Assembly: GCF_025362435.1 (NCBI RefSeq)
Contig: NZ_JANYGL010000143.1
Coordinates: forward strand, 1 to 50,868
Direction of reading: 5' to 3'
Length of the DNA: 50,868 nucleotides
Origin: Polymorphobacter sp.
GTDB taxonomy: Bacteria > Pseudomonadota > Alphaproteobacteria > Sphingomonadales > Sphingomonadaceae
Part shown: piece by piece, positions 1 through 50,868 of the stretch
Layout of the letters: the number at the start of each line of letters is the position of its first letter
Position numbering within the stretch: the first letter of the stretch is position 1
The notes under the pieces: generated by a model
Database searches by the model: none
Told to the model about the DNA's origin: nothing
The model's input: only the letters and a program-made list of their open reading frames with translations
Made by a program: the position numbers and the translations under genes

Positions 1-76
1 GCTTGCCGTGGCTCTTGGGGAAATAAGGCTCCAGCCGAGCCATCTGCTCGTCAGTAAGCCAATACAGGTCGCTCAT
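1..76 (-). CDS. IS5-family transposase, N-terminal fragment (runs off window)
   Basis: Only the first 25 codons are visible. The protein begins MSDLYWLTDEQMARLEPYF, followed by a PKSHGK stretch; this is the typical opening of IS5-family transposases, whose DDE catalytic domain would lie outside the window. The ATG at 74-76 is preceded by AAGGAG at a good distance, so the start is well supported. Whether the gene is intact cannot be judged from here. Confidence 0.75.
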   Translation of the reverse strand, partial: MSDLYWLTDEQMARLEPYFPKSHGK

Positions 77-137
77 ACTCAGTCTCCTTGCGGAGCCTGA
101 ATCAGATAACGACGCTCAAATCAATGGGTCCTGACCC
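1..137 (-). mobile_element. End of an IS5-family insertion sequence (partial)
   Basis: The first 137 bases look like the left end of an IS element that continues off the window. Read on the minus strand, the segment begins GGGTCAGGACCC (126-137), then carries a leader with an AAGGAG ribosome site and the start of a transposase at base 76. The base pair TA at 138-139, within CTAG, is the kind of target that IS5-family members of the IS427 type duplicate. The other end lies outside the window, so the terminal inverted repeat and target duplication cannot be verified. The element sits only about 30 bases downstream of the recO stop codon. Confidence 0.7.
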
Positions 138-166
138 TAGGCCCCGTTCACCCGAACGTAAACCCC

Positions 167-883
167 TTACAGCATCCCGACGAGGCGCTGCCGGGCGGGG
201 AGCAGCGCCGCCGCGCGCCCGAGCAGGACGTCGCGTTCGAGGAACCAGCCGGACGTCCGCAGCCCGTCGGTGATGTCTCCGGTAGATGCAGGGGCGGGCC
301 CGAGCAGGAAGGCGGGAAGGGGGAGGAGCTTGGCTGCGTACGGCGCACCGGCGTCGCGCCCGACCGCCTGTGACGACTTCGGCGAGACAAACGCCAGGTC
401 GCTCGTCTCTCCCGTCGCCGCGCACGCCGTCAGGTCGAGGCCGAAGCCAAGCTCAGCGAGCAGCAGCAGTTCGTAGCGGACCACACCCGGGAGCCATTGG
501 CTCGCCTCCTCGGCGAAGGTCATCGCGTCGAGCAGCCCGTCGAGAGCGGCGTAGAGGCGCGGCGAAGGTGAGGCCTCGCTCAGCGCGGTCGCGGTCAGCG
601 CGCTGAGCCAGTCGAGCGCCGCCGCCGATATCCTCCCCGTGGCAAGGACCGTCCGTCCGCGAACGAGCTCGACCGCAGCGCTGGCGAGCTGGCTCGCGGC
701 GCGGGCCCGCAGCCGGACCGCGACCCCGTTGCCCGGCTGGAGGACCGGACGCAGCGCGCGCGACCGCCCGCCGGGGACATAGCCGGCGATCAGCCCGTCG
801 TTTTCGGTCAGGAAACGCACGACCGCGCCGTGCTCGCCGTGGGGCAGCACCGCGGCGATGATCGCGGGGGTATCGAGGTCCAT
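167..883 (-). CDS. recO: DNA repair protein RecO
   Basis: This encodes a 238-residue RecO, the usual family length. RecO works with RecR to load RecA onto SSB-coated single-stranded DNA in the RecF recombination pathway. The N-terminal OB-fold part is visible in residues 1-75, with the pattern in which a lesion-sensing protein begins by describing its own regulation of 'HGE.GAVVRFLTEN.G' and 'VPGGRSR'; the helical C-terminal part contains the family-typical RYELLLLAELGFGLDL segment near the middle. The ATG at 883 starts MDLDTPAII, matching where family members begin; the longer reading frame upstream has no RecO character. It is transcribed away from the next gene, and its 3' end abuts an IS element. 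Confidence 0.88.
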   Translation of the reverse strand: MDLDTPAIIAAVLPHGEHGAVVRFLTENDGLIAGYVPGGRSRALRPVLQPGNGVAVRLRARAASQLASAAVELVRGRTVLATGRISAAALDWLSALTATALSEASPSPRLYAALDGLLDAMTFAEEASQWLPGVVRYELLLLAELGFGLDLTACAATGETSDLAFVSPKSSQAVGRDAGAPYAAKLLPLPAFLLGPAPASTGDITDGLRTSGWFLERDVLLGRAAALLPARQRLVGML

Positions 884-1016
884 CGTGACAGCAGATAGGC
901 GTTCCGAGCGCGGCGGGCCAACACCGCACGGGCGAACGTCGACAGCAAAGTCGTGACGGGCCGTTTTGCGATCGGGTCGCGGGCGGCTAGGGTCACGGCC
1001 TAGTGGGGGCACGGGG

Positions 1017-1736
1017 ATGACGATGAAGACGATTTTGCTGGCAGCGATGTTGGCCGTCGGCACGAGCGCGACCGCAACGGAAAATCCGCTCGACGTCGCC
1101 CGCGGGCAGAAGATTCTGGCGGATGCCCGCGCCGCATGCGGTGGCTCGGCGTGGGACCGGCTGGCAGGCTGGCACGAGCGCGGGCGCATCACCGTCCCCG
1201 GCCACCCTGAAGGCAGCTACGAAGAGTGGAGCGCGATCACCAGCCTTGCGATGGCGATGCGGACCGAACCCGGCGGCGCTCCGGTCAGCCATGCCGGGAC
1301 CAACGGCACGACGTCATGGCGGCTGGTCCCCGGCGGCACGGTCGACGCGGGTCCGCCTTCGGGCCCGAACCGGCTCCACATCCGCGACGCCTATCTGAGC
1401 AACTTCGCGTACTTCATGCCCACGCGATTCCCGGCGGCGGTGGTCGCAGGCGACCCGCGCACCGTTGGCGCAACGGTCTATGACGTCGTCACGGTCCGCC
1501 CGGCTGGAAGCGAAGACTTTGACCTGTGGATCGACCGGGCGAGCCATCGCGTCGCGCGGATCGTCGTCGGCAAGCAGCTTGCGGAACTGCGCAACTATCG
1601 CATCGTGTCGGGGGTCTGCGCGCCGACGCTCGCGATCCAGACCGACGGCAATCCGGCGCATACGACGACGCTCGATATCGACAGCGTCGACACAGCCGCG
1701 CTGTCGCCCGCAGTGTTTGCGGTGCCGCGGCCGTGA
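1017..1736 (+). CDS. Exported protein of unknown function
   Basis: A 239-residue protein with a clear N-terminal signal peptide: MTMKTILLAAMLAVGTSA followed by a likely cleavage near TATA-EN. The mature part contains repeated beta-strand-like segments, a WDRLAGWHERGRI segment near residues 45-57 and a late FDLWIDRASHRVARIVVG segment. The latter resembles the part of LolA/outer-membrane-lipoprotein-sorting-like folds where a fitted substrate is described by a model, but this is only a weak resemblance and I do not assign a function. The start chosen (1017) follows a G-rich stretch; an ATG two codons later is equally possible. The stop overlaps the start of the downstream acetyltransferase by 4 bases, so the two are probably co-translated. 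Confidence 0.6.
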   Translation: MTMKTILLAAMLAVGTSATATENPLDVARGQKILADARAACGGSAWDRLAGWHERGRITVPGHPEGSYEEWSAITSLAMAMRTEPGGAPVSHAGTNGTTSWRLVPGGTVDAGPPSGPNRLHIRDAYLSNFAYFMPTRFPAAVVAGDPRTVGATVYDVVTVRPAGSEDFDLWIDRASHRVARIVVGKQLAELRNYRIVSGVCAPTLAIQTDGNPAHTTTLDIDSVDTAALSPAVFAVPRP

Positions 1737-2275
1737 GCGCCGATCTCCAGCCGACGCTGACCGGCGCGCTCGTCGCGTTGCGCCCGGTCGCTGCTGCCGA
1801 TTGGGACGCGCTTTATGCGGTCGCGTCCGATCCGCTGATCTGGGCGGTGCATCCGGTGCACGACCGGTGGCAGGAACCGGTCTTTCGCCGGTTCTTCGAC
1901 GACGTGATGGCAAGCGGCGGTGGGCTCGTTGCGATCGATGTGACGAGCGGCGAAATCATTGGCTTCTCGCGCTACGATCTCGCGCGCGTCGAGCCCGGCG
2001 AGGTGGAGATCGGCTGGACTTTTCTCGCCCGCAGCTATTGGGGCGGTGCAGCCAACGCCGACATGAAGCGGCTGATGATCGCTCACGCCCTGCGCCATTT
2101 CGACCGGGCATTGTTCCTCGTCGGCGAGAGCAATATCCGGTCGCGCCGGGCGATGGAGAAGATCGGCGGGCGGCTCACCGACCGCATCTATGACGCCGAT
2201 TATCCGATCGGAGTGGTCCGCCACGTCATCTACGCGATCGACCGCGAAGGCTTCGCTGCGGGGCCGCTCGCCTAG
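1733..2275 (+). CDS. GNAT-family N-acetyltransferase
   Basis: A 180-residue protein of the RimJ/RimL-like GNAT group, which transfers an acetyl group from acetyl-CoA to an amine; the substrate cannot be told from sequence. The N-terminal LTGALVALRPVAAADWDALY is the usual first strand and helix, EVEIGWTFLARSYWGGAANADMK is the central strand followed by the acetyl-CoA-contacting loop (the canonical glycine-rich Q/RxxGxG/A is modified to W-G-G-A-A-N), and ESNIRSRRAMEKIGGR is the typical late helix (N-x-x-S-x-x-x-x-x-K-x-G). The start is GTG at 1733, overlapping the previous stop as GTGA, which indicates translational coupling to the exported protein upstream. Confidence 0.8.
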   Translation: MSADLQPTLTGALVALRPVAAADWDALYAVASDPLIWAVHPVHDRWQEPVFRRFFDDVMASGGGLVAIDVTSGEIIGFSRYDLARVEPGEVEIGWTFLARSYWGGAANADMKRLMIAHALRHFDRALFLVGESNIRSRRAMEKIGGRLTDRIYDADYPIGVVRHVIYAIDREGFAAGPLA

Positions 2276-2370
2276 CCCCGATACGAGGCTTCTCGGGATA
2301 TCCACAGCGATTTGGGGCTGCGGACCGCCGCGCCATAGCCGAATCGCCGCCCGCGTCTTATCCTTTGCGG

Positions 2371-5814
<3,444 letters not shown>

Positions 5815-5935
5815 TCGCGCAGAGCGCGCGGAAGGCGCCGCAACGACCACGATACGTCTTTGCAACGATCGACTTGTGCGTTCATAAGCGGCGGGTGTGG
5901 AAGCAACCTAGCTTCGGTCACGGGGCACGATCGAC

Positions 5936-7426
5936 TTGCAGGCTTCACCTCCCTTTTTGGCCGGCGGCGGCACGATGGGCGCGCTCATGCGATCGCATGA
6001 CTGGCACTCGAGCACCCTCGGAGATCCGGACGGCTGGCCGCAGGGGCTGAAGACAGTCGTCCAGCTGATGCTCAATACCGGTCATCCGATGTACATTTGG
6101 TGGGGCACGGAACTGCTCTGTTTCTACAACGACGCCTATAGCCAGTCGATCGGCCCCGAACGGCACCCCGGTTCGCTCGGCCGCGCCGCGGCTGAAGTCT
6201 GGCAGGAGATCTGGCCGATCATCGGTCCGCAGATCGACCAGGTCATGTCGGGGCGGGGGGCGACGTGGCACGAAAACAGCCTCGTACCGATGACCCGCAA
6301 CGGCCGGTGCGAAGACGTTTACTGGACCTACAGCTACAGCCCGATCCACGACCCGGCTGCTGCGAACGGCATCGGCGGAGTCCTGGTCGTCTGCACGGAG
6401 ACGACCGAGGAGGTCCTTGCCAAACGCGCGCTCGCGTCGGCCGCCCAGCGGCAGCAGCGGATGTTCGAGGCGGCACCGGGGTTCATCACCGTGCTGCGCG
6501 GGCCCGACCACATCTTCGAATTCGTCAACACAGCGTACAAGGAAATGTTCGGGGCGCGTGATTTCATCGGCCGGCCGGTCCGCGATGCCTTCCCCGAGAT
6601 CGGCGGCCAGGGTTTCCTCGAACTGCTCGACCAGGTCTATGCGACCGGGGAGAGGCTCACCCCCGAAGCGATGCCGATCCTGTTGCGCAACAACCCCGAC
6701 GGCCCGCCGGAAGAGCATTTCATCACCTTCGTCTATGCGCCCATCTTTGCCAGCGACGGTGCCGTCATCGGCATCTTCTGCGAAGGTATGGACGTGACGA
6801 CCCAGCGTGCTGCCGAGGAACATCGGCGGCTGCTGACGCACGAGCTGCAGCACCGGGTCAAGAACATGTTGTCGATCGTTCAGGGCATCGTCACCCAGTC
6901 GCTGCGCAACGTCGCGACCCCGGCGGAAGCGCGCGATGCGATCACCAGCCGCCTGATCACGCTCGCCCATGCCCATGATATTCTTACACAATCGAGCTGG
7001 ACCGAGGCGCCGCTGGGTGCGCTCGTCGAGGGCGCGGTGTTGCTGCACTGCCTCGACCGCGACCGGGTGCGTGTCGATGGTCCCGCGATCAAGCTGCGCT
7101 CGCGATCGGCCCTCGCGCTGTCGATGGCGCTCCATGAGCTGTTCACCAATGCGCTCAAATACGGCGCTCTGGCGAATGATGCCGGGACGATCGCGATCAC
7201 CTGGGCGGTGAAGGAGGGGGCGAACGAGCCGATTTTCGAGATGGCGTGGACCGAGAGCGGCGGGCCACTCGTCATGCCACCGAGCCGGACCGGGTTCGGC
7301 TTGCGGCTGACCGGCGCGGGTCTGGCGACCGCGCTCGGCAGTTCCGGCGTGACGACTTACCCGCCGGAGGGTCTTCGCTGGATACTGACGACGAAGCTTG
7401 GGGCGGTTTGCGTCGAGGCGAGTTAG
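5936..7426 (+). CDS. PAS-domain HWE-family histidine kinase
   Basis: A 496-residue cytoplasmic sensor kinase with no membrane segments. Two PAS-like domains are seen (about residues 30-160 and 175-290); the first includes the WW/LLCFYNDAY signature common in this family. The kinase core has the HWE-type H-box ELQHRVKNMLSIVQGI with the phospho-acceptor His306, an N-box HELFTNALKYGAL, and the W-x-E element in EMAWTESGGP that gives the family its name. Such kinases usually feed the general stress response or light/oxygen signalling in alphaproteobacteria, but no partner response regulator is next to it. The only start upstream of the conserved FLAGGGTMGAL stretch is TTG at 5936; an ATG at 5975 would cut into it, so TTG is chosen with some doubt. 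Confidence 0.88.
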   Translation: MQASPPFLAGGGTMGALMRSHDWHSSTLGDPDGWPQGLKTVVQLMLNTGHPMYIWWGTELLCFYNDAYSQSIGPERHPGSLGRAAAEVWQEIWPIIGPQIDQVMSGRGATWHENSLVPMTRNGRCEDVYWTYSYSPIHDPAAANGIGGVLVVCTETTEEVLAKRALASAAQRQQRMFEAAPGFITVLRGPDHIFEFVNTAYKEMFGARDFIGRPVRDAFPEIGGQGFLELLDQVYATGERLTPEAMPILLRNNPDGPPEEHFITFVYAPIFASDGAVIGIFCEGMDVTTQRAAEEHRRLLTHELQHRVKNMLSIVQGIVTQSLRNVATPAEARDAITSRLITLAHAHDILTQSSWTEAPLGALVEGAVLLHCLDRDRVRVDGPAIKLRSRSALALSMALHELFTNALKYGALANDAGTIAITWAVKEGANEPIFEMAWTESGGPLVMPPSRTGFGLRLTGAGLATALGSSGVTTYPPEGLRWILTTKLGAVCVEAS

Positions 7427-7754
7427 CTGCTGCGTGCCGCGTTAGCGCTGGCGAACCGATGCTAAGTTCAAAATAAGTTCACACAAACGACGGTGTTTTT
7501 CGCGGTCCCGCTCCCTGCGGGCGCGACGAAATTTCACCGATGAGAAAGAACAGGCGCTGCCCGATGGCGACGGGGAAGGCTAGCGCAGGTCGGGGAGTGT
7601 AGGACAGGGGGGAGCCGGACCAGACCTGCTTTTGCCCATTCGCGAGCATTCGGCGCGCCAGGCCAGCGGCCGCAAGTCGGCAACGATCTTCCGCGGGGAT
7701 ATATTGCTGATAGATTTTGGTTTTTTTTAATCACGGGCCGTGCGAACACACTTC
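7427..7754. other. Intergenic region between the HWE kinase and the GGDEF gene
   Basis: This 328-base stretch holds no convincing gene. It contains a short imperfect hairpin around CCCGCTCCCTGCGGG (about 7506-7520) and a run of eight T at 7721-7728 not preceded by a stem, so I do not call a terminator. The sequence is less GC-rich between 7690 and 7735 than its surroundings, which would suit the promoter of the downstream cyclase, but I see no clear -35/-10 pair. Confidence 0.4.
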
Positions 7755-8876
7755 ATGTCAACGCCCTCCAGCCTCCGGTCCGAGCCCGACGACGTTCGCG
7801 TCGAGCTCATCTCGGTGATTTACCGCGTGCTATGCCCGCCGGTCATCATGACCTTTGTCTTCCTCGCCGTGGCTGCGTTTTCGTATTCCGAAGCGGACTC
7901 CCGCAGCAAAATCTGGGTCGCGGGCCTCGCGGCGGCGGGAATGGCGTCAGCGCTTTATAAATTGCTCCTGATCCTGCGTTTCCGATGGCGGTCGCCGACA
8001 CCCCTGACGATTGTCGAGGCGAAGGCGTGGGAGCGATGGCACGCTTATAGCGGCTGGGTGTTTTCTGTGGCGGTCGGCGGCTTGACGGCGCTGAACTTCA
8101 GCAGCCCACCGCCGATGCCGCAACTGCTCGTGACCGCCTTGTTGTTCGGACACAGTGCCGGCATCGTCGTTCGCGGACTGTCGCGGCCGCAGATCTGCAC
8201 CGTCTCACTGCTCCTCGTCGTGATTCCAGTTGTCGTCGCAGCGGCGATGCATGGCGACCTCGGGCATTATCTGCTGGCGGTGACCTGCGTTCTGTTCTTG
8301 CTCGGTGGTCTCGAGAGCGTGTGGAGCGGCTATTATAGCCTGAGACGCCACATCGACGAGCGTAACGCCCTGGCGAGCATTGCGCGACACGATGCCCTGA
8401 CCGGGCTCACCAATCGACTTGGGCTGAGGGAGGGCTTCGACCGGCTGGTGCGCGCGAGCGACGAGGACATCGGCCTCGCGGTCCACTGCCTCGACCTCAA
8501 CCGCTTCAAGCCGGTGAACGACCGTTACGGTCATCCTGCAGGCGATGAGCTGCTCCGGCAGATCGCGGAGCGGATACGCGGGTCGATCAATCCGGGTGAT
8601 GTCGCATCGCGCACCGGCGGCGACGAGTTCGTCGTCGTCCAGCACAGTGTCGGAAGTTATCAGGACGCCGAGCTATTCGCCGACGCCCTGAGCCGGGCGA
8701 TCTCGCTCCCATATCTGGCGAAGGGACACGTCATCGCGGTCGGTGTCAGCATCGGCTCCGCCGTGACGGGGCTGGCCAACATGTCTTTGGCGGGCCTGTT
8801 ATCCGAGGCGGACGATGCCCTGCTCGTTGCAAAACGCAGGACCTATAGCATGATGGTTGATCACGAGGAGCGATAG
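7755..8876 (+). CDS. Membrane-bound GGDEF diguanylate cyclase
   Basis: A 373-residue protein with about six N-terminal membrane helices (residues 20-200) and a C-terminal GGDEF domain (about 205-365) that makes cyclic di-GMP from two GTP. The active-site motif GGDEF is intact at 288-292, preceded by the D-x-x-G-L-T-N-R and N-x-x-Y-G-H-x-x-G-D segments expected of active cyclases. The product-inhibition site that normally reads RxxD just upstream is NPGD here, so feedback inhibition through the I-site is probably lost. No EAL domain is present. The ATG at 7755 is preferred over a GTG five codons upstream. The membrane part has no domain I recognise, so the input signal is unknown. Confidence 0.88.
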   Translation: MSTPSSLRSEPDDVRVELISVIYRVLCPPVIMTFVFLAVAAFSYSEADSRSKIWVAGLAAAGMASALYKLLLILRFRWRSPTPLTIVEAKAWERWHAYSGWVFSVAVGGLTALNFSSPPPMPQLLVTALLFGHSAGIVVRGLSRPQICTVSLLLVVIPVVVAAAMHGDLGHYLLAVTCVLFLLGGLESVWSGYYSLRRHIDERNALASIARHDALTGLTNRLGLREGFDRLVRASDEDIGLAVHCLDLNRFKPVNDRYGHPAGDELLRQIAERIRGSINPGDVASRTGGDEFVVVQHSVGSYQDAELFADALSRAISLPYLAKGHVIAVGVSIGSAVTGLANMSLAGLLSEADDALLVAKRRTYSMMVDHEER

Positions 8877-9012
8877 ACGACGCGCTGAGCGCACGTTCTC
8901 GCCCGTTTGCACCCCTTCAGGACATCAGCGCGCCGCAAGTTTCGTGTCGGACGAGCTTTGCACCTCGACTCCGCGTTTCCGCGAACCAGCAACGGAGACG
9001 ATCACCCGCCTC

Positions 9013-10722
9013 TCACTTGCAAGTCGTTGTCGCCTCCCGATCCAGATCGAGACACCGCCCATCGACCACCGGCGTCTTGACCCCAACCACCGCCGCCAGG
9101 GTCGGCGCGATGTCGACCGTTTCGACCGGGAGCGGCTGCTCGAAGCCGGCGGCGCCGGGCCACCAGAACAGGATCGGGACGCGGCGGTCGTAGTTCCATA
9201 CCGACCCGTGTCCGGCAACGGTATCGCCGAGCGACTGCGGGTCGCCGAGCGTGGTGTACGGCTGGAGCACCGCCATGATGTCGCCGCTGCGGACCGGGTC
9301 GGTCGATTCCGCGATGCGCTCGAGCAGGGTCATCTCGTCGGCGGGCTTGCCCTTCGGCGGCAGGCCCGCGAGCGCCTGCGACTTGGTATAGACCTCGACG
9401 ACCTCGGGACGCTTGTGGAGTTCGGCGATCGTCGCCGTGGTGATGCGCTCGACCAGCTTGACGTTCGCGCCTTCGGGCGGGACGATCGTAATCTCGTACG
9501 GGTCACCGGCGAGCGGGCTGGCGTCGAGCTTGAGATCGGCCTGCACCGCCGCGCCGACTTCGGCCATGAAGGTCTTCGGGTTGACCCGGGCGGCTGGCAT
9601 GCCGCGCTGCGCGGCGCGCTCGGCGACATCGACGCTGCCGTGGTCGGCGGTCAGCACGACGAGAACCGGAACCTTGAGTGCCTCGAGCTTGCCGAGGAAG
9701 ACCCCGAGCATCGCATCGAGGTGGGCGAGATTATCGCACTGCTCGGCGCTCTCGGCACCGTAGCGGTGGCCGACGTAATCGGTCGCGCTGAGGCTGATCG
9801 CGAGGACGTCGGGGGCGGCGCCTTGGCCGAGCTTCTGCGTCGCGATCAGCTGCGTCGCGAGGTCGAGCGCAATCTGATCGTAGACCGGCGACGCGCGCAG
9901 CCACGACTGGAAATAGCTGTCCTTCGAGAAATCGGTCCCCGGCGCAGGGGCGATCCAGCCGAGCGGCGGCAACTCGTCGTCAACCGTCAGCCGGCCATAA
10001 CGCCGTGGGCCGAGGTCGACCTTGCACTTCGGGTCCAGCGGCACCCACTTCGGCGCGGCCTTGAGCCATTTCGCCGCCAACGCCGCGTTGTAGGCAACGA
10101 CGGGAGCGAGCCGCGCCGCTTCGTTCATGCCGGCGGGGACGTAAGTGGTGAAGCCGCCGTTCAAGTCGTCCCACCAAAAGGTGCCGTCGGCGCCGTGGCC
10201 AGCCATCGTAATCGCGCCGCGGTCCTTGCCCGACACGGCGAAGGTCCGGCTGGCGGGGTTCGAGGCCTTCATCCACTCGCCGAGCGTCGGCACCTTGAGG
10301 TTGGCGGGGCCGCGTGGCGCGTCCGGGCGGCCGGGGACTGGTGAGCTCGGGTCGAGCATGCAATAGGTCTGCGCCTTGGCGGCGTGGTCGTACCAGCTGT
10401 TGGCGACAATGCCGGTCGCCGACGGGTGGCGCCCGGTCAGGATCGTCGAGTGGCCGGGGCAGGTCTCGGTCGCGGCGTGGCTCTGGTAGCCGTTGGGAAA
10501 GACGACGCCGTGGTCGGCCATCGTCTTGAGGCCGCCGGTGAAATGGCTGCGGTACTGGTCGAAAAGCGCCGCCGAGAACTGATCGACCGAGATCGCGACG
10601 ATCAGCTTGGGCACCGGCGGAGCGGTCACCGCGACCGCTGGCGTCGCTGCGAGGGCAGGCGCGGCGAAGGCCGTCCCGGCAAGTAGCATTGCGCCAAGCA
10701 TCCGCGTCCGCATCCGTGCCAT
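9013..10722 (-). CDS. PhoK-like alkaline phosphatase family protein
   Basis: A 569-residue secreted phosphatase resembling the Sphingomonas PhoK enzyme of the PafA/NPP branch of the alkaline phosphatase superfamily, which uses a threonine nucleophile and zinc/calcium ions. It begins with a signal peptide (MARMRTRMLGAMLLAGTAF, cleaved near APALA-AT). The first metal ligand is in VAISVDQF (D47); the ATETCPGHS motif holds the presumed nucleophile Thr87, and later ligands are seen in SATDYVGHRYG and TADHGSVDV plus a VAGHGS near the end. It would release phosphate from phosphomonoesters outside the cytoplasm. The chosen ATG at 10722 has GGGGA about 8 bases upstream; the reading frame extends 12 codons farther but without signal-peptide character. 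Confidence 0.85.
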   Translation of the reverse strand: MARMRTRMLGAMLLAGTAFAAPALAATPAVAVTAPPVPKLIVAISVDQFSAALFDQYRSHFTGGLKTMADHGVVFPNGYQSHAATETCPGHSTILTGRHPSATGIVANSWYDHAAKAQTYCMLDPSSPVPGRPDAPRGPANLKVPTLGEWMKASNPASRTFAVSGKDRGAITMAGHGADGTFWWDDLNGGFTTYVPAGMNEAARLAPVVAYNAALAAKWLKAAPKWVPLDPKCKVDLGPRRYGRLTVDDELPPLGWIAPAPGTDFSKDSYFQSWLRASPVYDQIALDLATQLIATQKLGQGAAPDVLAISLSATDYVGHRYGAESAEQCDNLAHLDAMLGVFLGKLEALKVPVLVVLTADHGSVDVAERAAQRGMPAARVNPKTFMAEVGAAVQADLKLDASPLAGDPYEITIVPPEGANVKLVERITTATIAELHKRPEVVEVYTKSQALAGLPPKGKPADEMTLLERIAESTDPVRSGDIMAVLQPYTTLGDPQSLGDTVAGHGSVWNYDRRVPILFWWPGAAGFEQPLPVETVDIAPTLAAVVGVKTPVVDGRCLDLDREATTTCK

Positions 10723-10922
10723 GTTCAGGTTCCCCAGCAGTTTGCGAAGCGATGCCACGCCGATATTACCGTTTTGCGTCGGAGGGTAGGGGGCAGTGCT
10801 CGGCCGCCCGTAAACAAGGGATTGTCGCCGCGCCGACGTACCCCCGTCCGGTGAGCGCCTTTTCGACGAAAGCCATTACGCCGCCTTGTGCCGCACCGCA
10901 GCGCGGGGTAGCGCGGCGAGCC

Positions 10923-11702
10923 ATGCGTGCGGCGTTCTTCCCCAATTTCGCGATGTTCGATCGCCCCAAGCTCAACCGTCGTGCGACGGGGTTGATCGCC
11001 GTCATCCTCGTCCACCTGCTGCTCGCGCTTCTGCTGCTGTCGCTCAACCCGAAGCAGCCGAAGGCACCGCCGGGGCCGAAGACCTTCACGCTGTCGCCGA
11101 TCCAGGCGCCGACCCCGGCGAAGAAGCCGGTGGTCCAGGCGAAGCACGCCCATGCCGGGGCGCCGCCGCGCAAGGCGCCGAGCCGCGTCGTTACCAAACC
11201 GGTGGTCAAGGTCCCCAAGTCCGACCAGCCGTCGACCAAGCTGTTCACCACCGAACTGACCGACGCAGTCGATATCGCCGCCTTGCCCAACCACAAGAAC
11301 GACGTCGCCGCGGCGACCGACGGCACCGGGGTCGGCCCGGGCAAGGTTGGCGCGGGCAACGAGTCGGGATCGCTCTACAGCGCCGACGGCGCCCCGGGCG
11401 GCGAGCCGCTGTATAACGCTGAATGGGTCACCGAGCCGACTCACGCCGAGCTGTCGAGCTACCTGCCGCACAATATACCCAACGAAAGCTGGGGCGTGAT
11501 CGTCTGCCGCACGGCCGAGCGCAATCGCGTCGAGGACTGCCAGGAGCTCGGCGACTCGCAACCCGGGCTCGGCCTTGCGCGCGGCATGCGGCAGGCGGCG
11601 TTCCAGTTCCACGTCCGCCCGCCGCGCGTCGGCGGCAAGGCGCTGATCGGCGCGTGGGTCCGCATCCGCATCGACGAGCATATCGAGGAGCGGGGCGGGT
11701 AG
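10923..11702 (+). CDS. TonB-like membrane-anchored protein
   Basis: A 259-residue protein with one N-terminal membrane helix (GLIAVILVHLLLALLLLSL, residues 20-40), followed by a long Pro/Lys/Ala-rich linker (45-110) and a compact C-terminal domain. This layout is that of TonB energy transducers, which span the periplasm to feed proton-motive force to outer-membrane transporters. The C-terminal domain keeps a late pattern GMRQAAFQFHVRPP..GG..L.GAWVRIRI that resembles the last helix and strand of TonB domains, but with two cysteines and without the usual YP box. No ExbB/ExbD genes are adjacent. The start at 10923 precedes a plausible cytoplasmic segment; an ATG at 10953 is also possible. It diverges from the phosphatase gene across 200 bases. 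Confidence 0.6.
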   Translation: MRAAFFPNFAMFDRPKLNRRATGLIAVILVHLLLALLLLSLNPKQPKAPPGPKTFTLSPIQAPTPAKKPVVQAKHAHAGAPPRKAPSRVVTKPVVKVPKSDQPSTKLFTTELTDAVDIAALPNHKNDVAAATDGTGVGPGKVGAGNESGSLYSADGAPGGEPLYNAEWVTEPTHAELSSYLPHNIPNESWGVIVCRTAERNRVEDCQELGDSQPGLGLARGMRQAAFQFHVRPPRVGGKALIGAWVRIRIDEHIEERGG

Positions 11703-11750
11703 GGCGGCTCGAACACGCCGCGACAGGCGTCGTCGAAGTGTGATTAAAGT

Positions 11751-12551
11751 TTGCTAAGCACAGGTCGTTCTGGTAGCGAAACTTTCGGTCCGGTCGATGA
11801 CGGTCACGCGGGAGTTTTCTCTGCGAACAAATTGCTTCGTTTCGCAGCGAGCGCTATCGCGGTCTCTGCAGCCGTCAGTGCTGGAGCGACGGTCACCGTC
11901 ACTGTCGAAAACGCCGGCGTCCAGGCGACCACGCTTTACGCACCGGCATCAACCTACATCGAGGATTTCTCGACGCGCGGCCCGGGGACCCCGAACTCCG
12001 ACGGCACGCCCAATCTGGCGCCGTTTGTCTCGAACTTCGGCGGCGGGTCGGCGATCAGTGCGACCTTTACCGGCTTTCAGCTCGGCCTGCCGTCGAGCTA
12101 TAGCAATAACGGCGCCTTATATGGTGGCGTCGGCGGATCGACCCATTACGGCGTCGTCCACGGCGACGCGACGATCACCTTGAGCAAGGCAATCCACTTC
12201 TTCGGCCTGTGGGCAGCGGCGCTAGACCACAACAATACCGTCGAACTATTCAGCGGCACGACCAGCCTCGGTTCGTTCAACCTTGTCGCCTCGATCGGTG
12301 CGCTCGGCAGCACCTATTTCGGCAACCCGAACAATGGCGGTGATGCGACGGAGCCCTTTGCTTTCGTTAATTTCTCGAGCACCAAGGACATCACGAGCAT
12401 TCAGTTCCACCAGTCCGGCGGCGGCTTCGAATTCGACAACGTCACCCTCGCCGGTGCCGTTCCCGAGCCCGCCAGCTGGGCGCTGATGCTCGGCGGCTTC
12501 GGTCTCGTCGGCAGTGCCCTGCGCCGCCGTACGGCCACCGTCGCCGCCTGA
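11751..12551 (+). CDS. PEPxxWA-CTERM sorting-domain exported protein
   Basis: A protein of up to 266 residues that ends in the sorting signal VPEPASWALMLGGFGLVG followed by SALRRR: a PEPxxWA motif, a membrane helix and a basic tail. Such tails are processed by exosortases, and this window carries an exosortase at 44.6 kb. The N-terminal LLRFAASAIAVSAAVSAGA is a signal peptide, and the middle is Gly/Ser/Asn/Thr-rich beta-strand-like sequence without catalytic motifs, typical of surface or EPS-matrix proteins in this class. The start is uncertain: the frame opens at TTG 11751 and another TTG lies at 11832, directly before the signal peptide; neither has a good ribosome site. An ATG at 11797 is in another frame. 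Confidence 0.82.
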   Translation: MLSTGRSGSETFGPVDDGHAGVFSANKLLRFAASAIAVSAAVSAGATVTVTVENAGVQATTLYAPASTYIEDFSTRGPGTPNSDGTPNLAPFVSNFGGGSAISATFTGFQLGLPSSYSNNGALYGGVGGSTHYGVVHGDATITLSKAIHFFGLWAAALDHNNTVELFSGTTSLGSFNLVASIGALGSTYFGNPNNGGDATEPFAFVNFSSTKDITSIQFHQSGGGFEFDNVTLAGAVPEPASWALMLGGFGLVGSALRRRTATVAA

Positions 12552-12566
12552 GGCATTCCCTCGAGA

Positions 12567-12604
12567 CGGCAACACCGCCGGTCTCGCGATCCGCGGTGTT
12601 GCCG
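12567..12604 (+). terminator. Strong hairpin after the PEPxxWA gene
   Basis: CGGCAACACCGC (12567-12578) and GCGGTGTTGCCG (12593-12604) form a perfect 12-base stem with a 14-base loop, starting 15 bases after the stop codon. There is no T-run afterwards, so it may act as a Rho-independent-like stop of weak type or mainly protect the transcript 3' end. Confidence 0.55.
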
Positions 12605-12867
12605 CGTCGGGCGACGTTCATCGTCGCGACGGATATGGCCAGCAAAGCGTCTCATTGCTAGCCCGGCGGGGGTCGGTCCGCCAAGCCGTCACACTGCTAA
12701 AACAAGCGTAAGCTCGAGTACCGGACGCGCTCCACGCTTGCATCGCGCAGCAGTTTCGGCTAACGGGCCTATCTCACGCAACCACTCACGCAGGGGCAAC
12801 CCATCCGGTGCCGGGCTCGCCCGTTACACCCCCTGCGGCGGCACAACCGGATAGAGGAGAAAGACCT
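12605..12867 (+). promoter_or_regulatory. Upstream region of rpsB, likely holding the ribosomal operon promoter and leader
   Basis: This non-coding stretch precedes rpsB and should contain the promoter of the rpsB-tsf operon. A weak candidate is TTGCAT (12738-12743), a 17-base spacer, then TAACGG (12761-12766). The leader ends in AGAGGAGAAAG, a strong ribosome site for rpsB. In many bacteria S2 represses its own mRNA through the leader; I see no structure here that I can match to that element. Confidence 0.3.
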
Positions 12868-13776
12868 ATGGCGACCCCCGTCGTCTCGATGGCGCAGCTT
12901 TTGGAAGTTGGCGCCCACTTCGGCCACCAGACCCACCGCTGGAACCCGAAGATGAAGCCCTACATCTTCGGTGACCGCAACGGCGTCCACATCATCGACC
13001 TGTCGCAGACCGTGCCGCTGTTCGCGCGCGCCCTCGACTTTGTCCGCGCGACCGTCGCCAGCGGCGGCAAGGTCCTTTTCGTCGGCACCAAGCGCCAGGC
13101 GCAGGATCCCGTCGCCGAGGCCGCGCGTCGCTCGGGCCAGCATTATGTCAACCATCGCTGGCTCGGCGGCATGCTGACCAACTGGAAGACGATCTCGGGT
13201 TCGATCAAGCGCTTCAAGATGCTCGAGGAGCAGCTGTCGAGCGATACCGCCGGCCTGACCAAGAAGGAGGTCCTCAAGCTCACCCGCGAGCGCGACAAGT
13301 TCGAGCTGTCGCTCGGCGGCATCCGCGACATGGGCGGGCTGCCCGACATCATCTTCGTTATCGACGTCAACAAGGAAGACCTCGCGATCAAGGAAGCCAA
13401 CACGCTCGGCATCCCGGTCATCGCGATCCTCGACACCAACACCGACCCGAGCGGCATCGCCTTCCCGGTTCCGGGTAACGACGATGCCAGCCGCGCCGTG
13501 CTGCTGTATTGCAACGCGATCGCCGACACGATCATCGACGCCCGCCAGGGCCGCCAGGCTTCGCAGGGCATCGACCTCGGCGCGATGGACGAGCCGCCAG
13601 TCGAGGTTTACGCCGCGCCCGCCCCGGTCCACGCCGAGCCGCTGCCGACGACGATGGTCGAAGCGCTTGGTGACGTTGGCGTCCACGTCGCTCCTGCTCC
13701 CGATGTCGAAGTCGCCGCGCAGATGATCGACGTCGCCACTGCGGCAACCGTCGAGCACGAGCCTGCCCAGGCCTAA
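12868..13776 (+). CDS. rpsB: 30S ribosomal protein S2
   Basis: A 302-residue S2. The core (residues 1-235) is canonical: [24 protein letters not shown] at the start, then [25 protein letters not shown] and [18 protein letters not shown]-like segments, ending in [13 protein letters not shown]. About 60 further residues form an Ala/Pro/Val/Glu-rich tail not present in E. coli S2 (241 residues). S2 is a late-assembling protein of the small subunit that bridges head and body with S1. The start has a strong AGAGGAGAAAG ribosome site. It leads the rpsB-tsf-pyrH-frr cluster. Confidence 0.97.
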
Positions 13777-13799
13777 CTCTAACACTCTTCCTCGCGAAC

Positions 13800-13837
13800 G
13801 CGGGACCCGTCTGCCGAAAGGATGTGATGGGTCCCGC
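13800..13837 (+). terminator. Hairpin between rpsB and tsf (attenuator-like)
   Basis: GCGGGACCC (13800-13808) pairs perfectly with GGGTCCCGC (13829-13837) around a 20-base loop, in the rpsB-tsf gap. It is not followed by a T-run. A structure here could reduce read-through so that S2 and EF-Ts are made in different amounts, or stabilise the upstream message; this is inference. Confidence 0.5.
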
Positions 13838-13885
13838 TGTTGCGAGGGCGCCGAATCAAATCGTTGAATTCCAAGGAGCTTCGTC

Positions 13886-14839
13886 ATGGCCGACATCACC
13901 GCGAGCATGGTCAAGGACCTGCGCGACCGCACCGGCGCGGGCATGATGGACTGCAAGAAGGCGTTGAGCGAAAACGGCGGCGAAATGGAAGCCGCGGTCG
14001 ATTGGCTGCGTACCAAGGGTCTCGCGTCTGCCGCCAAGAAGGCCGGCCGTACTGCCGCCGAGGGCCTTGTCGGCGTTCAGGTCTCGGGCAACCGCGGCGC
14101 AGCGGTCGAGGTCAATTCGGAGACCGACTTCGTCGCTAAGAACGACCAGTTCCAGAGCTTCGTCCGCACCGTTACCGGCATGTCGGCAACCCACGGCGAC
14201 GACGTCGAAGTCCTCCTCGGCGCGCTCTATCCCGAGCGCGACGGCATGAGCGTTAAGGACGTCCTGCTCCACAACATCGCGACGATCGGCGAGAACCAGT
14301 CGCTCCGCCGCGCCAAGATCGTCGAAGTCTCCGAAGGCGTCGTCGTCTCGTACGTCCACAACGCCGTCGTTACCGGCATGGGCAAGATCGGCGTGCTCGT
14401 CGGCCTGCAGTCGTCGGCGCCGGCCGATGTCCTCGAGCCGCTCGGCCGCCAGATCGCAATGCACATCGCCGCCGCCAACCCGCTGGCGCTCGACGAGAAC
14501 GGCCTCGACCCCGTCGTTGTCGAGCGTGAACGCGCGATCGCTCGCGAAAAGGCCGCCGGTTCGGGCAAGCCCCCGGAAATCCTCGAGAAGATGATTGAAG
14601 GTGGCGTTAAGAAGTACCGCCAGGAGAACGCGCTGCTGACGCAGGTGTTCGTCATCGACGGCAAGTCGAAGGTCGGCGATGTCGTCGCCGCCGCCGCCAA
14701 GACCGCCGGCACACCGATCACCGTCACCGAATTCGTCCGCTTCCAGCTCGGCGAGGGCATCGAGCGCGAAACCAGCGATTTCGCCGCCGAGGTCGCCGCT
14801 GCTTCAGGGATCGCGCCGCCGCCCGAACCTCGCGCCTGA
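13886..14839 (+). CDS. tsf: Translation elongation factor Ts
   Basis: A 317-residue EF-Ts, the nucleotide exchange factor that recharges EF-Tu with GTP. The N-terminal UBA-like domain [24 protein letters not shown] and the [13 protein letters not shown] segment, which contacts the Tu G domain (TDFV motif), are intact. The length fits alphaproteobacterial EF-Ts. An AAGGAG ribosome site lies just before the ATG. It follows rpsB and precedes pyrH, the standard order. Confidence 0.97.
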
Positions 14840-14906
14840 TCGCCGGGGTTGGCAGCGTCCAGCCCCGTCTCTAGTGTCACCGCGGTTCCCGGAGTTGACG
14901 TCCCCT

Positions 14907-15680
14907 ATGGCTCGACCAACGTACAAGCGCATCCTGCTCAAACTGTCGGGCGAAGCGCTGATGGGGTCGGGTCAGTATGGCATCGACCCGGCTGAAACCG
15001 CTCGCATCGCAGTCGAGGTCAAGCGTGCCCGTGACGCCGGCTTTGAGCTTTGCCTCGTCGTCGGCGGTGGCAACATCTTCCGTGGCTTGGCGGCGGCGGC
15101 GAAGGGTTTCGACCGCGCCAGCGCCGATTACATGGGCATGCTGGCGACGGTGATGAACGCGCTCGCGGTCCAGAACGCGCTCGAACGCGCCGGGGTCGAC
15201 ACCCGCGTCCAGTCGGCGATCCCGATGGCGAGCGTCTGCGAACCCTATATCCGGCGGCGCGCCGAGCGGCACATCGAGAAGGGCCGGGTGGTGATCTTCG
15301 CCGCCGGGACTGGAAATCCGTTCTTCACCACCGATACCGCCGCCGCGCTCCGTGCCGCTGAAATGGGCTGTGACGCGCTGTTCAAGGGGACCAGCGTCGA
15401 CGGGGTCTATGACGCCGACCCGAAGCAGGTCGCGACCGCCAAGCGCTACGAAACGCTGAGCTTTTCCAAGGTCCTGGCGGACGACTTGAAGGTGATGGAT
15501 GCAAGCGCGGTGGCTTTGTGCCGCGACAACAACATCCCGATCGTCGTGTTCAACATCCGCGCCGAGGGTAGCCTGACGGCGGTCCTCGCCGGCGAAGGCG
15601 TGTCGACCACAGTCGGCAATGCGCCGGTTCTAGCTGGCGACGATTCGGTGTTGTCGACCTCCGTCGACGGGGAAGGATAA
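14907..15680 (+). CDS. pyrH: UMP kinase
   Basis: A 257-residue UMP kinase of the bacterial amino-acid-kinase fold, converting UMP to UDP with ATP in pyrimidine synthesis. Visible motifs: [13 protein letters not shown] at the start (nucleotide-binding Lys and glycine-rich loop), [25 protein letters not shown] for UMP binding, and [12 protein letters not shown] followed by [14 protein letters not shown] for ATP binding. About 15 extra residues at the C-terminus follow the usual end. The ATG at 14907 fits the family start; the frame upstream overlaps tsf and is not coding. Four bases separate it from frr. Confidence 0.96.
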
Positions 15681-15684
15681 GACA

Positions 15685-16254
15685 ATGGCGATCTTCGATG
15701 CAGTTGCGCACAAGGCCGATCTCGAGCGGCGGATGAATTCGGCGGTCGATGCGCTCAGGGCCGACCTCGGCGGGCTGCGGACCGGGCGCGCGTCGACGTC
15801 GCTGCTCGACCGGGTGACCGTCGAGGTCTACGGCTCGAACATGGCGCTATCGCAGGTCGCGACGGTCACCGCGCCCGAGCCGCGGATGCTGTCGGTCCAG
15901 ATCTGGGATAAGTCGAACGTTTCGATGGTCGAGAAGGCGATCCGCTCGGCGGGTCTCGGGCTCAACCCGATCACCGACGGCCAGACGCTGCGCCTGCCGA
16001 TCCCCGACCTGACCGAGGAGCGCCGTAAGGAACTCGCCAAGCTCGCGTCGCAGTATTCGGAGAAGGCCAAGATCGCCGTCCGCAACGTCCGTCGCGACGG
16101 CATGGAAAGCCTCAAGGCCGCTGAGAAGAAGGGCGACATCAGTCAGGACGAGCAGAAGAAGCTCGAGACTGACGTCCAGAAGATCACCGACAAGATCACC
16201 GCCGAGATGGATGCCGCGTCTGCCGCCAAGGAAAAGGAAATCCTCGGCAAGTGA
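15685..16254 (+). CDS. frr: Ribosome recycling factor
   Basis: A 189-residue RRF, which with EF-G splits the post-termination ribosome. The whole length aligns by eye with the family: [22 protein letters not shown] at the start of the three-helix domain, [20 protein letters not shown] in the beta domain, and [32 protein letters not shown] in the helical domain. It starts 4 bases after pyrH and its stop overlaps the GTG start of uppS. Confidence 0.97.
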
Positions 16255-17018
16255 TCCTGCGTCCCGCCAATCGCGACACTGCGGCCGTGACCGGCGGCGT
16301 GGCCGCTGGCGGCGGGGCGGCGACGCCGCCGCGGCACGTTGCGATCATCATGGACGGCAACGGGCGCTGGGCGAAAAAGCGCCACCTGCCGCGGCTTGCC
16401 GGGCACCGCAAAGGCGTCGAGGCGGTCCGCCGCGCGGTCGAGACCGCACCGACGCTCGGCATCGAAGTGCTGACGCTTTACGCCTTTTCGAGCGAGAACT
16501 GGCGTCGCCCAGCCGAGGAAGTCAGCGACCTGATGGGGTTGCTCCGTCACTATCTCCGCACCGAGATCGCCGAACTTCACCGCAACGGCATCCGCCTGCG
16601 CTTCATCGGCGACCTGTCGGGACTTCACGCCGACCTCGTCAGTTTGCTCGACAACGCCGCCGAACTGACCCGCGACAACGTCAAGATGACGTTGGTCCTC
16701 GCGCTCAATTACGGCTCGCACGACGAACTGACCCGGGTCGTGCGCGAATTGGCGACTGCGGCTCGCGACGGGACGCTCGACCCGGCGGCAATCGATGCCG
16801 CCGGGATCGAGGCACGTCTCGATACCGCCGACCTGCCGCCGCCCGACCTCGTGATCCGCACGAGCGGGGAGCAGCGGCTGTCGAACTTCCTGCTGTGGCA
16901 GGCGGCCTATGCCGAGTTGGTCTTCACGGACGAGCTGTGGCCTGACTTCAACGCGGCGTCGCTGACGGCGGCGGTGGCGGCGTTCGGCACCCGGGACCGG
17001 CGTTATGGTGGCCGCTGA
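16251..17018 (+). CDS. uppS: Undecaprenyl diphosphate synthase
   Basis: A 255-residue cis-prenyltransferase that extends farnesyl diphosphate with isopentenyl units to C55-PP, the lipid carrier for peptidoglycan and the EPS made by the 30-48 kb locus. The catalytic aspartate is D35 in [16 protein letters not shown]; the SSENWRRP segment and the [15 protein letters not shown] segment, which binds the isopentenyl pyrophosphate, are intact. The gene starts with GTG at 16251 inside the frr stop (GTGA). It overlaps cdsA by 14 bases, so the cluster is tightly coupled. Confidence 0.95.
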
Positions 17019-17844
17019 GTCGATCGCGAGCGGCGGGCTCGCGACCCGCGTTGTCGTCGGCGCCGGGCTCATCGTCATCGCCTGCGCCGCGGTGTGGTAC
17101 GGCGGCATCGCCTTCACCACGCTCGTCGCCGCCGCGGTCCTGCTGATGAGCGCCGAGTGGTGCGTCATGCACGGCATCGGCCGCGGCTTCCGGCTGGCGA
17201 GCCTCGTCGTCCTCGCATTTACCTGGGGCGTCGCCGCGCGTCAGTCGTCGATCGACGCCGTCATCGTCCTCGCCGCCGCCGCCGGCATTTTGGGGCTATT
17301 CATGCGCAGCTTCGACCGCCAGCGCGCGTTCTGGCTGGCAGCGGGATTGCTGTATTGCGGCCTGCCGATGATCGCGCTGATCTGGCTGCGCGGACTGCCC
17401 AACACCGGCATCGCGCTGACGATCGCGGTGCTCGCGATCGTCTGGGCGACCGACATCGGCGCGTATTTTACCGGGCGCGCGATCGGCGGCAGCAAGCTCG
17501 CCCCATCGATCAGTCCGAACAAGACGTGGGCGGGTGCCTTCGGCGGGATCATCGCCGCCGTCATCACCGGAGCGATTTTGACGGCTTTGGCGGTCGGTCC
17601 GACGGTCGAGGGCGACGTCAGCCACCTCCAGACGATCGCGATCTTCAGCGTCATCGCCGCCTTCCTCGCGGTCGTCGCGATCGCCGGCGACCTGTTCGAA
17701 AGCTGGCTCAAGCGTCGCGCCGGGGTCAAGGACTCAGGAACACTGCTCCCCGGTCACGGCGGTGTGATGGACCGGATCGACGGCCTCGTCCCGGTCGCCG
17801 TATGCGCAGCGGCACTCGTCGCAATCAGCGGAATTACGCTATGA
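17005..17844 (+). CDS. cdsA: Phosphatidate cytidylyltransferase
   Basis: A 279-residue integral membrane enzyme with about seven or eight membrane segments that makes CDP-diacylglycerol from phosphatidate and CTP, the entry point for all bacterial phospholipids. The family signature is complete near the C-terminus: ESWLKRRAGVKDSG followed by LPGHGGVMDRIDG, including the catalytic Asp pair. It begins 14 bases before the end of uppS, and its stop overlaps dxr as ATGA. Confidence 0.95.
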   Translation: MVAAESIASGGLATRVVVGAGLIVIACAAVWYGGIAFTTLVAAAVLLMSAEWCVMHGIGRGFRLASLVVLAFTWGVAARQSSIDAVIVLAAAAGILGLFMRSFDRQRAFWLAAGLLYCGLPMIALIWLRGLPNTGIALTIAVLAIVWATDIGAYFTGRAIGGSKLAPSISPNKTWAGAFGGIIAAVITGAILTALAVGPTVEGDVSHLQTIAIFSVIAAFLAVVAIAGDLFESWLKRRAGVKDSGTLLPGHGGVMDRIDGLVPVAVCAAALVAISGITL

Positions 17845-19004
17845 GCCCGCGCGGTATCACCGTTCTCGGCGCGACAGGGTCGGTCGGCGCATCGACGCTC
17901 GACCTGATCAAGCGCGCCCCTGGCGACTGGCGCGTCCAGTCGCTGACGGCGAACAGCGACGTCGCCGGCTTGGCAAGCGCGGCACGTGCCGTCGGCGCGG
18001 AACTCGCGGTTGTCGCCGACGAAACCGCCTACGCCGCGCTCAAGGAAGCGCTTGCCGGAAGCGGGATTGAAGTCGCGGCGGGTGCGATCGCGCTGTGCGA
18101 TGCGGCACGGCGGCCCGCCGAGGTCGTGCTCTCGGCGATCGTCGGCGCAGCCGGTCTCCCGCCGACGCTGGCTGCGGTCGAGCGCGGCGCAACGCTCGCC
18201 ATCGCCAACAAGGAGACCCTCGTTTGCGCCGGCGATCTCGTTCGAGCTGCGGCAAAGGCATCGGGCTCGGTGCTGCTGCCGGTCGATTCCGAGCATAACG
18301 CGATCTTCCAGGTGTTCGACCACGCGCGTCCCGACCGGGTTACGCGGATCATCCTGACCGCGTCGGGCGGCCCGTTTCGGACCGCCTCGATAGAGACGAT
18401 GCGCCACGCCACGCCGCAGCAGGCGTGTAATCACCCGGTATGGTCGATGGGCGCGAAGATCTCGGTCGACTCCGCGACGTTGATGAACAAGGGGCTCGAA
18501 CTCATCGAGGCCCACCACCTGTTCCCGGTGACCGCCGACCAGCTCGAGGTCATCGTCCATCCGCAGTCGGTCGTGCACAGCTTCGTCGAGTACATCGACG
18601 GATCGATGCTCGCCCAGCTCGGCACTCCCGACATGCGAACCCCGATCGCTTACTGCCTCGCATGGCCCGAGCGCATGGCGACGCCGAGCGCGCGCCTCGA
18701 TCTCGCCAGCGTCGCGCGGCTCGAATTCGAGGCTCCCGACTTCGACCGCTTTCCGGCACTCGGCCTGGCATGGGCGGCCCTCCGGACCGGCGGGTCGGCC
18801 CCGGCGGTGCTCAACGCCGCGAACGAGGTCGCCGTCGCGGGCTTCCTTGGGGGCAAGATAGGTTTTCTTGATATCGCCGCAATCGTCGCCGATACCCTCG
18901 ATTGCCTCGATGCGGCACCGATCACCTCGCTCGATGAGGTCGTCGCGATCGATGCCCGCGCTCGCATCGAGGCGACGCGGCTCATGGCGAACAGGACGCG
19001 CTGA
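17841..19004 (+). CDS. dxr: 1-deoxy-D-xylulose 5-phosphate reductoisomerase
   Basis: A 387-residue enzyme that isomerises and reduces DXP to MEP with NADPH, the committed step of the non-mevalonate isoprenoid pathway that supplies UppS. Motifs: GATGSVG for NADPH near the start, NKETLV, the metal and substrate region VDSEHNAIFQ, the flexible-loop region HPVWSMGAKISVDSATLMNKGLE, and VHSFVEYIDGSMLAQLG. The ATG at 17841 lies within the cdsA stop. The stop is shared with rseP (TGATG). Confidence 0.96.
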   Translation: MSPRGITVLGATGSVGASTLDLIKRAPGDWRVQSLTANSDVAGLASAARAVGAELAVVADETAYAALKEALAGSGIEVAAGAIALCDAARRPAEVVLSAIVGAAGLPPTLAAVERGATLAIANKETLVCAGDLVRAAAKASGSVLLPVDSEHNAIFQVFDHARPDRVTRIILTASGGPFRTASIETMRHATPQQACNHPVWSMGAKISVDSATLMNKGLELIEAHHLFPVTADQLEVIVHPQSVVHSFVEYIDGSMLAQLGTPDMRTPIAYCLAWPERMATPSARLDLASVARLEFEAPDFDRFPALGLAWAALRTGGSAPAVLNAANEVAVAGFLGGKIGFLDIAAIVADTLDCLDAAPITSLDEVVAIDARARIEATRLMANRTR

Positions 19005-20140
19005 TGGAGACGATGCCGCAACCGAGCCTGATCCTCACCGTTGCGACCTTCGCCGTCGTCATCGGCGTCCTCGTCTTCATCCACGAGTTCGGCCATTACC
19101 TCGCCGGCCGCATCTTTGGGGTGAAGGCCGACGCCTTCTCGATCGGCTTCGGGCGCGAGATCGCCGGCTGGACCGACCGCCGCGGGACGCGCTGGAAAGT
19201 CGGGATGTTGCCCCTCGGCGGCTACGTCAAGTTCGCAGGCGACATGAACGCGGCGAGCGAAGCCGCTGATGTTTCGGATGCAACCCCTGCCGAGCGCGCG
19301 GTGATGTTCCAGTCGAAGCCGTTGTGGCAGCGGGCGATCATCATCCTCGCCGGGCCGATGACCAACTTCGCGTTCGCCATCCTCGTCTTCGCCGCCTTCT
19401 TCACGATCTACGGGCACGCCTTCACGCCCGCGCGTGTCGCCAAGGTCGTCGCCGGGAGCCCGGCCGATCGCGCCGGCTTCGTCGCCGGCGATCGCATCGT
19501 CGCGCTCGACCGCGCGCCCGTCGAGCGGTTCGAGGACGTCGTTCGCGTCGTGACGATGAACACCGGCACGCCAATCGATGCCGAGGTCGATCGCGGCGGG
19601 AAACGCCTCCACCTCACCGTCCGGCCCAAGCTCGTCGATGAGGTCGATCGCTTCGGCAACCACTACACGCAGGGGCAACTCGGCGTCGGGAGTGGCGGGC
19701 GCATCGTCGTCCGGCGCGCGCCGATCGCGGCACTTGGCTTTGCGGTCAAGGAAGTCTGGCTGCTCACCGGCACGATGGCCGACGGAATCGTCGATGTCGT
19801 CACCGGCCGCCGGGCCGTCACCGAGCTTGGTGGACCGATCAAGATCGCCCAGATTTCAGGGCAGCAAGCGGTCCTTGGACTGCCGAATCTGGTCCAGTTC
19901 ATGGCTTTGATCTCGATTAATCTCGGATTCATCAATCTCCTGCCAGTTCCGATGCTGGACGGGGGGCATCTGTTCCTCTACGCGGTCGAAGCCGTCCGCC
20001 GTCGACCGTTGGCACCGAAGGTTCAGGAATTCGCCTTCATGTCGGGGTTCGCCGCACTTTTGTCGCTGATGGTTTTCCTGACGTGGAACGATCTGGCCGC
20101 GGTTGGTGTCTGGCAGCACCTGTCCGGGCTGTTCGGGTGA
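19004..20140 (+). CDS. rseP: Site-2 zinc metalloprotease RseP
   Basis: A 378-residue intramembrane protease of the S2P family. The zinc site is HEFGH at 27-31 in the first membrane helix and the third ligand is in LDG at 318-320 (MLDGGH). A single PDZ domain lies between about residues 140 and 215 (PARVAKVVAGSPADRAGFVAGD), where E. coli RseP has two. It cleaves membrane-tethered anti-sigma factors and remnant signal peptides. Its start overlaps the dxr stop by one base, and bamA follows after 81 bases, the common envelope-cluster arrangement. Confidence 0.95.
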   Translation: METMPQPSLILTVATFAVVIGVLVFIHEFGHYLAGRIFGVKADAFSIGFGREIAGWTDRRGTRWKVGMLPLGGYVKFAGDMNAASEAADVSDATPAERAVMFQSKPLWQRAIIILAGPMTNFAFAILVFAAFFTIYGHAFTPARVAKVVAGSPADRAGFVAGDRIVALDRAPVERFEDVVRVVTMNTGTPIDAEVDRGGKRLHLTVRPKLVDEVDRFGNHYTQGQLGVGSGGRIVVRRAPIAALGFAVKEVWLLTGTMADGIVDVVTGRRAVTELGGPIKIAQISGQQAVLGLPNLVQFMALISINLGFINLLPVPMLDGGHLFLYAVEAVRRRPLAPKVQEFAFMSGFAALLSLMVFLTWNDLAAVGVWQHLSGLFG

Positions 20141-20221
20141 AGGTGCGGTTCGCGGGGGCGAATAGCCGGGTGTCCATTTGGGTAGCCGGTGCCACGGGGC
20201 TGTGTGAAGGGCGGGAATTGC

Positions 20222-22825
20222 GTGACTGAAGCAGAACGTTCGATGCTGCCGGCGACGCGCCGCACCGCTTCTCGTCGCGCTGCGCGCCTGACGCTGGCGC
20301 TGCTCGCCGGGACGTCACTGAGCCACGTTGCTGTGGCGCAGGTTGCCCCGGCGACCGATGTCGCCGCGCCCGCCGACAGCTTTCCGACCCCGGTTCCGAA
20401 TACCTCCGGCACGGTCAACGCAATCATCGTCAAGGGGACCGAGCGTCTCGAGCCGGAGACGGTGCGGTCGTACATCAACCTCGATGTCGGCGACGCGTAC
20501 GACCGCGACCGGCTCGACAAGGCGCTGAAGGAAATCTACGCGAGCGAATTGTTCGCCGACGCGACGATCCTCGACGACAACGGCACGCTGACGATCACGG
20601 TCAAGGAAAACCCGGTGATCAACCGCGTCCTCATCGAGGGCGCGAAGCGGGTCAAGGAAGAGAAGGTCCGCGAGGAAGTCCGCCTCGCGCCGCGCCAGAT
20701 CTTCACCCGTTCCAAGGCGCGCGCCGACGTCAGCCGCATCCTCGAAGTCTATCGCCGCGGCGGACGCTTCGCTGCCGCGGTCGAACCGAAGATCGTTCAG
20801 CTCGACCAGAACCGTGTCGATGTCGTCTTCGAGATCAGCGAAGGATCGAAGTCGAAGGTCCGCCAGATCAACATCCTCGGCAACACCAAGTTCAAGGACG
20901 GCGTGCTGCGCAACTCGATGGCGACGCGGCAGGCGCGCCCGTGGCGCATCTTCGCGTCGAACGACACTTATGACCCCGATCGCCTGGCGTACGACCAGCA
21001 GAAGCTTCGCCAGTTCTACCTGACGCAGGGCTATGCCGACTTCCGCGTTGTCTCGGCGGTTGCCGAGCTGACTCCCGACCGCAAGGACTTCATCGTCACC
21101 TACGTCGTCGACGAGGGCGAGCGCTACAAGTTCGGCGATCTCAAGATCGAGAGCGATATCCGCGACATCAAGGCGGACACGTTCGAGAAGCTGCTGACCG
21201 AGAAGAAGGGCGACTGGTACAACGCCCAGAAGATCGAGACCACGGTCGACACGCTCCAGGAAACCGCCGGCCTGCTCGGCTACGCGTTCGCCGACATCCG
21301 GCCGCAGTTCAATCGCGACAAAGACAAGCGCGAGATGAACATCGTCTTCCAGATCGCCGAAGCGCCGCGCGTCTACGTCGAGAAGATCAACATCAACGGC
21401 AACGTCCGGACCAAGGACGACGTCATCCGCCGCGAGTTCCGCCTGGCGGAAGGCGACGCATTCAACACCTTCAAGGTCAAGCGGACCCGCGACCGCCTTC
21501 AGGGGCTTGGCTTCTTCCAGGACAAGCTCGAGATCGAGCAGAAGCCCGGATCGACGCCCGATAAGGTCATTCTCGAGGCCAACGTCCAGGAAAAATCGAC
21601 CGGCGAACTACAGATTTCAGCCGGTTTCTCGAGCCTCGAGCGCTTCATCCTGTCGGGCTCGATCACCCAGCGGAACTTCCGCGGCAAGGCGCAGGAACTG
21701 CGCCTGTCGGCGAACATCTCGAGCTATTCGAAGTCGATCGAGGCCGGCTTCACCGAGCCGTACCTGTTCGGGCGCAACCTTGCGTTGGGCTTCGACCTGT
21801 TCCGCCGCGACTATAACGCGTTCAACACGCTCGCCGATAATTCGCGCAACACGACGTACTCGCAGACGACGACGGGCGGCCAGCTCCGCCTAGGCTTTGC
21901 AATCACCGAGTTCTGGGCAGCGTCGGTGCGCTATGGCCTGACCTTCGACAAGGTCACGCTCGATCAGGCAACCTATTACACTACCAATCCGGTCACCGGC
22001 GTTTCCAGTTGCGACCCGCTGCTGGCAGGCCGCTACCTGTGCGACTCGCTCGGCAGCTACACGACGTCGTCGGTCGGCTACAGCTTGATCTACAACAGCG
22101 TGAACAACCCGGTGAAGCCGAGCCGCGGGCAGCGTTTCGTCTTCAGCCAGGATCTCGCGGGCGTCGGCTTCGGCGTCAATTACCTGCGCACCCGGCTGAA
22201 CTACGACTGGTATCATCCCCTGTTCGGCGACAGCAGCGGCTTCGTGCTGAACGTCGGCGGCGAGGGCGGCTATATCTTCGGCTATGGCGGGCAGGCCGTC
22301 CGGCTCACCGACCGCTTCTTCCTCGGCGAGGGCCAGTTGCGCGGATTCGGTATTCGCGGTGTCGGTCCGCGCGTCGTTCGCAAGACGCTCAACGCGGACG
22401 GCACGGTGTCGGCGGACAAGACGACCTTCACCGACGATTCGATCGGCGGCGAGGCCTATTATCGCGGCCGCATCGAGGTGCAGATTCCGCTCGGCGCGGC
22501 GGGGGCGGAACTCGGCTTGCGTCCGTCAATCTTCACCGACGTCGGCGCGGTGTTCAAGGTCAACCAGCCGACCCTGATCTGTCAGCAGCCGCCAGCGACG
22601 GCCAAGCAGCTTCCGGCAAGCCTGAATTGCAGTGCCAATAACGGCGGGACCGGCTTCCGGGAGTTCTTCTACGGCAACTCGGCCAAACCCCGTCTCGCGG
22701 TCGGCGCGGGCGTCTCGTGGAATTCGCCATTCGGACCCTTCCGCTTCGACCTTGCCAAGGCATTGTTGAAACAAGAAGGCGATCAGCCCAAACTCTTCCA
22801 ATTCAACGTAGGGACGCAATTCTAA
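20222..22825 (+). CDS. bamA: Outer membrane protein assembly factor BamA
   Basis: An 867-residue Omp85 protein, the central subunit of the machine that inserts beta-barrels into the outer membrane. After a signal peptide (RRAARLTLALLAGTSL, cleavage near AVA-Q), five POTRA domains occupy roughly residues 67-455, starting AIIVKGTERLEPETVRSYI. The barrel follows (about 460-867) with the lid-lock motif in GQLRGFGIRGVG and a terminal phenylalanine in NVGTQF, the usual outer-membrane protein ending. The start is taken as GTG at 20222, preceded by AAGGGCGG; a GTG farther upstream and an ATG at 20243 are alternatives. It overlaps the next gene by one base. Confidence 0.95.
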   Translation: MTEAERSMLPATRRTASRRAARLTLALLAGTSLSHVAVAQVAPATDVAAPADSFPTPVPNTSGTVNAIIVKGTERLEPETVRSYINLDVGDAYDRDRLDKALKEIYASELFADATILDDNGTLTITVKENPVINRVLIEGAKRVKEEKVREEVRLAPRQIFTRSKARADVSRILEVYRRGGRFAAAVEPKIVQLDQNRVDVVFEISEGSKSKVRQINILGNTKFKDGVLRNSMATRQARPWRIFASNDTYDPDRLAYDQQKLRQFYLTQGYADFRVVSAVAELTPDRKDFIVTYVVDEGERYKFGDLKIESDIRDIKADTFEKLLTEKKGDWYNAQKIETTVDTLQETAGLLGYAFADIRPQFNRDKDKREMNIVFQIAEAPRVYVEKININGNVRTKDDVIRREFRLAEGDAFNTFKVKRTRDRLQGLGFFQDKLEIEQKPGSTPDKVILEANVQEKSTGELQISAGFSSLERFILSGSITQRNFRGKAQELRLSANISSYSKSIEAGFTEPYLFGRNLALGFDLFRRDYNAFNTLADNSRNTTYSQTTTGGQLRLGFAITEFWAASVRYGLTFDKVTLDQATYYTTNPVTGVSSCDPLLAGRYLCDSLGSYTTSSVGYSLIYNSVNNPVKPSRGQRFVFSQDLAGVGFGVNYLRTRLNYDWYHPLFGDSSGFVLNVGGEGGYIFGYGGQAVRLTDRFFLGEGQLRGFGIRGVGPRVVRKTLNADGTVSADKTTFTDDSIGGEAYYRGRIEVQIPLGAAGAELGLRPSIFTDVGAVFKVNQPTLICQQPPATAKQLPASLNCSANNGGTGFREFFYGNSAKPRLAVGAGVSWNSPFGPFRFDLAKALLKQEGDQPKLFQFNVGTQF

Positions 22826-23385
22826 TGAAGATTATCTCGAAGACCGCAATCATGATAACCGCGATGCTTGGCAGCGCGGCTTTGGCACAGGCGTTGCCGC
22901 CGCCGGTCGTCATCATCGTAGACATGGACCAGGTCATCAACGGGTCGGCCGCCGGCAAGCAGGCGGCCGCCGACCTCAAGACCCGCGCCGATGCCATCCA
23001 GGCACGTCTCGCCTCGTTGCGGACGCAGTTCGGCACCGAAGGCGAGGCTTTGCAGAAGGCCCAGCCCGCGCCGACCGCTGCTCCCGCCGCAATTACCGCT
23101 TGGCAGACCAAAGCGCGCGATCTGCAGACGCGCCAGCAGGCGGCGGAAGCCGACCTGCAGAAGCGCGATCGTGATTTCCAGGCGTCGCGCCAGCTCGTTC
23201 TCAAGCAGATCAACGATGCGGCGCAGCCGGTCATTTCGACCGTGATGCGTGAGCGTAACGCGACGATCGTTCTCGCCGAAGGCGCGACGCTCCAGCATTC
23301 GGCGGCGATCGACGTCACCGCCGACGTTCTCGCCCGCCTCGACAAGGCGCTGCCGCGCGTGTCGACCGCCGCTGCCGCGAAGTAG
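22825..23385 (+). CDS. Skp/OmpH-family periplasmic chaperone
   Basis: A 186-residue OmpH-like protein directly after bamA, the standard place for Skp. It has a signal peptide ([23 protein letters not shown]), a short beta-strand body segment [20 protein letters not shown], then a long charged helical region (residues 50-140, many Ala, Gln, Lys and Arg) typical of the Skp tentacles, and a closing strand [11 protein letters not shown]. The chaperone holds unfolded outer-membrane proteins on their way to BamA. The start overlaps the bamA stop by one base (TAATG). Confidence 0.85.
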
Positions 23386-23392
23386 TCGTCTG

Positions 23393-23872
23393 ATGACCGC
23401 CGGGCCGCCGATCGAGCTTCCGCCGCTGGAGCCGGTCGGTGTCCAGGCGATCATGCGCCTGATCCCGCATCGGTTTCCGATGCTGCTCGTCGACCGGGTC
23501 GAGGACATCGTCCGCGACCGGTCGGCGCGCGGGATCAAGGCGGTGTCGATCAACGAGCCATTCTTTGCCGGGCATTTCCCGGGGCGCCCGATCATGCCGG
23601 GCGTCCTGATCGTCGAGGCGCTGGCTCAGACCGCTGGCGTCCTCGCGATCCTGTCGATGGACCTGCAGGGCAGCGGCAAGCTCGTCTATTTCATGGCGAT
23701 CGAGGAGGCGAAGTTCCGCGCTCCCGTCGAGCCAGGTTGCCTGCTCGATCTCAACGTTGAATTCATCCAGCGGCGGGCGACAGTGTGCAAGTTCGCGGGT
23801 CGCGCGACAGTCGCCGGCAAGACCGTTGCCGAGGCCCGCTTTACCGCGATGATCGCCGATCCGCCTGCTTAA
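23393..23872 (+). CDS. fabZ: 3-hydroxyacyl-ACP dehydratase FabZ
   Basis: A 159-residue hot-dog-fold dehydratase of fatty-acid synthesis. The catalytic pair is His61 and Glu75 in [19 protein letters not shown], spaced 14 residues apart as in characterised FabZ. The N-terminal [17 protein letters not shown] is also typical. It removes water from 3-hydroxyacyl-ACP intermediates and feeds lipid A and phospholipid synthesis; it sits 7 bases after the Skp-like gene. Confidence 0.95.
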
Positions 23873-23933
23873 CCCGGCTTTCTTGCTGTTGCAGCCGCGC
23901 CTTCGTATGACGGTCGCGGGGAGAAAATGAGCG

Positions 23934-25553
23934 ATGGCGACGCAGATTGCGACGGGAACGGGGGATGTCGCTTTTCATCCGCAGCGCGACCGGCTGATCA
24001 TCGTCGCGTCCTCGCTCGGCACGATCTTCGAGTGGTACGATTTCTTCGTCTACGGCACGCTTGCGGTTCTGCTTGGGCGACTGTTTTTCCCGAGCGACAA
24101 CCCGACTGCCGGCCTGTTGCTGAGCCTCGCGACCTTCGGCGCGGGCTTCGGCGTCCGACCGATCGGCGCACTGGTGTTCGGCGTCCTCGGCGACCGAATT
24201 GGGCGCAAGTACACCTTCCTCGCAACGATCATGCTGATGGGCACTGCAACAGCGCTGGTCGGTTTTCTGCCGACCTTCGCCACCGCCGGCATCTGGGCGC
24301 CGACCCTGCTTGTCGGACTTCGTCTCCTCCAGGGGCTTGCGCTCGGCGGTGAGTATGGCGGTGCCGCGATTTACGTCGCCGAACACGCGCCGAAAGGGCG
24401 GCGGGGCTTCTTTACGAGTTTTATCCAGGCATCGGTCGTCGGCGGCTTCCTGCTGTCCTTGATGGTCGTTCTCGGCACCACCGCGCTCGTCGGCAAGGAC
24501 GCCTTCGCCGAGTGGGGCTGGCGTGTGCCGTTCATCGTATCGCTGCTGCTCCTCGCGGTGTCGTTGTACATCCGTCTGAAGTTGCGCGAGAGCCCGATCT
24601 TCATGGCAATGAAGGCGAAGGGGAAAACAAGCGCGAACCCGCTGCGCGAAACCTTTGCCTCGCCGGGAAATATCCGCTTGCTGTTCGTCGCCCTGTTCGG
24701 GATCGCTGCCGGACTGACCGTGATCTGGTACACGGCGCAGTTTTCGACCCTGTATTTCCTTCAGCAGACTGCGCTGGTCGATGAGACCGATGCAAAGCTG
24801 CTATGCGGCGCGACGGCTCTGCTTTCCGCGCCATTCTTCGTGCTTGCCGGGCACCTGAGTGATCGCTGGGGCCGCCGCCCGATGATTATCGGCGGATATG
24901 GCCTGACGTTGCTGCTGCTGTTCCCGCTTTTTCATCTGCTGGCCGATGCCGCCAATCCGACGCTGTCGAAGGCAACCGCCGCTGCGCCGATCACCGTGAC
25001 AGGAGTGCAGTGTCACTATAACCCGTTCGCCCATAAGCAGGACACCGCGTGCGGCGAAGCGATGCAGTATTTCTCGAGCCGCGGTATCGGCTTTCACCGC
25101 CGCGAATCGGGCAGCCTGCCGCTGCGCGTCACCGTAGGCGCTACGATTGCCGTCGATCTCGAAAGCGTCAGCGGACAATTCGATAAGGCGGCAGTCGAGG
25201 CCGCACTCGCTCGCGCCGGCTATCCAACCAAGGAGCATCCGGGACCGCGTAACAACCTGCTGATCGTTGCCGCAGGGCTGGCGCTGGGCATCCTGTCGGC
25301 AATGACTTACGGCCCCGTCGCGGCGGTGCTCGTCGAACTGTTCCCCGCGCGGATACGCTATACGTCGCTGTCGATCCCATATCATATCGGGACGGGGTAT
25401 TTCGGCGGGTTCCTGCCGCTGATCTCACAGTTTATCATCGCCCGGACCGGCGATCCGTTCGGCGGCCTGTGGTACACCTTCGCCGTCGTCGCGGTTGCGT
25501 TCGTCGTGACGTTGTTCGCGCTCCCGGAGACGAAGGACCGCGATATCTGCTGA
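23934..25553 (+). CDS. MFS transporter, MHS (ProP/KgtP-like) family
   Basis: A 539-residue major facilitator with 12 expected membrane helices. The start GTIFEWYDFFVYG and the loop GDRIGRKYTF after helix 2, RLLQGLALGGEYGGAAIY in helix 4, and a second-half copy GHLSDRWGRRPM are characteristic of the metabolite:H+ symporter group, which takes up organic acids or compatible solutes with protons. About 100 extra residues (roughly 336-438) lie between helices 8 and 9; this loop is hydrophilic, contains two cysteines and a beta-like segment SLPLRVTVGATIAVDLES, and makes the protein longer than the typical 430-450. The substrate is unknown. A GGGGAGAAAATGAGCG context places the start at 23934. Confidence 0.88.
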   Translation: MATQIATGTGDVAFHPQRDRLIIVASSLGTIFEWYDFFVYGTLAVLLGRLFFPSDNPTAGLLLSLATFGAGFGVRPIGALVFGVLGDRIGRKYTFLATIMLMGTATALVGFLPTFATAGIWAPTLLVGLRLLQGLALGGEYGGAAIYVAEHAPKGRRGFFTSFIQASVVGGFLLSLMVVLGTTALVGKDAFAEWGWRVPFIVSLLLLAVSLYIRLKLRESPIFMAMKAKGKTSANPLRETFASPGNIRLLFVALFGIAAGLTVIWYTAQFSTLYFLQQTALVDETDAKLLCGATALLSAPFFVLAGHLSDRWGRRPMIIGGYGLTLLLLFPLFHLLADAANPTLSKATAAAPITVTGVQCHYNPFAHKQDTACGEAMQYFSSRGIGFHRRESGSLPLRVTVGATIAVDLESVSGQFDKAAVEAALARAGYPTKEHPGPRNNLLIVAAGLALGILSAMTYGPVAAVLVELFPARIRYTSLSIPYHIGTGYFGGFLPLISQFIIARTGDPFGGLWYTFAVVAVAFVVTLFALPETKDRDIC

Positions 25554-25742
25554 GCCGGTAGCATCGGAAGTACCCGGAGCGGCTTCCGCCGGCGCGTGGC
25601 CCTTCGTTCCGTTCGCGACACCATTGCCGAAATCGACGTCGCAAACCCCCGTTAAGCGTGTCGACACCTATCACCGCGCAGGGACCGTGTTAGGCTGCAA
25701 CCGGGCCAGCCGTTAACAGGGTCGGGCTCGCGAGGCGCGTGG

Positions 25743-25771
25743 ATTGATGCGGGGGCAGGGCGCTCCCATAT
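25743..25771 (+). promoter_or_regulatory. Possible heat-shock (sigma-32-type) promoter of lon
   Basis: ATTGAT (25743-25748), a 16-base spacer and CCCATAT (25765-25771) resemble the -35/-10 pair recognised by RpoH, about 65 bases before lon. lon is a classic heat-shock gene. The -35 half is a weak match (consensus CTTGAA), so this is tentative. Confidence 0.3.
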
Positions 25772-25835
25772 CCGTGTGGAGCGGTCGTGATTGCGATCGT
25801 GTCGATCCGCCACCGGGCGGTGTGGAGATGAACGA

Positions 25836-28238
25836 ATGCAGACCCTTCCCGTCCTTCCGCTGCGCGACATCGTCGTATTTCCGCAGATGATCGTCCCGCT
25901 GTTCGTCGGCCGCGAAAAATCGGTCAAGGCGCTCGAGGCGGTGATGACCAGCGGCGACAAGCAGATTTTCCTGCTGTCGCAGAAGAACCCCGGCGACGAA
26001 GATCCCGGCGAGGGCGATCTTTACGACGTCGGCACGCTCGCGACGGTTCTTCAGCTGCTCAAGCTGCCCGACGGCACGGTCAAGGTGCTCGTCGAGGGCC
26101 AGTCGCGCGCCACGCTCGGCGAACTCGATACCTCGGGCGATTATCTCGTCGGACGCGCTGACGAGGTCGAGGAGACGCTTGGCGACCCGACCCTCGTCGA
26201 GGGGCTGGTCCGCTCGGCGGTCAAGCAGTTCGAAGCCTATGTGAAGCTGAACAAGAAGACCGCGCCGGAGATTGCCGTCCAGGTCGGCCAGATGGACGAG
26301 GCAGGCCGGTTTGCCGACACCATCGCTGCGAACCTGACGCTCAAGATCGCCGACAAGCAGGCGTTGCTCAGCCAGTTCGAGGTCGTCAAGCGCCTTGAGG
26401 CCGTGTTCGGCTTCATGGAAGGGGAGATGGGTGTCCTCCAAGTCGAGAAGAAGATCCGCTCGCGGGTCAAGCGCCAGATGGAGAAGACCCAGCGCGAATA
26501 TTATCTCAACGAGCAGATGAAGGCGATCCAGCGCGAGCTCGGCGAGGGCGACGAGCCCAAGGATGAGACTGCCGAGATCGAGGAGAAGATCGCGCGGACC
26601 AAGCTGAGCAAGGAAGCGCGCGAGAAGGTCATCGGCGAGCTCAAGAAGCTCAAGGCGATGTCACCGATGTCGGCCGAGGCGACCGTCGTCCGCAACTATC
26701 TCGACACCGTCCTCAGTCTGCCGTGGGGCAAGAAGACCAAGGTCAAGCGCGACATCGTCGCCGCGCAGGCCGTGCTCGACGGCGATCATTACGGGCTCGA
26801 GAAGGTCAAGGACCGGATCATCGAGTATCTCGCGGTGCAGGCGCGGACCAGCAAGCTCAAGGGACCGATCCTGTGCCTCGTCGGCCCTCCGGGCGTGGGC
26901 AAGACTTCGCTTGGACGCTCAATTGCGAAGGCGACGGGGCGCGAGTTCATCCGCCAGTCGCTCGGCGGGATGCGCGACGAGGCCGAGATTCGTGGCCATC
27001 GCCGGACGTACATCGGCTCGATGCCGGGCAAGGTCATCCAGAACCTCAAGAAGGCGGGCGCATCGAACCCGCTGTTCCTGCTCGACGAGATCGACAAGCT
27101 CGGCCAGGACTTCCGCGGCGATCCGTCGTCGGCGCTGCTCGAGGTGCTCGATCCCGAGCAGAACAAGGCGTTCAACGATCACTATCTCGAGGTCGACTAC
27201 GACCTGTCCGACGTGATGTTCGTGACGACGGCGAACTCGCTCAACATGCCCCAGGCGTTGCTCGACCGGATGGAGATTATCCAGCTCCCGGGCTACACCG
27301 AGGATGAGAAGGTCGAAATCGCCAAGCGCCACCTGCTGTCGAAGCAGTACGAGAATCACGGGCTCAAGCTTAATGAGTTCGGGGTGAGCGACGGCGCGCT
27401 GCGCGACTTGATCCGCTATTACACCCGCGAGGCGGGCGTGCGGACGCTCGAGCGCGAACTGGCCAAGCTGGCGCGGAAGTCGCTGCGGCGCATCCTCGAA
27501 GGCAAGGCGACGTCGGTGACGGTCGACTCGGACAATCTCCACGAGTTCGCCGGCATCCGGAAGTACAAGTTCGGCGTCGGCGAGATCGAAGATCAGATCG
27601 GTGCGGTCACCGGGCTCGCATGGACCGAGGTCGGTGGCGAGTTGCTGACGATCGAGGCGGTGACGTCACCCGGCAAGGGGACGGTCAAAACCACCGGCAA
27701 GCTCGGCGACGTCATGACCGAATCGATTTCGGCAGCGCTGTCTTTCGTCAAGGCACGGTCGGTGACCTACGGGATCAAGCCGAGCCTGTTCGAGAAGAAG
27801 GAGATCCATATCCACGTTCCCGAAGGCGCAACCCCCAAGGATGGGCCGAGCGCGGGCGTGGCGATGGTCACCGCGATCGTCTCGACCTTGACCGGTATTC
27901 CTGTTCGCAAGGACATTGCCATGACCGGCGAGGTTACGTTGCGCGGACGCGTGCTGCCGATCGGCGGGCTCAAGGAGAAGCTGCTCGCCGCGCTGCGGGG
28001 AGGGATAACGACGGTCCTGATCCCGGCGGAGAACGAGAAAGATCTCGCTGAAATCCCGAAGAACGTCACCGAGGGACTGCGGATCATACCGGTCGCGCAT
28101 GCCGATCAGGTGCTCGAACACGCGCTGGTTTCGCCGCTCGTGCCGATCATCTGGAACGAGACCGACGATCTCGCGGCACGGCCCGATCCGGCAGTCGTCG
28201 CCGTAGCCGCGAAGGAGGGCGTCGGCATTCGTCACTAA
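25836..28238 (+). CDS. lon: ATP-dependent Lon protease
   Basis: An 800-residue LonA, a hexameric cytoplasmic protease that degrades damaged and specific regulatory proteins. N-terminal substrate domain begins LPVLPLRDIVVFPQMIVPLFVGR; the AAA+ domain has the Walker A GPPGVGKTSLG (about 353-362) and a Walker B LFLLDEIDK; the peptidase domain has the catalytic dyad Ser672 in PKDGPSAGVAM and Lys713 in GGLKEKLLAALRGG. All family hallmarks are intact. ATG 25836 starts MQTLPVLPLRD as in relatives. A strong terminator follows. Confidence 0.97.
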   Translation: MQTLPVLPLRDIVVFPQMIVPLFVGREKSVKALEAVMTSGDKQIFLLSQKNPGDEDPGEGDLYDVGTLATVLQLLKLPDGTVKVLVEGQSRATLGELDTSGDYLVGRADEVEETLGDPTLVEGLVRSAVKQFEAYVKLNKKTAPEIAVQVGQMDEAGRFADTIAANLTLKIADKQALLSQFEVVKRLEAVFGFMEGEMGVLQVEKKIRSRVKRQMEKTQREYYLNEQMKAIQRELGEGDEPKDETAEIEEKIARTKLSKEAREKVIGELKKLKAMSPMSAEATVVRNYLDTVLSLPWGKKTKVKRDIVAAQAVLDGDHYGLEKVKDRIIEYLAVQARTSKLKGPILCLVGPPGVGKTSLGRSIAKATGREFIRQSLGGMRDEAEIRGHRRTYIGSMPGKVIQNLKKAGASNPLFLLDEIDKLGQDFRGDPSSALLEVLDPEQNKAFNDHYLEVDYDLSDVMFVTTANSLNMPQALLDRMEIIQLPGYTEDEKVEIAKRHLLSKQYENHGLKLNEFGVSDGALRDLIRYYTREAGVRTLERELAKLARKSLRRILEGKATSVTVDSDNLHEFAGIRKYKFGVGEIEDQIGAVTGLAWTEVGGELLTIEAVTSPGKGTVKTTGKLGDVMTESISAALSFVKARSVTYGIKPSLFEKKEIHIHVPEGATPKDGPSAGVAMVTAIVSTLTGIPVRKDIAMTGEVTLRGRVLPIGGLKEKLLAALRGGITTVLIPAENEKDLAEIPKNVTEGLRIIPVAHADQVLEHALVSPLVPIIWNETDDLAARPDPAVVAVAAKEGVGIRH

Positions 28239-28261
28239 CCTTTAGCAACCATCTATTAAGG

Positions 28262-28292
28262 AGAAACCGCGCATTCGGCGCGGTTTCTTTTT
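28262..28292 (+). terminator. Rho-independent terminator of lon
   Basis: AGAAACCGCGC (28262-28272) pairs with GCGCGGTTTCT (28278-28288) across a five-base loop, followed by TTTT. This is a textbook intrinsic terminator 24 bases after the lon stop. Confidence 0.93.
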
Positions 28293-28372
28293 GACTAGAG
28301 GGCATGGCTTCAGCGTAAGATCACGCGGGGTCGAGCGGGGGCGCACGATGTCCGCTGGAGACCGCGACCGCC

Positions 28373-28645
28373 ATGAACAAGCAGGACCTGGTTACGTTCG
28401 TCGCTGAGTCGACAGGGCTGGGACGGGTCGACTCGGGACGAGCGCTCGACGCCACGCTTGATGCCATCCTTGGCGCTCTCCGCGCCGGCGACGACGTCAG
28501 GTTGCTCGGCTTCGGCACATTTCACGTCACGCGACGCAAGGCGCTGTCGGCTCGCAATCCGCGCACAGGCGATCCAATGCAGCTCGATGCAAGCAACCAG
28601 CCCAAGTTCACGCCTGGCAAGCTTCTCAAGGCGGCGGTCAACTAG
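28373..28645 (+). CDS. hup: HU-family DNA-binding protein
   Basis: A 90-residue histone-like HU/IHF protein. The N-terminal helix pair MNKQDLVTFVAESTGL and the beta-arm region VRLLGFGTFHVTRRKAL with RNPRTGD are typical; it bends and compacts DNA and works as a dimer. It is called HU because IHF subunits differ in the arm, but this distinction is not certain from sequence alone. It follows lon, an order common in alphaproteobacteria, and has its own upstream region after the lon terminator. Confidence 0.93.
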   Translation: MNKQDLVTFVAESTGLGRVDSGRALDATLDAILGALRAGDDVRLLGFGTFHVTRRKALSARNPRTGDPMQLDASNQPKFTPGKLLKAAVN

Positions 28646-28708
28646 CGCCCCCGGCTATGCGGCTTTACACCGGCCCGCGGGCCCCTTAGACGCGGTGCTT
28701 CCCGGCAT

Positions 28709-28783
28709 GGGCGCGTAGCTCAGCGGTAGAGCACACCCTTCACACGGGTGGGGTCACAGGTTCAAACCCTGTCGCGCCCACCA
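28709..28783 (+). tRNA. tRNA-Val (anticodon CAC)
   Basis: The 75-base gene starts GGGCGCG and ends CGCGCCCACCA, so the CCA end is encoded. The D arm (TAGCTCAGCGGTAGAGC) and T arm (CAGGTTCAAACCCTG) are canonical. The anticodon loop TTCACAC gives anticodon CAC at 28741-28743, decoding the valine codon GTG. Confidence 0.95.
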
Positions 28784-28820
28784 TGCCCGGATACGCCAGT
28801 TCAAAAAAAGCCCGGACGCG

Positions 28821-29486
28821 TCATTTTTGCAGCATGTTGCCGATCAGGCTGACGCTGAGTGCGACGACGATGATGTTGAACAGAAATGCCGCGAGGGCGT
28901 GGCCGAGGGCGAGCCGTCGCATCCATTGCGAGGTGATCTGCACGTCCGAGACCTGGAAGGTCATGCCGAGGACGAAGGAGAAATAGGCGAAATCGCTGTA
29001 ATTCGGCATCGCGTCGCCGGGAAATTCGAGACCACCACTGTCCTGGTCCTCGCCGTCACCGCGGCCGGGGGCATCGCCCTCGTCACCCGGGGCGTAGAAG
29101 CCGTGAGCATAATGCAAGGCAAACAACAGGTTGCTGAATAGCCAGACGAGCAGCAGGGTTGCCCCCGCGACGCCGAGCGCACTGCCATGGCCGCCGCTGA
29201 CGCCGGTCAACTCAACGGTCACGGCGACGAGGACGATCGCCACGACGAGCAGTGCGATAGCCAGCAGGATGTGACTGTCGGGATCATTCTCCTTCGCACG
29301 CGCGCGCATCGTGTCGGTCTTGCTGCCCCACATCATCCGCAAGGTCGCGATGATCCAGAACGTAGCTCCGGCATCGAAGCCGAACAGCACGCTCCGTGCC
29401 GGGCCGGCCGCTGGTTCGGTGGCGATGGCGACGACGATCAACGCTGCGAGGAACAACCAGAAGTTCAGATAGCGAATGCGACTCAT
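28821..29486 (-). CDS. DUF1345 family membrane protein
   Basis: A 221-residue protein with about five membrane helices (for example NFWLFLAALIVVAIATE, LLAIALLVVAIVLVAVTVEL, ALGVAGATLLLVWLFSNLLFALHYAH, and a final FLFNIIVVALSVSLIGNML). The HYAHGFY segment and the late NYSDFAYFSFVLGMTFQVSDVQITSQWMRR are the conserved part of DUF1345, whose role is unknown. An acidic Asp/Gly-rich loop lies at about residues 133-155. Its ATG overlaps the end of the decayed nhaA fragment. Confidence 0.85.
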   Translation of the reverse strand: MSRIRYLNFWLFLAALIVVAIATEPAAGPARSVLFGFDAGATFWIIATLRMMWGSKTDTMRARAKENDPDSHILLAIALLVVAIVLVAVTVELTGVSGGHGSALGVAGATLLLVWLFSNLLFALHYAHGFYAPGDEGDAPGRGDGEDQDSGGLEFPGDAMPNYSDFAYFSFVLGMTFQVSDVQITSQWMRRLALGHALAAFLFNIIVVALSVSLIGNMLQK

Positions 29487-30045
29487 CGCCGTGCTCCTGC
29501 AAGAACCAGATATCCCGCGATCGCCGAAGCGAGCGAGCCGATGATGATGCCAAGCTAGGCGACGCCGTTGTTAGCGCCGCCGTTGCCGAACGCCAAGCCG
29601 GCGATAAACGGGCTCATGGTAAAGCCGATGCCGCAAAGTATCGCGACGCCGTAGATTTGCCGCCACGATGCGCCACGGGGGCGTTGCGTCAGTCCGAGCC
29701 GGCACATCGCCCGGACCGCGTCGAACACGCGGGTTTGCTTGCCGATAAATGGGCTGGCGATGATGCCGAGCGGCACGGCTGCCATTAGGCCTTGGGCCGG
29801 CCCCGGCGAGCGAAATGCCCGGGTTGGCGAAGTCGAAAACCGGCACAACGCCGAAGGCGACGAGCGGGTGCAAGCGATGTTCGAGTCGATGCAGGGACGA
29901 TGCCGTCCCGTTTGTCGCGCGTAACGGGATGGTCATGGCTACCGCAATACCGGCGAGGGCTGCATGGATCCCAGAGGTGTGGATGAAATGCCAGTCTATC
30001 ACGCCACAACGTGCCCCGTTCACCCACTGGTATGGCGGATGATTG
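29483..30045 (-). pseudogene. nhaA (Na+/H+ antiporter) remnant, truncated, frameshifted and with an internal stop
   Basis: Read on the minus strand, this region encodes the C-terminal third of an NhaA antiporter in pieces. From about 30000 to 29810 one frame gives HTSGIHAALAGIAVAMTIPL and later HRLEHRLHPLVAFGVVPVF then FANPGISLAG; near 29800-29810 the frame shifts, and another frame continues with IASPFIGKQTRVFDAV and QIYGVAILCGIGFTMSPFIAG; a TAG codon then interrupts before LGIIIGSLASAIAGYLVLA, which ends at a TGA overlapping the DUF1345 start codon. The N-terminal two thirds are missing. The upstream limit is approximate, since homology fades toward the promoter of the His-rich gene on the other strand. 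It is almost certainly non-functional. Confidence 0.82.
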
Positions 30046-30118
30046 GGCGTATGATTGCGATGCGCAGTACGCGCTCGCCGAGCCCGATAATGGGTCGGCG
30101 GCAACTGGGGAGTCTCCT

Positions 30119-30379
30119 ATGTCATTCAAGACAATGCTGATAGCTGTGGCGATGCTTGGCGCGCCGGCGATTGTTATGGCGCAGGCCGCCGAGCATTCGA
30201 CGACGACCACGACGACCGCCGAGCATAGCAGCGAGACCAAGCCGATGGTCGCCGTCCACCATCATGCTCGCCACCACGCTCGCCACCACCATGTCGCGCA
30301 CAAGATGGCGACGAAGACGACCGATGCCGCGGGCAACCAGACCACGACGACGACCGACACGACCTCGACACCCAAGTAA
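30119..30379 (+). CDS. Small exported His/Thr-rich protein
   Basis: An 86-residue protein with a signal peptide (MSFKTMLIAVAMLGAPAIVMAQ, cleavage after VMA). The mature part is about 65 residues of low complexity: runs of Thr, then HHHARHHARHHHVAH with nine histidines in fifteen residues, then another Thr/Asp stretch. The histidine cluster would bind divalent metals such as Ni, Cu or Zn in the periplasm; that is inference. No enzymatic motif is seen. The ATG has GGGGAG 6-8 bases upstream. Confidence 0.65.
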   Translation: MSFKTMLIAVAMLGAPAIVMAQAAEHSTTTTTTAEHSSETKPMVAVHHHARHHARHHHVAHKMATKTTDAAGNQTTTTTDTTSTPK

Positions 30380-30381
30380 GC

Positions 30382-30412
30382 CGCTGGTCGCCGCTCGCCG
30401 GATCGACCAGCG
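30382..30412. terminator. Hairpin between convergent genes
   Basis: CGCTGGTCG (30382-30390) pairs with CGACCAGCG (30404-30412) with a 13-base loop, directly after the His-rich gene and before the end of rfbB. An alternative pairing GCCGCTCG/CGAGCGGC (30390-30397 with 30411-30418) exists. No T-run follows on either strand, but the position suggests a shared stop for the two converging transcripts. Confidence 0.5.
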
Positions 30413-30498
30413 AGCGGCGCCTCGGGCTGCCGCACGACCGTCCGCACAGGGTCGAACGCCGTTGTAACCAGCGGTCTCCCGCGAACGCTCGTTGCGCT

Positions 30499-31584
30499 CT
30501 ACCGGGCCGCGTAGTTGGTCTCGACCCAGTCGCGGTAGCTGCCGTCGACGACGCTCCGCCACCACGTCTCGTTCGCCAGATACCAGTCGAGCGTCGCGGC
30601 GAAACCCTGCGCGAAGCTGCGCTGCGGCGCATAGCCGAGCTCGTCGCTGATCTTGCGCGCGTCGATCGCGTAGCGGCGGTCATGGCCCGGGCGGTCGGCG
30701 ACGGTGGTCTTGAGGCTCGTGCTGGGCGCGCCCTTGGCGGCGGCGGCGTCGGGGAAGCGCGCCGCGAGCGACGGATCGGCGGCGAAGGCGGCGTCGACCG
30801 CGGCGCAGAGCGTATCAATCACGCTGAGGTTGGCGAGTTCGGCGCCGCCGCCGACGTTGTACGTCTCGCCGACGCGACCCTTGGCGATGACGAGGTCGAT
30901 GCCGAGGCAATGGTCCTCGACGTGGAGCCAGTCGCGTATCTGCTGGCCGTCGCCGTAAATTGGCAGCGCCCGGCCGTGGAGCGCATTGATCAGGAACAGC
31001 GGGATCAGCTTCTCGGGAAACTGGTACGGGCCGTAATTATTCGAGCAGTTCGACGTCGTTACCTGCAGCCCATAGGTGTGATGATAGGCGCGGACGAGGT
31101 GATCCGACGCGGCCTTGGTCGCCGAATACGGCGAGTTGGGTGCGTAGGGCGTATTCTCGCTGAACGCCGGATCGTTCGCGCCCAGCGTGCCATAGACCTC
31201 GTCGGTCGAGACGTGATGGAAGCGGTGCGGCGTGCCGCTGCCATCGAGCCATACGCTCCGCGCCGCCTTGAGCAGGCTGTGGGTTCCGAGGATGTTGGTG
31301 TCGACGAACGCATCGGGGCCGTGGATCGAGCGGTCGACATGGCTCTCGGCGGCGAAGTGAACGAGCGTGTCGATGCCGCGGTCGCGAAGCAGGCCTTCGA
31401 CCAGCGCCTCGTCGCGGATGTCGCCGTGGACGAACTCGGCGTCGATTCCGGCAAGGCTCGCGCGGTTGCCGGCATAGGTCAGCGCATCGAGCACGACGAC
31501 GGTGTCGTCGGGGTGACGGTCGCGCCAATAATGAACGAAATTAGCCCCGATGAAGCCGGCCCCGCCGGTGACGAGCAACTTCAT
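30499..31584 (-). CDS. rfbB: dTDP-glucose 4,6-dehydratase
   Basis: A 361-residue extended short-chain dehydrogenase that converts dTDP-glucose to dTDP-4-keto-6-deoxyglucose with tightly bound NAD+. The N-terminal TGGAGFIG binds NAD; STDEVYG and the catalytic YSATKAASD (Tyr-x-x-x-Lys) are intact, as is NNYGPYQFPEKLIPLF further on. It is the second step of dTDP-L-rhamnose synthesis. It is the last gene of the rfbA-rfbC-rfbD-rfbB run, and its ATG overlaps the rfbD stop by 4 bases. Confidence 0.95.
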   Translation of the reverse strand: MKLLVTGGAGFIGANFVHYWRDRHPDDTVVVLDALTYAGNRASLAGIDAEFVHGDIRDEALVEGLLRDRGIDTLVHFAAESHVDRSIHGPDAFVDTNILGTHSLLKAARSVWLDGSGTPHRFHHVSTDEVYGTLGANDPAFSENTPYAPNSPYSATKAASDHLVRAYHHTYGLQVTTSNCSNNYGPYQFPEKLIPLFLINALHGRALPIYGDGQQIRDWLHVEDHCLGIDLVIAKGRVGETYNVGGGAELANLSVIDTLCAAVDAAFAADPSLAARFPDAAAAKGAPSTSLKTTVADRPGHDRRYAIDARKISDELGYAPQRSFAQGFAATLDWYLANETWWRSVVDGSYRDWVETNYAAR

Positions 31585-32444
31585 TTCGTGTCCTTCATCT
31601 CAGCAAGGCAGTCGCGCAACTCGGCGCGCCAGTGCCGCGCCGGGCCGGTGATCGCCCATGTCGAGGTCTTGTCGAGGAGGCCGAACGCCGGGCGACGCGC
31701 CGGGGTCGGGTAATCCTCGGTCCGGATCGGCAGCACCGAGACCGGGTTCGCCAGCAGTCCGACCGCCAGCGCCTCGTCGTGGATCGCGGCGGCGAAATCG
31801 TACCACGACGCGACGCCCGCATCAGTCGCGTGGAAGGTGCCGGTGTGACCGCCAGCAATCAGCGTCCACAATGCCCGCGCCAGCGTCGGGACGTGCGTCG
31901 GCGACCCGATCTGGTCGGCGACGACACGGATTTCGGGGCGGTCGCGCATCAGCCGCAGCATCGTCGCGACGAAGTTGTTGCCGACCGCGGCATAGACCCA
32001 CGCGGTCCGGACGATCAGCGGTTGCGCGTGAAACTCGATCGCAGCGAGCTCGCCGTCGAGCTTGGTCCGGCCATAGACGCCCAGCGGGTTCGGCGCGGCG
32101 TCGGGCGGGTAGGGGCGGTGCGCGGTGCCGTCGAAGACGAAATCGGTCGAGACATGCGCGAAGCCCGCTCCCGCGATGCGCGCGGCGGCGGCGAGCGTCC
32201 CGACGGCGTTGACGTTGACCCGGCGCGCGGCGCCTTCGTCGGCCTCGGCCTTGTCAACCGCGGTGTAGGCGGCGGCGTTGATGATGACGTCGGGGCGCGC
32301 CTCGGCAACGACGGCGCGGACCGCCTCGGCGTCGGTGATGTCGAACCGGGCTTCGGGCGGGGCGATGATCGTGACGCCGGCGGGCGCGGTCGCTTGGAGC
32401 GCGCGCCCGAGCTGCCCGCCCGACCCGGCAATCAGCGCCCTCAT
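31581..32444 (-). CDS. rfbD: dTDP-4-dehydrorhamnose reductase
   Basis: A 287-residue reductase that uses NAD(P)H for the final step to dTDP-L-rhamnose. The start IAGSGGQLGRALQ is the nucleotide-binding glycine-rich loop, STDFVFDG and the active-site VYGRTKLDGE (Tyr-x-x-x-Lys) are present, followed by RTAWVYAAVGNNFVATMLRL. Both junctions with rfbC and rfbB are 4-base ATGA overlaps. Confidence 0.94.
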   Translation of the reverse strand: MRALIAGSGGQLGRALQATAPAGVTIIAPPEARFDITDAEAVRAVVAEARPDVIINAAAYTAVDKAEADEGAARRVNVNAVGTLAAAARIAGAGFAHVSTDFVFDGTAHRPYPPDAAPNPLGVYGRTKLDGELAAIEFHAQPLIVRTAWVYAAVGNNFVATMLRLMRDRPEIRVVADQIGSPTHVPTLARALWTLIAGGHTGTFHATDAGVASWYDFAAAIHDEALAVGLLANPVSVLPIRTEDYPTPARRPAFGLLDKTSTWAITGPARHWRAELRDCLAEMKDTK

Positions 32445-32986
32445 GCGAACACCTCGGCATCGGCGAACGACGAGGCAGCGGCGTCCTTGCCCGACAACAG
32501 CGGCGTCGCTCCGTCGAGCGGCCAGTCAATCCCGAGGTCGGGGTCGTTCCACACGATCGCGCGCTCATTCGCCGGGGCGTAGAGCGTCGTGCACTTGTAC
32601 AGGAAGTCGGCGGTCTCGCTGAGGACAACGAAGCCGTGGCCGAAGCCCGGCGGCACCCACAACATACGCTTGTTCTCGGCGGACAGTTCGTAGCCGACCC
32701 AGCGGCCGAATTCCGGGCTCGACCGGCGCAGGTCGACGGCGACATCGAAGACACTGCCGATGGTGACGCGGACGAGTTTCCCCTGCGGATCATCGATCTG
32801 GTAGTGCAGCCCACGCAGGACATGGCGTGCCGAACGGCTGTGATTATCCTGGACGAAGGTCAGGTCGAGTCCGGCGTCGGCAAAGGCCTTGGCGTTCCAG
32901 CTTTCAAGGAAGAAGCCGCGGTCGTCGCCGAAAACGCGCGGCTCGATCAGCTTGACGCCGGGAAGGGGGGTGTCGACGACGTTCAT
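32441..32986 (-). CDS. rfbC: dTDP-4-dehydrorhamnose 3,5-epimerase
   Basis: A 181-residue cupin epimerase that inverts C3 and C5 of the 4-keto sugar. The start [21 protein letters not shown], the catalytic-His region [20 protein letters not shown], and [15 protein letters not shown] with YKCTTLYAP are the family landmarks. It starts within the rfbA stop (ATGA) and ends within the rfbD start. A longer reading frame upstream overlaps rfbA and is not used. Confidence 0.95.
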
Positions 32987-33861
32987 GCTTCGGCTCGCAG
33001 CTGGTCGAGGAGATATTCGCCGTAGCCGCTCTTGCGCAGCGGTTCGGCGATCCGGGCAAGCTGTTCGGCGTCGATGAAGCCCTGCCGCCACGCGATCTCC
33101 TCGGGGCAGCAGATCTTCAGCCCCTGCCGTTCCTCGACGATGCGGACGTACATCGCGGCGTCGAGCAGCGAGCCGTGCGTCCCGGTATCGAGCCACGCGA
33201 AGCCGCGCCCCATCAACTCGACCGACAGCTTGCCGTCCTCGAGGTACATGCGGTTGAGGTCGGTGATCTCGAGCTCGCCACGCGGCGACGGCTGGATCTC
33301 GCGGGCGCGAGCGACCGCCGTGCCGTCGTAGAAGTAGAGCCCGGTGACGGCATAGTTCGACTTCGGCGCGACCGGCTTCTCCTCGATCGTCGCCGCGCGG
33401 CCCGCCGCATCGAACGAGACGACGCCGTATGCCGCCGGGTCCTTGACGTAATAGCCGAACACCGTCGCGCCGTCGCTGCGGGCGTCGGCCGCGTCGAGGA
33501 GTTCGGGCAGCCCGTGGCCGTAGAAGATGTTATCGCCGAGAATCAGCGTCGACGGCTGGTCGCCGACGAAATTGGCCCCGATATGATACGCCTGCGCCAG
33601 CCCCTTCGGCTCGGGCTGGACCGCATAGGCGATCGTCATGCCCCAGTCCGAACCGTCGCCCAGCAGGTGCCGGAACGCCGCGGCGTCGCCGGGGGTGGTG
33701 ATGATCAGCACCTCGCGGATGCCGGCAAGCATCAGCACCGACAGCGGATAATAGATCATCGGCTTGTCGTAGACCGGCATCAGCTGCTTGCTGACCGGCT
33801 TGGTCAGCGGATACAGCCGCGTCCCCGAACCGCCGGCAAGAATGATTCCACGTCGCGCCAC
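32983..33861 (-). CDS. rfbA: Glucose-1-phosphate thymidylyltransferase
   Basis: A 292-residue nucleotidyltransferase that makes dTDP-glucose from dTTP and glucose-1-phosphate, entering the rhamnose pathway. The signature [20 protein letters not shown] is complete, followed by [22 protein letters not shown] and IEEKP. It lies 8 bases after the FrhB-like gene, and rfbC starts within its stop. Feedback inhibition by dTDP-rhamnose is known in the family. Confidence 0.95.
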
Positions 33862-33869
33862 GTCGCCTC

Positions 33870-35084
33870 CTATGTTCGCCGCAGCGCCAAGCGCCGGACC
33901 AGACCGGCGAAGGCGCGTGCATGTTGAACGACCGAAGCCTGCCGCGCCGCGTCGAGCAAGCGGACGCCGCGATAGCGGGGGACCGGGCGGCCCGCAACCT
34001 TCACCGCCGCGAGCCGGGCGAGCAGTTCGCGCTTACGACGCGCCTGCGACGGCTGCATCCGGACGATCTCGCCCGGGTCGAGCGGCTCGGTGACGATCGC
34101 ACCGGCGGCGACCGCGGCGCGGACGAGCGTTTCGCCGAATTGCGTCCGCGTCATGACGAGGCTGCGGCCGGCCTTCTCGGCGAAGCTCGGATAGCCCTTG
34201 TCGTCGCCGTACCATGCGTCGGCGCAGGCGACGTCGGCGGCGCTGCCGACCGCGTCGGGGCAGATCTTGCAGCGGAACTGGACCTCCTTCGACAGGATTT
34301 TGCCCCAGCTGTCGTGGTAGCTCATGCTCCGCGTCGTGCCGTCGCGCAGCGTTGCGGTGGCGTTGCCGGGCCAGCCGTCGCCGCGGTAACGGAAGGCGGT
34401 GACCTCGTTTTCAGGCGCGTCGATCGCGGCGAGGATGCGTCGCGCACCGTCACCGCTGGGGACACCGGCACAATAAAAGGCGAGCATCAGCGGCACCTTG
34501 GCGTCGACACGCGGATCGATGCGGGCGAGTGCGCGGAGCGCTGAAACATCGCACGGCTTGCCGACGAAGGCGAAGCGCCCGGGCGCCTCGAGCAGCGCTG
34601 AAATTCCGGCGAGTGGTGAGGAAGCGGCGTAGCGTGATCCGGCAGCGGAAAAGACCTCACCCGCCGTTCCGCCCGTTACGGTGACGTTCGCCAGCGGGCG
34701 GTCCGCGTCCATCGTCGTCTCGACGACGTAATCGACCATGTTCGTCGCTAGCGCATGGACCAACAGTGCCGAAATCACCCCGCCTGACGATGCCTGGTGG
34801 CGCAGCGCGGTGTCGGTGGCATAGCCGGTGTCCGTCGAAAACCATGGCCCCCACAACGCGTCGTAATTCGGCGCGGCTGGGCGGTTGTCGATCACCAACG
34901 CGGGGCAGGTCGCCTCGATCGCTGCTTCAGCGGTTGCGGATAAATCGGCGACCTGGCGCGGGCGGGTAAAGCCGGGGGTGACGGTGGTCAGCTCGATCGC
35001 ACCGGCGGCGAGGCTCGCGCACAGGCCGCAGCCCGAGCACAATTGACCGCGGGCAACGCGTTCTAGGGCGGGCGAGGGGGTCAT
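33870..35084 (-). CDS. FrhB-like Fe-S protein (coenzyme F420 hydrogenase/dehydrogenase beta-subunit family)
   Basis: A 404-residue protein with N-terminal cysteines [10 protein letters not shown] for an iron-sulfur cluster, another CP in [10 protein letters not shown], a central domain with [18 protein letters not shown] and [14 protein letters not shown], and late cysteines in [23 protein letters not shown]. These are the landmarks of the F420-reducing hydrogenase beta-subunit family. In bacteria that do not make F420, relatives in polysaccharide clusters are thought to act as flavin/Fe-S reductases on sugars or on lipid-linked intermediates; no substrate can be given. It starts within the stop of the flippase gene (ATGA overlap) and is followed after 8 bases by rfbA, so it belongs to the EPS operon. 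Confidence 0.75.
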
Positions 35085-36406
35085 GCGGCAGGCCTGCGGA
35101 AGAGGTTGATGCGCAGGACGAAATGAACCACGGCGATGGCGATAAGGTTTCGGCCGATGATCGCCGCCGCCGTCGCTGCCGCCGCGCCGGCCGCGCCGTA
35201 CAGCGGGATCAGCCACATGGCGAAGCCGACGCAGAGGACGACCGCGCTTCCGGCATAGACGAGCACCCAGCGCTGGTTGCCGGTCATCACGAGGATCACG
35301 CCAAGGGGACCCGAGGCGAGGCGGACGAGCTGTCCGACGCCGAGGATCTGCAGCGCCAGCGCGCCGCCGACGAACTTCGGCCCGAAGATGCCGAGGAGGA
35401 AGCCGGGGGCGGCGAAGATGACGAGGAATAGCGGCGTCGCGAGGACGAGGACGAGCCCGACCATCCGCCGTGCGGTCCGGGCGATCGCGTCGGTGTCGCC
35501 GATGCGCGCGGCGGCGGCGATGCGCGGGCCGATGATGACCTCCATCGCCAGCTGGACGAGCCCGGCGAGCATGACGAACTGCCACGCCGCGCGATACTGC
35601 CCGACGACCTCGACCGGCCAGTGTGCCCCGAGCGAGACCGTCGTGTACCACTCGGTGAACAACTGGCTGAGGTTCGACAGCAGGATCGGCAGCCCGGCGA
35701 CGACCAGCGGGACGACGGCAAGCGGGACCGGCGCGGCCCAGCCGTGCGACGTCCGGCGGAATGCGAGCCAGCCGACCGCCGACCCGCCGAGCACCCCGGC
35801 GAGATAGAGGCTGGCGGGGAGCAGCATCGTCTGGGCGACGCCGGCGGCGATGCCGAGCGCGAGGCCGACCGCGGCGAGCGTCGTCCCCGCCGGGCCATCG
35901 ATGACCTGTGACAGCATGACGTTGCCCGACGCGCGCAGGGCGGCGGACGCGATCCGCTGGAGCGTCAGCGGCACCACTGCCCAGATCATGATGCCGAGCA
36001 TCGTCGCCATCCCCGGCTGGTGGAGGACGTGCGCCGAAAATGGCTCGCGGAAGACAAACAGGGTCGCCGCGACGATCGGGCCGACAATCGCCACCGCCTT
36101 GCCGACGGTGGCGACCACGCCGCGCGCGTCGCCGGTCTTGTGCTCGGCGAGGTCACCCGCGACGGTTCGCACGACGATCGTGTCGAGCCCCGCGAGGACG
36201 CAGTACGAAGTGATCGTCAGCGTCGTCAGCGCGATGCCGAATTCACCGCTCCCGGCTGGGCCGAAATGCCGCGCGATCAGCCAGTTGAGCCCGAAGCTCG
36301 CGACGGCCCCCCACAGCTTGAGGCCGAACGCGAGCACCGATTGGCCGCCAAGCCGATTGGCGGCAAAGTGGGGCAACAAGTGCCGGATCGGCCGGGCCAG
36401 GTCCAA
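35081..36406 (-). CDS. Wzx-like polysaccharide flippase (MATE/MVF-type membrane protein)
   Basis: A protein of about 441 residues with 12-14 hydrophobic segments, without enzymatic motifs, in the middle of a polysaccharide cluster. It resembles the Wzx/RfbX group that flips undecaprenyl-linked glycan units across the inner membrane; the first helices with FGLNWLIARHFGPAGSGEFG are typical. The start is uncertain: the frame opens with GTG at 36445, but that codon lies under a perfect GC hairpin, whereas TTG at 36406 has GGAG 7 bases upstream; I use the latter. The end overlaps the FrhB-like gene by 4 bases. Confidence 0.78.
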   Translation of the reverse strand: MDLARPIRHLLPHFAANRLGGQSVLAFGLKLWGAVASFGLNWLIARHFGPAGSGEFGIALTTLTITSYCVLAGLDTIVVRTVAGDLAEHKTGDARGVVATVGKAVAIVGPIVAATLFVFREPFSAHVLHQPGMATMLGIMIWAVVPLTLQRIASAALRASGNVMLSQVIDGPAGTTLAAVGLALGIAAGVAQTMLLPASLYLAGVLGGSAVGWLAFRRTSHGWAAPVPLAVVPLVVAGLPILLSNLSQLFTEWYTTVSLGAHWPVEVVGQYRAAWQFVMLAGLVQLAMEVIIGPRIAAAARIGDTDAIARTARRMVGLVLVLATPLFLVIFAAPGFLLGIFGPKFVGGALALQILGVGQLVRLASGPLGVILVMTGNQRWVLVYAGSAVVLCVGFAMWLIPLYGAAGAAAATAAAIIGRNLIAIAVVHFVLRINLFRRPAA

Positions 36407-36422
36407 AGCGACACTCCGTGCT

Positions 36423-36443
36423 GGCGGGGCTGGACGCCCCGCC
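36423..36443 (-). terminator. GC hairpin between the EpsD-type gene and the flippase gene
   Basis: GGCGGGGC (36423-36430) and GCCCCGCC (36436-36443) form a perfect 8-base stem with a 5-base loop just after the upstream stop codon. There is no T-run, so it may be a transcript-stabilising or attenuating hairpin instead of a full terminator. It would mask the GTG start of the flippase frame. Confidence 0.45.
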
Positions 36444-36451
36444 ACGCGTTC

Positions 36452-37387
36452 TTACGAGGCTGGCGGAGTCGCGGGGCTGGCGGGAGCCGACCCGGGCCCG
36501 GTGATGGCTGGCGTCCCAGCGGCCTTGGGGACCGGCGGCGGACCATAGCCGGCGGCGTACTTGATCTTTGCGTCGGATGCCTTCTTGAACGTCGCGAGAT
36601 TGTCGACCAGCGCCTTCTGGACGTTTTCGCGCTGAAGGACCTGCTGCGCGAAGGTAATCGCCGGCTCGCCGGTGAACGGCTGCACCTTCACGTCGGTGAC
36701 CTTGTTGACATACATGATCGGTGCCGGCGCGCCCTGCGGCTGGTCGGCAAACATGAAGACCTCGTTCGGATTGCGCGCAAGGATCTTGCTGATCTCGGCG
36801 ATGAGCGCGGTGTTGACCTGAAGCGCGTCGATCCCGGCGTTGTTGCGACGGAAATCGATCTTGTTCTTGGTCAGGACCGCGGCGACATCGCTCATCGTCT
36901 TGGCGGGTTCGAGCCCGATCGATGAGATGTTCGCCGGCCGCAGGAACTGGATCTGGTCGATCGTGTAGAGCTTACGCTGCGCGAACTGGTCGGGATGCGC
37001 CTCGATATATTTCTCGGCGGCTTCGCGCGTCGGGACCGGCACCTTTTTCGCGATATCGCTCTGCAGCGCCTGGACGAGCAGGCCATCGTCGACCCGGCGC
37101 TGGGCGAGGATGAAGTTCGGATTCTTGTCGAGCTGCCGCTCGCGGGCGACATCGGCAAGCATCTTGCGTTCGATGACGCGGGCGAGGACGACCTGCTCGA
37201 CGGTCTTGCGCGGGACGTCGGCGGGCGGGCGGGCGAGCGACAGCTCCGAGTTGAGCTCGTGAATGGTGATGTCGTCGCCGTTGACCGTGGCGACGACCTG
37301 GCCCTTCGGCGTGTCGCTGCCGCGATTACAGCCCGCGACGAGGGCCACCATGGCCAGACCTGCCGCAATCCGCGCTTTGCCGCTCAT
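36452..37387 (-). CDS. EpsD-type peptidyl-prolyl isomerase lipoprotein
   Basis: A 311-residue lipoprotein: the signal peptide ends in the lipobox LVAGC with the lipidated Cys20. The next part resembles SurA-like N-terminal helices (VVATVNGDDITIHELNSEL, then RKTVEQVVLARVIERKMLAD), ending in a region VPTREAAEKYIEAHPDQFA that fits the parvulin linker, and a Pro/Ala-rich tail. The EpsD family accompanies exosortase-associated EPS clusters and is thought to help fold or place envelope proteins. The start MSGKARIAAG (37387) has GAGG 6 bases upstream and is preferred over the in-frame TTG (37399) and ATG (37393), which lie on the ribosome site. Confidence 0.78.
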   Translation of the reverse strand: MSGKARIAAGLAMVALVAGCNRGSDTPKGQVVATVNGDDITIHELNSELSLARPPADVPRKTVEQVVLARVIERKMLADVARERQLDKNPNFILAQRRVDDGLLVQALQSDIAKKVPVPTREAAEKYIEAHPDQFAQRKLYTIDQIQFLRPANISSIGLEPAKTMSDVAAVLTKNKIDFRRNNAGIDALQVNTALIAEISKILARNPNEVFMFADQPQGAPAPIMYVNKVTDVKVQPFTGEPAITFAQQVLQRENVQKALVDNLATFKKASDAKIKYAAGYGPPPVPKAAGTPAITGPGSAPASPATPPAS

Positions 37388-37395
37388 TGACATCC

Positions 37396-38439
37396 TCAAC
37401 CCCTAGAAACCGTGTTCAGTCGCAGCCCTAGCAGGGCGCGCAACAGGACCAATGCCTTTTTCGGCTGCAAGCGCAAGAGTCGGCGTGCGATCTGGCCGAG
37501 CGCGAGCAGCCAGTGCAACGGCAGCAGCCACATCGCGCGACGCCGGATAAAGCCGAGCCGCGACCGCAGCAGATAATAGTCGGAGGCATCGCTCCGCCGG
37601 CCCTTGACCGCGCTCGAACCAATCGAGCCGCCTTCCTTGTGGTAGACGACGGCGCCATGGGCGAAGGCGATTGTGAACCGGCCGGCGTTGCGCGCTGCCC
37701 AGTCGACTTCCTCGAAATAGAGGAAATAATCCTCGGTCATCGGCCCGACGGTTTCGAAAAAGGCGCGTGAGACACCGAGCGACGCGCCGAGGACGAAGTC
37801 GGTTTCGCGCGCGACTTTGGCCGGGTCGAACGGCGCCGAACCCGGCTGTCCCTCGCCAATGCCGCGCGACTGGCCGGTAAACAGGTTGAAGCGACTCCCG
37901 TTGAGCGCCTGGACGACCTCGGGCCGGTGATAGTAGCGGACGATGGTCCCGCACATCCCGATTTTATGCGTCGCATCCATCCGCGCCAGAAGCGCCATCG
38001 CGGCGTCGGGCTCGACGACGGTGTCGTTGTTGAGCAGCCACGCGTGCCGGATTGCAGGATCGCGAAACAGGAAGCGCAGTCCGATGTTGTTGCCGCCGGC
38101 AAAGCCGCGATTGCTGCCGGCGTCGATCAGCGTCACGTCCGCGCCGTCGGGGCCGGCTGCTGCCGCGGCCGCCGCATCGAGGCGGCACAGAACGATCGGC
38201 TTCGGCGATCCCGGCGTCGACATGTCGGTGAACGCGGGGGACGCGGCTTGCGCCCGGACGATGCCAGCCGCCCAATCGACGATTCGTTCGGGCGAACCAT
38301 CGGTCGACGCATTGTCGACGACGACGATGCGAAGCGGAATCGTCGACCGTAGCAGGGTCTCGAGGCACTCGATCGTGTCTGACCAACCGTTCCAGTTGAC
38401 CAGCACAACACCGAGGCGGGGCGAAGATGCGCCAATCAT
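37396..38439 (-). CDS. Glycosyltransferase family 2
   Basis: A 347-residue GT-A fold glycosyltransferase of family 2, probably adding a sugar to the lipid-linked EPS unit on the cytoplasmic side. It starts with RLGVVLVNWNGWSDTIECLETLL, has VVVDNASTDGS (nucleotide-sugar binding), GSNRGFAGGNNIG, LLNNDTVVEPDAA (the metal-binding DxD-like stretch), and a C-terminal EDYFLYFEEVDWAARN. The NRGFAGGNNIG plus NNDTV pattern is typical of rhamnosyltransferase-like enzymes, which would fit the adjacent dTDP-rhamnose genes; the sugar specificity is inference. An about 50-residue insert at 66-106, rich in Ala and Pro, is unusual. Confidence 0.85.
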   Translation of the reverse strand: MIGASSPRLGVVLVNWNGWSDTIECLETLLRSTIPLRIVVVDNASTDGSPERIVDWAAGIVRAQAASPAFTDMSTPGSPKPIVLCRLDAAAAAAAGPDGADVTLIDAGSNRGFAGGNNIGLRFLFRDPAIRHAWLLNNDTVVEPDAAMALLARMDATHKIGMCGTIVRYYHRPEVVQALNGSRFNLFTGQSRGIGEGQPGSAPFDPAKVARETDFVLGASLGVSRAFFETVGPMTEDYFLYFEEVDWAARNAGRFTIAFAHGAVVYHKEGGSIGSSAVKGRRSDASDYYLLRSRLGFIRRRAMWLLPLHWLLALGQIARRLLRLQPKKALVLLRALLGLRLNTVSRG

Positions 38440-38605
38440 GGCGCGACCCGGCGTCGTGCGCCCGACGCCGACGGCGAACGATGACAGGCACGAATCGCGC
38501 GGAATTGGCCAGCGTCGGTCATGTCACCCCATCGATGTCTCGCCGTGACGCTCTAGTCGGCGCTCTTGTGCGCTGCAATAGGGCGCTGCGCGACGTCGTC
38601 GCGGG

Positions 38606-39973
38606 TCAGGCGTCGAGACGCGACAGGGCTGCCGACATCAGCAGCAGCGACGCCACGCCGGGATAGCGGTAGCGGAACCGGGTGCCACCGACGGCATCTT
38701 CGCTCTCGAGCAACTCGTGCGCGGTCGCCATCTTGCGCAGGTCGTTCTCGATCGCTGCCGGACCGGGGCCTCCTGGGAGCTCGGCGGCGACGTCCGCAGC
38801 GACGAACCAGCCGTCCGAATAAGTCCCTGCTTCGGCCGCGGCGACGAGCATCGGCCATTGTGCACGCGCTTCGTCCCGGGCGAGCAGCGCCTGGATACGG
38901 CGCGGCAGCGTCGCATTCCATTCGGTCAGGACGCGCTCGACCGCCAGCTTGGCGTGCGTCGGATCGATCTGCGTGCGGCGCTGGTCGAGCGCGGCAATTC
39001 CGGCACGATGCCCGAGCAGCCGGACGAGATACGGCGACCCGTTTGCCAGCGTCGCGATCATCTGCACCGCGGCATCGGTGAAGTTGAGGCCGGCGGCGTC
39101 CTGGCCGAGGTGGAGGATTTCGGCGACTTCGGCGGCGTCGAGCGGACGCATCGGCAGGCCGACGATGTTGCGGCGAATCGAAGGCGCGAAGCCGATCAAC
39201 TCGTCGAGGTTCGACGCGACCCCGGTGACGACAAGCTGCACCCGCGCGGCGCGATCCGAAAGGTTCTTGATGAGTTCGGCGACGTCGCGGCGAAAATGCG
39301 GGTCGGCGATGCGGTCGTATTCGTCGAGGATCAGGATCACGCGGGTGCCGACGACGTCGGCAAAAAGGTCGCTGACCTCACGCGGGCCGAACGGACCGGG
39401 AGGAAGCAGGCTATCGAAGTTGAGCGCCTGCTCGACGGCAACCGTCGTCGGCAGCACGCTGCGGTGATAGAGCATCGGAATCTTCGCCGCGAATGCCCGA
39501 AATATCTCGTCGAAACGCCCGTCGGTGCCGCAGCTGCCGTACAGGACAATATAGCGTGCCTCACGTGCCGTGTCCGCGAAGACATGCGCGAGACTGGTCT
39601 TGCCGATACCGCGCTCGCCATAGACGACAACATGGACGCGCTGTTGCTCGATCGCCGCGATCAGCTGGGCGAGCGCATCGTGCCGGCCCGAGAAGCGATC
39701 GCGCGTCGTTACCGGCTGCGACGCCCCAAGCGTATCGCGCAGGGCGAGGCGCGCGCGCGCCAGCGTCGGCTCCTCGCCGACGCCCTCGACGTCGTCGGAT
39801 GCCATCGCGGTGAAGCGCGGCAGGTCGGAATCGCGCATCGGCGCGGCGTCGTCGAGCCAGAGGGTGTCGAGGAACGCCGGACGCTGGCGCGCGGCCGGTT
39901 CGCCGAAGCCAGCGGGCTGGGGATCGGCTTCGGGCGCTGCGCCGCGGCTCCAGCGTTTGAAAAGGGTCGCCAT
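38606..39973 (-). CDS. AAA+ ATPase of the AAA_16/Orc1-Cdc6-like type, EPS-associated
   Basis: A 455-residue protein. The N-terminal 80 residues are Pro/Asp-rich and low in structure. The ATPase core has the Walker A VVYGERGIGKTSL with Lys125 and the Walker B LILDEYDRI (D217-E218), preceded by RDRFSGRHDALAQLI, the characteristic AAA_16 start. A sensor-like VTGVASNLDELIG and a helical lid follow, and the C-terminal third (about 330-455) looks like a winged-helix segment. I do not know its function. It lies between the EPS arm and the divergent outer-membrane/export arm, so it may be a regulator or a motor of EPS assembly; relatives in sphingomonad EPS loci appear to be conserved, which I have not checked. 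Confidence 0.7.
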   Translation of the reverse strand: MATLFKRWSRGAAPEADPQPAGFGEPAARQRPAFLDTLWLDDAAPMRDSDLPRFTAMASDDVEGVGEEPTLARARLALRDTLGASQPVTTRDRFSGRHDALAQLIAAIEQQRVHVVVYGERGIGKTSLAHVFADTAREARYIVLYGSCGTDGRFDEIFRAFAAKIPMLYHRSVLPTTVAVEQALNFDSLLPPGPFGPREVSDLFADVVGTRVILILDEYDRIADPHFRRDVAELIKNLSDRAARVQLVVTGVASNLDELIGFAPSIRRNIVGLPMRPLDAAEVAEILHLGQDAAGLNFTDAAVQMIATLANGSPYLVRLLGHRAGIAALDQRRTQIDPTHAKLAVERVLTEWNATLPRRIQALLARDEARAQWPMLVAAAEAGTYSDGWFVAADVAAELPGGPGPAAIENDLRKMATAHELLESEDAVGGTRFRYRYPGVASLLLMSAALSRLDA

Positions 39974-40051
39974 GTCGGTCTTACTCCCGCGCGGGCAGCC
40001 GGTTACCACCTCGCGCCGCGCTGTGCCATATGCCACTATTACTGTAACAAC

Positions 40052-40150
40052 GTCCGGTATTCCGCCTCCCTTGCGCAAATTGTCCGGTAGAGCGCAAGCC
40101 CGGATGGTATCGCGGGGGGAGTTGCGGGGGCGACCCCGCACTGCTACCGG
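40052..40150. promoter_or_regulatory. Divergent promoter region with repeated GTCCGGTA sites
   Basis: The 213-base gap between the AAA+ gene (start 39973) and the outer-membrane barrel gene (start 40187) contains GTCCGGTA twice (40052-40059 and 40082-40089), 30 bases apart, about three helical turns, plus a near-complement TACCGGAA at 40145-40152. A 7-base inverted repeat CTTGCGC/GCGCAAG (40070-40076 and 40092-40098) overlaps the second copy. These could be operator sites for a regulator of both EPS arms. It is a guess from the pattern only. Confidence 0.35.
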
Positions 40151-40186
40151 AACGACGGGGTGGGCGCATTGTCGCTGGAGTTTAGC

Positions 40187-41485
40187 TTGAGAAAGAGCGT
40201 TGGACTGCTGGGCACTGCGGGTGCCGTCTTCATGGCATGCTCGCCTGCGCTCGCAGACGGTCTGTCACTCGGTGCGACCGGAACCATAGTGTACGATAGC
40301 AACCAGTTGCGCAGTCTCAACGCGACTGGCCGATCTTCCGAAGACGTCCGCTATTCGCCGGCCGGCACGGCAGGTTACAGCCGCACGCTGGGATTCGGCA
40401 CGGTCGCCGTAAGCGGCCTCGTGGGTCATGATTTTTTCCAGAATAATACCAACCTCGATCGCAACCACTTCGGTGCCGGCGCGTCGCTGAACACCCGCGC
40501 GGGCTCGCGTTGCAGCGCCGGCTTCAATGGTAATTATTCCAATCGGCAAAACGGTATCGGCTCGTCGGATATCATCGTGCCGACTGTCACGGTGCCGTCG
40601 ACGGGCACGCCGATAACGACGGTTCCGGTCGCGACTCCGCTGCCGAGCACCGACGACACGCTTCCTGATGATGTTGGACGCTTGATCGATAACCGCCAGA
40701 TTTCGGTGGTGTACGGCGGGCACATCAATTGCGGGCTGCCCGGCGGGCGAGCGTCGTTCGGCGGCGCTGCCGTGCGCTCGACCCTCGACAATGGCTCTGC
40801 GGTCCGCCGTTTCGCCAACAGCAACTCAACGAGCTACTCGCTGTTCGCCGGGCTTGGCGTGTTTCGCCCTGGCCAGCTTCAGGTCAACGGCAGCTATTCG
40901 ACGATCGATTATCCGAATCGGCTGATTTTGCCGGGGCAGACGGTTTCTCCGATCGGCCTCAATACCGGCGTCAAGATATACCGTGCGGGTCTCTCTTATT
41001 CGCGCCCGATTGGTGCCAGGATAAGCGGATCGGTCGGCGTGTCGTATCTTAGGTCGGTTCCTGCAGGCGGGTTGGCCCCGTACAGCGCTCCGGCGTACGA
41101 CGTCAGCCTGAGCTATCGCGCGACCCCTCGCCTGAGCTTTTCTGCGCTCGGGTCGCGAAGCGTGCTGTCGAGCACCTCGGCCGGCGCCCTGTTCCGGGTG
41201 GTCGACCTTTTCCAGCTGACCACCAATTTCATTGTCAGCGATACGATATCGACGCACGCCAATGTCGGGTTGACCGCGAACAACTACCATCAGCCGTTCG
41301 CAATTCCCGGTGAGGTCGAACGGCGGACCGATTCGTCGAAAATCGTTGGGATTGGAGCAAGCTACTCCCCGCGCTCGCTCTACGATGTCAACGTCCAGGT
41401 CAGCGAAACCTTCCGTTCATCGAACCCCAGTATTTATAACTACAACAGCACCCGGGTGAGCATCAGTCTCTCGGTTCATGTCTAG
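40187..41485 (+). CDS. EpsL-like outer-membrane beta-barrel protein
   Basis: A 432-residue protein with a signal peptide (RKSVGLLGTAGAVFMACSPALA) and a long run of alternating hydrophobic strands ending in RVSISLSVHV, the mark of an outer-membrane barrel. It has no catalytic motif. The layout matches the barrel (EpsL) that accompanies exosortase-linked EPS export, where it may form the outer-membrane channel with the EpsE-like protein. The chosen start is TTG at 40187, with GGAG six bases upstream and directly before the signal peptide; the frame opens earlier, at GTG 40160, with no such site. It is the first gene of the plus-strand EPS arm. Confidence 0.7.
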   Translation: MRKSVGLLGTAGAVFMACSPALADGLSLGATGTIVYDSNQLRSLNATGRSSEDVRYSPAGTAGYSRTLGFGTVAVSGLVGHDFFQNNTNLDRNHFGAGASLNTRAGSRCSAGFNGNYSNRQNGIGSSDIIVPTVTVPSTGTPITTVPVATPLPSTDDTLPDDVGRLIDNRQISVVYGGHINCGLPGGRASFGGAAVRSTLDNGSAVRRFANSNSTSYSLFAGLGVFRPGQLQVNGSYSTIDYPNRLILPGQTVSPIGLNTGVKIYRAGLSYSRPIGARISGSVGVSYLRSVPAGGLAPYSAPAYDVSLSYRATPRLSFSALGSRSVLSSTSAGALFRVVDLFQLTTNFIVSDTISTHANVGLTANNYHQPFAIPGEVERRTDSSKIVGIGASYSPRSLYDVNVQVSETFRSSNPSIYNYNSTRVSISLSVHV

Positions 41486-41500
41486 TCGCAAGGAGCCATC

Positions 41501-42280
41501 ATGCGCCGCTTCTCACTGTTGATCTTCGCCATCATCGCCGCGTGGCTGACCGCAAGCGCGCCGGCGACGGCGAAGGATAGCGGCTACGTTCTTGGCGCGA
41601 ACGATACCATCGCGATCCAGGTCTATGGTCAGCCTGACGCCGGCGTCACGACGCGGATCAAGGCCGACGGCACGATCATCATGCCGCTGATCGGCACCGT
41701 CAAGGCAGCCGGCGCGACGCAGCTCGAGTTGGCCGACACGATCAAGTCGAAGCTCGTCAAAGGCGGTTACTTCAAAGACCCGTTCGTCAACGTCGAGGTC
41801 GCCTCTTACGTGTCTAAGACGGTCAACGTCGCCGGCAAGGTCGCATCCCCCGGCGTCTATCCGCTCGACAAGCCGTACACTGTCTTAGAGATGCTGTTGC
41901 GCTCGGGTTGGCTGCGTGAGCAGGGCGCTTCGTATATTTACCTGCGCCGCGCCAGCGATAGCAAGGAGATCAGGCTCGAGTCCGAAGCCCTGGTTCGCGG
42001 CACGCCCGACAAGAACGTCCAGCTCGAGCCCGGCGACACCCTGTTCGTCCCCGATGCCGATACCTTCTACGTCTACGGCCAGATTGCTCACCCGGGCGCC
42101 TTCGCCATCTCCCCGAACATGACCTTACGCCAGGCGCTGGTTATCGCCGGCGGTGTCACCTCGTCGGGGTCGGAACGCAAAGTTGCATTGATCCGGGGCG
42201 GTGGTAAGGAAGTGAAGGCCGCGATCGACGAACCCGTCCGGAAGGGTGATATCTACATCGTCAAAGAGCGGTTGTTCTAG
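41501..42280 (+). CDS. Polysaccharide export protein (EpsE/Wza-like)
   Basis: A 259-residue protein of the poly-export family. After a signal peptide (LLIFAIIAAWLTASAPATA), the PES domain reads GYVLGANDTIAIQVYGQPD through IMPLIGTVKAAGATQLELA, then two SLBB-like beta-grasp repeats (VNVAGKVASPGVYPL and FYVYGQIAHPGAFAI). It resembles periplasmic EpsE more than full Wza: no lipobox cysteine and no C-terminal outer-membrane helix. It works with the EpsF-like protein below to move EPS out. An AGGAG ribosome site precedes the ATG. Confidence 0.88.
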   Translation: MRRFSLLIFAIIAAWLTASAPATAKDSGYVLGANDTIAIQVYGQPDAGVTTRIKADGTIIMPLIGTVKAAGATQLELADTIKSKLVKGGYFKDPFVNVEVASYVSKTVNVAGKVASPGVYPLDKPYTVLEMLLRSGWLREQGASYIYLRRASDSKEIRLESEALVRGTPDKNVQLEPGDTLFVPDADTFYVYGQIAHPGAFAISPNMTLRQALVIAGGVTSSGSERKVALIRGGGKEVKAAIDEPVRKGDIYIVKERLF

Positions 42281-42316
42281 CATCGTCGCCATGAACGTGC
42301 GCGGGAGTAGCGTCGG

Positions 42317-43720
42317 ATGAGTATCGCACAGTTTCTGCGCATCTTGATGGCGCGCCGATTGGTCATTCTTGCGACTTTGTTCGTGGGATTGGTGATCGCC
42401 GTGTCGCTGTGCTTCATCCTGAAGCCGCGCTTTCCGGCTACCGCACGCATTTTGATGGATGTGATCAAGCCCGACCCGGTGTCGGGTACCGTCATCGCCT
42501 CGAGCTTCATTCGTGGATATACCCGGACCCAGATCGAGTTGATTACCGACTACCGCGTTGCAGGTGATGTCGTCGACCGGCTTGGATGGGAGAAGAACCC
42601 ATTGATGGTTGAGGACTTCAAGAAGAACTCGAATGGGACCGAAGACTTCCGGCGCTACAAGGCGCGCGGGATCATCGACAACACCGACGCTTCGCTGGTC
42701 GAGGGAAGCAATATCCTCGAGATCACCTATACCGCGGGCAACCCGATCATTGCTCGCACTGTCGCGAGCGCACTTCGTTCGGCGTATATCGATGCGAGCC
42801 TCCGCTTCCGGACCGACGCGGCAGGGCGCTCCGCTGATTGGTATGTCGATCAGGCGCGCAAGGCACAGGCCACGCTGGCGAGCGCTGAAGCCAAGAAATC
42901 GGCTTATGAGCGCGAGAACGGCATCGTCATGGCTCCCGGTGGTGCCGACTCCGAAACGATGAAGCTCGAAGGCATGCAGAGCGCACTGCTTTCGGCGCGC
43001 ACCGCTGCCGGCATGGTCGATAGCAACAAGGATATCCGTGCCGATCAAAGCGGGGCAGTGACGTCGATCCGGTCGCAGTTGAACGGTGTCGAGGATTCGC
43101 TGGCGCTGGCGAGCCAGAAGCTGGGCACGTCGCACCCGACCTACATCGCGCTGGCACAACGTAAAGCTGTCCTGCAGCAACAGCTCGCGCGTGAAACCGC
43201 GCTGGCGCATTCACAGGGCGGTAGCAGCGCGTCGGCGAGCCAGTCGAACGCGGCGCGCCTCGAAGCGGAAGTTACGGCCCAAAAGACGAAGGTCCTCGCG
43301 CTCAAGCCCAAGCTCGACGACCTGGCGCAGCTGCAGCGCGAGGTCGATTTGCGGCGGTCGCAGTATGAAAAGGCGGCATCGCGGGCAGCCGACCTCAAGC
43401 TCGAGGCCGATGTTTCCGAAACCGGCTTGGTGCCACTGGGCGATGCTGTGGTCAGCGGTGTTCCGGCGTTCCCCAACAAGCCGCTGATCCTCGCACTTGG
43501 TGCAGCAGGTGGGCTCGGGCTCGGCATTATCTTTGCAATCGCCGCCGAGCTCCTGTCGCGGCGTGTTCGCGGGCCGGAGGATCTCGCCCGGGCGTCGAAG
43601 GTCGCCGTTCTTGCGGTGATCTCGGGTCCGGTGCGAATGAGCTTTGGTCAGCGCGTGCTTCGTTTCTTCCATATCGGCGGCGAGACCCCGCCCGCGACTG
43701 GACTGTTACCCGCTCGATGA
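42317..43720 (+). CDS. Chain-length determinant protein (EpsF/Wzz-like)
   Basis: A 467-residue inner-membrane protein with an N-terminal helix (LVILATLFVGLVIAVSLCFIL) and a second one near residues 385-405 (LILALGAAGGLGLGIIFAIAAELL). Between them are a Wzz-type domain and long coiled coils rich in Ala, Glu, Lys and Gln. This is the polysaccharide co-polymerase layout, which controls EPS chain length. A soluble cytoplasmic part of about 40 residues follows, and the ATP-binding partner is a separate gene next door, coupled by ATGA. Confidence 0.85.
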   Translation: MSIAQFLRILMARRLVILATLFVGLVIAVSLCFILKPRFPATARILMDVIKPDPVSGTVIASSFIRGYTRTQIELITDYRVAGDVVDRLGWEKNPLMVEDFKKNSNGTEDFRRYKARGIIDNTDASLVEGSNILEITYTAGNPIIARTVASALRSAYIDASLRFRTDAAGRSADWYVDQARKAQATLASAEAKKSAYERENGIVMAPGGADSETMKLEGMQSALLSARTAAGMVDSNKDIRADQSGAVTSIRSQLNGVEDSLALASQKLGTSHPTYIALAQRKAVLQQQLARETALAHSQGGSSASASQSNAARLEAEVTAQKTKVLALKPKLDDLAQLQREVDLRRSQYEKAASRAADLKLEADVSETGLVPLGDAVVSGVPAFPNKPLILALGAAGGLGLGIIFAIAAELLSRRVRGPEDLARASKVAVLAVISGPVRMSFGQRVLRFFHIGGETPPATGLLPAR

Positions 43721-44607
43721 ACACATCCCCGACAAGTCTGACGACCGCCGTCAGCGACGGCAGTGTCCGCGCCGATGCGCCGATCCGTGACGCGCTCTTG
43801 CGGCTGGGTCTGCTAACCGACGAGGAGGCGGCGCGGGTCGCCGAACATCAAGCGGCGCAAGGGGTCGATTTCGACCAGGCCGCGCTTCAGCTCGGCTTCA
43901 TCGGCGCCGAGGAGCTCGATCGCGCGCGTGATCAGCTGGTCAACAGTCTGGCGCTTCAGGAAGACCCGCGACGCGAGGTCTCCAGCGAGCTTGTTGTTCT
44001 CAGCGATCCCGTCAGCGCCAAAGCGGAGTCGATCCGGCTGTTGCGGACGCAGGTCATCGCGCAGCACATCAAGCCCGGCCGCCGTGCAATGGCGTTCGTC
44101 GCGCCGGTCGACGGCGTCGGCTGCAGCTATTTGATTGCCAACCTTGCTGCCGCGCTTTCGCAGGTCGGTACCAAGACCCTGCTCGTCGACAGCAATCTGC
44201 GCTCGCCGCGCATCGACCAGATCTTCGGCCTCGCCGCGAACGGTCCGGGCCTGTCGAGTTATCTGTCGCTGCAGGTCTCGCGCCCCGAGCGCGTGATTCA
44301 CGCGAACGTGCTGCCCAACCTGTCGGTGATCACCGCGGGTCCGCCAGTGGCGCGTCCGCAGGAGTTGCTGTCGAGCACGCGGTTTCGCGATGGTATGAAC
44401 ATGCTTTTGCGCGAATACGACATTGCGCTGTTCGACACGCCGGCGGCGAACAGCTGTGCCGACGCGCTGACGATCGCCTCGGTGATCGGCTATGCAGTAA
44501 TCGTCGCCCGCCGCGATAAAACATTCGTCGGGGATGTCGCAACGCTGGCCGGGCAGCTTGCCTCGGCTCGCAGTTCGGTCGTCGGTTCGGTCCTGAGCGA
44601 ATTCTGA
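43717..44607 (+). CDS. EpsG-like P-loop protein with degenerate Walker A (bacterial tyrosine-kinase family)
   Basis: A 296-residue protein of the CpsD/CapB/EpsG family, which normally phosphorylates tyrosines and, with the co-polymerase, controls EPS assembly. The first 75 residues hold two helix-turn units (IRDALLRLGLLTDEEAARVAEHQ and FDQAALQLGFIGAEELDRARDQ) resembling the MshEN/GspE N-terminal domain. In the ATPase domain the Walker A position reads PVDGVGCSYLIANLA, with Cys136 where the catalytic lysine should be; the Walker A' is LLVDSNLRSPRID (D158, N160) and Walker B IALFDTPAANSCADAL (D240). There is no tyrosine-rich tail. EpsG relatives in other phyla have Arg at the lysine position, so loss of kinase activity may be a family trait. 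It overlaps the co-polymerase gene by 4 bases. Confidence 0.82.
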   Translation: MNTSPTSLTTAVSDGSVRADAPIRDALLRLGLLTDEEAARVAEHQAAQGVDFDQAALQLGFIGAEELDRARDQLVNSLALQEDPRREVSSELVVLSDPVSAKAESIRLLRTQVIAQHIKPGRRAMAFVAPVDGVGCSYLIANLAAALSQVGTKTLLVDSNLRSPRIDQIFGLAANGPGLSSYLSLQVSRPERVIHANVLPNLSVITAGPPVARPQELLSSTRFRDGMNMLLREYDIALFDTPAANSCADALTIASVIGYAVIVARRDKTFVGDVATLAGQLASARSSVVGSVLSEF

Positions 44608-44609
44608 CA

Positions 44610-45491
44610 GTGGCGACGATCGCTGACCACAGCCGGCGGACGGTCGACTGGACGCGGCTGCTGTCGCTGCACGCCATACTTTTCGTCGGCGCCACGGCGA
44701 TGTTCCTGCCGACGATCGCCAGTCTTGGCGCCGGGCCATGGTCGACGGAAGCCGGCGTGCATGGCCCGCTCGTCCTCGCCACGGGCATCTGGCTGATCGT
44801 TCGCCGCAGCGCAGAGATTCGTGCGGCGGCCGCGCCGGGATCGCTCGGCATCGCGGTCGCCGCGATGCTGGTCGCCGCGGTCGGCTACATTTTCGGACGC
44901 GCGTTCGATTTCATCAGCATTGAGGTCGCCTCGATGCTGCTCGCCTACTTGGCGGTCGCGTATAGCTTTCTCGGCGCCGCCGTGCTGCGATTGATGTGGT
45001 TTCCGATCGTCTATCTCGCGTTCATGATCCCGATCCCGGGCTCGGTGCTTGACACCGCTACACAGCCGCTCAAGGCTGTCGTGTCGCAATCGGTCACCGC
45101 GGTCCTTGGCAGCTTTGGCTATCCGGTCGCGCGGGTGGGCGTGACGATCTATGTCGCGCAGTACCAGCTGCTCGTTGAAGATGCGTGTGCCGGACTGAAC
45201 TCCTTGATCAGCCTGACCGCGATCGGCCTGTTCTACGTCTATGTCATGCGCAACACCAACTGGCGCTACTCGGTCCTGTTGCTGGTTCTCGTTCTGCCGA
45301 TTGCGATCCTGGCGAACTGTATTCGCGTAGCGGCACTGGTGTTGCTGACGTATTATTTCGGCGACGCGGTGGCGCAGGGCTTCCTGCACAAATTTGCCGG
45401 GATGGTGACATTTACCTCGGCGCTTTTGTTCATCTTCCTCATTGATGCCCTGCTTAGTCCGGTCCGGGCATGGCTCGAGAAATCACGATGA
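44610..45491 (+). CDS. xrtV: Exosortase (XrtV-type), membrane cysteine peptidase
   Basis: A 293-residue protein with about eight membrane helices and the exosortase catalytic triad: Cys193 in VEDACAGLNSL, Arg239 in ANCIRVAALVLL and His260 in FLHKFAG. Exosortases process proteins with PEP-CTERM tails at the membrane and are found with EPS genes. The XrtV assignment comes from the sphingomonad-like gene set (EpsI and a small convergent protein) and the PEPxxWA substrate at 11.75-12.55 kb, not from a search. It starts with GTG 3 bases after the EpsG-like gene and overlaps epsI as ATGA. Confidence 0.85.
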   Translation: MATIADHSRRTVDWTRLLSLHAILFVGATAMFLPTIASLGAGPWSTEAGVHGPLVLATGIWLIVRRSAEIRAAAAPGSLGIAVAAMLVAAVGYIFGRAFDFISIEVASMLLAYLAVAYSFLGAAVLRLMWFPIVYLAFMIPIPGSVLDTATQPLKAVVSQSVTAVLGSFGYPVARVGVTIYVAQYQLLVEDACAGLNSLISLTAIGLFYVYVMRNTNWRYSVLLLVLVLPIAILANCIRVAALVLLTYYFGDAVAQGFLHKFAGMVTFTSALLFIFLIDALLSPVRAWLEKSR

Positions 45492-46189
45492 TCGATCGGC
45501 GCGATGTCCTCCTTGGCGGCGGCATGCTGGTTGCGGCGGCTGGCGCGGCGGCTTTGACCCCGCGCCACCATGTCGAGCTCCTCCACGGCCGCAAGCTCGA
45601 TTCGATCATCCCGCAATCGTTCGGGGCGTGGAGCATGACGCCATCGAGCGCTTTCGTATTGCCCAAGACGCCCGGGAGCCTTGCCGACCGGCTGTATAGC
45701 GACACCGTCAGTCGCCTTTACGTCGCGCCAAATCAGCTACCGGTCATGATGGTGCTCGCCTACGGCAATCTCCAGAGCGACCTGCTCCAGCTCCACCGCC
45801 CCGAGACGTGCTATGCGGCGGTCGGCTTCCAGATCTCCAACTCGACGCGCACCGAGCTTGCGGTTGCGCCGCGCGTCGCGATCCCGCTCCGCGAGCTGAC
45901 GGCTTCGACCGATAACCGGGTGGAGCCGATCGCCTACTGGACGCGAATCGGCGACTTCCTGCCCACCGACAAGCACGAACAGCGGACCATGCGCTTGAAG
46001 GAACAGTTGGCCGGGATCATCCCCGACGGGATTCTCGTGCGTCTGTCGACGGTCGCCGAACCCACCCCGGAGACCTTTGCTGTTTTGACTGCATTTGGTC
46101 GTGCGCTGGTGCTTGGAATCAAGCCTGCGGATCGTGGCATCCTGATCGGCCAGACACTTTCCGCCAACCTTGCACGGTTGGGCGTTTAG
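45488..46189 (+). CDS. EpsI family protein, exosortase-associated
   Basis: A 233-residue EpsI-type protein directly after the exosortase. The start MIDRRDVLLGGGMLVAAAGAAAL resembles a Tat-type signal (RR-x-x-L-L), making it periplasmic or membrane-anchored. The conserved segment LQLHRPETCYAAVGF contains the family's invariant cysteine, and a later KEQLAGIIPDGILVRLS is typical. EpsI probably assists the exosortase or matures its substrates. In other systems the domain is fused to the exosortase; here it is separate. Confidence 0.82.
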   Translation: MIDRRDVLLGGGMLVAAAGAAALTPRHHVELLHGRKLDSIIPQSFGAWSMTPSSAFVLPKTPGSLADRLYSDTVSRLYVAPNQLPVMMVLAYGNLQSDLLQLHRPETCYAAVGFQISNSTRTELAVAPRVAIPLRELTASTDNRVEPIAYWTRIGDFLPTDKHEQRTMRLKEQLAGIIPDGILVRLSTVAEPTPETFAVLTAFGRALVLGIKPADRGILIGQTLSANLARLGV

Positions 46190-46428
46190 TTGTGAAAACT
46201 GTCGAGCGGACGCAGCACGACGAAGATGAACGCGAGCGTCGCACCGCCGGCGGCGATGGCGACAAGATCGTAGCCTTCGTTACCGATATAGTTGGTTGCT
46301 GCGCAGCCGATCGCGGCGACAAGGTAATGCCACAGCTGGTCGCGCGCTTCGCCCTGCGATCGTTGCAGGAAAAGAACGACAAGTCCGGCAAACACGATCA
46401 TCGTCGACCAATCGTAAACGGTCTGCAT
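46186..46428 (-). CDS. Small three-helix membrane protein, likely XrtV sorting-system accessory protein
   Basis: An 80-residue protein on the opposite strand, whose stop overlaps the epsI stop by 4 bases. Three membrane segments are visible: about residues 8-22 (STMIVFAGLVVLFL), 35-52 (LWHYLVAAIGCAATNYIG) and 58-76 (DLVAIAAGGATLAFIFVVL). It starts at MQTVYDWSTM with GGGGAAG before it. It matches what I recall of the accessory protein of the XrtV sorting system in sphingomonads, but recall is not a search. Its role is unknown. Confidence 0.6.
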   Translation of the reverse strand: MQTVYDWSTMIVFAGLVVLFLQRSQGEARDQLWHYLVAAIGCAATNYIGNEGYDLVAIAAGGATLAFIFVVLRPLDSFHN

Positions 46429-46595
46429 CGATCTTCCCCAAAACAATCCCACGCCACTTAAGCGTCGGTACACCAGTACACAGTATCGAGGCTACAGCCA
46501 TTGGTTGACAAAGCAACTCGCGGAACGACCCGGCTTGGCATGATGCCGGGCCATCGCCTCGGTGGTCCGACACTCGGGGCAGCGATTTGAATGAA

Positions 46596-48041
46596 ATGAA
46601 TCCGAGAAAGGTGGCAGGGGCGTCGAACGGCAAGACGGCCATTCCGCTCGATGCCGTTATCTTGACCGTCCGGGCGGTCGAATTTGCGCTGGTCATCATC
46701 TCCGGGATGTTCGCGAGTTCGATGCTCGTGCCCCCCGAAGTGGAGTCGGGGCCGATTTATTCGCGGATCGTGTTCGTCGCAGCAGTGGCGTTCGCCGTTC
46801 TCGCCGAGACCGTCGGCAGCTACGACATCGAGGCGCAATTTTCGCTGCGTCAGGCGTGGCAGCGCGTCGCGACCGCATGGGTGACGACGACGCTGTTCCT
46901 CGTCACGCTCGGATTTCTTCTCAAGGCGTCGGACCAAGTGTCGCGCGAATGGGCTTTCGGCTGGTTCATGACCGGCGGCGCGCTCCTGCTGTCGAGCCGC
47001 CTGGCGATGACGATTTGGGTCCGGCGGCTGAAGCGCCAGGGCATTTTCAACCAGCGCGTCGCGATCTTTGGGGCAGGGCCACAGGGCGCCCGGCTGGCGA
47101 ACTACATCCTGACGACCGACAAGCTGACGATCACGCTTGTCGGCTTTTATGATGATCGGCTCGACGGGCGTGTGCCGACGTCGCACCACGGTATTCCCGT
47201 TCTCGGTAATCTGACCGGACTGATGGCGGCGATTCGGGGCGGAGGGATCGATCAGGTTATCGTCGCGCTGCCGTGGTCCGCCGAGGCGCGGCTTCAGGCG
47301 GTTGTCGGGCGGCTTGCCTTGACCCCGGTCCGGATCCGGCTGGCACCCGATCTCGCCAGCTTCGTCTTTGCCCGCCGGCCGGTCGTGCTGCTCGGCGATA
47401 TGCCGGTGATGACGCTGTTCGAGCGTCCGATCTCGGGGGTCGACGCCTGGGTCAAGGCGGCCGAGGACCGCATTCTCGCCGTGCTGTCACTCGTTCTTCT
47501 CGGTGTTCCGATGCTGTTGATCGCCCTGGCTATCAGGCTCGATTCGCCGGGCCCGGTGTTTTTCCGGCAGGCGCGCGAGGGGTTCAATAACCGTCCATTC
47601 CGCGTCTACAAGTTCCGGACGATGTTCCACAACCGGTCGCAAGACTCGGATATCATTCAGGCGCAGCGGCGCGATCCGCGAATTACCCGCGTCGGTGCGA
47701 TCCTCCGCCGGACGAGCCTCGACGAACTGCCGCAGCTTATCAACGTGTTGCGCGGCGATATGTCGGTGGTTGGGCCGCGGCCGCATGCGGCTTCTACTCG
47801 GGCGGGGGGAAGGTTGTTTTCGGATGTGTTGTCGTCGTATGCGGCGCGGCACAAGGTCAAGCCGGGGATCACCGGCTGGGCGCAGGTGTGTGGCTGGCGG
47901 GGTCAGACCGACACTGAGGAAAAGCTCGTAAAGCGCTTTGAACACGACCTTTATTATATCGAGAACTGGTCGATCTGGTTCGACTTCTACGTCCTTTGCC
48001 GCACCGTCGTCGCGGTGATCCTGCCCCGCAACGCCTTTTGA
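46596..48041 (+). CDS. Exopolysaccharide polyprenyl glycosylphosphotransferase (initiating sugar transferase)
   Basis: A 481-residue membrane enzyme of the PssY/EpsB/WcaJ type, which moves a sugar-1-phosphate onto undecaprenyl phosphate to start the EPS unit. The N-terminal half has four membrane helices and a CoA-binding-like domain ([19 protein letters not shown]). A fifth helix ([20 protein letters not shown]) precedes the catalytic domain, with [45 protein letters not shown] and [17 protein letters not shown]. The first sugar (probably glucose) is inference. The ATG at 46596 is preferred over TTG at 46587; the ribosome site is weak. Confidence 0.92.
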
Positions 48042-48115
48042 GGCGTCGCCGGGAGGCGGCAATTCCCGGCCGCACCTCCACGCGCACAAGACCCGCACAA
48101 CGCCGATCGCTGGAA

Positions 48116-48142
48116 ACACCCGCCGGCACGCGCGGCGGGTGT
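48116..48142. terminator. Hairpin between convergent genes
   Basis: ACACCCGCCG (48116-48125) pairs with CGGCGGGTGT (48133-48142) with a seven-base loop. It lies between the ends of the sugar transferase gene (plus) and the DUF885 gene (minus). On the minus strand the stem is followed by TTT, so it probably ends transcripts coming from the right; it may also act on the left ones. Confidence 0.65.
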
Positions 48143-48157
48143 GGTGCAGAGCCCGGG

Positions 48158-50014
48158 TTAGCCTCGCGCGTTGGCGATATAGCTGTCGATCGCGGTCGCC
48201 AGCACCGTCAGCGGTACGCCGCCGGTCATAACGACCGCATCGTCGAACCCGGCGAGCGTGTACTTCGGGCCGAGCGCCGCCTTGGCCTTCGCCCGCAGCC
48301 GGACGATCTCGTTGTGGCCGATCTTGTAGCCGCACGCCTGCCCGGGGGCGACGCAGTAGCGGTCGACCTCGCTCGTCATCGCCTGCTTGCCCTTGCCGGT
48401 CTCGCTGGTCAGGAAGTCGACCGACTGCTCGCGCGTCCAGCGCATCGAATGGAGCCCGGTGTCGACGACGAGGCGACAGGCGCGGAACTGCTGCGCCTGG
48501 AGGTAGCCCAACTGCCCGAACGGGTCGTCGGCATACAGGCCGAGCTCGTCGACGACCTGCTCCGCGTACAGCGCCCAGCCTTCGACAAAGGCGTTGAACC
48601 CGGTCAGCGAGGTGATCAGCGGCGGCTTGACCTTGGCTTCGGCGAGATAGGCGAACTGGAAGCCGTGCCCGGGAACGCCCTCGTGCGCGGTCAGCGTCGA
48701 CAGCTGGTACTTCGGCCACAGGTCGGTCGACTTGAGATTGATGTAGTAGATCGCCGGGCGCGAGCCATCGAGCGCGGCGGGGTTCATGTAGCCGAGCGCG
48801 GCGCCGTCCTGGATGTCGGCGGGGACCTGCTTGACCATGACGTCGGCGCGCAGGCCGAGGTTCGACACCCGCGGCAGCAGCTGGCGGATCGCCGCGAGCC
48901 GCCCGTTGCAATAGGCGATGATCGCCGCGCGGCCCTCGGCGGTGTTCGGAAACAGGAAGCGCGGGTCGGTGTTGAGCGCGGTGACGCGCGCGCCGACGCT
49001 GCCCTGCGTCATCCCTTGGCTTTTAAGGATCGCGTCCATCCGTGACTGGAGCAGCTTGTTCTGCTCGAGCCCGGTGCGGTGGATCTCGGCGGGCGACAGC
49101 TCGGTCGTCGTGCCGAGCCGCAACGCATAGCGGTAGAAGGCGTCGCCATCGGGCAGGCGCTGGATGCTGCCGACGTTGGGGGCGTGCTCGGTCGCCTTGG
49201 CGAAGCCGGCGATCTGGCGGTCGAGGGCAGGGTAGACCTCGCGCTCGACGATCGCGGTGCAGCGTCCGGCCCAGTCGCCGTCGATGCCGGCGGCCTTGGC
49301 ACGCGTCGCGAGCGACGCGACGATTCGCTGGTTCGCGGCCGCGGTGGCGCGATAGCCGCGCAGCTGGCCGAGCGCGTTCGACGCGACGAAGCTCGGCGGG
49401 ATCACCCCGATCGCGGCGTCGCGAGCGATCTGCGCGGTTTCGCCGTCGAGCTGCTTCGCCAGCGCCGACACCCGCGCGAGATACGCCTCGGCGTCGGCGC
49501 GGGTCTTGACGATGTGCTGCGAGTCGAGAAATTCGGGGACGCTGCTCAGCGCGCCGTTCTGTTGCGAGATGGCGTAGGGCTGTGCGCCGCCGAGGAAACC
49601 CGCCTTGGCGCCGCCGCCGTAAGCAAACTTGCTGCCGTCGATCGCGCGGTTCGCCGAGTACAGCACGGTGTCGCGGCGCAGCCTCGCCGTCGCATCAAGG
49701 CGGGCGGGGGCGATTGCGTCGAGCTGGCGCTTCATCGCCACCGCCTGCGCCGTCCAGCGCGCGTCGCCCGCCGGCGAGATGTCGCTCAGCTCGGACTTCA
49801 GCGCGATCCGCGCGCCGTTATCGACGCCGAGGCCGGTCGCCATCTCGGGAGCGAGGGCGAGGATTTCGTCGGCAAAAACGTCGAGCTCGCGGGCGAGGGT
49901 GGTGCCCGCGTCCCCGGTGACGGCGGCCCACGCCGATCCGGGCAAGGCGGCGGCAGCGACCGTCGCGCCCCCAGCGAGCAGCATCGTCCGGCGGTCGATC
50001 ATGGTGATGGTCAT
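48158..50014 (-). CDS. DUF885 family exported protein (putative metallopeptidase)
   Basis: A 618-residue protein. The start MIDRRTMLLAGGATVAAAALPGSAWA is a Tat-type signal peptide (RR followed by LL), so the protein is probably folded before export. The main body is alpha-helical. The late HEGVPGHGFQ with the downstream EGWALYAEQ is an H-E-x-x-x-x-H/E pattern of zinc metallopeptidases of the M3/M32-like fold, and DUF885 members often carry such a site. It may act on peptides in the periplasm. The ATG at 50014 has GGGGAAG upstream and lies 45 bases after sppA. Confidence 0.85.
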   Translation of the reverse strand: MTITMIDRRTMLLAGGATVAAAALPGSAWAAVTGDAGTTLARELDVFADEILALAPEMATGLGVDNGARIALKSELSDISPAGDARWTAQAVAMKRQLDAIAPARLDATARLRRDTVLYSANRAIDGSKFAYGGGAKAGFLGGAQPYAISQQNGALSSVPEFLDSQHIVKTRADAEAYLARVSALAKQLDGETAQIARDAAIGVIPPSFVASNALGQLRGYRATAAANQRIVASLATRAKAAGIDGDWAGRCTAIVEREVYPALDRQIAGFAKATEHAPNVGSIQRLPDGDAFYRYALRLGTTTELSPAEIHRTGLEQNKLLQSRMDAILKSQGMTQGSVGARVTALNTDPRFLFPNTAEGRAAIIAYCNGRLAAIRQLLPRVSNLGLRADVMVKQVPADIQDGAALGYMNPAALDGSRPAIYYINLKSTDLWPKYQLSTLTAHEGVPGHGFQFAYLAEAKVKPPLITSLTGFNAFVEGWALYAEQVVDELGLYADDPFGQLGYLQAQQFRACRLVVDTGLHSMRWTREQSVDFLTSETGKGKQAMTSEVDRYCVAPGQACGYKIGHNEIVRLRAKAKAALGPKYTLAGFDDAVVMTGGVPLTVLATAIDSYIANARG

Positions 50015-50059
50015 TCGGCTTCCCCTCTTATTGTGATGACGGGCGACGCCCGCGGCTGG

Positions 50060-50868
50060 TTAGCGGACGGCGGCGGTTGCGGTGGCGAGCCAGTCGGCGC
50101 TGCGGGCGATATTGGCGGGCCGCGGCGGGGCGAGGCCCGAGCATTCGAGGCAGTGTGCCTGGATCGTCGATCCGCCGGCGACCGCCGCCGCCTCGCCAAT
50201 CGCGCCGAAGATGCGCGCGCGGCTCGCTGCGGTGATCTTGGCGAACGGGTCGCGGGCACGCGCCTGTTCATCGTTGTCGCCGCCGCCGAGACCGAGCGAT
50301 TGGCCGATCAGCTGGAACAGCAGCGACGGCGTCTTCTCGACGTCGATCGTGCGCGGCGTATCGCCGAGCTTCGCCGCGCGGCCCGCCGCCGCGACCGCCG
50401 CGTCGAGGCCGCCGAGATGATCGACGAGCTTGAGGTTTAGCGCGTCGGCGCCGGTCCAGACGCGGCCCTGCGCGATCTCGTCGACACGCGCGACGGGCAA
50501 GTGGCGTGCGGCGGCGACGAGCCCGGTGAAGCGGCGATAGACGTCGTCGATCGATGCCTGGAGGATCGTCGCGCTGTCGGGGGTCAGCCCGCGCAGGACG
50601 TCGGGATCGCCGGTGTACGGGGTCGACTTGGTCGCGTCGGTGGTGATGCCGAGCTTGGTCAGCGCGCGATTGAAGGTCGGGATCACCGCAAAGACCCCGA
50701 TCGACCCGGTGATCGTCGACGGCTGGGCAAAGACCTGCGATGCCGCGGTCGATACCCAATATCCGCCCGATGCCGCCACCGGCCCCATCGAGGCGATCAC
50801 CGGCAGGCCCTTGGCGGTCGCCTGCGCCAGTGCCTCGCGGATGCGTTCGGAGGCGAGGACCGACCCGC
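50060..50868 (-). CDS. sppA: Signal peptide peptidase SppA, C-terminal part (5' end off window)
   Basis: The visible 269 codons are the second half of a 67-kDa-type SppA, which cleaves remnant signal peptides in the membrane. The segment GSVLASERIREALAQATAKG at the window edge matches the family before the catalytic region, ASMGPVAASGGYWVSTAA holds the nucleophilic serine (SGGYW), and TITGSIGVFAVIPTFNRALTKLGI follows. The C-terminal part extends to a short hydrophilic tail. The gene's start, membrane anchor and general-base lysine are out of the window. Confidence 0.92.
   Translation of the reverse strand, partial: GSVLASERIREALAQATAKGLPVIASMGPVAASGGYWVSTAASQVFAQPSTITGSIGVFAVIPTFNRALTKLGITTDATKSTPYTGDPDVLRGLTPDSATILQASIDDVYRRFTGLVAAARHLPVARVDEIAQGRVWTGADALNLKLVDHLGGLDAAVAAAGRAAKLGDTPRTIDVEKTPSLLFQLIGQSLGLGGGDNDEQARARDPFAKITAASRARIFGAIGEAAAVAGGSTIQAHCLECSGLAPPRPANIARSADWLATATAAVR

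Follow-up and report, generated by a model that had tools for sequence, protein, structure and literature searches.

Clade-wide predicted BY pseudokinase in sphingomonad exopolysaccharide loci, with a partly retained nucleotide site, a decayed MshEN-like module and a constant AAA+ companion

The EpsG-like protein encoded at positions 43717 to 44607 on the forward strand of contig NZ_JANYGL010000143.1 of Polymorphobacter sp. (50,868 nucleotides, analysed as a whole and called the window here) is best explained as a stand-alone BY pseudokinase that serves as the cytoplasmic subunit of the co-polymerase EpsF and aids its assembly and work without tyrosine phosphorylation, a reading to which we give a probability of roughly 0.8. 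Under this explanation, EpsG would preserve the fold of a BY-kinase together with the contacts that form the ring, would sit beneath the separate co-polymerase EpsF, and would help it to assemble and act in Wzy-dependent exopolysaccharide export; it would probably hold a Mg-nucleotide as a structural ligand, by analogy with the ADP-Mg in the ring of the CapB K55M mutant. We infer its kinase inactivity, EpsF binding and ring formation from sequence comparison. Across the clade, the same comparison describes a predicted BY pseudokinase whose nucleotide site is partly retained, whose c-di-GMP module has decayed, and whose AAA+ companion is constant. A preliminary description of this gene had proposed a pseudokinase, and had also regarded the cysteine at the site of the Walker A lysine as a further departure within the family, possibly signalling a different nucleotide mechanism; the former part is supported, but neither a special role for the cysteine nor a different nucleotide chemistry is.

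The gene belongs to a locus with the order EpsL-EpsE-EpsF-EpsG-XrtV-EpsI-WcaJ, all on the forward strand. Upstream of it are an EpsL-like outer-membrane beta-barrel protein (40160 to 41485; weak TIGR03014 match, BBP2_2), an EpsE-like outer-membrane export protein (41501 to 42280; TIGR03028, Poly_export, SLBB) and the EpsF-like co-polymerase of the PCP-2b type (42317 to 43720; TIGR03017, 253 bits), which consists of the Wzz and GNVR domains only and has no kinase domain. The stop codon of epsF and the start codon of epsG share 4 bases (ATGA). Downstream are the exosortase XrtV (44610 to 45491; NF035943, 365.6 bits, cut-off 313), an EpsI of the V-type (45470 to 46189; NF045608, 268.9 bits, cut-off 228) and a WcaJ-like undecaprenyl-phosphate glucose phosphotransferase (46587 to 48041; TIGR03023, 474.9 bits, above the cut-off). 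The opposite strand carries an AAA+ ATPase (38606 to 40141), a GT2, an EpsD-like peptidyl-prolyl isomerase (36452 to 37399; TIGR02925, 100 bits, cut-off 108.9) and a flippase. The order EpsF-EpsG-XrtV-EpsI is present in most of the sphingomonad loci that we compared; in L025 (genome G216) the EpsG frame runs on into the XrtV frame, probably through an assembly frameshift. A literature search for XrtV returned no paper.

The epsG reading frame has no internal stops and its translation is 296 residues long. The protein scores 206.1 bits against TIGR03029, short of the curated cut-off of 313.8, and the Pfam scan of it (P0001) gave matches that were all under the curated cut-offs. Its PDB matches include BceF (5e-24), CapB (7.5e-24 to 7.1e-23) and also Wzc, and the best PDB alignment of a profile built from 44 relatives is to CapB. 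In this profile alignment the Cys column falls on the catalytic-lysine position, occupied by Lys in 3bfv and by Met in the K55M mutant 2ved, confirming the register in which Cys136 (codon TGC, 44122 to 44124) of the Walker A core GVGCS (residues 133-137; 44113 to 44127) had been placed at the BY-kinase lysine site. The Walker A' motif LLVDSNLR (44179 to 44202) retains Asp158 and has Asn160 in place of its second Asp, as had been read before; Asp240 is retained in the Walker B motif IALFD (44422 to 44436). The sequence ESIRLLR (residues 104-110; 44026 to 44046) corresponds to the EX2RX2R ring-interface motif, the role of which is described in PMC3795738. The last Tyr is Y259, so that a C-terminal Tyr cluster is absent, in line with the lack of a tyrosine-rich tail noted at the outset. 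The protein thus resembles BY-kinases of the CpsD/CapB type in fold similarity, Asp240 and EX2RX2R, but lacks their Walker A Lys, second Walker A' Asp and Tyr cluster; with BY pseudokinases of the HfsB/EcpK type it shares a fold devoid of the catalytic Lys and Tyr tail, and an adjoining kinase-less PCP. An AlphaFold2 model built from 12 close sequences had a mean pLDDT of 46.6, too poor for inspection of the pocket.

The alignment with homologues that had been proposed as a check (alignment A1, comprising Glacieibacterium, Polymorphobacter and Sandarakinorhabdus records and MAGs) has Cys136 in 12 of 12 rows, and the four other members of the genus with an EpsG gene all have Cys at this site. 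A sequencing error at 44122, a wrong frame or a wrong start is therefore excluded.

We counted the residues at site 136 among EpsG proteins after collapsing rows with identical last 200 residues, and left out the ParA/Mrp-like rows L003, L044, L045, L162 and L163, a row cut by a contig end (L071), two misaligned fused proteins (L079 and L080) and the Wzc-like protein of the window's own genome (L002). In the resulting 72 stand-alone rows of the window's order, the site is occupied by Cys (44), Ala (10), Thr (7), Val (4), Ser (3), Arg (3) or Leu (1), and never by Lys. The other EpsG-bearing order, that of genome G678, which we take to be Burkholderiales, contributes 76 rows with Arg (31), Ala (11), Lys (11), Thr (6), Val (5), Cys (5), Ser (4) and three singletons. 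Of the 53 rows sampled that exceed the TIGR03029 cut-off (L084-L087, L131-L159 and L168-L187), 25 have Arg, which agrees with the earlier remark that other EpsG proteins carry Arg here, 27 have other residues, and one has Lys. Since Lys occurs in only one of these 53 rows, the curated name 'tyrosine kinase EpsG' is mostly applied to proteins that lack the catalytic lysine. As a control, 29 rows of fused PCP-2a kinases comprise 26 with Lys, two that are misaligned and one that is the lysine-less copy of the window's genome. Furthermore, all 22 non-EpsG BY-kinase loci taken from other EpsG-bearing genomes have Lys together with 2 to 8 tail Tyr, which indicates, at the level of sequence, that the lysine loss is specific to EpsG. 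Our literature search, for which subscription journals were mostly beyond reach, found no paper describing that EpsG has lost this lysine.

To the loss of Lys across the clade can be added the second Walker A' Asp, which is mostly gone, the missing Tyr tail and the separate kinase-less co-polymerase, and no low-molecular-weight tyrosine phosphatase was found in the window's genome (G000, 97% complete); these features together favor the predicted pseudokinase. The remainder of the site is well kept. Within the window's order, 64 rows show a recognisable P-loop but neither Lys nor Arg; of these, Gly135 is found in 63, Ser/Thr137 in 62, Asp158 in 63 and Asp240 in 62, and the ring motif retains Glu104 in 62, Arg107 in 55 and Arg110 in 61, although EX2RX2R is incomplete in 14 of all 72 rows. 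Residual catalysis by an unusual route could explain the retention of Gly135, Ser/Thr137, Asp158 and Asp240, and an alternative in keeping with their near invariance is that EpsG is a nucleotide hydrolase or switch, which needs no lysine to bind Mg-ATP (or another nucleotide) and drives the cycling of EpsF by slow hydrolysis. CapB K55M, which is lysine-less, was crystallised as an octamer with ADP-Mg still bound (PMC3795738); therefore, loss of the lysine need cost neither the ring nor the nucleotide. The same paper reports CapB1 to be inactive in vitro despite retaining its Lys, which means that the link between motif and activity is not strict. However, several different small residues replace the Lys, residue 160 is Asn in 54 of the 64 rows (Asp160 is retained in 29 of the 31 Arg-type rows of the other order), and the P-loop is wholly gone in five further sphingomonad EpsG rows, a related group of which one member lies beside the same partner genes. 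We consider the hydrolase unlikely for these reasons.

A less probable alternative keeps the phosphorylation but moves it to another protein, so that EpsG would be one part of a heteromer whose catalysis comes from another, active BY-kinase in the cell. BY-kinase rings do phosphorylate between neighbours (PMC12004946), and Wzc-type kinases with Lys exist in related genomes. However, EpsG is the sole TIGR01007 match (E up to 1e-20) in 18 of 43 EpsG genomes, and it lacks the Tyr tail itself. The only other strong BY-kinase-like protein of the window's genome is a Wzc-like PCP-2a paralogue on contig C12 (L002/L161), which has a Tyr-rich tail, but in which Ile replaces the Walker A Lys and Ala the Walker B Asp. 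Genome G001 has a match about as weak as that of this paralogue. Taken together, these observations make such a heteromer improbable.

The history of the site was reconstructed on a tree of 169 rows, computed with the motif columns excluded and with L025 and the five P-loop-less rows left out. On this tree, the state Lys/Arg versus other changes 5 times and site 136 itself 37 times, which makes the loss of the lysine an ancient and infrequent event; the later changes at the site look like drift among small uncharged residues. Cys versus non-Cys changes 11 times. The proposal that Cys136 is a chemical switch in the P-loop, working through redox, metal or thioester chemistry, is very improbable: Cys is indeed found more often than any other residue (44 of 64 rows) and is invariant in the 12 close homologues, but Ala, Thr, Val and Ser interchange with it in lysine-less relatives that share the locus and the AAA+ partner, and the 11 changes go along with merely average conservation of the column (89 of the 202 alignment columns of the 64-row subset surpass it). 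These results also lend no support to the cysteine as a meaningful further departure or as a sign of different nucleotide chemistry; on this sequence evidence, Cys136 appears to be one of a number of small uncharged residues that the site accepts, and no catalytic thiol. Asp160 is present in 42 of 45 Lys/Arg rows versus 17 of 103 others, but this is a raw association: as the trait changes only 5 times and offers 2 to 5 independent pairs, the coupling is inseparable from ancestry, and we dropped it as proof. The three Arg rows of the window's order (L069, L070 and L072) come from a single genus, g29, and are nested within the Arg group of the other order, which suggests lateral transfer.

N-terminal to the kinase-like domain, residues 22-74 of EpsG (43780 to 43938) fit the MshEN register without gaps, as two 24-residue motifs and a 5-residue spacer, 53 residues in all, and the profiles of both EpsG sets match the N-terminal structure of MshE (5htl). 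Of eight key residues, chosen by us after the MshEN motif given in PMC5013675, the window's protein keeps three and the 21 rows of its clade two or three, whereas the rows of the other order keep 4 to 8, mostly 6 or 7. Likewise, NF053729, the model of the MshE-type c-di-GMP motif domain, matches 76 of 76 EpsG proteins of the other order and 25 of 44 rows of the window's order, and has no match in the window's EpsG (P0001). In XpsE, several changes of such residues accompany the loss of binding (PMC5013675). The domain therefore looks like a decayed MshEN module, which would make the window's EpsG doubly decayed, and we predict that it does not bind c-di-GMP. We do not regard the MshEN domain in EpsG as a new finding, since the MshEN proteins listed in PMC5013675 already include one from Methylobacillus sp. 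that belongs to exopolysaccharide production.

The AAA+ ATPase encoded on the opposite strand matched no specific NCBIfam model, but its Walker A (GERGIGKT) and Walker B (DEYD) motifs are intact. Such motifs (GERGIGKT or close variants, and DEYD or DEFD) are intact in 23 of 24 homologous rows; the motif of the 24th (L216) is unreadable, as the stretch was wrongly chosen, and the row was left out of alignment A2, in the 23 rows of which Lys181, Asp273 and Glu274 are invariant. The homologues suggest a start near 39973, so the start listed for the reading frame probably lies some 56 codons upstream of the true one. Among 397 genomes of the window's family, the ATPase is found in 58 of 58 that have a stand-alone EpsG without Lys or Arg (counting G162, whose EpsG ends before the P-loop) versus 11 of the 339 others; these 11 comprise a genome whose fused kinase carries Lys and ten that have no EpsG match (E up to 1e-20). 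At 53 of 59 EpsG loci it lies within 20 kb on the same contig, and at the other six it is on another contig of a fragmented assembly. Where a genus contains both kinds of member, as g7, g43 and g91 do, its presence agrees with that of EpsG, and it also occurs in all five genomes with EpsG from a second family of the order. It was found in none of the three g29 genomes, the Arg-type EpsG loci of which are without this partner, and in none of the 71 EpsG genomes of the other order, many of which lack Lys or Arg. The latter result rules out that the ATPase simply tracks lysine loss; it is therefore not a general consequence of that loss, and the link is lineage-specific. At least part of the co-occurrence is explained by shared inheritance of one cluster.

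Among characterized systems, HfsB of Caulobacter crescentus (partner HfsA) and EcpK of Myxococcus xanthus (partner EpsV) are stand-alone BY pseudokinases with kinase-less PCP-2 partners, for which a scaffold role has been proposed (PMC12004946). HfsB is like EpsG in lacking catalytic residues and a Tyr tail and in adjoining its co-polymerase, but it belongs to the holdfast pathway, the likeness is drawn from its published description, and the accessible part of that description mentions no MshEN-like N-terminal module. EcpK has lost all three Walker motifs, whereas in EpsG the lysine and the second Walker A' Asp are gone and the other motif residues remain. CapB K55M (2ved) shares the missing lysine, but is a laboratory mutant with its Tyr cluster present (PMC3795738). 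The TIGR03029 EpsG family has the same EpsF and exosortase neighbours and the same layout of MshEN and BY-kinase fold, but Arg is present in many members, the MshEN residues are mostly intact there, and the window's protein falls below its cut-off. Finally, a locus of the window's family (L240:3748-8073) has the order AAA+, EpsF, EpsG without P-loop, and WecG, matching prmE-prmF-prmG-prmH in the promonan cluster of Sphingomonas sp. LM7, where deletion of prmE, prmF or prmG abolished exopolysaccharide; unlike the window's locus, the prm table has no exosortase (PMC11340318). PrmG (BXU08_RS00380) is CapB-like and can be likened to EpsG by gene order and description. The authors took it as a 'bonified' BYK and remarked on PrmE as a second required ATPase, the need for which was left open because PrmG was regarded as a true BY-kinase (PMC11340318).

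If PrmG is also a pseudokinase, the second-ATPase puzzle of the promonan locus would shrink, and the linked AAA+ ATPase is a concrete candidate for the missing motor. A tentative extension, which we hold to be possible and rather doubtful, is that in sphingomonads EpsG has become an inert ring scaffold that responds neither to phosphorylation nor, in this clade, to c-di-GMP, and that the PrmE-like AAA+ ATPase of the locus supplies an NTP-driven cycle of assembly and disassembly; if true, this would amount to an engine swap, in which the ATPase replaces the cycle driven elsewhere by tyrosine phosphorylation. Phosphorylation cycles of the Wzc and CapB kind are the textbook account of how PCP-2 co-polymerases act. 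The predicted pseudokinases described here form a large, clade-wide set of natural lysine-less proteins, which may show how such a co-polymerase machine can run without phosphorylation.
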